Positions 1-64,000 of a stretch of 64,000 bases of DNA are shown here, in pieces (position 1 is the stretch's first letter; every line of letters starts with the position of its first letter). Source of the DNA: Nitrososphaeria archaeon (GTDB lineage: Archaea > Thermoproteota > Nitrososphaeria > Nitrososphaerales > JANXEG01); assembly GCA_029775915.1 (NCBI GenBank), contig JARVKA010000002.1:62001-126000 (forward strand), read 5' to 3'. The notes beneath the pieces were generated by a model. That model was given only the letters and a program-made list of their open reading frames with translations. It did not search any database and was not told the origin of the DNA. The translations under genes were made by a program, and so were the position numbers.

Positions 1-1024
1 TAGCGGTAGGATGATACACTACGATAATTTGTGCAATAAATTCCTTCGCTACTGTAGGTGGATTATCTAGAGGTCCTACCACATCCCCCCTTTTAATATC
101 CTTCTTCGCAACACCTCTTAAGTTAAATCCAATATTATCACCAGCTATGGCTTCTTGTATAGGTACGTGATGTGTCTCAATAGACTTCACTTCAGCAGTA
201 ATCATAGAAGGTGCAATTATAACAGTATCGCCAACTTTCATCCTACCAGTTTCTACTCGACCGACTGGCACCGTTCCAACACCAGTGATAGAGTATACAT
301 CTTGAATAGGAATTCTTAAGGGCTTATTAACTGGTTTTTCAGGTTCTACAACTTGGTCTAAAGCCTCATATAATGTAGGACCTTTATACCAAGGCGTGTT
401 TGGTGAGCGCTTTACGAGATTATCACCTACCCATCCCGATCCCGGTATAAAGTTAATCTTTGCCACATTGTAACCTACCGCTCTTAAAAGCTTCTCCAAC
501 TCAGCCTTGCAATACTCATACCTTTCCTTACTATACTTCACCAATGGATCATCCATTTTATTAATCAATACAATTATTTGATTAACACCAAGTGTGAATA
601 GAAGGAAGGAGTGTTCTCGAGTTTGACCGCCTGGCCCAATGCCCGTTTCAAATTCACCTGGCTTTGCTGAAGCTACAAGTAATGCTACATCAGCTTCACT
701 CGCACCTGTTATCATATTCTTAACGAAATCTCTATGCCCAGGAGCGTCGATGAGTGTATAAAAGTATTTATCAGTTTCGAATTTTTGAAAAGCTAAATCT
801 ATAGTTACACCTCTTTCACGTTCCTCTTTTAATCGATCGAGTACCCATGCAAATTTAAATGTATCACCAGCCCCAGTCTTTTCAGAATCTTTCGCATATT
901 GCTCGATTGTTCGCTCATCTACTACGCCCAATTGATATAGAAAATGCCCCATAGCAGTTGATTTCCCATGATCAACATGCCCAACCACTACTAAGTTTAA
1001 ATGTGGTTTTTGTGGTTTTGCCAT
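1..1024 (-). CDS. tuf: Translation elongation factor EF-1alpha (C-terminus runs off window)
   Basis: Reverse-strand translation from ATG at 1024: [23 protein letters not shown]...[20 protein letters not shown]...NKMDD; GTPase G1/G3/G4 motifs. Confidence 0.95.
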
Positions 1025-1209
1025 CTTCTTCCCACCCTAACACTTACACAAAAATTAAGTTTCAGCTATATAAGAATTTACCTAAATTTATATTTATACT
1101 TTCATGTTAAAAGTTTCGTTAAATTTAAACATTACTTATAGCTTGTAGATTATAGAAAATATTCCTATGAGAATTTTTGATAAGATTCAATACAATAGTT
1201 AAAATTCAA

Positions 1210-1809
1210 CTATCGAGAAGCCATCGCGATTCGTTCTTGTTCATTCTTCTTCCGAATTGCATAACTATTCGTATCATTATTGGCTGCTAAGATTATCTCA
1301 TCAGCTAAAGCTTCTTCAACACTCTTTGGTGAAGAAAAAGTACTCTCTCTAACACCTTCAGATATAAATCTTAAAGCGAGATCAACACGCCTTAAAGGTG
1401 AAATATCTACTGCAACATGGTACACCACACCACCATAAGCTATACGTGTTGTATCCTCATTAGGTGCAGCATTCTCAATTGCCCTCACCAAGTATTGAAT
1501 AGGGTTCCCGCCAGTTTTTAAGTAAATGATTTCAAATGCGGTTTTTACAATGTTAATCGCTCTTTGCTTCTTACCACCCATTTTACCAGTATTCTTCGCA
1601 TACTTCTTTCCAAAGTGAAGTATTGAATTAACTAATCGCTCAACGATATTCACCTCAGCCTTACCAAACCTCTTATGCTCATGACGGCCACCACTCCAAG
1701 CAATTATAACTGGTTTAAGACAAATCACTCTACGTAACCCAGGATCTGATACAGTAACACTACTCCAATCCCACTTTCTAAAGAGTTTAAAGTTCGGTAC
1801 TTCAGGCAT
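1210..1809 (-). CDS. rps7: Ribosomal protein uS7
   Basis: ORF 1210..1893; likely start at internal Met ([15 protein letters not shown]), S7 motif [22 protein letters not shown]. Confidence 0.93.
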
Positions 1810-2079
1810 GCGAGCAATAATAGAATAATAACAGTTTATAAGTTTTACACTAATGGAAGAGACTTTCAAGATAAAGCAAATGAGAATTGGCAAATATCAA
1901 TGCCTTTAAAGGAATTTATTTTATTTGTCATTACAATCAGTTGTTAAAGTTCTTGTATCAATTGTGAAGAATCTTTTTAAAAATTTTAAATTTAGCATTG
2001 TTTACAAAAAGATTCAAAATTTGAAAATTAATTAAAATTTTAATTGAGGAAAATTCTTTGTTTGGGACAATATTAATGA

Positions 2080-2520
2080 TTATCTTCTCGGCTTCTCCTT
2101 TCTACCAAGTACCAATTCTTTCAATGATACACCATTAACTTTAAAGACTTTCCATCTTACACCGGGAAGATCACCCATAGTTCTACCCATAGATCCACCA
2201 ATTCCCTCTATCATTACTTCATCATGTTCATCTACATAATTCAAAGCACCATCACCTGGAAGGAAGCATGTAATTTGCTTACCATTCTTCACCAATTGAA
2301 CTCTTACACATTTACGCACAGCAGAGTTTGGTTGCTTCGACTCTACGCCTACTTTTTCCAAAACTATGCCTCTAGCTTGGGGTGCGCCTTCTAATGGATC
2401 AGCTTTTTTATCCAATTGTAACATCCTTCGCTTGTAATATTTATCGGACCAGAGAAAGTGCTTACGCTTGAGTTTTAACTTCCTAGCTGCAAACTCACCT
2501 TTAGGTGATTTCTTCCCCAA
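2080..2520 (-). CDS. rps12: Ribosomal protein uS12
   Basis: [35 protein letters not shown]; probable TTG start giving [16 protein letters not shown]. Confidence 0.94.
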
Positions 2521-2720
2521 CCCAACTAATAAATTTCCATTTTTATAAATATAAAAGCATATTGCTAGTTTTGGTGAGAGACAATCAGCATGATAAATTG
2601 ATATAAAGGTGAATAAGTTAGAAAAGAAAGAGTTAAATATATCGATTAATCTCACTTTATAGATGCCTCTTCTTTGAACCCTGTTAAGTTTTTAGTTTTT
2701 GCTATTAATGGTGAATAATA

Positions 2721-2978
2721 ATGGTAGAAAATGAATTTAAAAATCGAATAAGAATAATGGATCATGTATACGTCCCTAAGCATATATTATTAACCCATGA
2801 AGAAGCAGAACAAGTTTTAAAAAAGTATAATGCAAAGCCTGAACAATTTCCATACATACTCGATACCGATCCCGTAGTTAGAGAATTAGGTGCGAAACCT
2901 GGTGATTTGATAAAGATTATTCGGAAGAGTCAAACTGCTGGTGAGACTGTATATTACAGATATGTGGTGAAGGGATAG
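2721..2978 (+). CDS. rpoH: RNA polymerase subunit H
   Basis: HVYVPKHILLTHEEAEQVLKKYNAKPEQFPYILDTDPVVRELGAKPGDLIKIIRKS typical Rpo5/RpoH, directly upstream of rpoB. Confidence 0.95.
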   Translation: MVENEFKNRIRIMDHVYVPKHILLTHEEAEQVLKKYNAKPEQFPYILDTDPVVRELGAKPGDLIKIIRKSQTAGETVYYRYVVKG

Positions 2979-2981
2979 AGC

Positions 2982-5900
2982 ATGGTTAAGAAAGTAAATT
3001 ACGAGTCTTGGGTAGTTCTTAGGGATTTATTAGAGCGGGAGGGTATAGCTCGCCAACACCTAAATTCATACAATGAGTTCATTGAAAGAGGAATACAAAG
3101 CATTATAGATGAAGTTGGTGGTATTGAAATCGAAACTTTAAGTGGTTCATACACGGTTAAGTTTGGGAAAGTGAAGATTTTAAGACCTCGAGTAATAGAG
3201 ATTGATGGTTCAGTAAGTAACATTTATCCTCTTGAGGCACGCCTTCGTAACCTTACATATGCAGCACCAATTTATGTGGATATGGCAATTAAGGAAGGTG
3301 GGATAGTTAAAGAGGTTCAACCCCAACATATTGGTGATATTCCCGTTATGGTGAAGTCTGAATTATGTGTTCTTCATTCATTAAATGAAGAACAACTTAT
3401 AGAAGTTGGAGAAGATCCAAAGGACCCCGGCGGATACTTTATAATTAATGGTTCGGAGCGTGTGATAGTCGGCCTCGAAGATTTATCTCCAAACAAGATT
3501 TTAGTAGATTATGAGAAGTCTGGTACAAGTACAATATATAAAGCAAAGATTTATTCATCTATAATTGGTTATCGTGCAAAGGTTGAATTAACCTTAAAGC
3601 CTGATGGTTCTTTAACTGTAAAATTGCCCAATTTACCTGTAGAGTTGCCTTTTGTTATATTGATGAGAAGTCTTGGTTTGAAAACTGATAAAGAGATCGC
3701 TGATGCTGTCTCTCCAAGACCTGAAATACAAGAACTTCTTGATGTATCTTTTGAAAATGCAAGTGAAGCACCTACACCAGAAGCTGCTTTAATGTACATA
3801 GGAAATAGAGCGGCTCCTGGAATGGTAGATGAATTGCGATTAAAGAAGGCTGAAGCTATTTTAGATTGGGGCCTTCTTCCACATTTAGGAAGAACTCCTG
3901 CAGACAGATATGATAAAGCGATGTTTCTTGGCGAAGCTGCTTGTAAAGTTCTTGAGTTAAAGTTGGGTTGGATTGATCCAGATGATAAAGATCATTATGG
4001 GAATAAAATGATAAAGTTTGCTGGACAATTACTTGCTGACATATTTAGAACTGCATTTAGGAATTTAATTAAAGATATGAAGTATCAATTAGAAAGGAGT
4101 GGGCAAAAGCGTGGTATGAGTGTAATTGCAGCAGCAATAAGGCCGGGTATTATTACTGATAAATTAAATAATGCTATAGCTACGGGAAATTGGGGCAGAG
4201 GGAGAGTTGGCATTACACAACTTCTCGATAGAACCAATTACTTATCTACCATTAGCCATTTAAGGCGTATTCAATCCCCTCTTAGCAGAAGTCAACCGAA
4301 TTTTGAAGCTAGGGATTTGCATGCCACTCACTTTGGTAGAGTATGTCCCAATGAAACACCTGAGGGCTCCAATAGTGGATTGGTGAAGAATCTAGCACTC
4401 TCAGCCATAATCTCTTTAAGCGTTCCAGCATCTGAGATTATAGACATACTCTATGAATTGGGTGTTCGCCCGATCAGAGAAGTAAACTCAGAGATTAAGG
4501 AGAAAAGTTGCAAGGTTTTTGTCGATGGTCGTCTCATAGGTTATGCAGAAGATGGTGAACGCCTTGTTGATTCTTTTAAAAAGCTCAGAAGGAAGGGGAG
4601 AATTCATCCACACGTTAGTATATCTATTTACTCGGGCAAGGATCCTAGGGCTGCTCGTAGAATATACGTTACTACAAGTTCAGGTCGTGTTTTAAGGCCG
4701 CTTATCGTAGTTGAGAATGGTCAACCATTACTTACCCCAGAGATTATTAAACGCGTTGCAAATGGTGAGTTAAGTTGGCAAGACCTTGTACGAATGGGTA
4801 TTTTAGAACTCATTGATGCGAATGAAGAGGAGAATTGTTATATCGCTATCGATCCTAACTCAATAACTCCTCAACATACTCATCTCGAAATTTATCCTCC
4901 AGCTATATTGGGTGTAGCTGCCTCTATAATCCCATACCCTGAGCATAACCAATCCCCACGCAACACGTATGAATCAGCAATGGCGAAACAATCCTTAGGT
5001 TTCTCAACACCAATATTATTCTCAAGCGTGAATGTAAGAGAGCATTTCTTAGTTTATCCTCAAATGCCGTTAGTAACTACAAATATAATTCCTCTCCTAA
5101 ATTTGAATTTAAGACCTATCGGTCAAAATTGTGTAGTCGCCGTTCTGCCTTTTGAATGTTATAACATCGAAGATGCTATTGTAATTAATAAATCAGCGAT
5201 AGAGAGAGGGCTTGGTAGAAGTTTCTTCTACCGATTGTATGAAGCTGAAGCTAAGCAATACTTGGGTGGTATGAAAGATAAATTTGAAATTCCATCACCA
5301 GATTCAAATATTCGAGGTTATAGAGGTGAGAAGTATTATCGTTTATTAGAGTCGGATGGTGTGGTAATGCAAGAGGCTATTGTGAATGGTGGTGATGTGA
5401 TTATCGGTAAAACTAGTCCTCCAAGATTCATGGAGGAGTATAAAGAGTTTGAGGTTAAAGGGCCTTATCGCAGAGATACATCGATAAGCGTACGCCCATC
5501 CGAATCTGGAGTTGTAGACACTGTACTCCTTACAGAGAATGTTGAGGGTGAGAAAATGTATAAAGTAAGAGTGAGGGATATGCGCATACCAGAGATTGGA
5601 GATAAATTCGCTTCTCGTCATGGTCAAAAAGGTGTAATCGGTTTAATAGTAAATCAAGAGGATATGCCTTATACAAAAGACGGCCTCGTTCCAGATATAA
5701 TTATCAATCCACATGCCTTCCCATCAAGAATGACTGTAGGCCAACTTATCGAATCGATCGCTGGCAAGGCTGCTGCGTTGAGAGGTGAAGTCGTAAATGG
5801 TACCGCATTTTCAGGTGAAGATGTATACGATTTATCCAATATATTAAAAGAATATGGTTTTGAGTACAGTGGTGAAGAAGTTTTATACGATGGTAAGACT

Positions 5901-6335
5901 GGGAAGAAGTATAATGCTAAGGTTTTCATTGGAATTGTGTATTATCAAAAGCTTCACCATATGGTGGCTGATAAGATTCACGCTCGAGCTCGAGGGCAAG
6001 TACAAATGCTTACTAAGCAACCTACAGAAGGAAGGGCGAGAGGTGGTGGGCTTAGATTTGGAGAGATGGAGCGTGATTGTTTAATTGCTTATGGCGCATC
6101 TATGATGTTGAAGGATAGACTTCTTGATGAATCGGATAAGACTGAAATTTACGTGTGTGAAAAGTGTGGATTGATAGCGTATTATGATTTAAAGCAAAGG
6201 AAGTATGTTTGTAGAGTTTGTGGTGAAGCATCCAAAATCTCTAAAATATCTATTGCATATGCTTTTAAACTCTTACTTCAAGAGATGATGAGTCTCAATA
6301 TCGCTCCTAGATTGCGATTGAGGGATAAAGTATAA
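2982..6335 (+). CDS. rpoB: RNA polymerase subunit B (unsplit B'+B'')
   Basis: 1117 aa; GDKFASRHGQKGVIG, RGGGLRFGEMERDCLIAYGAS, C-terminal zinc ribbon. Confidence 0.97.
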   Translation: MVKKVNYESWVVLRDLLEREGIARQHLNSYNEFIERGIQSIIDEVGGIEIETLSGSYTVKFGKVKILRPRVIEIDGSVSNIYPLEARLRNLTYAAPIYVDMAIKEGGIVKEVQPQHIGDIPVMVKSELCVLHSLNEEQLIEVGEDPKDPGGYFIINGSERVIVGLEDLSPNKILVDYEKSGTSTIYKAKIYSSIIGYRAKVELTLKPDGSLTVKLPNLPVELPFVILMRSLGLKTDKEIADAVSPRPEIQELLDVSFENASEAPTPEAALMYIGNRAAPGMVDELRLKKAEAILDWGLLPHLGRTPADRYDKAMFLGEAACKVLELKLGWIDPDDKDHYGNKMIKFAGQLLADIFRTAFRNLIKDMKYQLERSGQKRGMSVIAAAIRPGIITDKLNNAIATGNWGRGRVGITQLLDRTNYLSTISHLRRIQSPLSRSQPNFEARDLHATHFGRVCPNETPEGSNSGLVKNLALSAIISLSVPASEIIDILYELGVRPIREVNSEIKEKSCKVFVDGRLIGYAEDGERLVDSFKKLRRKGRIHPHVSISIYSGKDPRAARRIYVTTSSGRVLRPLIVVENGQPLLTPEIIKRVANGELSWQDLVRMGILELIDANEEENCYIAIDPNSITPQHTHLEIYPPAILGVAASIIPYPEHNQSPRNTYESAMAKQSLGFSTPILFSSVNVREHFLVYPQMPLVTTNIIPLLNLNLRPIGQNCVVAVLPFECYNIEDAIVINKSAIERGLGRSFFYRLYEAEAKQYLGGMKDKFEIPSPDSNIRGYRGEKYYRLLESDGVVMQEAIVNGGDVIIGKTSPPRFMEEYKEFEVKGPYRRDTSISVRPSESGVVDTVLLTENVEGEKMYKVRVRDMRIPEIGDKFASRHGQKGVIGLIVNQEDMPYTKDGLVPDIIINPHAFPSRMTVGQLIESIAGKAAALRGEVVNGTAFSGEDVYDLSNILKEYGFEYSGEEVLYDGKTGKKYNAKVFIGIVYYQKLHHMVADKIHARARGQVQMLTKQPTEGRARGGGLRFGEMERDCLIAYGASMMLKDRLLDESDKTEIYVCEKCGLIAYYDLKQRKYVCRVCGEASKISKISIAYAFKLLLQEMMSLNIAPRLRLRDKV

Positions 6336-6347
6336 TGAGGTGATAAG

Positions 6348-10136
<3,789 letters not shown>

Positions 10137-10141
10137 TAAAA

Positions 10142-10450
10142 ATGGTAGATGAAAAGGAGTTAAGTCGTGTATTAAGATTGGCTATAAAAACGGGCAAGTG
10201 TGTTATTGGTATTAAACAAGTTTCCCAATCTGTAAAAGGAGCTAGGCTTATTATCTTATCATCCTTACAATCATCATCAAAAATACTTGAATTGTGTAAA
10301 TTAAACGCTGTACCCTTAATTGTTTATAAAGGTTCATCAATTAAACTCGGTCAGTTATGTGGTAAACCATTCAAAATCTCAGCGATTGCGATTAAATCAC
10401 CAGGTGAGGCTGATTTAACAAATCTTTTGAAAGATTCTACAATATCATAG
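10142..10450 (+). CDS. rpl30e: Ribosomal protein eL30 (L7Ae fold)
   Basis: Position between rpoA and nusA; LRLAIKTGKCVIGIKQVSQSVKGARLIILSS. Confidence 0.85.
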   Translation: MVDEKELSRVLRLAIKTGKCVIGIKQVSQSVKGARLIILSSLQSSSKILELCKLNAVPLIVYKGSSIKLGQLCGKPFKISAIAIKSPGEADLTNLLKDSTIS

Positions 10451-10552
10451 ATTAATCGATAAGTTAAAGAATGTGCTATAACATAATATACTCGATATAC
10501 CCGGTTAAGCTTAAATTCCTCCTTTACAATACGGGAGGTTGAATAGTGAGGT

Positions 10553-10996
10553 ATGCCAGAGAAGATTAGATTTACTCCAGAGGAACTTAGTTTAATGCAC
10601 TTATTCCAAAGTATAAGTGGTGCTACTGTACGTGATTGTATAATTGATTCCAAAATGAATCGAGTGATATTTGTAATAAATAAAGGTGAAATGGGTTTGG
10701 CGATTGGGCGAAATGGTGTAATTATTAAGAACTTACAAAAACTTGTAGGTAAATCTGTTGATCTTGTAGAGTTTTCAGATGACCCAAAAGAGTTGATAAG
10801 GAATTCATTAAATAATCGATATATCACGGATATTCGATTAACAGAGAGAGTTGATGGGTCAAAAATCGCTGTTGTTGTAGTTGATCAAAAGGGTAAAAGT
10901 GCTGTGATTGGTAAGGGGGGTAGGAATGCAGAGAAAGCTAGATTGTTAGCGAAGAGATACTTTAATATATCTAATGTTCATATCGTTTCCCAATAA
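10553..10996 (+). CDS. nusA: NusA-like KH-domain transcription factor
   Basis: 147 aa, tandem KH GXXG: GLAIGRNGVIIKNLQKLVGKSVDLVEFSDDPKELIRN...SAVIGKGGRNAEKARLLAKRYF. Confidence 0.9.
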   Translation: MPEKIRFTPEELSLMHLFQSISGATVRDCIIDSKMNRVIFVINKGEMGLAIGRNGVIIKNLQKLVGKSVDLVEFSDDPKELIRNSLNNRYITDIRLTERVDGSKIAVVVVDQKGKSAVIGKGGRNAEKARLLAKRYFNISNVHIVSQ

Positions 10997-11011
10997 TTGA
11001 TTCAATAAAAT

Positions 11012-11182
11012 TTATCTTTCTAAAATATCTACAACACGAATTGTGTGAAGCTTCCAATTCCAACTTAACTTTTCTATCGGAATAAGTTTTTTTATCCATT
11101 CTTCTTGAGCTTTATTATCCAAATGGCAAGGATTTTCATCACATTGATGTATAAGTGTGATAATAGCTATTTTTCTTCCCAA
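11012..11182 (-). CDS. Small hypothetical protein (about 56 aa)
   Basis: TTG start (MGRKIAIITLIHQCDENPCHL...) preceded by SD-like GGAGGATGA 7 nt upstream. Confidence 0.4.
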   Translation of the reverse strand: MGRKIAIITLIHQCDENPCHLDNKAQEEWIKKLIPIEKLSWNWKLHTIRVVDILER

Positions 11183-11553
11183 ATTATTATCATCCTCCAA
11201 ATAACAAAAGGTTGTTGCGTCTTAAAAACATAAATATGTGATTTAGTTAAAAATTAGCTCAAATCATATTAAATAACGCACCTTTAAGGCGTTTTGATAA
11301 TCTTACAGTTGGTTAAAGTTTTGAAAAATTACTTCAAAAATATTTGACTCATGCAGTGGTATTGAGAATTAAAATTATTTTAAAATTCGAAGCGTAATAT
11401 AAATTTCTTTTTCCATTTCATTTAAATAACAAATAAGATCTAGTAAATAATTTTAAAATTCAACATGGAATATGGCTTTGTTAATATAATCTTCCCGTAG
11501 ATGTTAGGGAAAAGATAATATGTAAATAAGGTGAGCTTATTATTAGTGGGAAA

Positions 11554-11835
11554 ATGTTTAAGCATTGTCCAGGAATTAATAGCCTTGTTAGGCCTACAAT
11601 AATTATAAGGAATTGCCCATTTTGTGGCGAAGAAGTTGAATTTTTTGAATATGAAACTCAACAAGAATGCAGTAAATGTGGTAAGATAGTGTATAGAGAA
11701 GCTTCTGAATCTTGTATATTATGGTGCTCCTATAGTGAAAAATGCGTTGATGATTTAGAAAGTAAAAGAGTTATCACAAAAGAAAGAGCTGAAGAATTAA
11801 GAAAAATTGCACAACAACGTATGCATAAAACTTAA
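11554..11835 (+). CDS. Small zinc-ribbon protein
   Basis: CPFCGEEV...ECSKCGKIV zinc ribbon plus SCILWCSYSEKCV. Confidence 0.65.
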   Translation: MFKHCPGINSLVRPTIIIRNCPFCGEEVEFFEYETQQECSKCGKIVYREASESCILWCSYSEKCVDDLESKRVITKERAEELRKIAQQRMHKT

Positions 11836-11877
11836 TCATTATCAAATCTTAAGGATTGTAAAGATATAAATACAATC

Positions 11878-12507
11878 TTATTGAGTTTTAAAATATTGTT
11901 GCAATAATCTTTGCAATCCTCTTCTAATGATTTCTGATAATGTTGATGGGCGAATCCCTAACTTACGTGAAAGTTCAATAGTATTAATCCTTTTAGGATA
12001 TTCAAAGAAGCCTGTTTTTAATGCGAGCCACAATATCATTTCTTGCTTCTCAGTCAAAATCTTCCTCCTTATCTCATACTTCTCTACTTTTAATATTTTT
12101 AATTTAAAACTACTCTCTAAAGCTGATATTATATCTTTAAAAGCATCAAAATTTGGTGATATGAAACTGTATATAAGTGATGAATCTTTAGTACTCCCTC
12201 CTGAGATTAAGAATGCACCATGGGAGATTATTGTATTACAAAGATCACAACCTTCACTCTCGAACCATATGAGTTTTCTATTTCCAATTTTACTATATTT
12301 TGCTCTTATAGGAAACTTTTTTGGCAGTTTATCGATTTGTTCAAAAGGCAATTCTATCAAATGTCGAATCGAGCCACCACTAAACCCTCTAATATCATCA
12401 ATCTTAAATTGCTCAATCCCTAAGCTTGTGAGAATCTCCATCACTTTACATCGTTTATTATCTACCTCAATAACTATGTGATAAGGCTCATACCATTGTG
12501 TGATCAT
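11878..12507 (-). CDS. HTH_10 (bacterio-opsin-activator type) transcriptional regulator
   Basis: C-terminal LTEKQEMILWLALKTGFFEYPKRINTIELSRKLGIRPSTLSEIIRRGLQRLL. Confidence 0.85.
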   Translation of the reverse strand: MITQWYEPYHIVIEVDNKRCKVMEILTSLGIEQFKIDDIRGFSGGSIRHLIELPFEQIDKLPKKFPIRAKYSKIGNRKLIWFESEGCDLCNTIISHGAFLISGGSTKDSSLIYSFISPNFDAFKDIISALESSFKLKILKVEKYEIRRKILTEKQEMILWLALKTGFFEYPKRINTIELSRKLGIRPSTLSEIIRRGLQRLLQQYFKTQ

Positions 12508-12511
12508 AACC

Positions 12512-12537
12512 CCTAATATTTTCGTGATATTTTTAAA
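12512..12537 (+). promoter_or_regulatory. 26-bp promoter element, copy 1 (cctaatattttcgtgatatttttaaa)
   Basis: Identical to 13072..13097; lies between divergent HTH_10 regulator and MCDLCGC gene; contains AATAT-N7-ATATT inverted repeat and TATA-like tract. Confidence 0.7.
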
Positions 12538-12567
12538 TAAGGGTTTTGAAGTAAAAAATGAGAGGAA

Positions 12568-12942
12568 TTGTGTGATTTATGTGGATGTATAAAATATATT
12601 AACGAAGGTAAGGAGGCTATCTTAAAGAGGGCACAAGAGATTATCACAAAACTTAATCTTTCGCGTAATAATGTGGAGCTTTTTGAAGATTGTGAAAGAA
12701 TAGCACATGAGGTTGTTGCATTTTCATATCCATCGATTAAAGATAATGAAATACTCGCCATATCTAAATGGATACGTAATTTACATGAACCGATCTTTAA
12801 GAAAAGATTACAAAATTATCTTGATGCTGCTAAAGATGTATTTAGTAAATTACCGATTAACATAAACACAAAAGAAGCGATAACGATGTATCATCAATTG
12901 GAGCAACTTGTAAAAGAGATTGATGATGATCTAAATCATTAA
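12568..12942 (+). CDS. Hypothetical helical protein with N-terminal CxxCxC (MCDLCGC)
   Basis: TTG start with upstream SD-like gagagg; translation MCDLCGCIKYINEGKEAILKRAQEI; shares upstream 26-bp element with 13133 gene. Confidence 0.6.
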   Translation: MCDLCGCIKYINEGKEAILKRAQEIITKLNLSRNNVELFEDCERIAHEVVAFSYPSIKDNEILAISKWIRNLHEPIFKKRLQNYLDAAKDVFSKLPININTKEAITMYHQLEQLVKEIDDDLNH

Positions 12943-13071
12943 AGAATACACATTTAAGAGAGACTTTAATAGCAGTTAAGAATACTCACAATAATAATTT
13001 GATTAAAAGAATGAAGCTTAAAGAGCGTTATGGTTTGGTCGATTAAGAACTATTAAAATATCTTTAACGGT

Positions 13072-13097
13072 CCTAATATTTTCGTGATATTTTTAAA
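13072..13097 (+). promoter_or_regulatory. 26-bp promoter element, copy 2
   Basis: Identical 26 bp, about 35 bp upstream of the 13133 start, same orientation and similar spacing as copy 1 to the 12568 gene. Confidence 0.7.
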
Positions 13098-13132
13098 AGA
13101 AGGCTTTAATTAAGAGGTTGGGGTGAAATCAT

Positions 13133-13567
13133 TTGATTACTCAATGGCCAGTTAAAATACTATTGGTGTACCCGAAGGCGCCATTTCTCCAACGTGAAAA
13201 AATAACCATTGCGGCGGATTGTTCAATACTCATAAATGAGAGTTTTCATGATAAATTTAAGAAAGGTGAGACTTTGATTATAGGATGCCCATTACTAGAG
13301 AATCCCGATAGGATTATGAATAAAATCACTCAAATAATAAAGGATACTACAGCTAGTAAGATTGATGTTTATACTATGGAAGTACCTTGTTGCCATGCTA
13401 TACATATGATGGTTAAAAAAGCTGTAAAGGAGCTTAGAAAGGAGGATGTAGATATCAAGCATTATATCGTTAGAGTAGCCTCTGGAAATGTTGAACTCTA
13501 CAAACATGGAGTTATTGACGAATCTATGATTGAGGCTGAAAGGAAGGCGCATGAACACACCCTTTAA
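13133..13567 (+). CDS. Ferredoxin-associated C-terminal-type domain protein (QWPVK...AP...GCPLLENPD... family), stand-alone
   Basis: MITQWPVKILLVYPKAPFLQREKITIAADCSILINESFHDKFKKGETLIIGCPLLENPD...MEVPCCHAIHMM; resembles the second half of larger 4Fe-4S ferredoxin-type proteins. Confidence 0.7.
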   Translation: MITQWPVKILLVYPKAPFLQREKITIAADCSILINESFHDKFKKGETLIIGCPLLENPDRIMNKITQIIKDTTASKIDVYTMEVPCCHAIHMMVKKAVKELRKEDVDIKHYIVRVASGNVELYKHGVIDESMIEAERKAHEHTL

Positions 13568-13859
13568 TGTAAAGAAGAAACGGCTTATAGTAATTATATG
13601 CAAAAATAAGTGTACTGGTTGTGGGAATTGTGTGAAAGCATGTTTAACTGGTGCTCTTCAAATCATCAATGGTAAATCAAAGTTAGTTAATGAAAGATTA
13701 TGTGATGGCTTCGGCTCATGTATAGCCGTTTGCCCAAATAATGCTATTAAGCTTGAGTATAAATTTGCTGAAGATTTTGATTGGTCGATATTAAACTCGA
13801 TAAGTTTTGATAGTCTTATGCAAAAGTTAAGAATGGGTAGCGAAAGATTAAGTACTTAA
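13551..13859 (+). CDS. 2x[4Fe-4S] ferredoxin-domain protein
   Basis: CTGCGNCVKACLTGALQI...CDGFGSCIAVCPNNAIKLE; likely ATG at 13551 overlapping the previous gene by 17 nt. Confidence 0.8.
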   Translation: MNTPFNVKKKRLIVIICKNKCTGCGNCVKACLTGALQIINGKSKLVNERLCDGFGSCIAVCPNNAIKLEYKFAEDFDWSILNSISFDSLMQKLRMGSERLST

Positions 13860-13996
13860 AAATAAGGAAATGAAATAAAAAGAAAGTGTGATATTAGTGA
13901 TAAAAACAATTTTGAGTTTTGAATTAAATTTACCAATTATCTTTTTCATAGTTAAATATAAATAATTAATTGAATTCATATATTACTGATCCTATA

Positions 13997-14521
13997 ATGA
14001 GTGAAGAGGGTAAGAAAAAAGTTCCTGTGAAGAAGGAAGAAATCACACCCGAGAGACCAATCTTTACTCCTGATATATTTGAAGCTTTTGATAACATGCT
14101 TGAAGATTTTCGAAGAACCTTTAGATTATTCTTAAGGCCTTGGGGACTTTGGAGATGGGGTCTTTTCGAACAACGCTTACCAGAACTCCCTGTTAGAGAA
14201 GTATGTACTGATATTATTGATACAGGTAAAGAGTTTTTAGTGTGTGCTGAAGTACCAGGTATTCCTAAAGATAAGATAGATGTAACAGTTACAGAGGATG
14301 GGATAGAGATTTCAGCTGAAACTGAAGCGAAAAAAGAGGAGAAGGAAAAGAGTTTCATTTATAGAGAAAGAAGTTACTCAAGAATTTACAAAAAATTATC
14401 ATTCCCGGAAGAAGTAATTCCTGAGAAAGCTGAGGCTACATTAAAGGATGGTTTACTTGAAGTTAAAGTTCCAAAGAAAACACCTAAAGAAGTTAAAAAG
14501 CGCAAAATAGAGGTTAAGTAA
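13997..14521 (+). CDS. hsp20: Small heat shock protein Hsp20/alpha-crystallin family
   Basis: VPGIPKDKIDVTVTEDGIEISAE...SFIYRERSYSRIYKKLSFPEEVIPEKAEATLKDGLLEVKVPK. Confidence 0.93.
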   Translation: MSEEGKKKVPVKKEEITPERPIFTPDIFEAFDNMLEDFRRTFRLFLRPWGLWRWGLFEQRLPELPVREVCTDIIDTGKEFLVCAEVPGIPKDKIDVTVTEDGIEISAETEAKKEEKEKSFIYRERSYSRIYKKLSFPEEVIPEKAEATLKDGLLEVKVPKKTPKEVKKRKIEVK

Positions 14522-14791
14522 ATTTATCCTTTCTTTTTTTATTATATCTTTTATATTCGTGGGCTGTTATAAAATTATTTAGTGTAAGTGAGAAAGGAAA
14601 AAATTATTTTTCTAAAAAAATCTAACACTAAAAATGTTCAAAAAATTTAAGAAATTTTTAACACTTACATAACACGCTTATGTTTATTCTGAATGAGTTC
14701 AAAATAATGATAAATTTATTATCTTTAAAATCGTTGGACTATTGTTAAGTATTTATAATTTTAAATCTCTAAATAAAGAACAGAAAGGGTA

Positions 14792-15730
14792 ATGGTGGAA
14801 TTAGAACAAATAAGTTGCAAAGGCATTACATGGATAAATATTGAAAAACCTACACGTGAACATATTACATTACTGGCTCAACGTTATCCATTTCATCGAT
14901 TGGATTTGGAAGATTGCCTTTCAAAAATTCAATTAAGTAAGGTTGATGAGTATGAGAATTATTTATTCATTATACTTCATTTCCCAATTTTAAATGAAAG
15001 TGGAATGATTCAATCGAGCCAAGTATCAATTTTTTTAGGTGAAGATTATTTAATTACCATTCATCAAGGAGATCTTAAACCTTTAGTAGAGTTTTTTCAA
15101 TCGTGTAAGAATGAAGAGAATCGACGCGAAAAATTGATTAATAAAGGATCTGCCTTTCTACTTTATCACATAATAGATAGTTTAGTGGATAACATTTTCC
15201 CCATTTTGGACAAGCTTGTGGGCGAGTTAAATGAAGTTGAAGATAAGGTTTTTGATGAGAAAATTGAGGCAGTTCGTGAGGTTACTTTATTAAGGCGAAA
15301 GATTGCAGATTTGAGAAGAATAACCTTCCCTTTAAGAAGAGTTACAAAAGATTTAGCAACTAAGGTACAAAGATTTTCCAACCAAGATATCTTAAATTAC
15401 TTCGATGATGTGAATGATCATATTGAGAAAGTTTGGGATATACTTGAGGAATGCAAAGAGACTATAGAGATTTATAAAGATACAGATTTTATGCTTAGCA
15501 CGGAAAAAACTAATAAAATTCTTGCCATTCTCACAATAGTCTTCACTCTCTCTATACCAGCTACGGTAATAGCTGCTTTTTATGGAATGAATATACCTTT
15601 GCCAGGAGGTATTGAGACCGGGCCTTGGACCTTTCTCGGCCCTTACACAACGCTAATTGTAATTATCATTATGGCAGCAATTCCCGCTCTTTTAATGTTG
15701 ATAATCTTTTACCGTTTAGGTTGGATTTAA
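14792..15730 (+). CDS. corA: CorA-type magnesium/divalent cation transporter
   Basis: 312 aa; YGMNIPLPG motif between two C-terminal TM segments. Confidence 0.93.
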   Translation: MVELEQISCKGITWINIEKPTREHITLLAQRYPFHRLDLEDCLSKIQLSKVDEYENYLFIILHFPILNESGMIQSSQVSIFLGEDYLITIHQGDLKPLVEFFQSCKNEENRREKLINKGSAFLLYHIIDSLVDNIFPILDKLVGELNEVEDKVFDEKIEAVREVTLLRRKIADLRRITFPLRRVTKDLATKVQRFSNQDILNYFDDVNDHIEKVWDILEECKETIEIYKDTDFMLSTEKTNKILAILTIVFTLSIPATVIAAFYGMNIPLPGGIETGPWTFLGPYTTLIVIIIMAAIPALLMLIIFYRLGWI

Positions 15731-15813
15731 ACCAATATGAATACTAATCTATTAATTCCTCAAAACGAAAAATTATTAAATCATTATATAGATGATTTTT
15801 AAAGTGATTTGAT

Positions 15814-16716
15814 TTGAAGGTTTTAGTAACTGGTGCGAATGGCTTTATTGGTAAACATTTAGTGAGATATTTGAGAGAGCGTGGTTTTAATGTTATAGAT
15901 TTAGATTTAAAATCATCAACGATAATTGGTGATATAAGTGATTGGAACTTTGTATCATCTTTAGAGCATTTAAATTTTGACGCTATAGTCCATCTTGCAG
16001 CCATGGTTGAGATTAAAGATAGTTTAGATGATACGCATAGATGCTATCAAGTGAATAGTTTTGGCACACTTAATCTTCTTGAATTAGCATTTAAGAAAAA
16101 GGTTGATAGATTTGTGTATTCTAGTAGCGCGAATGTGTATGGATTACCATTAGAACTTCCAGTAAAGGAGACAACACCTTTCAATCCAAGAACCCCTTAT
16201 GATTATTCAAAGGTGGTGAGTGAGTATTTGATTCAAAGCTATTATACTAATAGGGGATTGCCCATTGTTATATTAAGGAGTTGGAAGTTATTTGGAGAGT
16301 ATGAGAGTGAGAATAAAGTGATTCCGCGCTTTATAAAGTCTTGTTTATTAAATCAACCTATACCTCTTTATAATGGTGGTAGGGATACTACAGATCCATA
16401 CTACATTTTAAATTATTGTTATGCTGTGGAGTTAGCCCTCACAAAGAATGAGGCGATAGGTGAAGCTTTTAATGTAGGAACGGGTAGTGAGCTATCTGTA
16501 AGAGAAATTGCTGAAACTATTAAAAAAATGACTGATTCAAAATCAGAGCTTCAATTTTTACCACCTAGAAGCCCAAGAGAGGCAACTCCTATGAGAAGTT
16601 ATCCATCGATTGAGAAGATTCAATCGAGATTGGGTTATAAGCCTATAGTGAGTTTCACAGAAGGATTGGAAAGAACGATTAAGTGGATGATTGAGCGATT
16701 AAATCGACCTTCTTAA
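15814..16716 (+). CDS. NAD-dependent epimerase/dehydratase (SDR)
   Basis: VLVTGANGFIGKHLVRYL; YSSSANVYG; YDYSKVVSEYL; TTG start. Confidence 0.92.
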   Translation: MKVLVTGANGFIGKHLVRYLRERGFNVIDLDLKSSTIIGDISDWNFVSSLEHLNFDAIVHLAAMVEIKDSLDDTHRCYQVNSFGTLNLLELAFKKKVDRFVYSSSANVYGLPLELPVKETTPFNPRTPYDYSKVVSEYLIQSYYTNRGLPIVILRSWKLFGEYESENKVIPRFIKSCLLNQPIPLYNGGRDTTDPYYILNYCYAVELALTKNEAIGEAFNVGTGSELSVREIAETIKKMTDSKSELQFLPPRSPREATPMRSYPSIEKIQSRLGYKPIVSFTEGLERTIKWMIERLNRPS

Positions 16717-16760
16717 AATTCAGTTTCACTTATAAGCAAGCTGGTTTAAACCATTTATTA

Positions 16761-17174
16761 ATGAGCTTATCAAGACTTTCGGTTGTAGATGTGGATTTAT
16801 GTGTAGGTTGTCAAAGTTGCATGTTTGCATGCACAAGGAGGTTTGGAGAAGGAGGTTTAAGTAAATCTGCTATTCATGTAAAGTCTGCTGGTGGTTTTGA
16901 AAGAGGGTTTGTAGTTATAGTGTGTAGAGCGTGTGAAGATCCACCTTGTGCTAGAGTTTGCCCAACCGATGCTCTTAGATTAAGAGTGGGTGGTGGAGTA
17001 GTATTAAGAAAGGAGAAATGCATTGGATGTGGGAATTGTGTAAATGCTTGCGTAGTTGGTGCAATATTTTGGGATGATGAATCTAATAAGCCAGTTATTT
17101 GCATACATTGTGGTTATTGCGCTTCATTCTGCCCTTATGGTGTTATAAAATTAGAGCGACAAGAGAGGTGGTAA
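16761..17174 (+). CDS. Polyferredoxin (multiple 4Fe-4S motifs), AOR partner
   Basis: CVGCQSCMFAC, CRACEDPPCARVCP, CIGCGNCVNAC, CIHCGYCASFCP. Confidence 0.92.
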   Translation: MSLSRLSVVDVDLCVGCQSCMFACTRRFGEGGLSKSAIHVKSAGGFERGFVVIVCRACEDPPCARVCPTDALRLRVGGGVVLRKEKCIGCGNCVNACVVGAIFWDDESNKPVICIHCGYCASFCPYGVIKLERQERW

Positions 17175-17177
17175 GGC

Positions 17178-18944
17178 ATAAGTTTAGAGCCTATACCGAG
17201 CAAAATTTTATACATAGATTTATCATCCAAAAGCTTTTGGGTAAGAGATAGGCATGAACTTTTTCAAAAGTATTTAGGAGGGAGCGGTGTAGCGATAAAA
17301 ATCTTACATGAAGAAATTAAACCAAATATAAATCCTCTTAGTGCTGATAATGTGATAGTGTTTACTGTAGGTCCATTAACTGGAATGTATCCTTTAGCCT
17401 CTAAGACTGTAGTTATGTTCAAATCACCTTTAACAGGCAATCTTGGCGAGAGCCATGCGGGTGGTAGAAGCGCTATAGCCATACGTATGGCTGGATATGG
17501 TGGAATAGTGATTAAAGGTGCAAGTGATACTCCAGTTTATATCGCTGTGCATGGTGATAAAGTCGCTTTTCGTGATGCATCAACATTATGGGGAATGAGA
17601 AGTAGTTATACAGTTGGGAGAGTATTGAGAGAAGTTGAAACTGGTGCGGGTATAAGGAGCATTATGAGAATAGGAAGGGCTGGTGAGAAACTTGTCTCTT
17701 ATGCTTGCGTGGTTACAGAGACTTATCGCCACTTTGGTAGATTAGGCTTGGGAGCTGTATGGGGTAGTAAAAAACTTAAAGCTTTAGTAATATCAGGTAG
17801 GCGCTCAATCAAGCCTAGGGATACTAAGCTTTATCGTGAAGTTTATGATTCCATCTTTACCACTATTACGAAATCCCCCATTATGAAAAAATATCATGAT
17901 ATTGGCACAGCAATGAATGTAACTCCATTAAATAAATTAAAAGCTTTACCAACGAAGAATTTGAAAGAAGCATCATTTGATAATGCGGATAAAATTTCAG
18001 GAGAGGCTATCGCTGAGAAGTTTTTAGGTAGAAGGGTTGCTTGTTCTCACTGTCCAGTGAGTTGTATTCATCTCGCTATACTTAAAGAGCCTTATGCTAC
18101 AGAACCTTACTTTTATAAAACTATAATGATTAGTTATGATTACGAGTTAATTTATGCATTAGGCTCAATGCTTCAAATTTCATCGCCTGAAGGATTACTC
18201 AAATTAATTGATAAAGTTGAGAAAGAGGGTTTAGATGCGATGAGTTGTGGTGTAGCATTAGCATGGGCTACAGAAATGCTTGAAAAAGGTTTAATCGATA
18301 AGGAGATTTTAAATGGTATTGTACTTAAATGGGGTGATTTTGATAATTATATTAGAGCTGTAGATCAACTTGTAGAGCAATCTACAGAGTTTTATAAAGC
18401 TTTAGCAAAAGGTGTTGAATACGCATCAAAGATTTACGGTGGTGAAGAATTCGCTTTAAGCTTTGGAGGTAATGAAATGCCAGGTTATCATACAGGTCCA
18501 GCTGCACATATTGGCTATCTTACGGGTGCGAGGCATAGCCATTTGAATGGAGCTGGCTATAGTATTGATGAAAAATTTTTAAAATCTAACGTAAAGCCCA
18601 ATGTAGAGCAAATAGTTGACGATTTGATTAAAGAGGAGAGTTGGAGGCAAATCCTTAGTAGCCTCGTAGTATGTTACTTTGGTAGAGGTATTTACAAGCC
18701 CGATGTAGTAGTGAAAGTGTTGAAAACAGTTGATTATAATCTTAATGAAGAAGATTTAAATAAACTCGGTATGGAAATTTTACAAGAAAAATATCGATTT
18801 AAGCTTAGAGAAGGCTTTGATATTAAAAAATTAAGATTGCCGAAAAGGGTGAGTGAGACACTTACACCATTGGGCATAGTTACACCAGAATTTGTAATGG
18901 AGAGTGTGAATTTATACATAAAGAAGCTACACTTAATTGAATAA
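17178..18944 (+). CDS. Aldehyde:ferredoxin oxidoreductase-family tungsten/molybdopterin enzyme; no ATG/GTG/TTG start, proposed ATA start
   Basis: In-frame conserved N-terminus SKILYIDLSS...FQKYLGGSGVAIKILHEEIKPNINPLSADNVIVFTVGPLTG lies upstream of the GTG at 17352; CSHCPVSC Fe-S motif. Confidence 0.88.
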   Translation: MSLEPIPSKILYIDLSSKSFWVRDRHELFQKYLGGSGVAIKILHEEIKPNINPLSADNVIVFTVGPLTGMYPLASKTVVMFKSPLTGNLGESHAGGRSAIAIRMAGYGGIVIKGASDTPVYIAVHGDKVAFRDASTLWGMRSSYTVGRVLREVETGAGIRSIMRIGRAGEKLVSYACVVTETYRHFGRLGLGAVWGSKKLKALVISGRRSIKPRDTKLYREVYDSIFTTITKSPIMKKYHDIGTAMNVTPLNKLKALPTKNLKEASFDNADKISGEAIAEKFLGRRVACSHCPVSCIHLAILKEPYATEPYFYKTIMISYDYELIYALGSMLQISSPEGLLKLIDKVEKEGLDAMSCGVALAWATEMLEKGLIDKEILNGIVLKWGDFDNYIRAVDQLVEQSTEFYKALAKGVEYASKIYGGEEFALSFGGNEMPGYHTGPAAHIGYLTGARHSHLNGAGYSIDEKFLKSNVKPNVEQIVDDLIKEESWRQILSSLVVCYFGRGIYKPDVVVKVLKTVDYNLNEEDLNKLGMEILQEKYRFKLREGFDIKKLRLPKRVSETLTPLGIVTPEFVMESVNLYIKKLHLIE

Positions 18945-19243
18945 ATTACTTGAAATATGAAAATATTATAAACGCGCTCATAAAGCACCATTATTTTATT
19001 AATTGTGATTAAACCTAATTAGGCTATAATCTAAATTCATATAAATTAATGATCATTTCATAACCTTATTGATAACTTTTATAATAATTCAAAATCTTCA
19101 TATTCAATATATTCAATTAATATCTCTTTAACTCCTAAAGTATTATTTTAATTCAGTCATATTTTGCCATTTTATTCACATTAAAGTTTCAATTCTTTTG
19201 ATATGAAAATGCACAGATTTATGATTTGAGGATGGGAAAAATA

Positions 19244-19690
19244 TTAAAACTTCTCTACATTTCTCTTTATATTTCCAAATATCTCATCAACAATTTTTTT
19301 GATTACAGGTTCTATTACTCTTTGTCCTAGTGATGCAATCATTCCAGATATTTTCAAATCAACCTCCCACTTCATTAAACAACTTCCATTTTTGCTTATT
19401 AAATTCACTTTTATATTTGCATCTACCATACTTTGGAGACCACTACCATGCGCATAAAGGCTTATAAACTCTGGCTCCCTTTTCTCTTTTACTGTAAAAT
19501 CAGTTGTAAATCTACCTTTTAAAAATGAGATACCGAGCTTAGCAATAACTCTAAATGAATCTTGAGATTTTACACTTATTTCCTCTATATCGGGTATTCC
19601 TTTTGAAAAGTTTTCAGGATTTGTAATAAACTCAAAGACCTTTTTTAAAGGTGCTTTTATCTCCTCACTACCTTCAAATTGTGGCATCAC
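19244..19690 (-). CDS. CoxG/SRPBCC-family protein
   Basis: FEGSEEIKAPLKKVFEFITNPENFSKGIPDIEEI typical CoxG N-terminus; GSGLQSMVDANIKVNL. Confidence 0.85.
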   Translation of the reverse strand: MMPQFEGSEEIKAPLKKVFEFITNPENFSKGIPDIEEISVKSQDSFRVIAKLGISFLKGRFTTDFTVKEKREPEFISLYAHGSGLQSMVDANIKVNLISKNGSCLMKWEVDLKISGMIASLGQRVIEPVIKKIVDEIFGNIKRNVEKF

Positions 19691-19857
19691 ATTCCATAAA
19701 GAATTAATATTTATTAATTTTTTCGACCTAAGCTTTTTTACCTTTATAAAGGGCTTAATTTTAAAATAACATCGTTATTTTCAAGATCGAATCGATTTAT
19801 TTTGACATATTAGAATATTAAAAATTAAATAGTAGTGAAATGCCTATTAATCTTTAA

Positions 19858-20730
19858 ATGAGTGTACAAAAAGTTTCAAAAAATGTTTATGCAATCAAGT
19901 TAAATTCTTCAGAATTTTCCAATTTACCATTAATAAATCTTTATCTTGTATGTGATGAGAAAAATATGATTATCGATGCTGGTTACGATGCTATTAATAA
20001 GGATCTTCTAAGAATTCTAAAAGAGCTTGGAATAAATATTGATTATATTGCTATAACCCACATTCATTTGGATCATGCGAGTGGGGCTGGCTTATTATTA
20101 AAGAGTTTTCCAAATGCTAAAGTAATAGTTCATGAAAGGGGAGTGCAACACTTATTAAATCCCAATAAACTTTGGGAGAGTGCATTATTAGTACTTGGTG
20201 AATACGCAAAAGGATATAGTAAACCAATATCAATACCTATTGATAATATTATTATTGGAAAAGATGGGGTTGTATTTAACTTAGGAAATATTGAGATAAA
20301 AGTGTTAGAAACTCTTGGTCATGCATCACACCATTTATGCTTCTTTAATGGCTCTCACATATTTCTTGGTGATACCGCTGGTATATACGATAATGGTATA
20401 GTAATACCAAATACACCACCTCCCAATTTTGATTACAATGAGAATATTAAGAGCATAAATAGAATTATAAGCTTAAATCCAAAAATATTGTGCTACTCTC
20501 ATTATGATTTTTCGAATAATCCTCAAAACCTTATCATATATAAAGAGAGGCTAAAACTTTGGTTAAAGGTAATAGCGAATAATTTAAACGATAAAGAATT
20601 GATAAATAAGATTTTAGAAGTGGATAAAGAGGTAGAGTTGATAGTAAATAAAAGAAGATTTGAAATTAATCTTAGTATTCAAGGTATTTTGCATTACTTG
20701 GAAAGGATTGGTAAAAAGATTGAAATTTAA
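19858..20730 (+). CDS. Metallo-beta-lactamase fold hydrolase
   Basis: THIHLDHASG; ETLGHASHHLCFF; FLGDTAG. Confidence 0.9.
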   Translation: MSVQKVSKNVYAIKLNSSEFSNLPLINLYLVCDEKNMIIDAGYDAINKDLLRILKELGINIDYIAITHIHLDHASGAGLLLKSFPNAKVIVHERGVQHLLNPNKLWESALLVLGEYAKGYSKPISIPIDNIIIGKDGVVFNLGNIEIKVLETLGHASHHLCFFNGSHIFLGDTAGIYDNGIVIPNTPPPNFDYNENIKSINRIISLNPKILCYSHYDFSNNPQNLIIYKERLKLWLKVIANNLNDKELINKILEVDKEVELIVNKRRFEINLSIQGILHYLERIGKKIEI

Positions 20731-20791
20731 AATTAAGTATACCTTCAAGAAGAGATGAAAACAAATACGATAAGTTAATTCTTAGAAAAGG

Positions 20792-20927
20792 CGCCGGGGG
20801 TGGGATTTGAACCCACGAGACTCTTACGAGTCACAGGCTATCGAGCCTCAACTCCAGGCATGAGCTTGTTTCAATCTGCCCCCTACCAGGCTAGGGAACC
20901 TTTGCCAAGGATTTTTTCCTTTCCGGC
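20792..20927 (-). tRNA. tRNA-Ser (tentatively UGA anticodon), with 22-nt acceptor-stem intron and a second probable intron; CCA not encoded
   Basis: Reverse strand: T-arm GTGGG-TTCAAAT-CCCAC, acceptor 3' CCCCGGC + discriminator G, long variable arm GACTC-GTAA-GAGTC, D-loop AGCCTGGTA; 5' acceptor GCCGG + GG interrupted by 20901..20922. Confidence 0.82.
20901..20922 (-). other. Predicted 22-nt BHB intron between acceptor-stem nt 5 and 6 of tRNA-Ser
   Basis: Exons GCCGG^...^GGTT restore a 7-bp acceptor stem with CCCCGGC; BHB: central helix TGCC/GGCA, bulges GG^A and AA^G, inner helix AAGGA/TCCTT, outer helix GGCTAGGGAA/TTCCCTAGCC. Confidence 0.75.
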
Positions 20928-21411
20928 AGCTTCCCTAGCCTATTAAAGTATTCTTAAAGTCATTCTTAAATACTTCCTCTTAAGTTTTACATCAATCTCC
21001 TAAAGCATTAATATATGGGGGCTTTAATATTCCACATCGATATAGCTATCATTATTGAGTTATAAAGCATTTTTTGCTATATTGCAAATTAACAAAATCT
21101 ATTGAGAATATTAAAATTGCGAGTCAGGAGAAAGTTGAAGCTCTTCCTGAAAAGGATATAAAATTGATGAAAAGTTAGAAGTAAAAAGAGCAAAAGGTTC
21201 AAGAATTTAAAAATATTCAAGAGAAAAATGAAGAATCAACGATACTTAATTACAATCTATCTTGATTGAAGCAAATAAGTTAAAAACCATTTTAAAAATT
21301 TTTAGAAAAAGTTCAAGAATTTAAAAAAGTTCAAACCCTTAAGGCTGTTAAAACAAAGGAGAAAAAGATTACGAAATATTAATAATGTAGTGTGGGTGAA
21401 TCAAAAGTAAT

Positions 21412-22221
21412 ATGCTTAAAACAAGTGTGCTTTATGAATGTGCTGAAAGGATTGAAAAGCAGATAAGGGTAAAGACATATCCATTAGCTATAAAATTACT
21501 TAAGAGTGAAGATGAGATTCCTAAGGAAGCTAAGAGGCCTAAAAGAGATTTTGGATATTGCTTATCCTTATGCCAAGCCTTTAGTATCTCAAGAAGGGAA
21601 GGAATAACAATAGCTATGATGAAAGAGGATATGTGGTGCCCTGAGCCTGTAATAGGTTATGGGCTTGCAGAACCCCCTCAATACTTTCTAGATGGATACA
21701 ATCGATTTCCAGATAATGTAGAGAGTTTAGAGGCTGGTGCAAGATGGGCGCGTGAATTTCCTCGTTTTAAAGTTGGAGAGTATATAGGGATAGTATCAAC
21801 TCCATTAATGAAAGTGGAATTTGAGCCTGATGTAGTAATAGTTTATTGTGATTCAGCTCAATTAACGAGGCTAATGTTAGCAGCAGCTTATAGAGATGGT
21901 CGTGACTTTTTATGTAGACTCTCGCCCCATGCTGCTTGTGTTTACTCTGTTGTAATAGCGGTTCAAAATGGGGATTATCAAATTACCGTACCTTGCATGG
22001 GCGATCGTAGAAGGGCAATAGCTCAAGATGATGAAATGATTTTCTCTATCCCGAAGAAGAAGTTAAATGATTTTATTATAGGATTGAGAGCTGCTCATAA
22101 ACTCAATATGAATATTCCATTCGGCTTTACTATGATGCCTCAATACAAGATGCCAGAGAGTTATGCAAAGATAGCGAGATTGATGGGTATGAAGAAGGCA
22201 GATGAAAGTGAGATTGATTGA
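21412..22221 (+). CDS. DUF169-family protein
   Basis: 269 aa; ...RVKTYPLAIKLLKSEDEIP...CQAFSISRREGITIAMMKEDMWCPEPVIGYG... typical of DUF169. Confidence 0.8.
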   Translation: MLKTSVLYECAERIEKQIRVKTYPLAIKLLKSEDEIPKEAKRPKRDFGYCLSLCQAFSISRREGITIAMMKEDMWCPEPVIGYGLAEPPQYFLDGYNRFPDNVESLEAGARWAREFPRFKVGEYIGIVSTPLMKVEFEPDVVIVYCDSAQLTRLMLAAAYRDGRDFLCRLSPHAACVYSVVIAVQNGDYQITVPCMGDRRRAIAQDDEMIFSIPKKKLNDFIIGLRAAHKLNMNIPFGFTMMPQYKMPESYAKIARLMGMKKADESEID

Positions 22222-22906
22222 AACGAGTTTAGATAGAAAACCTTTTTAAATACAAATAATGAGAAGGAATGTAGCTTAAGTTAGATAATCTAAATTACGT
22301 TTAAAAGATATTTGAATAAATGTTTTAAAATTGCTCGAGTTAATTTTAACTTACTATATTGTAAGAATAAGATTATCATACCTAAAATTATGCCTATGAA
22401 GTTATATGTTAATAATCTCTTCTTGATACTTTACTTTCTGAAGACATCACAACAACAATATTGTGTTATTATAACGCGATATTTAAATTTATTCCAAAAT
22501 TTCATTATGTCCCAAAAGGTTGTTTCATCATTTCATCAAGCATTTTAGCGTTGATGAGTTTTTAGCAGTAATATCTGTAGGGAGATGAAGGAAAGGAATT
22601 AGAGAGGTTTGCGATAAGAAGATAGAGGTTTCTGCCTTTCTTGAATTGGTTAAAGAGATCATCTACAATATGTATCATATTTGATGCTCAAAGAGAGCTA
22701 GCTATCGATATGAAAACCATACTACTATGGCGTATAAGTAGTTCAAATATATGATTATAAAGGCTTTGGTTTCCCATCCGATGCTCATAAGACCCATTAA
22801 GGTTGATGGACTTAATTCATTAAGCTCCATTCATAGAGTCATAGCTAAGTTGCTTATAAAACATACATTTTAAGACTGTTACTACATTCAATAATAACCT
22901 TTTATC

Positions 22907-23890
22907 TCATTTCCACATACGTGGATACGTTCCAGCCCTCATTATCACCCTCCTTGTTAAAAATGCTATACCTTTATCCGCATTTAAAATCTCATCAGTA
23001 GACATAACCGCCTCACTAAGAGCGACTAATTCCCCCTTTAATGTGTGAATAGCTACTAAATCACCTTTCGATATATTCTTAGATAACTTTACAATACCTG
23101 GTATAGCAAGTTGAGCACCATGACAAATCGCGTCTACAGCTGAATCTCGAATAAACACTTTTTTCAAGTTTAAAACCACATATTCTACAGGTTTAATCAA
23201 TTTTCTCAAATATTCCTCATCACCTTTTTCTTTCCATGTTTGATAAGCATCAAGAAGTTCATGCAATCTAACTAAACCATCCTTTTCATCTATGTGGCTA
23301 ACTTTAGTACGCCTTAACTCTATCATCGTTGCACCAGGTCCCAAAACTTCCCCTATATCGTAAATCAATTTTCTCACATAAGTTCCAGCTTGACATACTA
23401 CTCTCAATAGAAGTAAGCGACCTATTTGCTCAACTATTTCTAAGTCATAAATCACGCGTGTTCTAATAGTTCTTTTAACAGAAGATCTTTGCGGGGGTCT
23501 TTGATAAATCTCACCAACGAATTCAGAAATTACTCTATTAAGCTTATCTCGATCTACAGGGCTATGTAAACGAGCTACAGCATAATACTCTTTAGGACCC
23601 ATTAAAAGAACTCCTAAGACTTTTGTAGCTTCACCTATACCGATTGGTAATAAACCAGTAACTGGTGGATCGAGTGTACCACTATGACCAGCTTTCTCAA
23701 CATTTAATATTCTCCGAACCCAAGCTACAACCTCATGACTTGTTGGTCCTGATGGTTTATCGAGGGGTATGAAACCATAATTTAAAAGTTGATTTATCGG
23801 CCGATTGTAAGGTTGAAAACCATAAGCTTCATTAGTTACATCATCACTAATTGTTATTAATTCTTCAGATTTGTTAATCATAACTTTCAC
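22907..23890 (-). CDS. cbf5: tRNA/rRNA pseudouridine synthase Cbf5
   Basis: GFIPLDKPSGPTSHEVVAWVRRIL...HSGTLDPPVTGLLPIGIGEATK; C-terminal PUA. Confidence 0.95.
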   Translation of the reverse strand: MKVMINKSEELITISDDVTNEAYGFQPYNRPINQLLNYGFIPLDKPSGPTSHEVVAWVRRILNVEKAGHSGTLDPPVTGLLPIGIGEATKVLGVLLMGPKEYYAVARLHSPVDRDKLNRVISEFVGEIYQRPPQRSSVKRTIRTRVIYDLEIVEQIGRLLLLRVVCQAGTYVRKLIYDIGEVLGPGATMIELRRTKVSHIDEKDGLVRLHELLDAYQTWKEKGDEEYLRKLIKPVEYVVLNLKKVFIRDSAVDAICHGAQLAIPGIVKLSKNISKGDLVAIHTLKGELVALSEAVMSTDEILNADKGIAFLTRRVIMRAGTYPRMWK

Positions 23891-24444
23891 ATAAAATGCT
23901 TAACAATATTGCAAACTATATCTATCACTTGCTCCTTTGATAAATTGTTAGTATTAATAACGAAGTCAAAGACTGATAAATCATCACCAAAATTAATTTT
24001 ATAAAGCTGATTATACAACCGTTTATTTTCATCATCCCTTATACGAATAACCTTTATAGCTTCTTCAATCGATATATTATCCCTTTGAACCATTCTCATC
24101 GCTCTCTTCTCCATCGAACCTTTCAACCATATTTTTATACCCTCATCAATGAGCCATGGAAGAGGGTAACTGGATATTACTACACCACCTTTTCGAGCAA
24201 ATTCTATCAATCTCTTATCAACTTTTTTATCAAAATTCAAATCCTTCTTTCTTTCATTAAGGAATTTTATACCATCCTTTGTATCCCACCAATCATCGCC
24301 TGAAGGTTGATAACCCATTTCCATAGCCATTTCTTTTAACATATCGCCGCCAGAAAGGTATTTTAAATTAAACCTTTCAGCTAAAGCTTTAGCCACAGTA
24401 GTCTTACCAACACAAGACATTCCAGATATAATTATCGTAATCAT
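23887..24444 (-). CDS. cmk: Cytidylate kinase
   Basis: ITIIISGMSCVGKTTVAKALAERFNLKYLSGGDMLKEMA; synteny with cbf5. Confidence 0.9.
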   Translation of the reverse strand: MITIIISGMSCVGKTTVAKALAERFNLKYLSGGDMLKEMAMEMGYQPSGDDWWDTKDGIKFLNERKKDLNFDKKVDKRLIEFARKGGVVISSYPLPWLIDEGIKIWLKGSMEKRAMRMVQRDNISIEEAIKVIRIRDDENKRLYNQLYKINFGDDLSVFDFVINTNNLSKEQVIDIVCNIVKHFM

Positions 24445-24477
24445 ATTTACCTATAATTTGAAATGTTTTACTCACTT

Positions 24478-24969
24478 TTAAGTTATACTTGTACCTATCA
24501 ACTTGCTTATAATAGTGCTGAATGAGATGGATGAGATAAAGTACCACCAAAATAGATTAAGTGAAGGAATCGTTATACTATCTATAGTTACCATCATTGT
24601 AATGAAAGGTATGTAAATAGGTGAAATTGCCACAGGTACGCCCATCCCACCCACATAATTGACAAGAAGATAATACACAATGATGAATGGTATCCAAAAG
24701 ATCAACATTACCTTCATCCTCCCAAAAGAGACCTTCATTTGTAAATCTCTCATTTGCTTCTCTTTCCTTTTTAATTTAGCTAACTTTGCTTCATCACCAC
24801 TCATAATCGCTTGTCTCATAGCCTTTTGATACTCCATAACCTCTTTTCTCACCCTTCTTTCACGTTCAATATCAACAAAGAGTCTAGTAACGATATTTGA
24901 GATTAGAACTAAACTTATCGCTACACTTGTAATGAGTAAAGTGTGTATGATATTAATAAGATGGAGCAT
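24478..24969 (-). CDS. EMC3/TMCO1-like (DUF106) membrane protein
   Basis: Three hydrophobic segments plus charged coiled-coil; location beside secY. Confidence 0.85.
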   Translation of the reverse strand: MLHLINIIHTLLITSVAISLVLISNIVTRLFVDIERERRVRKEVMEYQKAMRQAIMSGDEAKLAKLKRKEKQMRDLQMKVSFGRMKVMLIFWIPFIIVYYLLVNYVGGMGVPVAISPIYIPFITMMVTIDSITIPSLNLFWWYFISSISFSTIISKLIGTSIT

Positions 24970-24973
24970 AATC

Positions 24974-26383
24974 TCACTTTATTCCGAGTAAAGCACCCAA
25001 TCTAGGCATCATCGTTTCTAATTGCTCCCTTAGTAACAATTGATAGTATTGTATAATTATACCGATCATTAAGAGTATTCCTATTCCTGAGCCAAATACA
25101 CCTAATATTTCTGATGTAGCTGCGATTAAGCCTATAATGATACCTGAGATGATTGTGATAGTTGGTATGTAGCGTGAAAGCATTGACTCCAAAGATACAT
25201 CAACCCTTCTAAAGCCTGGCACTTGTAATTGAGCATCAACTAAACTCTTCGCAGCAGCTTTTGGTGATAAACCACCAATATCTACCCAAAGTTTAGCAAA
25301 TATTACAGAGAAAAACACAACGAAGAGTGCGTAAGTTATTGCACGTAAAGGCTCTGCCATCATTCGATCAAGTCCATGAACAGGGGTTAAAAAATATACT
25401 AAACCGCCAATCGGTCCCGCTTGTATATTAGTTCGATTATACATAACAAGCCAATTGAGAAATTGATTATTATTTAATGGATTGTAACGAGCCCAAATTT
25501 GTTGTGAGAAAAATGTAATATTTGTGAGTAATGCAGATACTAAAATAATTGGGACGTTAGATGTGTAAAGAAGTTTAATTGGATAAACACCAGAGAATCC
25601 TCTAAATTTGATAGAAGTGATTGGTATTTCAATCCTCATACCTTCAATATAAATGATGATAAACATAACTAATAATGTTAAAGCAAATGTGGAGAGGCTG
25701 GGCAATCCACCAGCTCTAATGATAGTTGCGTGCAATCGATTATGAATTGTAGAGTTTATTAAAAATGGGATCAATCCGAATGGTTCATTACCAGCGGGTA
25801 ATGGGCTAAAAATATCCCACATAATCCTTTGCGCTACACCAGCGAGTATAAATAAGCTAATACCACTACCAATACCCCAACCCTTTTGAACCATCTCATC
25901 CAATAGCATTACTACAATCGTCCCAGCTAAAAGTTGCATCGTTATAATAAATCCAGCGGTTGGGCTGAGCGTTGAGCCAAAAAATCCACCAACAATGTAT
26001 GCGGATGATTCGATTAAAGCTACAATAATTGTGAGAAGTTTCGTTGCTGAAGTGAATAAAGCTCTATCTTCAGGCTTCTTGAAGTCAATCTTAATAATTT
26101 CAGCACCTTTGAGTAATTGAAGAATTAAGCCAGCGGTTACTATTGGTCCTATGCCAAGCTCCATTAAAGTGCCTTGAGCTGAGGCAAAGATAATTCGTGT
26201 ATAAGCTAATGGATCAGCCCCACCTGTAGGAACTCCATACAAAGGGGTTTGAGCCATAATGAGATAGAGAGCTAGAGCAATGCCTGTCCAAAATAGTTTC
26301 TCATTTAAAGAGAGTTTTTTAATCGGTTTTGGAACTTCAGGTAGTACTGTAGCCATAGATTGAATGAAGTTACTGAATGACAT
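24974..26383 (-). CDS. secY: Preprotein translocase subunit SecY
   Basis: 469 aa, about 10 TM; GVPTGGADPLAYTRIIFASAQGTLMELGIGPIVTAGLILQLLKGAEII. Confidence 0.96.
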   Translation of the reverse strand: MSFSNFIQSMATVLPEVPKPIKKLSLNEKLFWTGIALALYLIMAQTPLYGVPTGGADPLAYTRIIFASAQGTLMELGIGPIVTAGLILQLLKGAEIIKIDFKKPEDRALFTSATKLLTIIVALIESSAYIVGGFFGSTLSPTAGFIITMQLLAGTIVVMLLDEMVQKGWGIGSGISLFILAGVAQRIMWDIFSPLPAGNEPFGLIPFLINSTIHNRLHATIIRAGGLPSLSTFALTLLVMFIIIYIEGMRIEIPITSIKFRGFSGVYPIKLLYTSNVPIILVSALLTNITFFSQQIWARYNPLNNNQFLNWLVMYNRTNIQAGPIGGLVYFLTPVHGLDRMMAEPLRAITYALFVVFFSVIFAKLWVDIGGLSPKAAAKSLVDAQLQVPGFRRVDVSLESMLSRYIPTITIISGIIIGLIAATSEILGVFGSGIGILLMIGIIIQYYQLLLREQLETMMPRLGALLGIK

Positions 26384-26385
26384 TC

Positions 26386-26820
26386 TTACTTCACTTGAAT
26401 AATTTCTCCTCCAGCAGCTTCTACTTTAGCCTTCGCACTTTCCGTAAATGATCTCACTTTAATTATATACGCTCCATTTACTTGACCTTCTCCAAGAAGT
26501 TTCTCATAACCGAGTTGCGTGAGATCTATGAGTGGTTTTTCACCCTCTTTTTTAACTTGATTACCATACAACATTTGATATATATGGTCTAATTGATCAA
26601 CATTTAACCATCTCTTTACATGTGAATCTTTAGATGGCTTTAAGGAATCTTTACTGAAATGATTTGGAGCATACTTTACTGCCCAACTCCATTTATGTTT
26701 ATGAAGTCCAGCTTTACCCGTACCTCCTCTCATCCCCTTTTTCCTATGTTGACCTACTTGCCCCCATCCACAAGTTCTTGAGCCTCTGAGTTTACGAATC
26801 TTTCTTAAACGAGTTGGCAT
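26386..26820 (-). CDS. rpl15: Ribosomal protein uL15
   Basis: MPTRLRKIRKLRGSRTCGWGQVGQHRKKGMRGGTGKAG. Confidence 0.95.
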   Translation of the reverse strand: MPTRLRKIRKLRGSRTCGWGQVGQHRKKGMRGGTGKAGLHKHKWSWAVKYAPNHFSKDSLKPSKDSHVKRWLNVDQLDHIYQMLYGNQVKKEGEKPLIDLTQLGYEKLLGEGQVNGAYIIKVRSFTESAKAKVEAAGGEIIQVK

Positions 26821-26912
26821 ATTATCGCCCTTACGAAAAACCATTTTCTATTAAGTGGAATTTACATATAGAGTTTATGCAATTAAGTCTCATAACGATC
26901 ATTCCTTAAGTA

Positions 26913-27389
26913 TTACAACATTCTCTCTACCAATTTTGGTAATTCAGGATTGTATCCCAATAAACCGCCTTGATTGTAACTTTTTTTAAGTGAACGCTTA
27001 AAACCACCTCTTGGAGGAGTGAGAGGAAAGGAAGGCTTTACACCATTGAGCTTATTTAATCTCACTTTACCATCTGCTATTGCTTTAGCCAAATCTCCTA
27101 TACTCTCATAACCCAATTCCTTCAAAAACTCATTAGTTAAAGGGTAATTACCATCTCTTCTACCCCTTTTTATAAGAATCATTTCAATGAATGATGAATC
27201 AATTGGGCACCATGCAACGTAATCCTTAACCTTTTTTAACATACCATTATAACTGGGCGTGTTTGGTATAATCGTAGCTCTAAAGCGCTTGCAAAGATTT
27301 AATTGCTCCAAAGTACGCTCAATAGGATGAGGGATATTTATCGTTCCTTTAAGGCGCACAACTAAAAGGGCATTGCTCAAAGTGATCAA
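26913..27389 (-). CDS. rpl30: Ribosomal protein uL30
   Basis: VVRLKGTINIPHPIERTLEQLNL...NGVKPSFPLTPPRGGFKRSLKKSYNQGG. Confidence 0.93.
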   Translation of the reverse strand: MITLSNALLVVRLKGTINIPHPIERTLEQLNLCKRFRATIIPNTPSYNGMLKKVKDYVAWCPIDSSFIEMILIKRGRRDGNYPLTNEFLKELGYESIGDLAKAIADGKVRLNKLNGVKPSFPLTPPRGGFKRSLKKSYNQGGLLGYNPELPKLVERML

Positions 27390-28021
27390 CTCGTAATGAT
27401 ACCATAACGATAAGTTTGTCTTAAAGCATCGTATACCGCGCCAGTAATGGATGACATAGTGCTAGTGGAGCCATAAGTTCTACTCCAAGCATCTTTTACA
27501 CCAGCTAATTTGAGTAAAGTCTTTACAGTCTCTCCAGCAACTAAACCTAAACCTTTAGGACCAGGTATAATTACTACTTTAACACTACCACTCTTTCCCT
27601 CTACTTTATATGGTATTGAATGAGGAGTACCACATCTACACTCCCAACTACCACACCCTAGTCTAATTGGAATGATATTCAACAATGCATCATTGGTAGC
27701 TTTTTCAATGGCGTTACGCATATGTGCTGCTTTGCCTCTACCAACGCCTAACCATCCATTCTCATTTCCAACCGCTACTATTGCATTAAATTTAGTTACT
27801 TCACCAGCATCGGTTTGCTTTTGCACAATCCCAACACTCACAACACTCGTTTTCAAATCTGGAAGAAGTGTTTTAACAATCATAGGCTCTTTAATCTTCC
27901 ATCCATTTTCAAATATTTGTTCCAATGAAGTTATTTTACCTTCAGCAACCATCATACCTAACTTGGTTTTTGGTACCCAAGTTGGTTGTTCAACACTTTT
28001 TGCACTTTCCATATCTCTCAC
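27386..28021 (-). CDS. rps5: Ribosomal protein uS5
   Basis: FNAIVAVGNENGWLGVGRGKAAHMRNAIEKA; order in spc cluster. Confidence 0.95.
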   Translation of the reverse strand: MRDMESAKSVEQPTWVPKTKLGMMVAEGKITSLEQIFENGWKIKEPMIVKTLLPDLKTSVVSVGIVQKQTDAGEVTKFNAIVAVGNENGWLGVGRGKAAHMRNAIEKATNDALLNIIPIRLGCGSWECRCGTPHSIPYKVEGKSGSVKVVIIPGPKGLGLVAGETVKTLLKLAGVKDAWSRTYGSTSTMSSITGAVYDALRQTYRYGIITS

Positions 28022-28590
28022 CTCATCTCATTAATGATTAAACTTCGAACCCTATCAAAATGTTTTGGATAATCTTCTGGTTTAAATCCTTCTGCTAATA
28101 AACGTGAGAAGATTGTATGATAACGATTGGGGTCATTCTCAATTAAGTATTTTGCATACTTAGCAATATGCTCACCTCTAATCCTCTCTTCAGAAGGTAA
28201 ACTCTTTTCATCAGCGGGTATTTTAATACCAGCATCAATCGCGCCTTTAATTGCGGCACCAAATCGAGAGCTGTAAGGGCTCACGCCAGTATATAAAATT
28301 GCATCTTTCACACCAGCCTTCAATGCTTTATAACTTGCTAACAAGCTTGTAAGATATACCGCTGGCGAATTATTTCTAGAACCCTTCCAATTATACTTCA
28401 ATAATTGACGGGAATGTGCAGAAGCTAACACTTTATCACCACCCAAACTTGGCAATATGTATTGAATGATTGTATTCTCATTACTAATTCGAACACAAAG
28501 AATGGGTTTACGGCTTAATACCGCTGCTTTTCTCTTTTTATAATTCGTTTTCCTTCTTAACTTAGGGATATAACGTGCTTTACTCACCAA
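28018..28590 (-). CDS. rpl18: Ribosomal protein uL18
   Basis: RRKTNYKKRKAAVLSRKPILCVRISN. Confidence 0.94.
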   Translation of the reverse strand: MVSKARYIPKLRRKTNYKKRKAAVLSRKPILCVRISNENTIIQYILPSLGGDKVLASAHSRQLLKYNWKGSRNNSPAVYLTSLLASYKALKAGVKDAILYTGVSPYSSRFGAAIKGAIDAGIKIPADEKSLPSEERIRGEHIAKYAKYLIENDPNRYHTIFSRLLAEGFKPEDYPKHFDRVRSLIINEMR

Positions 28591-29014
28591 TCTTACCCTC
28601 TTGCTTTATAACTTCTTTCAATTGCTTTAAAGTTTTGATTCTACCACCCTTTATGTGAGTATAAAGTTTATCAAATAAATCTCCACTAATCTCTCCCCGT
28701 TCCTTTGCCAATTTTAAATATCTCCGTAAAGCCCTTACTTTTATCACCCAACGCCTCTTCTTACCTTGCCTAGCACCTTTAGCACCTTTTCTCGAGCCTA
28801 CATTTTGGCGCTTACCAGCTCTTGCCCTTACTCGTGCTCTTGAAATACCTTTTATAGGTTCTGCCCATATTACTCCACTTTTAATTAAATTGCGAATACT
28901 CTCTCTTGTAATTGCCTCACTAATACGATCTAAACTTTCTGGATCGAACTTTACTCGATTCACACCAACTTTTAAAATCTTTGCAGCTATTTGTTTTTGA
29001 GCGGTTAAATTCAC
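28580..29014 (-). CDS. rpl19e: Ribosomal protein eL19
   Basis: QKQIAAKILKVGVNRVKFDPE...RARAGKRQNVGSRKGAKGARQGKK. Confidence 0.94.
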   Translation of the reverse strand: MNLTAQKQIAAKILKVGVNRVKFDPESLDRISEAITRESIRNLIKSGVIWAEPIKGISRARVRARAGKRQNVGSRKGAKGARQGKKRRWVIKVRALRRYLKLAKERGEISGDLFDKLYTHIKGGRIKTLKQLKEVIKQEGKIGE

Positions 29015-29016
29015 TC

Positions 29017-29514
29017 TTAATCACCCTTTTTTAAATTAGGATTAAACACTCTAATACCTAACTCTTTAGCCCTTTGAATAATTTGCACTCTCTTTTTTGA
29101 ACCTACTGAAGAAGCAATGCGAATACCATCAGTTTCGGGATTTAAACCTTCCAATTCCTTAACATTGTGTATAAGAACTTCTCTCAATCCAGATGGGTGC
29201 AACCCACGTGCAATAGCTGGCCCACCATAACCTATTGAAACGATTTTTGGCCATCCTTTAACTCTTTTTCTCATTTTATTATCAATGCCTTTAGGCTTTC
29301 TCCACGATTCTTTAATTCTTTTATATCGCCATGATTCTTGCCTAACAAATTCAGGTTTTGAATCTTTAATGAGCTTTCTTAACTTCAAAGCTTCTTTTAT
29401 TTGCTCCTTTAATGAAGATTTTGATAAAGTATTCTTTAATTGAGCTTCCTCATTTTTTATAGAATGCTCAATCTCTTTGCTCGTATCACTCTTTTGCATA
29501 AATGTAGATTCCAT
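29017..29514 (-). CDS. rpl32e: Ribosomal protein eL32
   Basis: PEFVRQESWRYKRIKESWRKPKGIDNKMR; lysine-rich N-terminal extension. Confidence 0.93.
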   Translation of the reverse strand: MESTFMQKSDTSKEIEHSIKNEEAQLKNTLSKSSLKEQIKEALKLRKLIKDSKPEFVRQESWRYKRIKESWRKPKGIDNKMRKRVKGWPKIVSIGYGGPAIARGLHPSGLREVLIHNVKELEGLNPETDGIRIASSVGSKKRVQIIQRAKELGIRVFNPNLKKGD

Positions 29515-30028
29515 CTAAAAACACCCTTTGATCCTTTCTCTTAACCTTTGTTGCTAACTCTATATTTGCAGCTGTTTGACCCACATCTTCTTTAGAAACC
29601 CCTTTTACCACTATATCATCACCCTCTACAAAGACTTGACAATCACCTACAATTTTTGCTATTCTAGGCGATCTTTCTCCATAAAAATTTTCTATATAAA
29701 CCTCTTTGCCTTTAACCTTTACCGATACTGGAAAGTGAGCGTAAACGATCTTTAATCTATATGTATATCCTTTTGTTACACCTTTAATCATATTTTTTAT
29801 ATGTGATTGAACGGTATTAAATATTGCATAATCCCGTTTTTTTCGCTTATACGATTGAATGATTAATTGATTATCCGTTTTAAATATTCTAATCGGGATT
29901 TTTGAGAAATCTTTGCTACACTTACCTAAAGGCCCTTTAATCGTTAATAAACTACCATCTAATTGTGCAATCACACCATTTGGAATGGTAATTTTAGTTT
30001 CGAATGGTGAGAATTTATCAATAGACAT
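29486..30028 (-). CDS. rpl6: Ribosomal protein uL6
   Basis: [48 protein letters not shown]. Confidence 0.94.
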
Positions 30029-30410
30029 AAGCGAGAAGTCTACCTCCCAAACCTTTTTCACGAGCTTCAGTATGTGCCATCACACCAACTGGTGTAGAAA
30101 CGATTAAAATACCAAAATTTACCGCAGGTAAAAGTTTCTTCTCCCATTCCTCATATTCATCTTTTTTAACGCTAAAGCGGGGTGAAATTACGCCACATTT
30201 ATTAATTCTACCCAATAATTGTATTCTGAATTTACCTGCACGACCATCATCGATAAACTCAAATTCACCAATATACTTATGCCTTTGCATTACTCTCAAA
30301 ACTTCACTTGCAAGCTTCGAGGCTGGAATTACTAAACATTCCTTTTTATTTCTAAGCTCATTATTTTGAATCGTTGTTAAAAGGTTAGCAAGAACATTTT
30401 GTGCAGGCAT
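30018..30410 (-). CDS. rps8: Ribosomal protein uS8
   Basis: [29 protein letters not shown]...[26 protein letters not shown]. Confidence 0.95.
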
Positions 30411-30419
30411 TACTCATCA

Positions 30420-30608
30420 CTACTCATATTTTTTAAAGCCTAACTTCTCAGCTACCTCTCTAAAGCAACATCTACATAACATCAAACCATATTTTTGAAT
30501 CATTGCATTATAATTCCCACACCTTCGGCAAAAGCGTGAACCTTTACCAAAATTCCTTTGCTTACCATGCCTCTCCTTCATTTTAACCATTTTAAAACAC
30601 CTCCACAC
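30420..30608 (-). CDS. rps14: Ribosomal protein uS14
   Basis: [38 protein letters not shown]. Confidence 0.95.
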
Positions 30609-31125
30609 CCAATTGCTCTTTAAAGAAATTAATCGCTTCCTCCCGACTTACACGATGCTTTTTCCCTACACGTGAAGGGGCTCTCCTTCTATACATCACT
30701 CTATAACCCGGTCTATCAAGAAAAACTGAGACATCCATACCAAAAATCCCAATGTTTGGATCATACTTCACACCAGGAATTTCAATATGCTCTTTAATCC
30801 CAAAGGAACAACTACCATATTGATCAAACGATCGTGCAGGCAATCTCATACCTTTCGTTGCTAAAAGCCTCTTTAAAATCTCAACCTTTCCCTTTCTCAA
30901 GGTAACCATAACCGCTATTGGTTCACCCCTATGAATACCAAAGTCTCGTATAGTTTTTCTTGCTTTTCTCACCACTGGTGTTTGGCCTGTAAGATCTAAA
31001 AGAACCTTTTTTGCTCTTTCCAAAGCTTCTCCAGATTTTCCAACACCTATATTTAAAACAACCTTATTTATTCTAATCCTCCTCATTGGATTTTCTGTTG
31101 CAAGAGTAGTTGTGGTTGTTGACAT
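30592..31125 (-). CDS. rpl5: Ribosomal protein uL5
   Basis: [59 protein letters not shown]. Confidence 0.95.
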
Positions 31126-31127
31126 TT

Positions 31128-31856
31128 TTAACCCCTTTGCAATGTTAAAGCTGGTTCACCCTTTCCAATTACAAAAATGGTATCAATTGGTAATTCTTTA
31201 TTTGTACCATTAAAATCTATTGTAGCCATTCGAGGGCGTGTAATCGTACCTGGCTTAATCTCCAATACCTTCCCAATTAATCCAACCATCTTCCCATGAG
31301 TAACTAAAATTAAAGCATCAGGCTCCATCTTAAAAGATTTGATAATTTTTTGTGAGGGGATTTCGATTAAGCATGAATCACTAGGTTTTAATCCTATATC
31401 ACTCTCCATCTTTATCGTTCTTCCATCATGAAAACCATATTGTATCGCACCACCCTTTACTGTAGTCTTATTTTTTACTTTACACAATTTAAGATTCTTC
31501 TCACTTTCTGGAATCTCTATAGGCATTAATGGATTTTTTGGTGTGGGTATTAATCTAAAAACTTTATTGAGTATGGGTATATCTAAAACATCCATCAAGC
31601 CTACGGGAAAATTGGGAGATTTTCTCACAACACCATCAATTAAAAAATTACCCTCTTTAATGGATGCTTTCGCCTCTCTATAAGTTTTAACCAATTTTAA
31701 AACGTCTCTAATTAAAACTGCGAGAGGATAACTCCATTCTTTCGGATGAGGACCTGGTGAAGTTGTTATAGTAAATTGATGGGTCTTTCTTGGAATGGGC
31801 CAATAAGCTGGTGCTGCATGCCTTTTTGTTCTTCTTTGCCCTCCCATATGCCCCAT
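31128..31856 (-). CDS. rps4e: Ribosomal protein eS4
   Basis: HAAPAYWPIPRKTHQFTITTSPGPHPKEWSYPLAVLIRDVLKLV. Confidence 0.95.
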   Translation of the reverse strand: MGHMGGQRRTKRHAAPAYWPIPRKTHQFTITTSPGPHPKEWSYPLAVLIRDVLKLVKTYREAKASIKEGNFLIDGVVRKSPNFPVGLMDVLDIPILNKVFRLIPTPKNPLMPIEIPESEKNLKLCKVKNKTTVKGGAIQYGFHDGRTIKMESDIGLKPSDSCLIEIPSQKIIKSFKMEPDALILVTHGKMVGLIGKVLEIKPGTITRPRMATIDFNGTNKELPIDTIFVIGKGEPALTLQRG

Positions 31857-32225
31857 TTATTCACTCACCTTTGGAGCGGTCTTTTCTAATTTCATCCTCC
31901 TCCATTTATCATCCAAATTAAGGTTTGTAACCATTACTTTGGAAGCATGGATCATAACTGGAACAGTTCCACCACCAATCTTCTCACGTGTAATGCCTTC
32001 TATACTAACTCTACCTGACTTAACATCCACACTTATAATCTTACCTTCAACGCCTTTATATGCACCTCTCATTACTTTAACTATATCACCTTTTCTCACC
32101 CTTACAGATCTCACACCATACTTTTCCCTAAGTTCCTTTATAAGGGGGGAGCGTAATTGTGATGATTTAATGTGATGAGGAGCTTCATACATTTTTTTTC
32201 TTACTTTACGAGGTTTTGAAGACAT
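31857..32225 (-). CDS. rpl24: Ribosomal protein uL24
   Basis: LREKYGVRSVRVRKGDIVKVMRGAYKGVEGKI. Confidence 0.94.
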   Translation of the reverse strand: MSSKPRKVRKKMYEAPHHIKSSQLRSPLIKELREKYGVRSVRVRKGDIVKVMRGAYKGVEGKIISVDVKSGRVSIEGITREKIGGGTVPVMIHASKVMVTNLNLDDKWRRMKLEKTAPKVSE

Positions 32226-32235
32226 GAAAATTCAC

Positions 32236-32667
32236 CTACACTATAATTGTTGCTAAATTCGCTATTCTCGACCAACGTTCAGCCGCTTCCGCAGCTACTG
32301 GTCCCTTAATTTCAGTACCTTTCAATTCACCTTCAGGAGTTATAATTACAGCAGCGTTATCCTCAAACATAATACGCATACCATTCAACCTTCTTACTGG
32401 ATACTTTTGCCTCACAATAACTGCATCAAAAGTTTGTTTTCTCAATTCTGGAGGGCCTTTTTTAACAACTACAGTTACATGATCTCCTACACAAGCAGCT
32501 GGAATGCGCTTTAATCTTCCTTTATACCCAACCACTTGAACTATCTTTAATGTTTTAGCTCCCGTATTATCAGCGCAATTAATTATAGAGTTTACTGGTA
32601 AAGCTCTTGTGATATAAGGCTTAAACTCTTCTATACCTTTGGCTGAAACTGCACGGGATTTTGACAT
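32236..32667 (-). CDS. rpl14: Ribosomal protein uL14
   Basis: INCADNTGAKTLKIVQVVGYKGRLKRIPAACVGDHVTVVVKKG. Confidence 0.96.
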   Translation of the reverse strand: MSKSRAVSAKGIEEFKPYITRALPVNSIINCADNTGAKTLKIVQVVGYKGRLKRIPAACVGDHVTVVVKKGPPELRKQTFDAVIVRQKYPVRRLNGMRIMFEDNAAVIITPEGELKGTEIKGPVAAEAAERWSRIANLATIIV

Positions 32668-32999
32668 TAACTCTCCACCTTCCCTAATACCACAAAGGAT
32701 ACCGTTTTAGCTAAGGGTCTACACTCTCCAATCATCACTTTATCACCCTTCGTAACCTCTATACAAGGGGGTAAATGAGCATGTATTTTACTCCTCCTCC
32801 TTTCATACCTCATATACTTCTTTACATAATGCAAATACTCTCTTTCAATCACTACCATCTTCTTAGCAAGATTATTTACTACTTTACCTTCGAGAATTTT
32901 TCCTCTTACGCTTAAAGATCCATGGAAAGGGCATTCAGGATCATTACATGTTTTACTTGGAGGTTTTATATCTATACCTATATTCCTCAAAATCTCCAC
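32667..32999 (-). CDS. rps17: Ribosomal protein uS17
   Basis: DPECPFHGSLSVRGKILEGKVV...HLPPCIEVTKGDKVMIGECRPLAKTVSFVV. Confidence 0.95.
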   Translation of the reverse strand: MEILRNIGIDIKPPSKTCNDPECPFHGSLSVRGKILEGKVVNNLAKKMVVIEREYLHYVKKYMRYERRRSKIHAHLPPCIEVTKGDKVMIGECRPLAKTVSFVVLGKVES

Positions 33000-33268
33000 C
33001 TCAACTTTTTCACACGATCTTCAGGTCTTCCCACAATTCTCTCACCCTTAATCACACAATTACTCCCATTAGGCAACCAAAATCTTAAAGTAACAATAGA
33101 TTTAGGTATAGATTTAATCTTGCCATTAACTTCCATTCTTAACATATTTTTAGTTTCATTAACAATAAAGCCGATTAAACCATTTAAAGTTGGATCTTTA
33201 CTTTCCTCAACACATGCTTTAAGTCCAATTAACTCATGAGCGATTAAATTTTTTTCATTAATCTCCAT
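32987..33268 (-). CDS. rnp1: RNase P protein component 1 (Rpp29/Pop4)
   Basis: IAHELIGLKACVEESKDPTLNGLIGFIVNETKNMLRM; location between uS17 and uL29. Confidence 0.9.
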   Translation of the reverse strand: MEINEKNLIAHELIGLKACVEESKDPTLNGLIGFIVNETKNMLRMEVNGKIKSIPKSIVTLRFWLPNGSNCVIKGERIVGRPEDRVKKLRWRF

Positions 33269-33483
33269 TAACCAACCCTCTTTATCTCACTTAAAATAGT
33301 TTTTATTCTTGCTATATCCCTTCTCAAATATTTAATCTTACCAGATTCCTTTCTTAAAGTACCTCGAGCGGATGAACTTTTTAACTTCATTAACTCGGTA
33401 GTTAACTCTAAAAGCTTCTTATTCAACTCTTCTTCACTCATCTTTCTTAATTCACTTACTTTGAGGCTGACCATGCTCTTCAC
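33268..33483 (-). CDS. rpl29: Ribosomal protein uL29
   Basis: VSELRKMSEEELNKKLLELTTELMKLKSSSARGTLRKESGKIKYLRRDIARIKT. Confidence 0.94.
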   Translation of the reverse strand: MKSMVSLKVSELRKMSEEELNKKLLELTTELMKLKSSSARGTLRKESGKIKYLRRDIARIKTILSEIKRVG

Positions 33484-34117
33484 TCTCCTTAATAATCTCC
33501 TCAGCCTTCACATCCAAAATTTTAACTTCAGGCTCAAGGGCTTCCTTACGAGCAATCTTAACCTTCACGCCATACAAACCCATTTTCAATAAAACATCTG
33601 CAGTAGCTTCCTCAACGACTTTATCCGCAGTCTCACCACTTTTTGGTACAATACCTGCACGATACTTTTCAAAATGGGCTCTTTCACTTCTTAACTTGCC
33701 TGAGATTATAATTTCAGCACCCAATGCACCAGCGCTCATAATGGTATTTAAAGCCCAAACCGCAACCCTTCTAAATGGTGTACCTCGTGTAACCGCTTGC
33801 ACAATTCGATTACACATAATTCGAGGGTTTAACTCAGGAACCTCAACCTCCATTACTGAGATTTGCGGATTCGGTAAATTAAACTTCTTCTCCAATTTCT
33901 CAGTTAATTCACGTATCCCTTCACCACGCCTACCTATAACCAATCCAGGTCTAGTTACATATACTGTGATACGCGTACCTATGGGCGTTCTTAAAATATC
34001 CACACCACCATACCCAGCATCAGCCAATTCACTCTGTAAAAATTCATCAATCTCAGTATTTCTCACATGTCTTTTTAAAACGCTCTTAATTGCATATCTT
34101 TCTTCATATGTTGACAT
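33452..34117 (-). CDS. rps3: Ribosomal protein uS3
   Basis: TRITVYVTRPGLVIGRRGEGIRELTEKLEKKF KH domain. Confidence 0.96.
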   Translation of the reverse strand: MSTYEERYAIKSVLKRHVRNTEIDEFLQSELADAGYGGVDILRTPIGTRITVYVTRPGLVIGRRGEGIRELTEKLEKKFNLPNPQISVMEVEVPELNPRIMCNRIVQAVTRGTPFRRVAVWALNTIMSAGALGAEIIISGKLRSERAHFEKYRAGIVPKSGETADKVVEEATADVLLKMGLYGVKVKIARKEALEPEVKILDVKAEEIIKESEEHGQPQSK

Positions 34118-34124
34118 TATTCAC

Positions 34125-34586
34125 TCACACCTCTTTAGCAACAAATTCTAAATGAACTAGTGTGTTAAAATGGGGTGATGAACGCCCAAAGGCTCTTGGA
34201 ATATAAGTTTTTATCTTTCTACCTCTCATCGCTGCAGCATGTATAATTACCAAGCGATCTATATCCATACCTTTATAATCCGCATTTGCCTCCAAATTAT
34301 TCAATACCTCTAAAATCTTTTTAGCTGCCTTTACTGGATAACGTCCAGTATAAAAACCTTGAATACCACCTCTATGCCCAATCTCCTTTTTATACCTTTT
34401 AAAAGGTACTGGCTGCTTCAACTTAATAACATTCTCTAAGAAGTTTTTTGCTTGAGTTAAACTCATACCCTTTATTGTTGCACAAATTTCTCTAGCAGCC
34501 TTTGGGCTAATATCAACCTCTCTACCACTCGCCCGTACATGGATGAGCGGGTCATATTCTTGAAAGCTATACTTGAATTCAGGCAT
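34125..34586 (-). CDS. rpl22: Ribosomal protein uL22
   Basis: ISPKAAREICATIKGMSLTQAKNFLENVI. Confidence 0.95.
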   Translation of the reverse strand: MPEFKYSFQEYDPLIHVRASGREVDISPKAAREICATIKGMSLTQAKNFLENVIKLKQPVPFKRYKKEIGHRGGIQGFYTGRYPVKAAKKILEVLNNLEANADYKGMDIDRLVIIHAAAMRGRKIKTYIPRAFGRSSPHFNTLVHLEFVAKEV

Positions 34587-34743
34587 ATTCGAGCTTCCAA
34601 CTCGTTCTGTTTACTTTTAAAAAAACTGATATTAAAAACTTTCCACAATGGAGTGAGAATTATTAAGATAAAATCATCAAATGTATTAAGATTTAACTAT
34701 AAGTTGTGAAGAAATCTTCTCGCTATTATGAATATATTGCTTA

Positions 34744-35148
34744 TTACTTTAAGGGTACATAAAGGCTTGAGCGTGATGCACCTATTCCTGGCGTACCATG
34801 AACCACTTTTTTATTCGTAATTACGTATTCGCCTAAATAATGGCCGATCATCTCAGGCTTTATCTCTACTGGTACAAACTCCTTACCATTATGCACAAAG
34901 ATCGTTAACCCTACCATATAGGGCAGGATAATCATATCCCGCTCATGGGTTTCTATCTTGCCTTTAAATTGACCATTACATGCTTTTCTTATCTTCTCTA
35001 ATAATTTTCTCTTACCTTCTGATATCCCTTTATTTAATGATCTTCTTTGCCTCGATGGTAATAATGATAAAAAAGTCTCTAAAGACATATTCCGCAATTG
35101 ATCCAACGTATATCCACGATATCTAAACTCTCTAACCATTACTATCAC
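34744..35148 (-). CDS. rps19: Ribosomal protein uS19
   Basis: [40 protein letters not shown]. Confidence 0.95.
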
Positions 35149-35166
35149 CCCATTTAATTATTAACT

Positions 35167-35913
35167 TTATGATAAAGTTTCCCTTCTGGCTTTTGCTTTA
35201 CGACCTGTTCTTCTTGGAGCTATATGCCCCACTTTACTACCTGGAGGTGCATATCTTGATACGGATTTTGGTGCTTTATGAGCATGCCTACCTCCCCCAT
35301 GTGGATGATGCACAGCTGCCATAGCAACAGCTCTTACTCTTGGGAATACCTTTCCCTTACCTTTCAACGCATGATATTTCGCACCAGCTTTTAAAAATGG
35401 TTTTTCCAATCTACCACCACCAGCGATTACTCCAATCATCGCTCTGCAATTTTCATTTAAAATCATAGTCTTACCTGAGGGCATTTTTACAACAGCACCT
35501 TCAGGTGTATGAGAGAAGAGAATTGCTGAGCTTCCTGAAGCTCGAACTAACTTACCTCCATCTCCAAAATTCTTCTCAATATTACAAATAATCGTCCCTT
35601 CTGGAATTCTACTTAATGGTAAAATATTGCCTCTCTTTACAGAAGCGTCATAACCGATTTCGATATGCTCTCCAACTCTCATACCATCAACTGCAGGTAC
35701 ATAAAAAACCCTATTATCATTCATTACTAATTGAGCCAATGGTGCGCTCCTACCACGCTCATGCAAAATATCCATTACGTAAGCAGATTGAGTTTCCCCA
35801 ATATTTTGAAATGGATATGCAACTGGAGCGATCTTCCCCTTCTCAGCCACTCTATATTGAGGAGCACCATGCCCTCTTTTTTGCTGAATGATTCTTCTAC
35901 CCATATTTATCAC
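35167..35913 (-). CDS. rpl2: Ribosomal protein uL2
   Basis: [47 protein letters not shown]. Confidence 0.97.
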
Positions 35914-36176
35914 ACCAAACCGAGTTTTGAGGCCAAATCTATCGCTGAACTCTCTTTAGAAAGTCTTACATAAGCTTTTTTACCATAAATGGTACGAGCG
36001 GTATTGACTGATAGAACTTTCACATTGTAAAGAGTCTCAATAGCGTTTTTTATCTCTCTCTTATCAGCTTTATCATCAACAATAAAGACTAACTTATTCT
36101 CTCTTTCAATCATTCCAAAAGTCTTTTCAGTAATATAAGGCCTTTTAATAATATTTAATGCTTCATCAAGCCGCAA
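35910..36176 (-). CDS. rpl23: Ribosomal protein uL23
   Basis: [51 protein letters not shown]. Confidence 0.95.
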
Positions 36177-36969
36177 CTACCTCACCTATCCTCAAAACTG
36201 GTTTAACGATATTCTTTAAAGCGGATTTTGACCAAATTGTAAGCCTACCCGGATTTGCACCAGGAGCTAAATCGAGAATGCTCAAATCCTTTGCTAATAC
36301 ACACTTTATACCTATTAAATTCTTAACCGCATTTTTAATACCTTTATCTTGAGATACTATAATTAAGGGACCTTGAGCACTCCTTGTAACTCTACCTCTC
36401 ATTCTCGGTTTACCAGATCGTTTCTTTCTACTCTTTTCTAATCTTTTAAGCTCTTCTTTTAAACCTATCTTCTCTAAAAACTCGATAATTTGCTTGGCTT
36501 TCTTCACCTTTTCTATACTATCTGAAACTACGATTGGAAATGTATTCAATTCACCAACCTTATGGCCGCGGAGTATTATTAATTCTCGATTAGCAGTTGC
36601 AGCGATTGCTGAAGCTAAAGCTAAGCGCTTCTCCTTTTTATTCACTCTTTTCCAAATGATTTTTTCTGATTTAGGTGGATGTGCAACTCTACCTTTAACT
36701 ACACCAGCAATTCCAGCTGCTTGTCCAGCTCTCGGGTGGCGCTCACCCTTTACTCGAGCTACACGTGCAACGCCACGACCAACACCCCAAGATTCAGCAC
36801 TCGTTCTTTCACCAGCCATCGGGTCAGTACCCTTAGGTTGGTATCTATGTGAATCTAAAGCTACATATACCTTATGAATAACATCTGGTCTGAAAGGTGT
36901 GGAGAATACGGATGGAAGCTCAACACTTCCTACTTTTGTCCCTTTGAGGCTATAAACGGGTACTTTCAT
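36166..36969 (-). CDS. rpl4: Ribosomal protein uL4
   Basis: [62 protein letters not shown]. Confidence 0.95.
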
Positions 36970-36976
36970 GCTTTAA

Positions 36977-37984
36977 TCACCCAACTTTTTGTGTAACACT
37001 TATCTCAATAACCTTTGGCGGTTGAATCTTCTTAACATGCGCTCTTATTGGAAAGCGAAGTCTAATCAATCTTTTCGCTGGACCTGGTACAGAACCACTT
37101 ACCACTATATAATCCCCTTTAACCACACCAAAGTGTGGAAAGCCACCTTTTGGTGTAATTTGCATTTCATTCTCATTACTCATTATTAAGATACGTTTAT
37201 TATACTCAGTCCTTTGGTGGAAGCCCATTTGTCCAGCTCTCGGTACAGTATACATAACAGATGCTGGATGCCATGGACCTAATGTACCAATAGCTCTCAC
37301 ACTCTTTCTAGATTTATGTTGCTTTCTTTTCACACCCATTCTCGTTACAGGGCCTTCAAAACCCTTACCTTTTGTGATTCCAATTACATCTATATACATT
37401 CCCGGCTTAAATATATCTGAAATCTTCACTTCTTTACCTAAGATACTTATTAAATAATCCAATTGTGCCTTTAAATCTCCACCACCAACACGGATCTCAA
37501 AGAGAAAGGGCTTCTTTTGGGAAAGGCCTATATCTTTAGGTCTGAGATAGCATAAAGCGGTAAAATACTTCACTTCTGATAATCGCTCTTCCATAACCTT
37601 CATAAATTCCTCAATAGGCTTAGGTTGAATCCTAACTTTTCTAGCTAAATCTTTTGGAAGATTTTTAGCATGAGCTTCAGTAAGTGGTTGATAATAGCCA
37701 CTCACTTTATGGTAAGCTCTCAAACCATAAATATAAAGAGGTGGGGTGACTAAAACGGTAGCTGCATTAAATAAAGGCTTGCCAAAGTTAGGAGTCCCTT
37801 CTCTATCATCTATAGTAATCACATGAATGCAACCAGCTTTAAATCCTGCATGCCCTAAAAGTGTAGGCTTATCGCTAGGAATTTCAGGCCAAGTGCGTAT
37901 TAAGGGTACGATATGTGATGTTCTAGCTCTTGGCCTGAAGGCAAGCGATCCTCTTCTTGGTGCATTATGCTTCCTATGGCCCAA
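36977..37984 (-). CDS. rpl3: Ribosomal protein uL3
   Basis: MGHRKHNAPRRGSLAFRPRARTSHIVPLIRTWPE; GVTKGKGFEGPVTRMGVKRKQHKS-type motif. Confidence 0.96.
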   Translation of the reverse strand: MGHRKHNAPRRGSLAFRPRARTSHIVPLIRTWPEIPSDKPTLLGHAGFKAGCIHVITIDDREGTPNFGKPLFNAATVLVTPPLYIYGLRAYHKVSGYYQPLTEAHAKNLPKDLARKVRIQPKPIEEFMKVMEERLSEVKYFTALCYLRPKDIGLSQKKPFLFEIRVGGGDLKAQLDYLISILGKEVKISDIFKPGMYIDVIGITKGKGFEGPVTRMGVKRKQHKSRKSVRAIGTLGPWHPASVMYTVPRAGQMGFHQRTEYNKRILIMSNENEMQITPKGGFPHFGVVKGDYIVVSGSVPGPAKRLIRLRFPIRAHVKKIQPPKVIEISVTQKVG

Positions 37985-38090
37985 ACTCTATCAACCGCTG
38001 AAGAAAGTTTTACATTACTTTTAAATCTTACTAGCTTTTATACATTAACAATCAATATAAATTAATTTATTTCGTTCTTAATTAAACTTA

Positions 38091-38954
38091 TTACCTATTG
38101 CTTATTATTGCGAGATTAATTAAAGCAAGTGTTCCGAGTAATGCCTCCTCCGTTCTAACAGTCTCAGTACCTTGATTTGGAAACATATTTATAATAAAGC
38201 GGGTAAAATCCTCAGGTTTAAATCCTTCATCAGCTAAAATCTCTTTAATACCTCTTTTTGGTGAACCAAAAGCTATAAGAATACTTTTTGATTTTTTTAT
38301 TTCTCTAACCAATTCATCCCATAACTCATTAATATTTTTACCCCATCTTGAAGTTATAATAAAGAGATTTGGCTTCACAATCTTTATTAATTTTGATAAA
38401 ACTGGACCTCTTTTCACTTCATAACCCCAATATTCATTAATAATCGATTTATCCACAATTTCACATTTGAGATTTGGATATGATTGTGTGAAGCGTATAG
38501 TTACCCTACTACCTTCATTAGCTGAACCATTAAGGGGGATTAATGATGATAAACCAACATCAACCATTAATCGCTCTTTAACTTTTACCACTAACCCTTC
38601 TCTAAATTCACCTACTTTTATTTGGGATAAAGGTTTTAATAATTTATGATGAGGGGTTCTTAATGGCGGTAAAATACCAACAAATTTCAATTCCTCCTTT
38701 TTTGGGAATAATTTCTTTCTCAAATATTGAGGTGTCTCCATATACTCTAATAAACTTTTAATTATTTGAAAATCCCTTTCATAATCACCATGATCTTTGT
38801 AAATGTATATTTTTTGAACTTTGAATATAGCACAAGCTCTGCCTACCATACCCACCTTTACCGTTTTTTCTCTTAAATCTTTATCTTCTGAGATTAAAGA
38901 ATCTGGTATAGCGATTGATAATTCCAAATTCATTAAGATAATTAATTCTTCCAC
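38091..38954 (-). CDS. SPOUT-class RNA methyltransferase (DUF171-like)
   Basis: GRACAIFKVQKIYIYKDH...FKPEDFTRFIINMFPNQGTETVRTEEALLGTLALINL; location upstream of rpl3. Confidence 0.85.
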   Translation of the reverse strand: MEELIILMNLELSIAIPDSLISEDKDLREKTVKVGMVGRACAIFKVQKIYIYKDHGDYERDFQIIKSLLEYMETPQYLRKKLFPKKEELKFVGILPPLRTPHHKLLKPLSQIKVGEFREGLVVKVKERLMVDVGLSSLIPLNGSANEGSRVTIRFTQSYPNLKCEIVDKSIINEYWGYEVKRGPVLSKLIKIVKPNLFIITSRWGKNINELWDELVREIKKSKSILIAFGSPKRGIKEILADEGFKPEDFTRFIINMFPNQGTETVRTEEALLGTLALINLAIISNR

Positions 38955-39008
38955 TCAATAAGTCTTTATCTCCTCGCAATATTCGGTAATAGTTATTTAC
39001 TACCAAAT

Positions 39009-39386
39009 TTGAAAATTTTATTGATGGAAGGAGATCGAGATTTAGAGCTTCTTACAACAAAGAAGCTTTTAGAGCTTAGAAAGAAGCTTATTCGAAAGAC
39101 TCAAGAAAGAAGCCCTAGAGAGATTTTAATTAGTAAATTAGTTGATAGAGGTGTTGAGGTTTTAGAGGCTGCAGAAAGAGCGTATCCAGATATAGTACCA
39201 TTAATTGTAAAGAAACTTGCTAATTTAATAGAGAAAGGTATAATTACAGATTATATATCTGGTGGTGAGCTTTTACAACTCTTTAGAATTTTGGGACTCG
39301 ATGTGCGTATTGAAACGAAGATAAAAATTAAAGAGAGTGGTAAATTAATTCCACTTAGTGAAAAGTTAAGAGCTAAAGATGAATAA
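39009..39386 (+). CDS. Conserved-looking hypothetical protein (125 aa)
   Basis: Compact ORF with coding character; no family assigned. Confidence 0.6.
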   Translation: MKILLMEGDRDLELLTTKKLLELRKKLIRKTQERSPREILISKLVDRGVEVLEAAERAYPDIVPLIVKKLANLIEKGIITDYISGGELLQLFRILGLDVRIETKIKIKESGKLIPLSEKLRAKDE

Positions 39387-39410
39387 TTCTTTAAAATTAT
39401 GCGAATTGAA

Positions 39411-40877
39411 TTAGCCTTTTATATTGCCCAAAGGCCTTAATGCAACGACTTTTTTAGAAATTCCAGCTATATATGTTGCTTCCACAACTTCTGAAATATC
39501 TTTGTAAGCTAAACCCGCTTCTTCAGCCAATCCAGACATGGAAACTGCTCTCACATAAATTCCTCTTCTCTCCAAATCTCTTTGTAATTCATGACCACTT
39601 ACTCTCTTCTTTGCAGCCTCTCTCGACATAGTTCTACCTGAGCCATGTGCAGTAGAGCCAAAAGTTTCAGTCATCGCTTTCGTTGTACCAACCAATAAGT
39701 AAGAGCCAGTCTCCATAGAACCTCCTATTATTACTGGTTGGCCTATATGTCTATAAACTTGAGGAACTTCATTCTCTCCAGGTCCAAAGCTTCTAGTAGC
39801 ACCTTTTCTATGGACAATTACATCCATTACCTCACCATTAACTTTATGCCTCTCAATCTTCGCAATATTGTGAGCTACATCATAAACTAAATGTATACCC
39901 AATTTCTCAGGGTCTGCATGAAAGACTTTACTGAAAGCTTCACGTATTCTATGTGTAATCACTTGTCTATTTGCAAAAGCCATATTGGCTGCGCAAGCCA
40001 TCGCTTTATAGTAATCTTGCCCTTCTGGAGATTCGAAAGGTGCACAAGCCAACTCACGATCACGAACCGTTATACCATACTTTTTCATAGCTCTCTCAAA
40101 TATTCTTAAATAATCTGTACCGATTTGATGGCCAAAGCCTCTTGAACCGCAATGAATCATTACTAAAATTTGATCATCCATAGTAATTCCAAAATGTTTA
40201 GCAAGCTCTCTATCAAAGTATCTATTGGGATCAACCACTTGAACCTCAAGATAATGATTACCAGAGCCTAAAGTACCGACTTGATCAAAACCTCTTTGAA
40301 TGGCCATAGAGCTCACTTTCGATGGATCTGCACCTTTAATCTTGCCATTATCCTCAGTCCGCTCCAAATCCTCTTTCCAACCAAATCCCTTTTCAACAGA
40401 CCACTCAGCCCCCCTCTCTAAAACTTCTTTAAACTCACTATGAGTTACTCTTACAAAGCCTCTTGCACCCACACCAGCTGGAACGATTTGAAATATTGTA
40501 TCAATAAGCTCTTTTAATTTTGGTTTAACATCCTTTAATGTGAGATCAGTTCGTATTAATCTTACACCACAATTAATATCGAAGCCAATTCCACCTGGTG
40601 ATATTACACCTTCTTTTAAAGAGAATGCAGCTACACCTCCAATTGGGAATCCATAACCCCAATGAGCATCAGGCATAACATAAGCGTATTTTTGTATACC
40701 GGGTAAGCATGCTACATTGGTGATTTGTTCAAATACACCACGATCCATACTTCTCATTAAAGCATCTGTAGCATAAATTCTAGCCGGTACGCGCATACCC
40801 TCTTTATAACTTTGGGGTATTTCCCACACAACATCTGAGATTCGCTTAAGAGGAGGGCTCGCCATACAATTCACCAA
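39411..40877 (-). CDS. rtcB: RtcB RNA-splicing ligase
   Basis: GGVAAFSLKEGVISPGGIGFDINCGVRLIRT; MIHCGSRGFGHQIGTDYL; no intein. Confidence 0.96.
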   Translation of the reverse strand: MVNCMASPPLKRISDVVWEIPQSYKEGMRVPARIYATDALMRSMDRGVFEQITNVACLPGIQKYAYVMPDAHWGYGFPIGGVAAFSLKEGVISPGGIGFDINCGVRLIRTDLTLKDVKPKLKELIDTIFQIVPAGVGARGFVRVTHSEFKEVLERGAEWSVEKGFGWKEDLERTEDNGKIKGADPSKVSSMAIQRGFDQVGTLGSGNHYLEVQVVDPNRYFDRELAKHFGITMDDQILVMIHCGSRGFGHQIGTDYLRIFERAMKKYGITVRDRELACAPFESPEGQDYYKAMACAANMAFANRQVITHRIREAFSKVFHADPEKLGIHLVYDVAHNIAKIERHKVNGEVMDVIVHRKGATRSFGPGENEVPQVYRHIGQPVIIGGSMETGSYLLVGTTKAMTETFGSTAHGSGRTMSREAAKKRVSGHELQRDLERRGIYVRAVSMSGLAEEAGLAYKDISEVVEATYIAGISKKVVALRPLGNIKG

Positions 40878-40938
40878 TATTAATAGGGTAAAATAGTCCT
40901 TTATAAACCAAATGATTCACGTAAATTTAAGGATTTAA

Positions 40939-41388
40939 TTATACATCTACTACAATCATCGCAACCCATTTATCATCAATCTTTTTCACTTCAAATAAGT
41001 GATATGTAATTGCTTTTACATCAACTCTTAATTCATGCTTCTTAATATCGATTTGCTCACCATAAACACGAGCTAAAAGTCGATAAACTTCATTTTTATC
41101 AATCTTTATCTCAAAACGGCTTAAAAAAAGCTTCTCTGTATCCTTCAAAAAGATTAGGTAAGATAAAAAATCATATAATAATTCATCTATACTCTCACTC
41201 TTTAACTCAAAATTCTTTACAACCCCAAACTTTACACTCTTTGTATTAACCATAACTTCAAAGAGCGCTATAGCTGCTGATTCAAATAGCTCCTCCAAAC
41301 TTGAACCCCATGCTTTAAAAGCTACATCAGCTATCGCTACATCTCCTAAAAATTCATAACCAGATTTTTGCATACTCGTAATCACCAC
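40939..41388 (-). CDS. Archease (RtcB cofactor)
   Basis: GYEFLGDVAIADVAFKAWGSSLEELFESAAIALFEVMV...LLYDFLSYLIFLKDTEKLFLSRFEIKI; adjacent to rtcB. Confidence 0.93.
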   Translation of the reverse strand: MVITSMQKSGYEFLGDVAIADVAFKAWGSSLEELFESAAIALFEVMVNTKSVKFGVVKNFELKSESIDELLYDFLSYLIFLKDTEKLFLSRFEIKIDKNEVYRLLARVYGEQIDIKKHELRVDVKAITYHLFEVKKIDDKWVAMIVVDV

Positions 41389-41392
41389 CCAA

Positions 41393-42718
41393 TCAATAAT
41401 CGATCAATTTATTAATCAATTTTTGAATACCTGAGCTGTATTGCATCGCTTTCTTTTGTTTAAAAGCTAAATCTTCTGGCAATCCAGCAGCTATTGCCAC
41501 TTTTCTTAATAATTGCTTACGTACATCATTAATTGGATTTAACTTCATATCGATTGGAAGAGAAGCCACATACTCAACCAAATCGATTTGTGCATAAGGT
41601 AAAATCAATTCAACAAATGGTGATGATGCTTTTTCATCACGTGGAAAACTTTTCTCATGAGCATTTAAAATATCATACCTCATTACAGCATCTACCACCT
41701 CTTTACCATGCTCTTTAAATAATTTAAGATATTTCATATACCCTCCGAAGAGTTCATCTGCAAATTGGCCGAGTATGAGTGTATCATAACCAAGTTCTTT
41801 CGCTCTTTTCGCTGTGAGATAAATTATTGCACCTATACTCAAATCCATAATTTTATTACACTCAATTAAATTTTGAAGGTATTTCAAAATTCCCATTAAA
41901 ATATCTTTTGTGATAAATATATGGTGCAATTCAATCCCTAACTCTCTCGCTGCATTTAAAGCATCGATCTCATCTCTTGAACCTTTCGTTGATATAGTGA
42001 TTAATTCAACATCACAAAGCTTAGAGATGAGAAGTGCTAAAAGTGAGCTATCTAAACCTCCTGAAAAACCCAATATCGCTTTATTATTAACTCTACATTC
42101 TAAAGATTTACAAATAAGTTTCAAAGTGTTTTCAATAGCATTTTCAAAACTCTCATTTATTGAGTGAAATTTTATCTCTTTAATAATAAATGATTTTTGT
42201 GAATCGAATGATTCTTTAAATAAATACCCAGGCTTTACTAACTCGATTTGTGTTAAGCCAGATGCTTGAAGAGCTTTAATCTCTGAAGCTACACCTATAA
42301 TATTACTAGCTCTTCCTATGTAAAGTGGCTTTAAACCTAATGGATCACGTCCATAGATTAAAGAATTATCATTGTAAAGAACGAATGCGTAAGCTCCATC
42401 CAATTTTGAGAGTATTTTTGAAGCTCCTTCATAATCATTTTGATTAATCAATTCAGAAAATTTTGATAAAAATCCTTCTTCAAATTTGTAAAATGATCCA
42501 TGGAATAAAAAATTTTCAAATCGATCTCTAATACAATAACCTAAAGCAATATTCGATTTTAACTCATTTAATGAATTAATATCTACTTCTTTCATATCTT
42601 CGATAAGAATTTTAAAGCCTTTAAATGCTCTATGAGTAAGAAGTTTAAGTGCCTTCATTAAATAAGATGAAGAATCTTTACCTAAAAATCCAGCCAATCC
42701 ACCAGCTTGTAAAATCAT
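41393..42718 (-). CDS. Asparagine-synthetase-like protein lacking the N-terminal Cys nucleophile
   Basis: Class-II amidotransferase-like N-domain (MILQAGGLAGFLGKDSS...DGAYAFVLYNDNSLIYGRDPLGLKPLYIG) and synthetase domain SGGLDSSLLALLIS. Confidence 0.85.
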   Translation of the reverse strand: MILQAGGLAGFLGKDSSSYLMKALKLLTHRAFKGFKILIEDMKEVDINSLNELKSNIALGYCIRDRFENFLFHGSFYKFEEGFLSKFSELINQNDYEGASKILSKLDGAYAFVLYNDNSLIYGRDPLGLKPLYIGRASNIIGVASEIKALQASGLTQIELVKPGYLFKESFDSQKSFIIKEIKFHSINESFENAIENTLKLICKSLECRVNNKAILGFSGGLDSSLLALLISKLCDVELITISTKGSRDEIDALNAARELGIELHHIFITKDILMGILKYLQNLIECNKIMDLSIGAIIYLTAKRAKELGYDTLILGQFADELFGGYMKYLKLFKEHGKEVVDAVMRYDILNAHEKSFPRDEKASSPFVELILPYAQIDLVEYVASLPIDMKLNPINDVRKQLLRKVAIAAGLPEDLAFKQKKAMQYSSGIQKLINKLIDY

Positions 42719-45700
42719 TTTTCTCGAACAAGCTCGATTTGATCCTTAATCCTCTTTGCCAATGTATATCCTATCTTTGGTACTGATGCTATTTTATCAA
42801 TAGATGCAGATGCTAACTTTTCGAGTGATGTAAAGCCAAAGTTGTAAAGTGATCGCGCTCTAATTCTACCTATACCTTCTAAACTAACTAATGGTATTAA
42901 TTCTGGCTTTATACCATACTTTACCCTTTGCCTCAACTCATAAATTTCATTTAAAAGATTTGTATAGCCTAGTAATTTAGAAATCTCCGATAAAGAGTAA
43001 AGAAGCCAATCTGCACTCTCAACCGCTCTATGTAAATCACCAGGCTCCACACCATACGTTGTGAGAAGTTTATCCTCACTCCATTCATCAATCCATCCAA
43101 GCATAACCATTAATGATCTCATATTCGATAAGAATGATTCATACTCATTATAATCTCTTTCATTAGGAATTGGTATGATGAATTTATCTTTAAATTCATT
43201 TACGAATGATATAGCTAATTCCCAATCTTTACTCCTCAATGGGAATTTTGGTGTAAAATCTTGAGAGATAACTATTAAATGCAATAACCCTATTGGATGA
43301 GTTTTATCTTTAACGAATCTTAACGCATCTCTAAACATAACACCAGTTTCAGGATCGATATAAAGTAAAGAAATCCTTTTACCAAATTCCGTCGCAATAT
43401 ACCTTTTAGCTTTTCGCTCTATAAGCTTATTATCAATTAAATACTCTATCGCTTCTTTTATCTTTTTATGAAATGTTACTTTACGATATTGTTTTGAGAA
43501 AAGCGTTTTTGAGAATAACTCAAAGATTTCTATATCATCAATCCCTGGTAATGTTGATACAGTAGCTAATGTATGGGTTCGTAAAGCTCCACCTTGTGAT
43601 AATCGAGATTGAATAGGTTCAGGTGTACCCTTTATATAATGGTGAATAATTTCATCAGCCTCACTCGATGAATGAGCGATTAATACAGTCTCACCAATTG
43701 AATCATATTGAGGGCGACCTGCTCTTCCACAATTGTGGACAACGTAGTTTTCTGCAACATAATTTTCAGTCCCTTCTATTGAAATATTGTAGACTTTATA
43801 CTTACCATTTAATCTTCTTACACTTTTAACACAAAGCCACTCTACAGATTCACTTTTAAGGTAATAATCGCTCAAATTGTGATACCTATTGTAGTTAATT
43901 GTGGAAATTTTGTACTTTACAGGAGTGAGATATTTAGTAAACTTTTCAATGTCACTTAACTTTCTGAAAATAATGTTATAAACAGGCCTTTTAAATTCAG
44001 CCTTCTTACTAGCTATCACAGTTATTTTCGGTTGATTTACTTTGATTGATGAAACTATTCCAAGCCTGAGTAGTAAATCATGAAGCCCATAGGCAAATTT
44101 ACGACTCACAGTAGGTATTAGCACCTTTCGCACCGATGATCTTAATTTACTTTCTGAATAATCCCCATCACCATCAAACACACCGATCAGATAAGCATTA
44201 ATTAGGTTCGGTGGAAATGAGAAGATAACATCACCAACTTTCACATGTATTTTACGACCAAAAGGAATTCCAAATTTATTCATAACTTTAGCTAAAAGTG
44301 TAGAGCCAACTTCAAGTGATACATATCCATTCTTCTCATAAACATATGGCTTAAAGCCGAGTTTACAAAAGATACGAGTAGCTTTTTCAATCACATTCTT
44401 ATTTTTATTAAACACCCTTACCTTATAATAAAATGATCCACTTCTTTTATCTTTAATCTTTTGGATATAACCATTTGTTACGACTAGCCCTAATATCCAC
44501 ATGAAATCCTCATCTATATACTTTGGAATATTCATCGGAGTACCGTAAGCCGTCTTAACAATTCTTAGCCTTTCAGCAATCTCATCATCATTAAGGCTGA
44601 GCAAATCACAAATCTTCAAGATTATTCGAAGAGGTATAGCTTTTCTTCCTTCTGCATACTCTTTAATACTCTTTAAATCTACCCCTAACCAATCGGCTAA
44701 TTCTCTTAGTTTGTATTTCGCTTTAATCAACTCAAAAAGATCGGTTTGATTCTTAAGATAAGTGCCATTAAGAGGTAGATATTTAAAAAAGTAGAGGAGG
44801 TTTTTATTAACCTCATACTCAAATTCTTTCACGTATGCTATTTTATCATTATTTTTTAAATCGCCAGCAGGTACCCAAGAATTTTTTGTCATAATTGGAT
44901 GTTCTGGAGTGAGTAAAAGCTTTCGACCATTATTCGTTCTTATTTCTACCAATTGGGTCGCATCTCTGGAGAACCAATTGACGATTCTTTTTTGTACAAA
45001 TCGCTTTAACCTTTCATCATATGTTATGACATTACCACAAATCCTCTTCTTTACGATTTCTCCTATTGGTAAAGTGCTTCCATCCCCCATTAAAATCCTT
45101 GTATTGTAGGGTAGGCACATTTGTTTATACTCTAAAATACTTATAGGCATTTGTCCTCCATATTCAGAATCATACCTCATAAAACTACTTATCACAACCC
45201 TTCTCGCAGGTAGATTAACACCAGCAGCTAAAGTTGGTGTAGCGATTAACAACTTTATTAAGCCGTCTCTAAATCCAGATTCAACAATCCTTCTATGTTG
45301 AGCATCAAGACCCGCATGATGAAAAGCGACACCATTACTAACCACTTTAGCTAAAGTTCTACTTAACTCAGTCTCCTCACCAGTATTGAGAATCTCCTCA
45401 GAGAGATTTTTTAATTTATCAATCTCATCTTTGGTAAGAAAATGCTTAGTAATCTCGGCAGATTTTAATGAGAGGCTCATAGCTCTTTTTCTCGTTTCTA
45501 CAAAGATTAATGATTGCCCATTTTCTGAAATTGTATCAATCGCTACATCTATAACAGCACCTTTACCTGTAGGTTTAATTTCTCTTATTGAACCATCAAT
45601 AAACTTGATTTTACCATATTCATAAACACCCTCAATCAATTTTACAGGTCTCCAATTTATATTAACCAATTTTGCACCTAACCAATCTGCAAGCTCTTTT

Positions 45701-46272
45701 GCATTTGTGATTGTAGCACTTAAAGCCAATAATTGGGATTGAGATGCGTAAGTTAATATTTTAGCTATAATCGTCTCAATAGTTGGTCCACGATCGGGAC
45801 TATCTACTAAATGAATCTCATCTATCACAAAGAGCTTTACAAAATTTAACCAATCAGCACCATGCCTAAGAATAGAATCAAATTTCTCATTCGTTAATAT
45901 TAAAATATCACCTTCACTTAAATACTCGCTACGCGAGTCATAATCGCCCGTTGAAATTAATACTTTTACTCTTTCCCCATTGGATTTTTGAAGTGTGCTT
46001 AAAGTATTAAATTCTTCAAACTTTTCATTAGCGAGAGCTCTTAATGGTGCAAGATAAACGACTTTCCCCTCATTATTAATTACAATCTTTGCAGCTGCCA
46101 TTAAAGCGATAAGAGTTTTACCACTAGCGGTAGGTGATGTGATAAGTAAATTAGCACCATTTAATACACCCGATTTAATAGCTTCAATTTGAGGAGGATA
46201 AAGCTCTTTATAACCTTGAGATTCAAATAATGATATTACATTTGGTGGTAAGGGTAATGATGAGATTCTCAA
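42715..46272 (-). CDS. hel308: Hel308/Ski2-type DNA helicase precursor with intein
   Basis: TSPTASGKTLIALM, VIDEIHLVDSPDRG, CGRAGRP motif VI split by intein, C-terminal HhH. Confidence 0.95.
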   Translation of the reverse strand: MRISSLPLPPNVISLFESQGYKELYPPQIEAIKSGVLNGANLLITSPTASGKTLIALMAAAKIVINNEGKVVYLAPLRALANEKFEEFNTLSTLQKSNGERVKVLISTGDYDSRSEYLSEGDILILTNEKFDSILRHGADWLNFVKLFVIDEIHLVDSPDRGPTIETIIAKILTYASQSQLLALSATITNAKELADWLGAKLVNINWRPVKLIEGVYEYGKIKFIDGSIREIKPTGKGAVIDVAIDTISENGQSLIFVETRKRAMSLSLKSAEITKHFLTKDEIDKLKNLSEEILNTGEETELSRTLAKVVSNGVAFHHAGLDAQHRRIVESGFRDGLIKLLIATPTLAAGVNLPARRVVISSFMRYDSEYGGQMPISILEYKQMCLPYNTRILMGDGSTLPIGEIVKKRICGNVITYDERLKRFVQKRIVNWFSRDATQLVEIRTNNGRKLLLTPEHPIMTKNSWVPAGDLKNNDKIAYVKEFEYEVNKNLLYFFKYLPLNGTYLKNQTDLFELIKAKYKLRELADWLGVDLKSIKEYAEGRKAIPLRIILKICDLLSLNDDEIAERLRIVKTAYGTPMNIPKYIDEDFMWILGLVVTNGYIQKIKDKRSGSFYYKVRVFNKNKNVIEKATRIFCKLGFKPYVYEKNGYVSLEVGSTLLAKVMNKFGIPFGRKIHVKVGDVIFSFPPNLINAYLIGVFDGDGDYSESKLRSSVRKVLIPTVSRKFAYGLHDLLLRLGIVSSIKVNQPKITVIASKKAEFKRPVYNIIFRKLSDIEKFTKYLTPVKYKISTINYNRYHNLSDYYLKSESVEWLCVKSVRRLNGKYKVYNISIEGTENYVAENYVVHNCGRAGRPQYDSIGETVLIAHSSSEADEIIHHYIKGTPEPIQSRLSQGGALRTHTLATVSTLPGIDDIEIFELFSKTLFSKQYRKVTFHKKIKEAIEYLIDNKLIERKAKRYIATEFGKRISLLYIDPETGVMFRDALRFVKDKTHPIGLLHLIVISQDFTPKFPLRSKDWELAISFVNEFKDKFIIPIPNERDYNEYESFLSNMRSLMVMLGWIDEWSEDKLLTTYGVEPGDLHRAVESADWLLYSLSEISKLLGYTNLLNEIYELRQRVKYGIKPELIPLVSLEGIGRIRARSLYNFGFTSLEKLASASIDKIASVPKIGYTLAKRIKDQIELVREK
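43732..45117 (-). mobile_element. Intein (462 aa) with LAGLIDADG-type endonuclease, in helicase motif VI
   Basis: N-terminus CLPYNTRILMGDGSTLPIGE, block B LTPEHPIMT, endonuclease LIGVFDGDGDYS, C-terminus YVVHN|C. Confidence 0.95.
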
Positions 46273-46288
46273 GGTTGTGCATTAAAAA

Positions 46289-48364
46289 CTATAATTTACG
46301 ATAAAATCCAGGCTTAACCTCATATATCTGCCCACTTCTATTCAAAGTTTGTAACATTCTTTGAGCCTCCTCTTGAGTGAATTTCTTCGTTTTTACTAGC
46401 TCTTCTATGAATCTTTTACCCTCTACAGGATTCTTCTCAGGCCCTTCTAAAGATTTGAAAACATCTATAGCGGTTTCTAAAAGGCTTCTTTCACTTAAGG
46501 GCTTGCCATGTATAACTCCTAAATCGATTTTACCCGTTCTTACATCCACACCTACCGTCTCCAACATTTTTCTCATTAATGCGATAGCTCTTAAAGCATC
46601 CTCCTCAGTAACTTTATCTCTTAACATAAGCCTTGCTCTTGCAGTAGCTAATCTAATTAAAGCTTCCAATTGCCTCGGTGTTACAGTAATCATAAATTCA
46701 GAACCCATACTTCTCAATTGCAAATAATACTCCAATAATCTATCCTCTGCCTCTTTTGTTAATTTTGGTTCTATTCTTTTTGCATAAATCAAGTATTTTC
46801 TTAATAACTCAAAGTCTATTGGTGGTGCTGTAGCATATCCACCCTTTCTATGTATAGTTAAAACATGTTTAGCGAGTGCTTCATCCTTAGCTCTATCTGG
46901 AATATCTCTAAGTACAAATATTAAATCGAAGCGTGTAAGAAGCGGTATTGGTAAATTCACATTATCTGAAATATTTCGATATGGATCGTACTTACCGAGT
47001 ATTGGATTAGCAGCAGCAATTATTGATGTTCTTGCATTTAATGTAGCCACTATTCCACCTTTAGCCACACTTACAGTTTGTTGCTCCATAACTTCATGTA
47101 AAGCATTTCGATCCTCGGTTCTCATTTTATCAAACTCATCAATAGCTGCTACACCTTGATCTGCCAAAACTACAGCGCCAGCCTCAAGCATCATCATACC
47201 ACTTCTATCTCTCACTACAGCTGCAGTTAAACCAGCAGCTGTAGAACCTCTACCTGAAGTATATAATCCACGAGGTGCAGCTCTTGCTGCATACTTTAAA
47301 AGCTCACTTTTAGCAGTTCCAGGATCGCCTATAAGTAAGATGTTAATATCGCCACGAATAGTGGTACCATCTGGAAGGATTTTTTGAGGAGCACCTAATA
47401 ATGAGAGCAATATTGCTTCCTTTTGGGTTTGATAACCATAAATCGTAGGGCATACGGATTCTATAAGCCTTTCATATGCATTTTCTTCTTTAGCAATACT
47501 TTTAATTAACTCCTCATCCTCTTTTGTAATTTGTATATCCTCAGGACTTTTTGCTAAAGGCTCGATATAATTACTTTGAATTTTTGTTTTAAATATTCGA
47601 AGCTTACCAGCGGTTGAATATTCTTGTTCAACAGTTACAATTCCTGTTACAATAACACGATCACCAGGTCGAGCGGTATTCACAATATCACCAGTTAAAT
47701 TCACATCTATGTATTGAGGAAGTTGGCCTGGTGGAAGCTCTTCAGGTAATTCTTGCAATCTTATTAATTGATAATCAATAAACTCAGTATTCTTTTCATC
47801 AATCTCAAAATTCTTTGTTTCAGTACATCGTTCACACTTTGTAGGTTTTTTAAGTGTGATTCCAATTTGCTCAATGTGTGTTATATTACCACACTTTTTG
47901 CACTTGAAAGCGACTCTCATAGCTAAAGGCTTCAATTCTGAAGCTCGAATTACCATGCCAGATACCGCTACCAATCTTCCTAAATGCTCTGTTGTTAACT
48001 TTCTCAAAGAGAGTTTATCTGGAAGATTTCTAATTCTAACTCTCAAATCTTTTCGAATTTTATCTGCATAACTTGGATTCTCCCATCTTAATGCTTCATA
48101 AGCAGCTTTATCAAAGCTATTCAAAGTTTCGATAGGCTCAGTTAATAATTTTAGCCCTAAATCTATATCATAAGAGTTTAAATCATCAAAATCCACAATG
48201 AGTGACTTTCCTCCACGAGACGGGAGTTGTGAGAGTCTCTCTCGATATTTAAAACTGCCATCTTTCGATTTAAAGCTCTTTAAGAAGAGAGTTAAGAGTT
48301 CAGTAAGCTTCGCAGTTGTGGCTTCGCTCATTTTTAAAATACCTCCAAAATATTCTTTTTCCAA
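46289..48364 (-). CDS. mcm: Replicative helicase MCM
   Basis: ILLIGDPGTAKSELLKYAARAAPRGLYTSGRGSTAAGLTAAV; AIDEFDKM. Confidence 0.97.
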   Translation of the reverse strand: MEKEYFGGILKMSEATTAKLTELLTLFLKSFKSKDGSFKYRERLSQLPSRGGKSLIVDFDDLNSYDIDLGLKLLTEPIETLNSFDKAAYEALRWENPSYADKIRKDLRVRIRNLPDKLSLRKLTTEHLGRLVAVSGMVIRASELKPLAMRVAFKCKKCGNITHIEQIGITLKKPTKCERCTETKNFEIDEKNTEFIDYQLIRLQELPEELPPGQLPQYIDVNLTGDIVNTARPGDRVIVTGIVTVEQEYSTAGKLRIFKTKIQSNYIEPLAKSPEDIQITKEDEELIKSIAKEENAYERLIESVCPTIYGYQTQKEAILLSLLGAPQKILPDGTTIRGDINILLIGDPGTAKSELLKYAARAAPRGLYTSGRGSTAAGLTAAVVRDRSGMMMLEAGAVVLADQGVAAIDEFDKMRTEDRNALHEVMEQQTVSVAKGGIVATLNARTSIIAAANPILGKYDPYRNISDNVNLPIPLLTRFDLIFVLRDIPDRAKDEALAKHVLTIHRKGGYATAPPIDFELLRKYLIYAKRIEPKLTKEAEDRLLEYYLQLRSMGSEFMITVTPRQLEALIRLATARARLMLRDKVTEEDALRAIALMRKMLETVGVDVRTGKIDLGVIHGKPLSERSLLETAIDVFKSLEGPEKNPVEGKRFIEELVKTKKFTQEEAQRMLQTLNRSGQIYEVKPGFYRKL

Positions 48365-48900
48365 TCCTCAATAATCTCACGCACACGCTCAAGAAGTATC
48401 TTCTCCTCAAATGTTATCTTCCCCAAAAGTTCCGTAGGTATTGATGAACTACATGCATTGTATAGAAGTTTACACACGCGAATATTAATGAGGTCTCTGC
48501 ATAAAATTGAAATTTTATCATATTCCACTTTATGTGCGCTATCCTTCTCACTACGAGCCTTAAGCTCATTTAAATAATTTTTCATTCTCAAATAAAATTC
48601 ATTCTTTAATGTGGAGAGTTGTAATGAATTTTGTATTTTTTCCCTATTCAATGCTCTAAATAATTCCACATCAAAACTCTCCTCTTGTATCTCTACAAAC
48701 CCTAATTCACTTAAAACTTCAGCTACCCATCGGGGTAACTCTAACAAATCCCTCTCTTTAACCCTTTCGATTTGAACAGAACCTACTTCAATCTTTGGCA
48801 ACTCTTTCTTCACGAGAACTTTAACTAAAGATAGTGAATAACTTAACCTATGATCCTTTAATAATTGCAAAGTATCCGTCGATCTTTTATCTAATTCCAT
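48334..48900 (-). CDS. GINS complex subunit (Gins15/51-like)
   Basis: Adjacent and overlapping mcm; ELPRWVAEVLSELGFVEI...FYLRMKNYLNELK. Confidence 0.75.
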   Translation of the reverse strand: MELDKRSTDTLQLLKDHRLSYSLSLVKVLVKKELPKIEVGSVQIERVKERDLLELPRWVAEVLSELGFVEIQEESFDVELFRALNREKIQNSLQLSTLKNEFYLRMKNYLNELKARSEKDSAHKVEYDKISILCRDLINIRVCKLLYNACSSSIPTELLGKITFEEKILLERVREIIEDWKKNILEVF

Positions 48901-49075
48901 AACTAAAAAAGATTAATCATTCGCTACTCTTTAATCTTGCGATAAATCTATCTGGACAATTTACTAATTATTTGAATACTCCTTAAGTTGAGAGGAAAGT
49001 TCAAAATAATAAGTTTTTACAATATGAGAATATTCATGTTGAATAATTTATTGCAAAATATAACTCTCTTTAAGA

Positions 49076-49570
49076 TTAAGGCTCGCTATACTTATTTAAG
49101 CTACGTAATTGGTAAGCTATTCTTAATAACGGTTTATAGTTAAGTGATTTAATACTCCCAGATACAACGGAGGTTGATAAACCAGCTGTTAATGGTTCTA
49201 AAGGTGTAGCTACTCGCTCTCTAAAATCTTGTAAATCGATACACATAGCCTTGAGAACGTATTCATAAGCTCCAACTGTGGAGTTAACGTGAACGATTCT
49301 AGGCTCTTCATTAAAGAAATCAAAAAGCTTCTTCCTTACAACTTCATCAACAGTAGTTCTTGTACATACGTAAGCTACCATGTTTAATCCAAGTTTTTTC
49401 CAATCAATTTCAATAGTGAATTTCTTAATAATCCCCATTTTAACCAATTTATTTATTCTCCTAGAAATCTTTCTCTCATCAGTATGAAGAGCTTTTGCTA
49501 AATGTTTAAATTTGATTCTACCATCATCTATTAATGCTTCAAGTATTTTGAAATCTAAATCATCTAACAT
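49076..49570 (-). CDS. Lrp/AsnC-type transcriptional regulator
   Basis: LDDLDFKILEALIDDGRIKFKHLAKALHTDERKISRRINKLVKMGIIKKFTIEID. Confidence 0.88.
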   Translation of the reverse strand: MLDDLDFKILEALIDDGRIKFKHLAKALHTDERKISRRINKLVKMGIIKKFTIEIDWKKLGLNMVAYVCTRTTVDEVVRKKLFDFFNEEPRIVHVNSTVGAYEYVLKAMCIDLQDFRERVATPLEPLTAGLSTSVVSGSIKSLNYKPLLRIAYQLRSLNKYSEP

Positions 49571-49784
49571 ATTATCCCCAATTGAATTTTATGACCTTTT
49601 ACTTAAGTTTTCTTGCTATAAAAATCATAAAATGTAAATGGTAAGTATTTCGGTTTGAATTTTCCGACATTTATGAATTTTTTACAATAATTTTCTGACA
49701 AATTTGTACTTTTATTTTGAATTTATCAAGAAAACAGTAAATTTTATAAAATACTTTCCCATTAAACACCATAGAGGTGGTAAT

Positions 49785-50090
49785 ATGCCATTCTTTAAAC
49801 GTGCCTTAAAAGATATACCAGCATACATATACCCAAAGTTGATTGTTGAGTTTGGTTTAACACATGAATATGCACAAACTCTCAAATATATTGAGCAAGA
49901 TACAGTTATTGAAGGAAGAAAAGGTAAGTTATTCAGAATTATAGACCCAAAGGTTATCCCAAAGGATATTGTTTTAAAGGAGTATAAGGATCTTGATAAT
50001 CATCCTGAATGGATTATTTTTGAAGGCTTTACACTTGAACCAACAACACGTGAAGATCGTTATATTGAAATCAAGAAGAAGCAACCTTAA
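49785..50090 (+). CDS. Hypothetical protein (about 101 aa)
   Basis: ATG at 49785 preceded by SD-like agaggtggtaat; ORF track begins earlier at 49704. Confidence 0.65.
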   Translation: MPFFKRALKDIPAYIYPKLIVEFGLTHEYAQTLKYIEQDTVIEGRKGKLFRIIDPKVIPKDIVLKEYKDLDNHPEWIIFEGFTLEPTTREDRYIEIKKKQP

Positions 50091-50268
50091 TTAATTATTC
50101 AATGCATTTACTAAAATTTTTTACCTTTGAGAATTATCAATACCTTTATAGTTAGTGATTATGATACGTGATAAAAAGAATCAATAATAAAATAATAATA
50201 TGTAATTGTATCATGGTAACACCTTTATTAATCACTCTATAACATCATATTGAGAGGTTATTTAAAGA

Positions 50269-51252
50269 ATGTCAACTATTCAAAATTTAATGTGGGTGGA
50301 AAAGTATAGACCGTTGAAGTTAGAGGATATGGTAAATCAAAAGCCCGTTGTAGAAAGGTTAAGCTCGATGTTAAAATCTCCCAATGAAATGCCTCATTTA
50401 CTCTTTACTGGTCCACCCGGTGTTGGTAAAACTACTGCTGCTTTGTGCATAGCTAGAGCGATAATGAATGATTATTGGAGAGATTATACTTTGGAGTTAA
50501 ATGCATCTGATGAGAGGGGCATTAATACAATAAGAGAAAGGGTGAAGACATTTGCTCGATACGCTGATAGGCGTGTAGATATCCCATTTAGGATTATCAT
50601 TCTCGATGAAGTCGATGCGATGACGAGTGATGCTCAAACCGCATTAAGAAGGATTATGGAAACAAGCTCGAATGTATGTAGATTTATATTAATAGCGAAT
50701 TATAGCTCAGCGATTATCGAGCCTATTCAAAGTAGATGTGCAATATTAAGATTCTCACCACTCGAAGAAAAGGATGTTGTTGAGTATTTGGAAAAGATAT
50801 GTAAATTGGAGAATTTAAGGTATGAGAAGCAAGCTTTATCACTTATATATGAAGTATCGGAGGGGGATTTGAGACATGCTATTAATATACTTCAAGCAGC
50901 TGCTACAATAGGTAAAATCGATTTAGATAATGTAAAGAAGACTACAGGTATTTCAGCAAAGTTTAAGGTAAATGAAGTTGTAAATCTTGCTTTTAAAGGT
51001 CGATTTAATGAGGCAAGAAGTGAGTTAATAAAATTGATTAGAGTTTATGGAATGTTAGAGCGTGACTTTCTCAAATATGCGCATGATGCTATATTAAAAA
51101 TGAAATTACCAAATGCTCATGAAGCTGCAGAAGTTATGGCGAAGTATGATTATCGATTGATTATGGGTGCTCATCCAGAGATACAATTATCAGCATTATT
51201 AGCAGAATTAGGTAAAATTGGTAAAGAGGCTGGATTGAATAAAGAAGAGTAA
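50269..51252 (+). CDS. rfcS: Replication factor C small subunit
   Basis: LLFTGPPGVGKTTAALCIARA; IILDEVDAMTSDAQTALRR; no intein. Confidence 0.96.
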   Translation: MSTIQNLMWVEKYRPLKLEDMVNQKPVVERLSSMLKSPNEMPHLLFTGPPGVGKTTAALCIARAIMNDYWRDYTLELNASDERGINTIRERVKTFARYADRRVDIPFRIIILDEVDAMTSDAQTALRRIMETSSNVCRFILIANYSSAIIEPIQSRCAILRFSPLEEKDVVEYLEKICKLENLRYEKQALSLIYEVSEGDLRHAINILQAAATIGKIDLDNVKKTTGISAKFKVNEVVNLAFKGRFNEARSELIKLIRVYGMLERDFLKYAHDAILKMKLPNAHEAAEVMAKYDYRLIMGAHPEIQLSALLAELGKIGKEAGLNKEE

Positions 51253-51271
51253 TAATTGAGGTAAGTGATTC

Positions 51272-52543
51272 ATGAAGTTAAGTTTACCTCGCGGTATGCG
51301 TGATTTTGAGCCTGAAAGTTACTCATTATTTGAGAAGATTCGAAGTGTATTTTTAGATGTTTGTAGGTTATATGATTTTAAAATTATGGAGCCATCCCCA
51401 ATTGAGTTAATCTCAACTTTAAAGATGAAGAGCGGTCCAGCAATTTTAAATGAGATATACCATTTTAAGGATAAAAGTGGTAGAGAGGTTGGATTAAGAT
51501 TCGATCTTACCGTAGGATTAACTCGATATGTGGTATCACATCGTGAACTTTCTCTCCCAATAAAGTTGGGTTCATTTGGAAGTATGTGGAGATATGATGA
51601 GCCTCAATATGGTCGTTACAGATGGTTTCATCAATGGAATGTTGAGATTTTCGGCTCAAAGAGTATTGAGGCTGATGCTGAAGTAATAGACTTTACTTCA
51701 ACTATAATGAGTAAATTGGGAATTAATAGCGCTTCGATAGAGATTGGGGATAGAAGTGTGGTTGAAGAGTTTATTAAATCAGAGTTAAAGATTGAGGATA
51801 AATCAAAAATTTTGGAAATGTTAAGAGCTCTTGATAAAGTTGGAAGAAAAAGTGTGAATGAGGTTCTTAATGAGTATAGTGATAAAATTGAAAGGGAGAG
51901 TCTTGAACGATTGATTCAATTTGGTGGTATTAAGGGAAGTGCTGAAGAGGTATTAAATCGATTAAAAGAATTAAATTTAAAATCCCAAGTTAATCTTGAG
52001 AAACTTATAGATTCATTAAACTCAAGAGGAGTAAAAAATGTGTTATTGAATATGGGTGTAGTTAGAGGGCTTGATTATTATACGGGAATTGTGTTTGAAG
52101 TTTTTGATAGAGAGTGTGTTGAATTAGGTGCACTTGCTGGTGGGGGAAGGTATGATGCATTACCTGAAGTGTTTGGTAGAGCAGATATGGGCGCTACAGG
52201 AGTGGCTGGTGGTGTAGAAAGAATTATACTCGCTTTAAAAAAGGTTGGTGGTGTAGGTAAAATTAATGGTGCAAAGGTTTACGTAGCTTATGCAAAGCCT
52301 GATATGATTATTCATGCTGGTAAAATCACATCTATGCTAAGGCGTAATGGTATACCTACAGATATGGATATTTCTGGTAGAAGTTTAAAACGCCAAATGG
52401 AAGTAGCATCTTCAAAATCTGTTAAGTATGTGGTTTTAATCGCTCCAAGAGAATATTCAGAAGGAAAAGTGATTTTAAGGGATATGGGCTCAGGAGAAGA
52501 GAGAGTAATAAAGGTGGATGAACTAATACCTTATGTAAAATGA
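51272..52543 (+). CDS. hisS: Histidyl-tRNA synthetase
   Basis: LPRGMRDFEPE; LRFDLTVGLTRYV; AGGGRYDAL. Confidence 0.95.
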   Translation: MKLSLPRGMRDFEPESYSLFEKIRSVFLDVCRLYDFKIMEPSPIELISTLKMKSGPAILNEIYHFKDKSGREVGLRFDLTVGLTRYVVSHRELSLPIKLGSFGSMWRYDEPQYGRYRWFHQWNVEIFGSKSIEADAEVIDFTSTIMSKLGINSASIEIGDRSVVEEFIKSELKIEDKSKILEMLRALDKVGRKSVNEVLNEYSDKIERESLERLIQFGGIKGSAEEVLNRLKELNLKSQVNLEKLIDSLNSRGVKNVLLNMGVVRGLDYYTGIVFEVFDRECVELGALAGGGRYDALPEVFGRADMGATGVAGGVERIILALKKVGGVGKINGAKVYVAYAKPDMIIHAGKITSMLRRNGIPTDMDISGRSLKRQMEVASSKSVKYVVLIAPREYSEGKVILRDMGSGEERVIKVDELIPYVK

Positions 52544-52545
52544 AT

Positions 52546-53569
<1,024 letters not shown>

Positions 53570-53614
53570 TAAGATCATAAGAGTATGAGGTTTTTAGCAA
53601 TTATATTCTGTTAT

Positions 53615-55105
53615 TTAAGATTTAGCACGTCCAAAAATTTCAGTTAATTCTTTAAATCTTTGAAGTTTATTAGATATTAATTGTTCAATAGTTAATCTCC
53701 ACTCCCAATTGTTTGATAATGATGATGGTTTATTCATTCTCGCTTCAGAACCTAAAGAGAGTATATCTTGCATTGGTGTAATACTCAAATTCGCTACAGA
53801 GATCATTGAAAGTCTAATAAATTCCCAACTAACCGTTCTTTCTGATAATTTTTTACCCACATATTTAAAGAGCCTATCCTTCTCCTCTTGAGTCGCCTCA
53901 TTTAAAAACCATCCCTTTACTGTATTGGTATCATGAGTGCTTGTAAAAACTACGGAATTTTTTGAATGATTATGAGGTAAATGTGAGCTATTTGAATTAC
54001 TAAATGCGAATAAAAGAACTTTCATATTAGGGATTCCAAGCTTACTAATAGCCTCTTCCACATCGAGTGTTATAAAACCTAAATCTTCAGCGATAAATGG
54101 TAAGTTTGGGAATTGCTTAATAAGCTTGCTAAAGAATTCTTCCGATGGCGTCTTAATCCATTTACCTTTCTCCGCTGTATCACAATATGCTGGAACTTCC
54201 CAATAAGCAAGAAAGCCTCTAAAATGATCGAGGCGTAATAAATCAAAAAGTTTTAAATTATGTTTTATACGCTCTATCCACCACTCAAAATTTCTTCTCT
54301 CCAATTCATCCCAATTATATACGGGAGTTCCCCACAATTGGCCTTTATTACTAAAATAATCTGGCGGTACACCACTTAAAAATAAAGGCATTTTATTCTT
54401 ATCCAATTTGAATATTTCAGGATTTACCCATACATCTGCACTATCATGACTAACATAAAAAGGAATATCTCCTATAATCTTCAATCCTTTTTCATTACAA
54501 TATTTTTTCAAAGAGAACCATTGTTTAAAGAATAAAAATTGAGTAAATTTCTCAAAATCTATAAAATCTTTAAGAGCTTTTCTTTCTTCATTCAATGCGC
54601 TTTTATCTCTATCACGTAAATCGCTCGGCCATAAATACCAAGGTTTATTAAACTTTCTCTTTAAAGCTTTGTAAAGAGCATAATCGTCTAACCATTTTGA
54701 ATTTTCAATGGAGAATTTTTCAAATCCATTATAATCTTTCCTATCTTTAAAGAATTTATACGCTTTCATTAAAATCATCCCTTTAATTTTTGATACTGCT
54801 TTATAATCCACATATTTAGATGGTAAGTTTATCGATTTTTTATCAAATGAATTGGGAAGGAGTTTCTCATTTATTAATAAATCTGGACTTATAAGTAATG
54901 GATTGCCAGCAAAACCTGAATTTGAAAAGTATGGTGAGTTCCCATGCTCTATGCTAGTAGGATTTAATGGTAAAATTTGCCAATAACTTTGCTTAATCTC
55001 TAATAATAAATTTGAAAATTTATATGCCCATTTTCCTAAATCGCCTATACCAAAATTCGATGGTAAAGAAGTTATGTGAAGAAGAATACCACTAGCTCTT
55101 CTCAC
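53615..55105 (-). CDS. malQ: 4-alpha-glucanotransferase (GH77)
   Basis: SGILLHITSLPSNFGIGDLG; SYWQILPLNPTS; RLDHFRGF; TSTHDTNTVKGW. Confidence 0.95.
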   Translation of the reverse strand: MRRASGILLHITSLPSNFGIGDLGKWAYKFSNLLLEIKQSYWQILPLNPTSIEHGNSPYFSNSGFAGNPLLISPDLLINEKLLPNSFDKKSINLPSKYVDYKAVSKIKGMILMKAYKFFKDRKDYNGFEKFSIENSKWLDDYALYKALKRKFNKPWYLWPSDLRDRDKSALNEERKALKDFIDFEKFTQFLFFKQWFSLKKYCNEKGLKIIGDIPFYVSHDSADVWVNPEIFKLDKNKMPLFLSGVPPDYFSNKGQLWGTPVYNWDELERRNFEWWIERIKHNLKLFDLLRLDHFRGFLAYWEVPAYCDTAEKGKWIKTPSEEFFSKLIKQFPNLPFIAEDLGFITLDVEEAISKLGIPNMKVLLFAFSNSNSSHLPHNHSKNSVVFTSTHDTNTVKGWFLNEATQEEKDRLFKYVGKKLSERTVSWEFIRLSMISVANLSITPMQDILSLGSEARMNKPSSLSNNWEWRLTIEQLISNKLQRFKELTEIFGRAKS

Positions 55106-55147
55106 ATTATCCCACCTTTATTTAAAATGGTGTTAAAGGGATTATCA

Positions 55148-57574
55148 TTAAGATCCTAAAATTTTAACTTTTAATAATTCACATAATTTATCAAAAGTAA
55201 CTAACCATTCAATCACACTTTTATCACCACTTTTACTCCTCTCTTTCATAAATTTGTAATATTGTTTGCAAAGTGAGAAAATTATATTTTGAGCGTACCA
55301 TAAATCGAGTTGTATAGGTAACTCATTTAATAACTCTACCAATCTCTTAATCCTCTTAAGATTCTCTAAATCTTCTGGATTACTCATTAATTTCTTCAAT
55401 TCAATAACTATTCTTGAGCTTGCTTCGAGACCGATTAAGCTTTTATCTATATCTATTGATAATTCTTTTGTATAATCCACCAATTTCTTTAATAAATCTA
55501 AATTTATCTCCTTAGATGTTAGAGTATCGAGTATTTTTGAACTTATTACTATATCTGCAGCTACCTTTAATGCTTTCGGTGGGTTAATGCCAATCTCTTT
55601 TAAAAACTTCATTGTTGGATAATTATCCTCAAATATTCTTTTATAATAAGACTCAGCATCGGTTATTGATAATCGCATTATTTTTTGTATAATCCTCCTT
55701 TGCTCATCTTTAAAAAGATTCTTAAGCGAGTAAATATTCATTCCAAAATACTTATCAATTAATGTGATAATCTTTTGTATTTCAGCTTTCTCGAAACTTG
55801 ATTTAATCTCATCACACATACTTATAAACTCCTCATTATTCATATGCTCTTTAATCCCTCCAATTACATTATGATCGCCAAACCATAATATTGAATAACT
55901 AACTACGGTTTTGCTCCAAGTGATATTCGAGAATACTTTAAACTTACCTATTATTAACTTAAATCTTCCCAATTTATACTCCTCATAAACCTCATCATCA
56001 ATCTCATAGCAATAAACATTTGACGGTCTTAATTCTGTAAAGAGTGAAGATATAGTGTAATGCATACCAACTTTCACAAGGTCTACAATATGTGGTATCA
56101 CAAATGCTTTAAATACCTCTGCGCCATTCTTAAAATTTGGATTATTACTAGGAGCTTTTTCAAGCATATTCACATATTCGGATGTTAAATCAATACCAAA
56201 CACTCTACGTACAAGTTGCATAGCTCTTGCTGCATATCTCATTACTTGTATGGTTTCTATATCTGATATCTCATCAAAAAACCATCCACAACTTGTATAC
56301 ATTAACAATGAGTTTCTTTGCATTTCAAGAAGTTTTAAAACTATCCCCTTTTCTTCCTCACTCAAATCCCTTTTAGCATGTTTAGCGAGAAATTCCTCAA
56401 TACTTTGCTTAGACCTATTGAGAATGATTTTTATATAATCATCTCTAGCCCTCCAAGGATCTTTAAGATACTTTAACCCTTCATACTCAAAGATTTTAGC
56501 CAAATTATCCCTTAACCAATCCATAGCTAATCTCAAAGGTTTACGCCAAGCTTGATTCCAACCTCTCCCTCTTCCAGCATTACAACCACAATCACTCTTC
56601 CATCGCTCCACACCATGTGCACATGACCAAGATGTATTCTCAATTATTTGAACTTCATATTGGGGTGGAAATTTCTCAAGATATTCTCCATAATTCGTGA
56701 TTTTTGCTAAATTATTAGCCTCTATGTAATGAATACAATAAGCTAGAGCCATATCACCAAATCGATGATGATGACCATAAGTCTCACCATCCGTAGCTAT
56801 ATGAACGAGTTGTGGATAATTCTCATTTGTAAATGCATTTATAAGCCTCTTTGCAAAAAATTCTCCATTACTTAAAAGATTACCAAAAGCCACATCATTT
56901 GATATCATTTCATCATAGAAAAATAGGTTTATACTATTACCCGATGGTAAGTGGCAAATATACGCTCTTTTTGGATCGATTCTCCCTCCTTTCACATCTA
57001 ACCACTCTTTACCATCAATTCTTTTAATCCTCTCAGCTTGGCGTGGTGATAATATTGTGAATTTTATACCAAATTCAGCAAGTATCTCAAGCGTTTCTAT
57101 ATCTACTGCAGTCTCAGGTAGCCACATACCTTCTGGATATCTTTTGAAGCGCTTCTTAAAATCTTCAATACCCCATATTACTTGTGTATATTTATCCCTT
57201 TTATTCGCTAAAGGCATTATAATGTGATTGTAGGGTTGAGCTATAGCTGAGCCATGATTTGAAAATCTTTCCATACTTATTTTATCTGCCTCAAGAATTG
57301 CATCATAAACCTCTGGATTATGCCTCTCTAACCAATAAAGAAGTGTAGGTCCGAAATCAAAACTGATTTTTGAATAGTTATTGATAATATTGATGATTAT
57401 ACCATTTGGATCTACAATACGGGAAGCGGTATTTGGAGCATAACATTCAGCTGTGATTTTCTCATTCCAATCATGATAAGGATATGCATCTTCTTGAAGC
57501 TCAACTTCTTCAAGCCATGGATTCTCTCTAGGCGGTTGATAAAAATGTCCATGAATACATACGAATCTATTCAT
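55148..57574 (-). CDS. GH57 glycosyl hydrolase (DUF3536-type alpha-amylase-like)
   Basis: CIHGHFYQPPRENPWLEEVELQEDAYPYHDWNEKITAECYAPN; GMWLPETAVD. Confidence 0.93.
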   Translation of the reverse strand: MNRFVCIHGHFYQPPRENPWLEEVELQEDAYPYHDWNEKITAECYAPNTASRIVDPNGIIINIINNYSKISFDFGPTLLYWLERHNPEVYDAILEADKISMERFSNHGSAIAQPYNHIIMPLANKRDKYTQVIWGIEDFKKRFKRYPEGMWLPETAVDIETLEILAEFGIKFTILSPRQAERIKRIDGKEWLDVKGGRIDPKRAYICHLPSGNSINLFFYDEMISNDVAFGNLLSNGEFFAKRLINAFTNENYPQLVHIATDGETYGHHHRFGDMALAYCIHYIEANNLAKITNYGEYLEKFPPQYEVQIIENTSWSCAHGVERWKSDCGCNAGRGRGWNQAWRKPLRLAMDWLRDNLAKIFEYEGLKYLKDPWRARDDYIKIILNRSKQSIEEFLAKHAKRDLSEEEKGIVLKLLEMQRNSLLMYTSCGWFFDEISDIETIQVMRYAARAMQLVRRVFGIDLTSEYVNMLEKAPSNNPNFKNGAEVFKAFVIPHIVDLVKVGMHYTISSLFTELRPSNVYCYEIDDEVYEEYKLGRFKLIIGKFKVFSNITWSKTVVSYSILWFGDHNVIGGIKEHMNNEEFISMCDEIKSSFEKAEIQKIITLIDKYFGMNIYSLKNLFKDEQRRIIQKIMRLSITDAESYYKRIFEDNYPTMKFLKEIGINPPKALKVAADIVISSKILDTLTSKEINLDLLKKLVDYTKELSIDIDKSLIGLEASSRIVIELKKLMSNPEDLENLKRIKRLVELLNELPIQLDLWYAQNIIFSLCKQYYKFMKERSKSGDKSVIEWLVTFDKLCELLKVKILGS

Positions 57575-57900
57575 CCATCACACCATTCCCATCAGCATTA
57601 TCATTTTTACATTTAAATAAATTAGACTAAATCAAGCTTATGAATCTAACTTGCCTTTTTAAATGTATGCAGTAATTATTTTATCTGATATGATTAAGTA
57701 AATTATTTCATAAACCATTATTAAATTAACATGATTTAATAAGATGATACCAGTCAGCCTTTATAAATAAGATACATGATCAGAGGTTGACCAGTTTTCC
57801 GAGAAGTAAATAAATTAAGATTATAAAAATAATTTGAATCGGACTATATTAAGTCTTAACATCCATAGAAAGTGAGTATTATCTTTAAAATTAAATAACA

Positions 57901-58935
57901 CTATAATGTTGAATAACTATTCAAACTAGTTTGTTGAAGCTTTAAATGGGATTGCCTCATTCTTTCAACAATCTTTCTCATACGATCCCTTGAAAAACCT
58001 CTTTCTTCACAAAGAAACTCATACAATCGATCCTCATCCACAATTCCAAACTCTATTTTGTAATTATTCGTGACTTGAGGATTTAGAAAGATTTTTCTTA
58101 CATCTTCATAATTTTCATCCACATTGGATTTAATATAATTGGGTAATCTTTCAATCGAGCCATACTTTTTAATAAGTTTTAAAGCTTTTTTTGGCCCTAT
58201 ACCTTTAACACCTTTATTAAAATCAGTTCCGATAAGAATAGCTATATCAATTAATTGCTCTCTAGTAATTCCAATACCCCTTAAGAAATTATCCAATTCT
58301 ATAACTTCTGGTTTAAGAGGCCTTACAATTCTTTTACTTGGTAAATACTCAGTCCCAGATATAGTTAAGTAACGAATAAGCCTTGGTGTACCAAAGAGTA
58401 AGGAATCGTAATCACGGCTACTAGATGCCCAAACATCCCCCTTTTTAGCCATATAAGCTGCTTGCGCTTCAGCATCACTAGGCGCTTGTACATAAGGTAA
58501 ACCAAGGAGTTTAAGTAAATACTTTGCATCCTCTATCATATCTTTTGTAAGCTTACTACTTACAACCGCTTTAGAGTATGCAGTATCATAATTACCAATC
58601 ATTCTAGCAAATTCCCACTCTTTAATCGCTCTTTCCCTTACCCTACTTCTCTTCTCAATTTCATCTTTCTTTAAGATGGGTGGTGAACCATCAAAAACGA
58701 AAATCGGTTTAATACCATATTCATAAATCAAATGGGTTGAGCGGAATATAAGGCCATTTAAGTGTGATGTAATTCTACCTTCCTTATCCATTAATGGCGT
58801 CCCATTTCTCATACGTATAAGTGAGAGAAATTGATAAAGCTCATTATTTGCATCGATAGCTAAAGTCTTAAATGAGAGATCTTTTATTTTAATAATCTTC
58901 TTATTAACGATAATTGGTGTTAAATTTACGCCCAA
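57901..58935 (-). CDS. fen1: Flap endonuclease 1
   Basis: MGVNLTPII...LAIDANNELYQFLSLIR; PYVQAPSDAEAQAAYMAKKGDVWASSSRDYDSLLFG; PCNA-binding-like LQQTSLNSYSTL tail. Confidence 0.95.
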   Translation of the reverse strand: MGVNLTPIIVNKKIIKIKDLSFKTLAIDANNELYQFLSLIRMRNGTPLMDKEGRITSHLNGLIFRSTHLIYEYGIKPIFVFDGSPPILKKDEIEKRSRVRERAIKEWEFARMIGNYDTAYSKAVVSSKLTKDMIEDAKYLLKLLGLPYVQAPSDAEAQAAYMAKKGDVWASSSRDYDSLLFGTPRLIRYLTISGTEYLPSKRIVRPLKPEVIELDNFLRGIGITREQLIDIAILIGTDFNKGVKGIGPKKALKLIKKYGSIERLPNYIKSNVDENYEDVRKIFLNPQVTNNYKIEFGIVDEDRLYEFLCEERGFSRDRMRKIVERMRQSHLKLQQTSLNSYSTL

Positions 58936-59084
58936 TTAAGCCCATTATTCAATATTAGTATTAGTAAAATTAAAGTTTATGAAAATTTGGAAATAATTTT
59001 AGATATTGCTTCTCTCATAATGGAATAATTTGAAAAACTAAAAAATAAGTAAAAGCATAAATTATGGTTTTTGTATCGATTTAA

Positions 59085-59600
59085 GTGATGGAGTCTGCGA
59101 GTGAATTAAAGCGTAAAATATTCAAGAGATATGAGGAGGAGCCTACGGGATGGCAAGTTTATACTGCAAAGGATCAGTATGGCCATATTAATACTATCTT
59201 TATACATGGTAAGGATGTTTGGTTCTTAAAGGAGGAATTTATCAATCCTTATGAGACGATTGGTGTTGGTGTAAAAGATACTTTAAGTGCTTCTAGCATA
59301 CCAATAATTAAGCCTAACTTTGGATTCAGACCTCTTACAAAAAGAATGATGATTGAAATTATAAATGCTTATGAAGGTAAGGGTTCATTGAAAGAGATTA
59401 TAAAAAAGGTGTTAAATACAAATCCATTACCTCTTAGCGATATTAGAACGCCATTAATTATGGAGGGACCTATAATGCATACAATTCAAGGAATTCCATC
59501 AATTGTGAATAAACAAGAAGAATTGGATATGAAATTGAGAATTGAATTAAATAATTTAATTAATAAAAAATATCCTCATCTTACAACGATTTATTATTAA
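59085..59600 (+). CDS. Hypothetical protein (171 aa)
   Basis: Good coding character; no family assigned. Confidence 0.6.
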   Translation: MMESASELKRKIFKRYEEEPTGWQVYTAKDQYGHINTIFIHGKDVWFLKEEFINPYETIGVGVKDTLSASSIPIIKPNFGFRPLTKRMMIEIINAYEGKGSLKEIIKKVLNTNPLPLSDIRTPLIMEGPIMHTIQGIPSIVNKQEELDMKLRIELNNLINKKYPHLTTIYY

Positions 59601-59631
59601 TTTATTAAAATTAAATTGGATGATAGTTTTG

Positions 59632-60519
59632 TTAAAGTTGGATAATATCACCAGTTTTTAATTGCTTACAACGCTCTCCGAAAAATTCTGAAAGCATTCT
59701 AATAGCTTTATCGCCTGTACAATGGCATGGGCCGATAAATTCAAGATTGAAATCGGATAAGTCATTTAAAGTTGCTTTAATCCTCTCATCATTAGCTTTA
59801 ATTAAATGAAAGCCTCCTATTACCGCATAAACACGATTCACATTCATTACCTTTTGAGCATGTATTAAAGTATTTATTATACCTGAATGGGCACAACCTA
59901 ATATTACTACCAAACCTTTATTTTCAATATTAATTATAACCGCTTGATCATCAATTAATGGATCTTTTTGAAATTTGTAATCATCTATTACCCATAAGTC
60001 CTCAACCTTTTCATACTCTACTCTTCTCTCTATCTCACCACTCGTTACGATACCATTAGCTATATTGATTGGATTACGAGCACAAATTACAATACCTCCA
60101 GCCTCATCAATACTCGATAATTTGAATGGTATACCTATAAATTTGAGATATGGTTTAAATGTGAATTTTGGCTCGAAGGCTTTAGGATGGGTTAAAATCA
60201 TTATTCTCTTATTGATTTGCTTTAAAACCTCAATTAAACCGCCAGTATGATCATAGTGGCCATGAGTAAGAATTATGTAATCAATTTTATTCAAATCTAC
60301 ATTCAAAAATTTGAGATTATTTTGTATAACCTCTGATGATGGACCAGTATCTACCATTAAATTCACTTGCTTATCATTTAAAATTGCTTCTATTAAAAAG
60401 CATAAACCATGCTTACCCAAAAGATTTGGATTATCTATACTCGTAGAGTCATCAACGATTACGGTTAATTTTAAACCCTTAACCGCGCTGTATTGAGATT
60501 TATTTATAAACGATGTCAT
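59632..60519 (-). CDS. Metallo-beta-lactamase fold protein (dihydropterin-AP synthase-like)
   Basis: LTHGHYDHTGGLIEVLKQI; GLVVILGCAHSGIINTLIHAQKV. Confidence 0.85.
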   Translation of the reverse strand: MTSFINKSQYSAVKGLKLTVIVDDSTSIDNPNLLGKHGLCFLIEAILNDKQVNLMVDTGPSSEVIQNNLKFLNVDLNKIDYIILTHGHYDHTGGLIEVLKQINKRIMILTHPKAFEPKFTFKPYLKFIGIPFKLSSIDEAGGIVICARNPINIANGIVTSGEIERRVEYEKVEDLWVIDDYKFQKDPLIDDQAVIINIENKGLVVILGCAHSGIINTLIHAQKVMNVNRVYAVIGGFHLIKANDERIKATLNDLSDFNLEFIGPCHCTGDKAIRMLSEFFGERCKQLKTGDIIQL

Positions 60520-60745
60520 TCTCTCTAACTCTTTGTATCACTTTTAAACCTATAGACTTTCCAGCTTCAGCAAATTCAACATTCTTATGCTCTATTTGCA
60601 TCGATTCAACGACTTGTTCAAAATTCGTAGTACTACCTTTTATTAAGATTTTATCACCAACCCTTAAAGGAGCGCTTAACTCTATAACAGCTACGCCTAT
60701 TTTGGGATAGTAATGTGTAACTCTACCTACAACTTTTCTTTCCAT
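60500..60745 (-). CDS. Small EF-Tu domain 2-like (beta-barrel) protein
   Basis: VGRVTHYYPKIGVAVIELSAPLRVGDKILIKGSTTNFEQVVESMQIEH. Confidence 0.8.
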   Translation of the reverse strand: MERKVVGRVTHYYPKIGVAVIELSAPLRVGDKILIKGSTTNFEQVVESMQIEHKNVEFAEAGKSIGLKVIQRVRENDIVYK

Positions 60746-60811
60746 TTACTCACCTCAATATTTAATGCATAACCCACTAATTAATTTATGGGTTAAAAGT
60801 TAATGAATATT

Positions 60812-61846
60812 TTACAATCCAAATTTCGGACAAATATTATTAATTGGACAAATATCACATTTTGGATTGAGTTTTTTACAATAAGCTCTACCATGTAAAT
60901 AAATCAATGTTTGAACCCATCCTCCCAAAAGGCCAAGGTATGATAGCTTAGCCTTTAAGCAAAGATCATTCTTAAATAAAGGGCAAGGTTGAATATCGTA
61001 AATATTAAACTCATCACAAATGAATTTGGAGCAAAAATTACTATTAGGCATTTTAGATTCTCCACTGAAAAAGCCCAATCTCATCGAAACGGATTGGAGA
61101 TGAGTATCACATGGTATAAAATCGGTAGCTTTAAAAGTTGATAAAATTAGAGAATCAACTGTTTTTGGCCCTAAACCCCAACAACCATTAATTAATAAAA
61201 TTCTCGCAACTTTTGGTGGGAGCATTAAAATGTATTCTTCAAATGGGCTTTTTGGATTGCCAAAGACCTTCACTATTTTCTCGGGTAAATGATTTATCAA
61301 TTCAATGAAGCTTTTTAAAGTTTTTTGAAGTTGGAAAATTTGATAACTTGAGCTAATCTCTTTTAATTCATTTATGGATGCTTTGCTCAATTTGTAAATA
61401 TCACCATTATATTTACTCCAAATCCTTTTACACCAATTGAGTACAAATCGTTCATAATCAGCTCTCTTTGATAGAGTAATCGCTATTAATAGATGAGTAA
61501 AATCCAATGGCGCAATGGGTAATCTTACACCAGAATAAGCTTCACTCAACGCTTTAATTTGTGGTTTTATTGAAGATGGTAATTTATTTACCATATCTTC
61601 ATAAGGCCCTTGCCACAACCCAGTCTCAAGCATAACTTTTATTCTCAAATCTTTCTCAGTTAATTTTGCATTACTTTTAACCTCAAGTATATTTGGTTTT
61701 ATTTGCCTTAATTCTAATAAACCTCCTAAATAACCTGTAATCTTTACCCAATGATTAGGCTCTATTTTTTGATAAAGACTTGAAATGAATGATGGTTTAA
61801 AAGTTAGATCGAGATTAAAATTATTAACTTCTATTTGAAATCTCAT
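60812..61846 (-). CDS. HhH-GPD DNA glycosylase with C-terminal Fe-S cluster loop
   Basis: AYSGVRLPIAPLDFTHLL; ILLINGCWGLGPKTVDSLILSTF; ...GRAYCKKLNPKCDICPINNICPKF. Confidence 0.85.
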   Translation of the reverse strand: MRFQIEVNNFNLDLTFKPSFISSLYQKIEPNHWVKITGYLGGLLELRQIKPNILEVKSNAKLTEKDLRIKVMLETGLWQGPYEDMVNKLPSSIKPQIKALSEAYSGVRLPIAPLDFTHLLIAITLSKRADYERFVLNWCKRIWSKYNGDIYKLSKASINELKEISSSYQIFQLQKTLKSFIELINHLPEKIVKVFGNPKSPFEEYILMLPPKVARILLINGCWGLGPKTVDSLILSTFKATDFIPCDTHLQSVSMRLGFFSGESKMPNSNFCSKFICDEFNIYDIQPCPLFKNDLCLKAKLSYLGLLGGWVQTLIYLHGRAYCKKLNPKCDICPINNICPKFGL

Positions 61847-61856
61847 ATCACATCAA

Positions 61857-62645
61857 TTAAATCAATTCATTTGGTATTTTATCAGGTTGATAAGAGGTGA
61901 TAGGTTTTAAATTATACTTTTTCAATCTTTCAGCAACTTTACCATAAAGAATAAGCTCTTCAATCTCAATATTATTGGCAAGTTTAGAATCTATTTTCTC
62001 AATGCGCTTTACCAATTCTTTAAAATTATTTTGATGAGAGAATGAAATCATTACAGCTGGATGGCATTTAACATTCATATCAATTAAATTTTTCAAAGCT
62101 CTTAATTGTAATTGAAAACCTTCTGGCTTAGCACCAGTTAAAGTTGTAAATTCCTCCTCATTACAACCCTTTAATGATACCCGCACATGAATAAATCTAT
62201 ACTTTGATAACTCTTTTGCATAATTTGGATCATTACCAATCAATATCCCATTAGTCTCTAAAATGAATGTATAGCCTTCAAATCCTTCCAAAATATTCAA
62301 AAGATTAAGTAAATGGTCTTTACCTATCGTTGGCTCACCACCACTAATGCGAATTTGAGAAAAATTTTTAATTTCAGCAATTTTAATCAATCGAAGAGCT
62401 ACATCTTTTGGTTCATAAAAATCACCTACATCATTTGGTCTATACAATACTTTATCAGATGTCCAACAAAATTTACATAAGAGTCCACAACCTACTGCAT
62501 CAGCAGTTGCTATACCTCCATACCATCGATCAGCACGAAATCGATAATATTTCCTTAATTTTTTAGAAAAGTTTTCCTTTGTAACCAACTTCTCTATAGC
62601 TAAATGCCTCTTAATAGGATCGTATAATTTGCTCACATCGTTCAC
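61857..62645 (-). CDS. Radical SAM protein
   Basis: GCGLLCKFCW (CxxxCxxC), SQIRISGGEPTIGKDH. Confidence 0.9.
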   Translation of the reverse strand: MNDVSKLYDPIKRHLAIEKLVTKENFSKKLRKYYRFRADRWYGGIATADAVGCGLLCKFCWTSDKVLYRPNDVGDFYEPKDVALRLIKIAEIKNFSQIRISGGEPTIGKDHLLNLLNILEGFEGYTFILETNGILIGNDPNYAKELSKYRFIHVRVSLKGCNEEEFTTLTGAKPEGFQLQLRALKNLIDMNVKCHPAVMISFSHQNNFKELVKRIEKIDSKLANNIEIEELILYGKVAERLKKYNLKPITSYQPDKIPNELI

Positions 62646-62833
62646 ATTAATAATGATTATAGGCTGATATTAGACTTTTCTTTAAGAGATTTAAAAGAAG
62701 GTAAGAAACTTATTCATTAATCTATTTGGTTAAAAGGCTTTTGCTTTAAAAGCCTTAAGAAATACTTAAGAACTGAGCTCAAGAGAGAGTTAAGAATATA
62801 TGGTAAAAATTAACTAAATCTTAATGATGATTA

Positions 62834-64000
62834 ATGTCGTTTAAACTCGCATCATTTCTACTCATAGCAATAATAAGTATTGGATTTTTGCTAACTATGT
62901 GGACAAACACCCCACTTATCGCCACACCATTGAGTGTGCAAGTGAGCTTTACCAAAACTCAAGAGAAGGTTTACCCTTTGCAACCACTTCTCATATCCCC
63001 ATATGTTGTTACAATCGAAATTCAACGGCTGAGGTCGTTACTGTCGATATTTCAACCCCGCCGTCCCCTCAGAAGATAGAAGCTACCAAGGTTGAAGTTT
63101 TAACTCCACAAAAGGTAGAAGTTGCTAAAGTTGAAGTTTTAACTCCTCAGAAGATAGAAATCGCTATAAACGTAACGAAGGTTTTCGAGGCTAAGGTTGG
63201 CGAGGTTGAGGTCAAGCTCCCATTAGCTACAGCGCCAAGGCTACCCGAGGTTAAAGTGGTAGTCGATAAAGCGTTGCCTGAGAAAGTACCAATAAAGTTC
63301 AACTTAACCCGAGCCTTGGAGGCTGGTAAGGTTGCTAACGATTTGATACTTTCAATCCACGATAAATCCTCAGATGTAAAGGTAAGCTTACAACTACCTA
63401 AAAATGTTGAGATTCTAGCCCCCCAACCGGTGAAATGCTTAAACGTTAAACAATTGTTAAAGTTCCCGGAAACGCCTAAAGGATGGATTAATGTAACCTC
63501 TCCAATCGATATCGGCCCGAGTGGTATTAAGTTTGATAAGGCTATCATTGTAAACTTCACGTACACCGATGAAGCCGTTAAAAAGCTAAATATTGATGAA
63601 AAACGCTTAACGATAGCCTATTACGATGAAAAGGCGGCTAAATGGGTGCCACTAAAAAGCGTGGTTAATGCTGAAGAGAATTACGTGTATGCTAAGGTGG
63701 ATCATTTCACCACTTTCATACTCGTTCAGAAACCCCTACCAGCTGAGTGCAAGGTTTCTAACCTAATCATTAACCCAGTAAGGGTTTTAACCGGCCAAAT
63801 CATTGAAATTAACGTTGATATCGCAAACGTGGGTGAGGAGGTTGGTGAATACAACTTAACTCTCAAGGTGAATGGTAAGGTTGAAGCCTCGAAAGTTGTT
63901 AGCCTTTTAGGAGGGGCTAAGGAGACCATTAAGTTCAATTTGGTGAAGGAGCAACCGGGCGTATATAACGTTGAGATTGATGGTTTAAAATCAACATTTA
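62834..64000 (+). CDS. Secreted/cell-surface protein with CARDB-like C-terminal domain, runs off window; reading frame shifts near 63000-63030
   Basis: Signal-peptide-like MSFKLASFLLIAIISIGFLLTM in one frame, then open to window end in another frame (TAEVVTVDISTPPSPQKIEATKVEVLTPQKVEVAKVEVL...). Confidence 0.7.
63067..63165 (+). repeat. 39-bp (13-aa) in-frame tandem repeats, about 2.5 copies
   Basis: PQKIEATKVEVLT / PQKVEVAKVEVLT / PQKIEIA read from the + strand. Confidence 0.8.

What the first reader, a model, noticed from the sequence alone, without database searches (positions are those of the whole stretch)
20792..20940. tRNA-Ser with a 22-nt BHB intron inside the acceptor stem, held by a 5'-leader/D-arm helix
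On the minus strand the 3' end is a clean type-II tRNA (T-arm GTGGG-TTCAAAT-CCCAC, acceptor CCCCGGC, discriminator G). The 5' acceptor strand reads GCCGG-AAAGGAAAAAATCCTTGGCAAA-GGTTCCC. Removing exactly those 22 nt restores GCCGGGG, pairing fully with CCCCGGC. The flanks fold into a near-canonical bulge-helix-bulge: central helix TGCC/GGCA, bulges GG^A and AA^G cut at the predicted points, inner helix AAGGA/TCCTT. The 5' leader GGCTAGGGAA (20931-20940) is perfectly complementary to TTCCCTAGCC of the T8-D-arm region (20889-20898), so the unprocessed leader appears to build the outer helix needed for splicing. Archaeal introns at non-canonical positions are known, but one between acceptor nt 5 and 6 that depends on leader pairing would imply splicing must precede RNase P cleavage.
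Basis: partly seen in the sequence, partly recalled or inferred. Interest (0 to 1): 0.82.

Follow-up and report, generated by a model that had tools for sequence, protein, structure and literature searches.

The report
tRNA precursors with stand-in acceptor strands
A serine tRNA gene in an uncultured archaeon is interrupted three times, once inside its first stem, and appears to need its throw-away front end to fold for splicing; relatives solve the same problem by carrying a spare copy of that stem strand in the front end, an arrangement I found no description of.

Summary
Minus-strand 20927-20792 is tRNA-Ser(GGA) with a 22-nt BHB intron between acceptor nt 5 and 6. Removing all three gives an 86-nt tRNA that ARAGORN calls Ser(GGA); intronless orthologs confirm the acceptor. 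The leader/D-arm helix (11-12 bp) is present in both species of the genus. Folding predicts the BHB with the leader (P 0.83-0.86) and not without it (0.00).

The case belongs to a wider pattern. In related archaea (order Nitrososphaerales), tRNA genes with introns near the 5' end carry a second copy of the 7-nt acceptor 5' strand in the leader: 24 of 26 such genes against 3 of 161 others. All 23 tRNA-Gln genes found with a 10/11 intron have it; four intronless Gln genes do not. The copy ends exactly at nucleotide 7. Folding predicts that it occupies the 3' acceptor strand, leaving the exon strand free to form the BHB (mean P 0.78 with the copy, 0.04 without). In the window's gene this element is a degenerate, possibly derived form that pairs with the D arm instead.

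No RNA data exist here; how the leader is finally displaced is unexplained.

The parts
20965..20970 (-). TTTAAG box-A-like element inside a block shared with the sister species (AGGAAG..ATTTAAGA); ends 24 nt before the leader element
   Evidence: consensus match only, and a second TTTAAG lies at 20958-20953
20931..20940 (-). 5' leader element GGCTAGGGAA, pairs with the 5' half of the D arm; holds GCTAGGG where relatives have GCCGGGG
20923..20927 (-). exon 1, tRNA nt 1-5 (GCCGG)
20901..20922 (-). intron 1, position 5/6, 22 nt, BHB with H TGCC/GGCA
20889..20898 (-). TTCCCTAGCC, T8 to D loop, partner of the leader element
20876..20900 (-). exon 2, tRNA nt 6-29
   Evidence: BHB read by hand
20852..20859 (-). 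exon 3, nt 30-37 (GCCTGGAG), anticodon GGA
   Evidence: BHB weak, position inferred from the mature loop CTGGAGA
20792..20839 (-). exon 4, nt 38-73, discriminator G73

Best explanation
This is a functional tRNA-Ser(GGA) gene whose transcript carries three BHB introns. The 5/6 intron splits the acceptor 5' strand, so its BHB uses the last leader nucleotide and tRNA nt 1-3 as one side of the central helix, and the leader pairs with the 5' half of the D arm to build the outer helix. The heteromeric splicing endonuclease would cut GG^A and AA^G; ligation gives GCCGGGG, and RNase P then removes the leader. More generally, a BHB close to the tRNA 5' end competes with the acceptor stem. These archaea resolve the conflict with the leader: usually it carries a copy of the acceptor 5' strand that occupies the 3' strand as a placeholder and frees the exon strand for the BHB; in this genus' tRNA-Ser(GGA) it blocks the D arm and closes the BHB instead. 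Shown: the sequences, their distribution, pairing-preserving changes, predicted folds. Inferred: transcription of the leader, cleavage order, ligation, and displacement of the leader after splicing.
For: In silico splicing gives a full cloverleaf Ser(GGA). Eight genomes in three families have the same 5/6 intron; orthologs without it have contiguous GCCGGG(G/A). The 7:66 pair of the spliced product is G-C in some and A-U in others, as the 5/6 junction demands. Leader helix: 11 and 10 WC bp in the two species of the genus, at most 8 in 38 other tRNA genes. P(central helix) 0.86 and 0.83 with leader, 0.00 without, 0.05 and 0.00 when the element is complemented. Leader acceptor copies: 24/26 5'-proximal-intron genes against 3/161 others; 19/19 Gln genes with a 10/11 intron in nine families and 4/4 in genomes outside the order; none in four intronless Gln genes. 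Over 36 cases the copy ends at position 7 (identity 9/35 at position 8); 13 of 19 deviations from the exon still pair with the 3' strand. In Gln the 6:67 pair changes together in copy, exon and 3' strand (AGCCCCG/CGGGGCT). P(central helix) in 25 Gln and Leu precursors: 0.78 with copy, 0.04 with leader cut, 0.29 with copy complemented. Two endonuclease paralogs and RNase P RNA are present.
Against: No transcript or splicing data. Nearest-neighbour folding keeps the leader element paired even after splicing, so the displacement step is unexplained. In three of six Ser(GGA) relatives (H TGCC/GACA, one mismatch) the central helix is not predicted even with the copy. Two Leu genes (G027, G014) with a 5'-proximal intron have no copy. 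In G000 a second TATA-like box would place the start at G1, giving no leader. The genomes are related, so counts are not independent, and some 5'-proximal-intron genes came to light partly through their odd 5' ends.
Confidence: 0.8

Rival explanations
1. The leader copies are relics of how the intron was gained: a short tandem duplication of the tRNA 5' end at insertion, with no present role.
For: Copy and intron occur together and are absent together; in several genes the copy sits where the tRNA 5' end would be expected relative to box A.
Against: The copy is kept across nine families and genomes outside the order while spacer length (0-14 nt) and sequence turn over; it stops exactly at nt 7; changes mostly keep pairing with the 3' strand; it strongly changes predicted folding.
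Confidence: 0.15
2. The upstream copy is the real first exon and everything from it to the D arm, including the second copy, is one long intron; no leader and no RNase P step.
For: Box A spacing fits a start at the upstream copy; in Ser(GGA) either copy would give the same product.
Against: In Gln, nt 8-10 (TGG) follow only the downstream copy, so the upstream copy cannot supply the exon. The inner helix abuts only the downstream copy. In the window's genus the upstream element is GCTAGGG, which would not give a paired acceptor.
Confidence: 0.07
3. No acceptor intron: the tRNA starts inside the 22-nt insert with a poorly paired acceptor, or the gene is a pseudogene.
For: ARAGORN still reports a Ser(GGA) starting inside the insert when only introns 2 and 3 are removed.
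Against: By inspection that acceptor would pair at only 4 of 7 positions; orthologs and the 7:66 covariation support the 5/6 junction; every other stem is intact and the arrangement is conserved in eight genomes.
Confidence: 0.03
4. The leader complementarity matters only at the DNA level (promoter or integration site), not in RNA.
For: In f13 the upstream gene neighbourhood of intron-bearing and intronless loci differs.
Against: The element is complementary to its own D arm, or copies its own acceptor, in a gene-specific way; predicted BHB formation depends on it.
Confidence: 0.04

Closest known systems
Archaeal non-canonical BHB tRNA introns (Thermoproteales, Thaumarchaeota; PMC4090602, PMC8450103)
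   Same: BHB motifs, several introns per gene, heteromeric endonuclease with two paralogs, positions outside 37/38; 3/4 introns in the 5' acceptor strand are reported, and tRNAscan-SE 2.0 scans 60 nt of flank for introns near tRNA ends.
   Different: Position 5/6 with an outer helix built by the leader and D arm; leader copies of the acceptor strand are not mentioned in the passages read.
Split tRNAs of Nanoarchaeum and Caldivirga (PMC4033280, PMC4090602)
   Same: A leader sequence outside the mature tRNA pairs to build the BHB.
   Different: Here one cis transcript; the leader pairs with the tRNA's own D arm or 3' acceptor strand, not with a second transcript.
Permuted tRNAs of Thermofilum pendens (PMC3218864)
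   Same: Noticed through an unusually long promoter-to-tRNA distance and an odd 5' end.
   Different: Here the order of the tRNA parts is normal and only the 7-nt acceptor strand is repeated.

Membership tests
Archaeal BHB tRNA intron (5/6, this gene) | Two 3-nt bulges separated by a 4-bp helix with cuts after the second bulge nt | tested here: met
   H TGCC/GGCA, GG^A, AA^G; a single G bulge remains in the leader helix
Archaeal BHB tRNA intron (5/6, this gene) | Excision restores a standard tRNA | tested here: met
   ARAGORN tRNA-Ser(GGA), 86 nt, once all three introns are removed
Archaeal BHB tRNA intron (5/6, this gene) | Intron absent from orthologs at the same site | tested here: met
   L033-L037, L039, L042, L053
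Archaeal BHB tRNA intron (5/6, this gene) | Cleaved by the splicing endonuclease and ligated | not testable with these tools
   two EndA-type paralogs present; no RNA data
Split (trans-spliced) tRNA | Parts encoded at separate loci | tested here: not met
   all exons in order within 136 nt
Permuted tRNA | 3' part upstream of 5' part | tested here: not met
   order is 5' to 3'; the upstream element copies or resembles the 5' strand
Leader placeholder acceptor strand (proposed) | Leader 7-mer that pairs 7/7 with the 3' acceptor strand | tested here: not met
   window gene has GCTAGGG: 6/7 with one G-U, and folding gives P 0.0 for this pairing; met in relatives
Leader placeholder acceptor strand (proposed) | Removing the element abolishes predicted BHB formation | tested here: met

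The most novel reading that the evidence does not exclude
Archaea of this group use a general rule for tRNA introns close to the 5' end: the leader carries a decoy acceptor 5' strand, exactly 7 nt, that holds the 3' strand until splicing is done, so that the exon strand can enter the BHB; this enforces the order splicing, strand exchange, RNase P. The window's gene would be a variant in which the decoy has turned to the D arm.
Probability: 0.65. Interest if true: 0.85.

Novelty: new variant of a known kind. Interest (0 to 1): 0.76.

Why it matters
It would show a 5' leader with a folding job in tRNA splicing: a cis-acting decoy strand that lets introns sit inside the acceptor stem and sets the order of splicing and RNase P. 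It explains how introns can occupy a place that seems forbidden, gives a sequence rule (leader 7-mer equals acceptor strand) that can flag hard-to-find tRNA genes and their true 5' ends in archaeal genomes, and is testable with one in vitro cleavage assay.

Tried and rejected
ARAGORN and Rfam on the raw window (no hits). Removing only the 22-nt insert (no tRNA). Anticodon candidates UGA, CGA and GAG in the unspliced arm, tried by hand, gave broken stems; comparison with orthologs gave GGA with introns at 29/30 and 37/38. A de novo TATA motif search by EM on 37 upstream regions of this AT-rich genome was uninformative. Treating the upstream copy as the true exon (fails for Gln). A pattern scan of genome contigs gave 64 hits: five are Ser(GGA) genes with the intron, the other 59 are not tRNA genes by the T-arm check. 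Literature searches found no description of leader acceptor copies; the library is open-access only, and the 2008 Thermoproteales survey (Sugahara et al.) was not available to read.

Full report
WHAT IS THERE. The minus strand of the window, 20927 to 20792, encodes a tRNA that no standard search sees in its raw form. The 22-nt insert lies between acceptor nt 5 and 6; its flanks form a BHB (H TGCC/GGCA; cuts GG^A and AA^G), and 20945-20887 folds far better than shuffled sequence (z -5.88).

TWO MORE INTRONS. Taking out only that insert leaves 114 nt, too long for a type II tRNA, and ARAGORN finds nothing. Comparison with orthologs shows a conserved GCCTGGAG block inside the anticodon region. 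Read as exon, it defines an intron at 29/30 (ATTGAAACAAGCTCAT; outer AGG/CCT, H GGGC/GCTC, inner TTG/CAA, with H GGGC/GCCC in the sister species) and one at 37/38 (TTGAGGCTCGAT, only a relaxed BHB). Removing all three gives 86 nt with a complete cloverleaf, tRNA-Ser(GGA). The intron-2 and intron-3 BHBs were read by hand.

IS THE 5/6 INTRON REAL? Eight genomes share it: the window's genome and its sister species (family f1), four genomes of f13 and two of f14. Where named records are known they are Nitrososphaeria/Thaumarchaeota MAGs such as Candidatus Methylarchaceae HK01M, which NCBI places in Nitrososphaerales. Many relatives lack the intron and have GCCGGGG or GCCGGGA in one piece. In f13 the 3' strand is UCCCGGC and the 3' exon begins GA, so the spliced product is GCCGGGA; elsewhere it is CCCCGGC and GG. 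The 7:66 pair therefore covaries as the 5/6 junction predicts.

THE LEADER. In the window's genus the leader element AGGCTAGGG is identical in both species and is complementary to the D arm: 11 and 10 Watson-Crick pairs, against a maximum of 8 in 38 other tRNA genes examined in this genome; 1 and 2 of 2000 shuffles reach the observed value. Folding the whole precursor gives the BHB central helix a probability of 0.86 (G000) and 0.83 (G001); with the leader removed it is 0.00, and with the element complemented 0.05 and 0.00. A block with a TTTAAG box shared by both species ends 24 to 27 nt before the element, which fits transcription from the element; but further TATA-like boxes stand about 25 nt before G1 in both species, so a leaderless transcript cannot be excluded from sequence alone.

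A WIDER RULE. The other six genomes with this intron do not have that helix. They have a second copy of the acceptor strand, GCCGGGG, 15 to 21 nt upstream of G1, 24 to 27 nt after their TTTAAG or TTAAAA box. The same arrangement turned up in other tRNAs with introns close to the 5' end: Leu(CAA) at 9/10 in both species of this genus, Gln at 10/11, Ser(UGA) at 8/9 in G066, and single cases in G027 and G081. Counting leader 7-mers that pair with the gene's own 3' acceptor strand at 6 or more positions (5 or more Watson-Crick), 24 of 26 5'-proximal-intron genes have one, against 3 of 161 other tRNA genes from the same set of genomes (Fisher p 8e-25, which overstates the case because the genomes are related and some genes were noticed through their odd 5' ends). 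The two exceptions are Leu genes of G027 and G014.

THE CLEAREST CASE. A search for Gln genes with the 10/11 intron in 401 genomes of the order found 19, in nine families; all 19 have the copy. Four more in other genomes of the phylum, outside the order, all have it. Four intronless Gln orthologs have none. These searches selected on the intron, not on the copy, so this test is free of the selection problem above. In Gln, nt 8-10 follow only the downstream copy, so the upstream copy must be leader and not exon.

WHAT THE COPY DOES. Over 36 cases the copy matches the tRNA at positions 1-7 and falls to chance at position 8 (9 of 35), so it is exactly the acceptor strand. Of 19 deviations from the exon, 13 still pair with the 3' strand (12 as G-U, one as a better Watson-Crick pair: GGACCGA in G081 where the exon has a G-U). 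In f14 Gln, copy, exon and 3' strand have all changed together at 6:67 (AGCCCCG/CGGGGCT), and the BHB helix has changed with them (CCGT/GCGG for CGGT/GCCG). RNAfold pairs the copy with the 3' strand at 0.83 to 1.00 in 19 of 21 precursors, the two exceptions being the window's genus. In 25 Gln and Leu precursors the BHB central helix has mean probability 0.78 with the copy, 0.04 with the leader cut, and 0.29 with the copy complemented. The best reading is a placeholder: it keeps the 3' strand occupied so that the exon strand can enter the BHB.

HOW THE WINDOW'S GENE FITS. Its leader holds GCTAGGG where relatives have GCCGGGG (5 of 7 identical), so it may be a derived copy that now pairs with the D arm; some f13 copies already have 5 bp of D-arm pairing. 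This descent is inference: a 5/7 match is not rare by chance.

WHAT IS NOT SHOWN. There are no RNA data. Folding keeps the leader element paired even after splicing, so strand exchange must be driven by tertiary contacts or proteins, or RNase P must act on the alternative fold. The machinery is there: two endonuclease paralogs, as in the heteromeric enzymes known to accept relaxed BHBs, and an archaeal RNase P RNA. For the two f14 genes and one f13 gene of Ser(GGA) the central helix has a mismatch and is not predicted at all.

NOVELTY. Introns in the 5' acceptor strand are reported (3/4 in Thermoproteales, PMC4090602), multi-intron tRNAs are known, and tRNAscan-SE 2.0 looks for introns near tRNA ends (PMC8450103). 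Leader-built BHBs are known for split tRNAs (PMC4033280). I found no description of leader copies of the acceptor strand, nor of a leader/D-arm helix in a cis tRNA, in the open-access library; the 2008 Thermoproteales survey could not be read.

Noticed in passing
L176 (G000:C2:329964-330120, minus); L177 in G001; outside the window: tRNA-Leu(CAA) with introns at 9/10, in the D loop and at 31/32, and a leader copy GCGGGGG of the acceptor strand; f13 orthologs lack both the 9/10 intron and the copy.
   Followed up: yes
L246 (G000:C3:903-1028, minus) and L372-L393, L397: tRNA-Gln with a 10/11 intron and a leader acceptor copy in 23 of 23 genes, including genomes outside the order.
   Followed up: yes
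window 22907-23890 (cbf5) and loci L035, L036, L042, L053: In families f2 and f4 the intronless tRNA-Ser(GGA) follows the end of cbf5 directly; in G000 and G027 it lies about 2 kb and 1.6 kb downstream of cmk-cbf5, suggesting relocation behind its own promoter.
   Followed up: partly
L238 (G066) against L239 (G013) and L244 (G044): Downstream synteny is shared by G066 and G013 but upstream synteny by G066 and G044, so a rearrangement breakpoint lies at or near the tRNA-Ser(GGA) 5' end.
   Followed up: partly
L170 (G000:C5:95307): A 3' fragment of tRNA-Ile (identical T arm and acceptor to L023) without a 5' half, as left by an integrated element.
   Followed up: no
L200 (G027) and L203 (G014): Leu genes with a 5'-proximal insertion but no leader acceptor copy; their BHB could not be placed with confidence.
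   Followed up: partly
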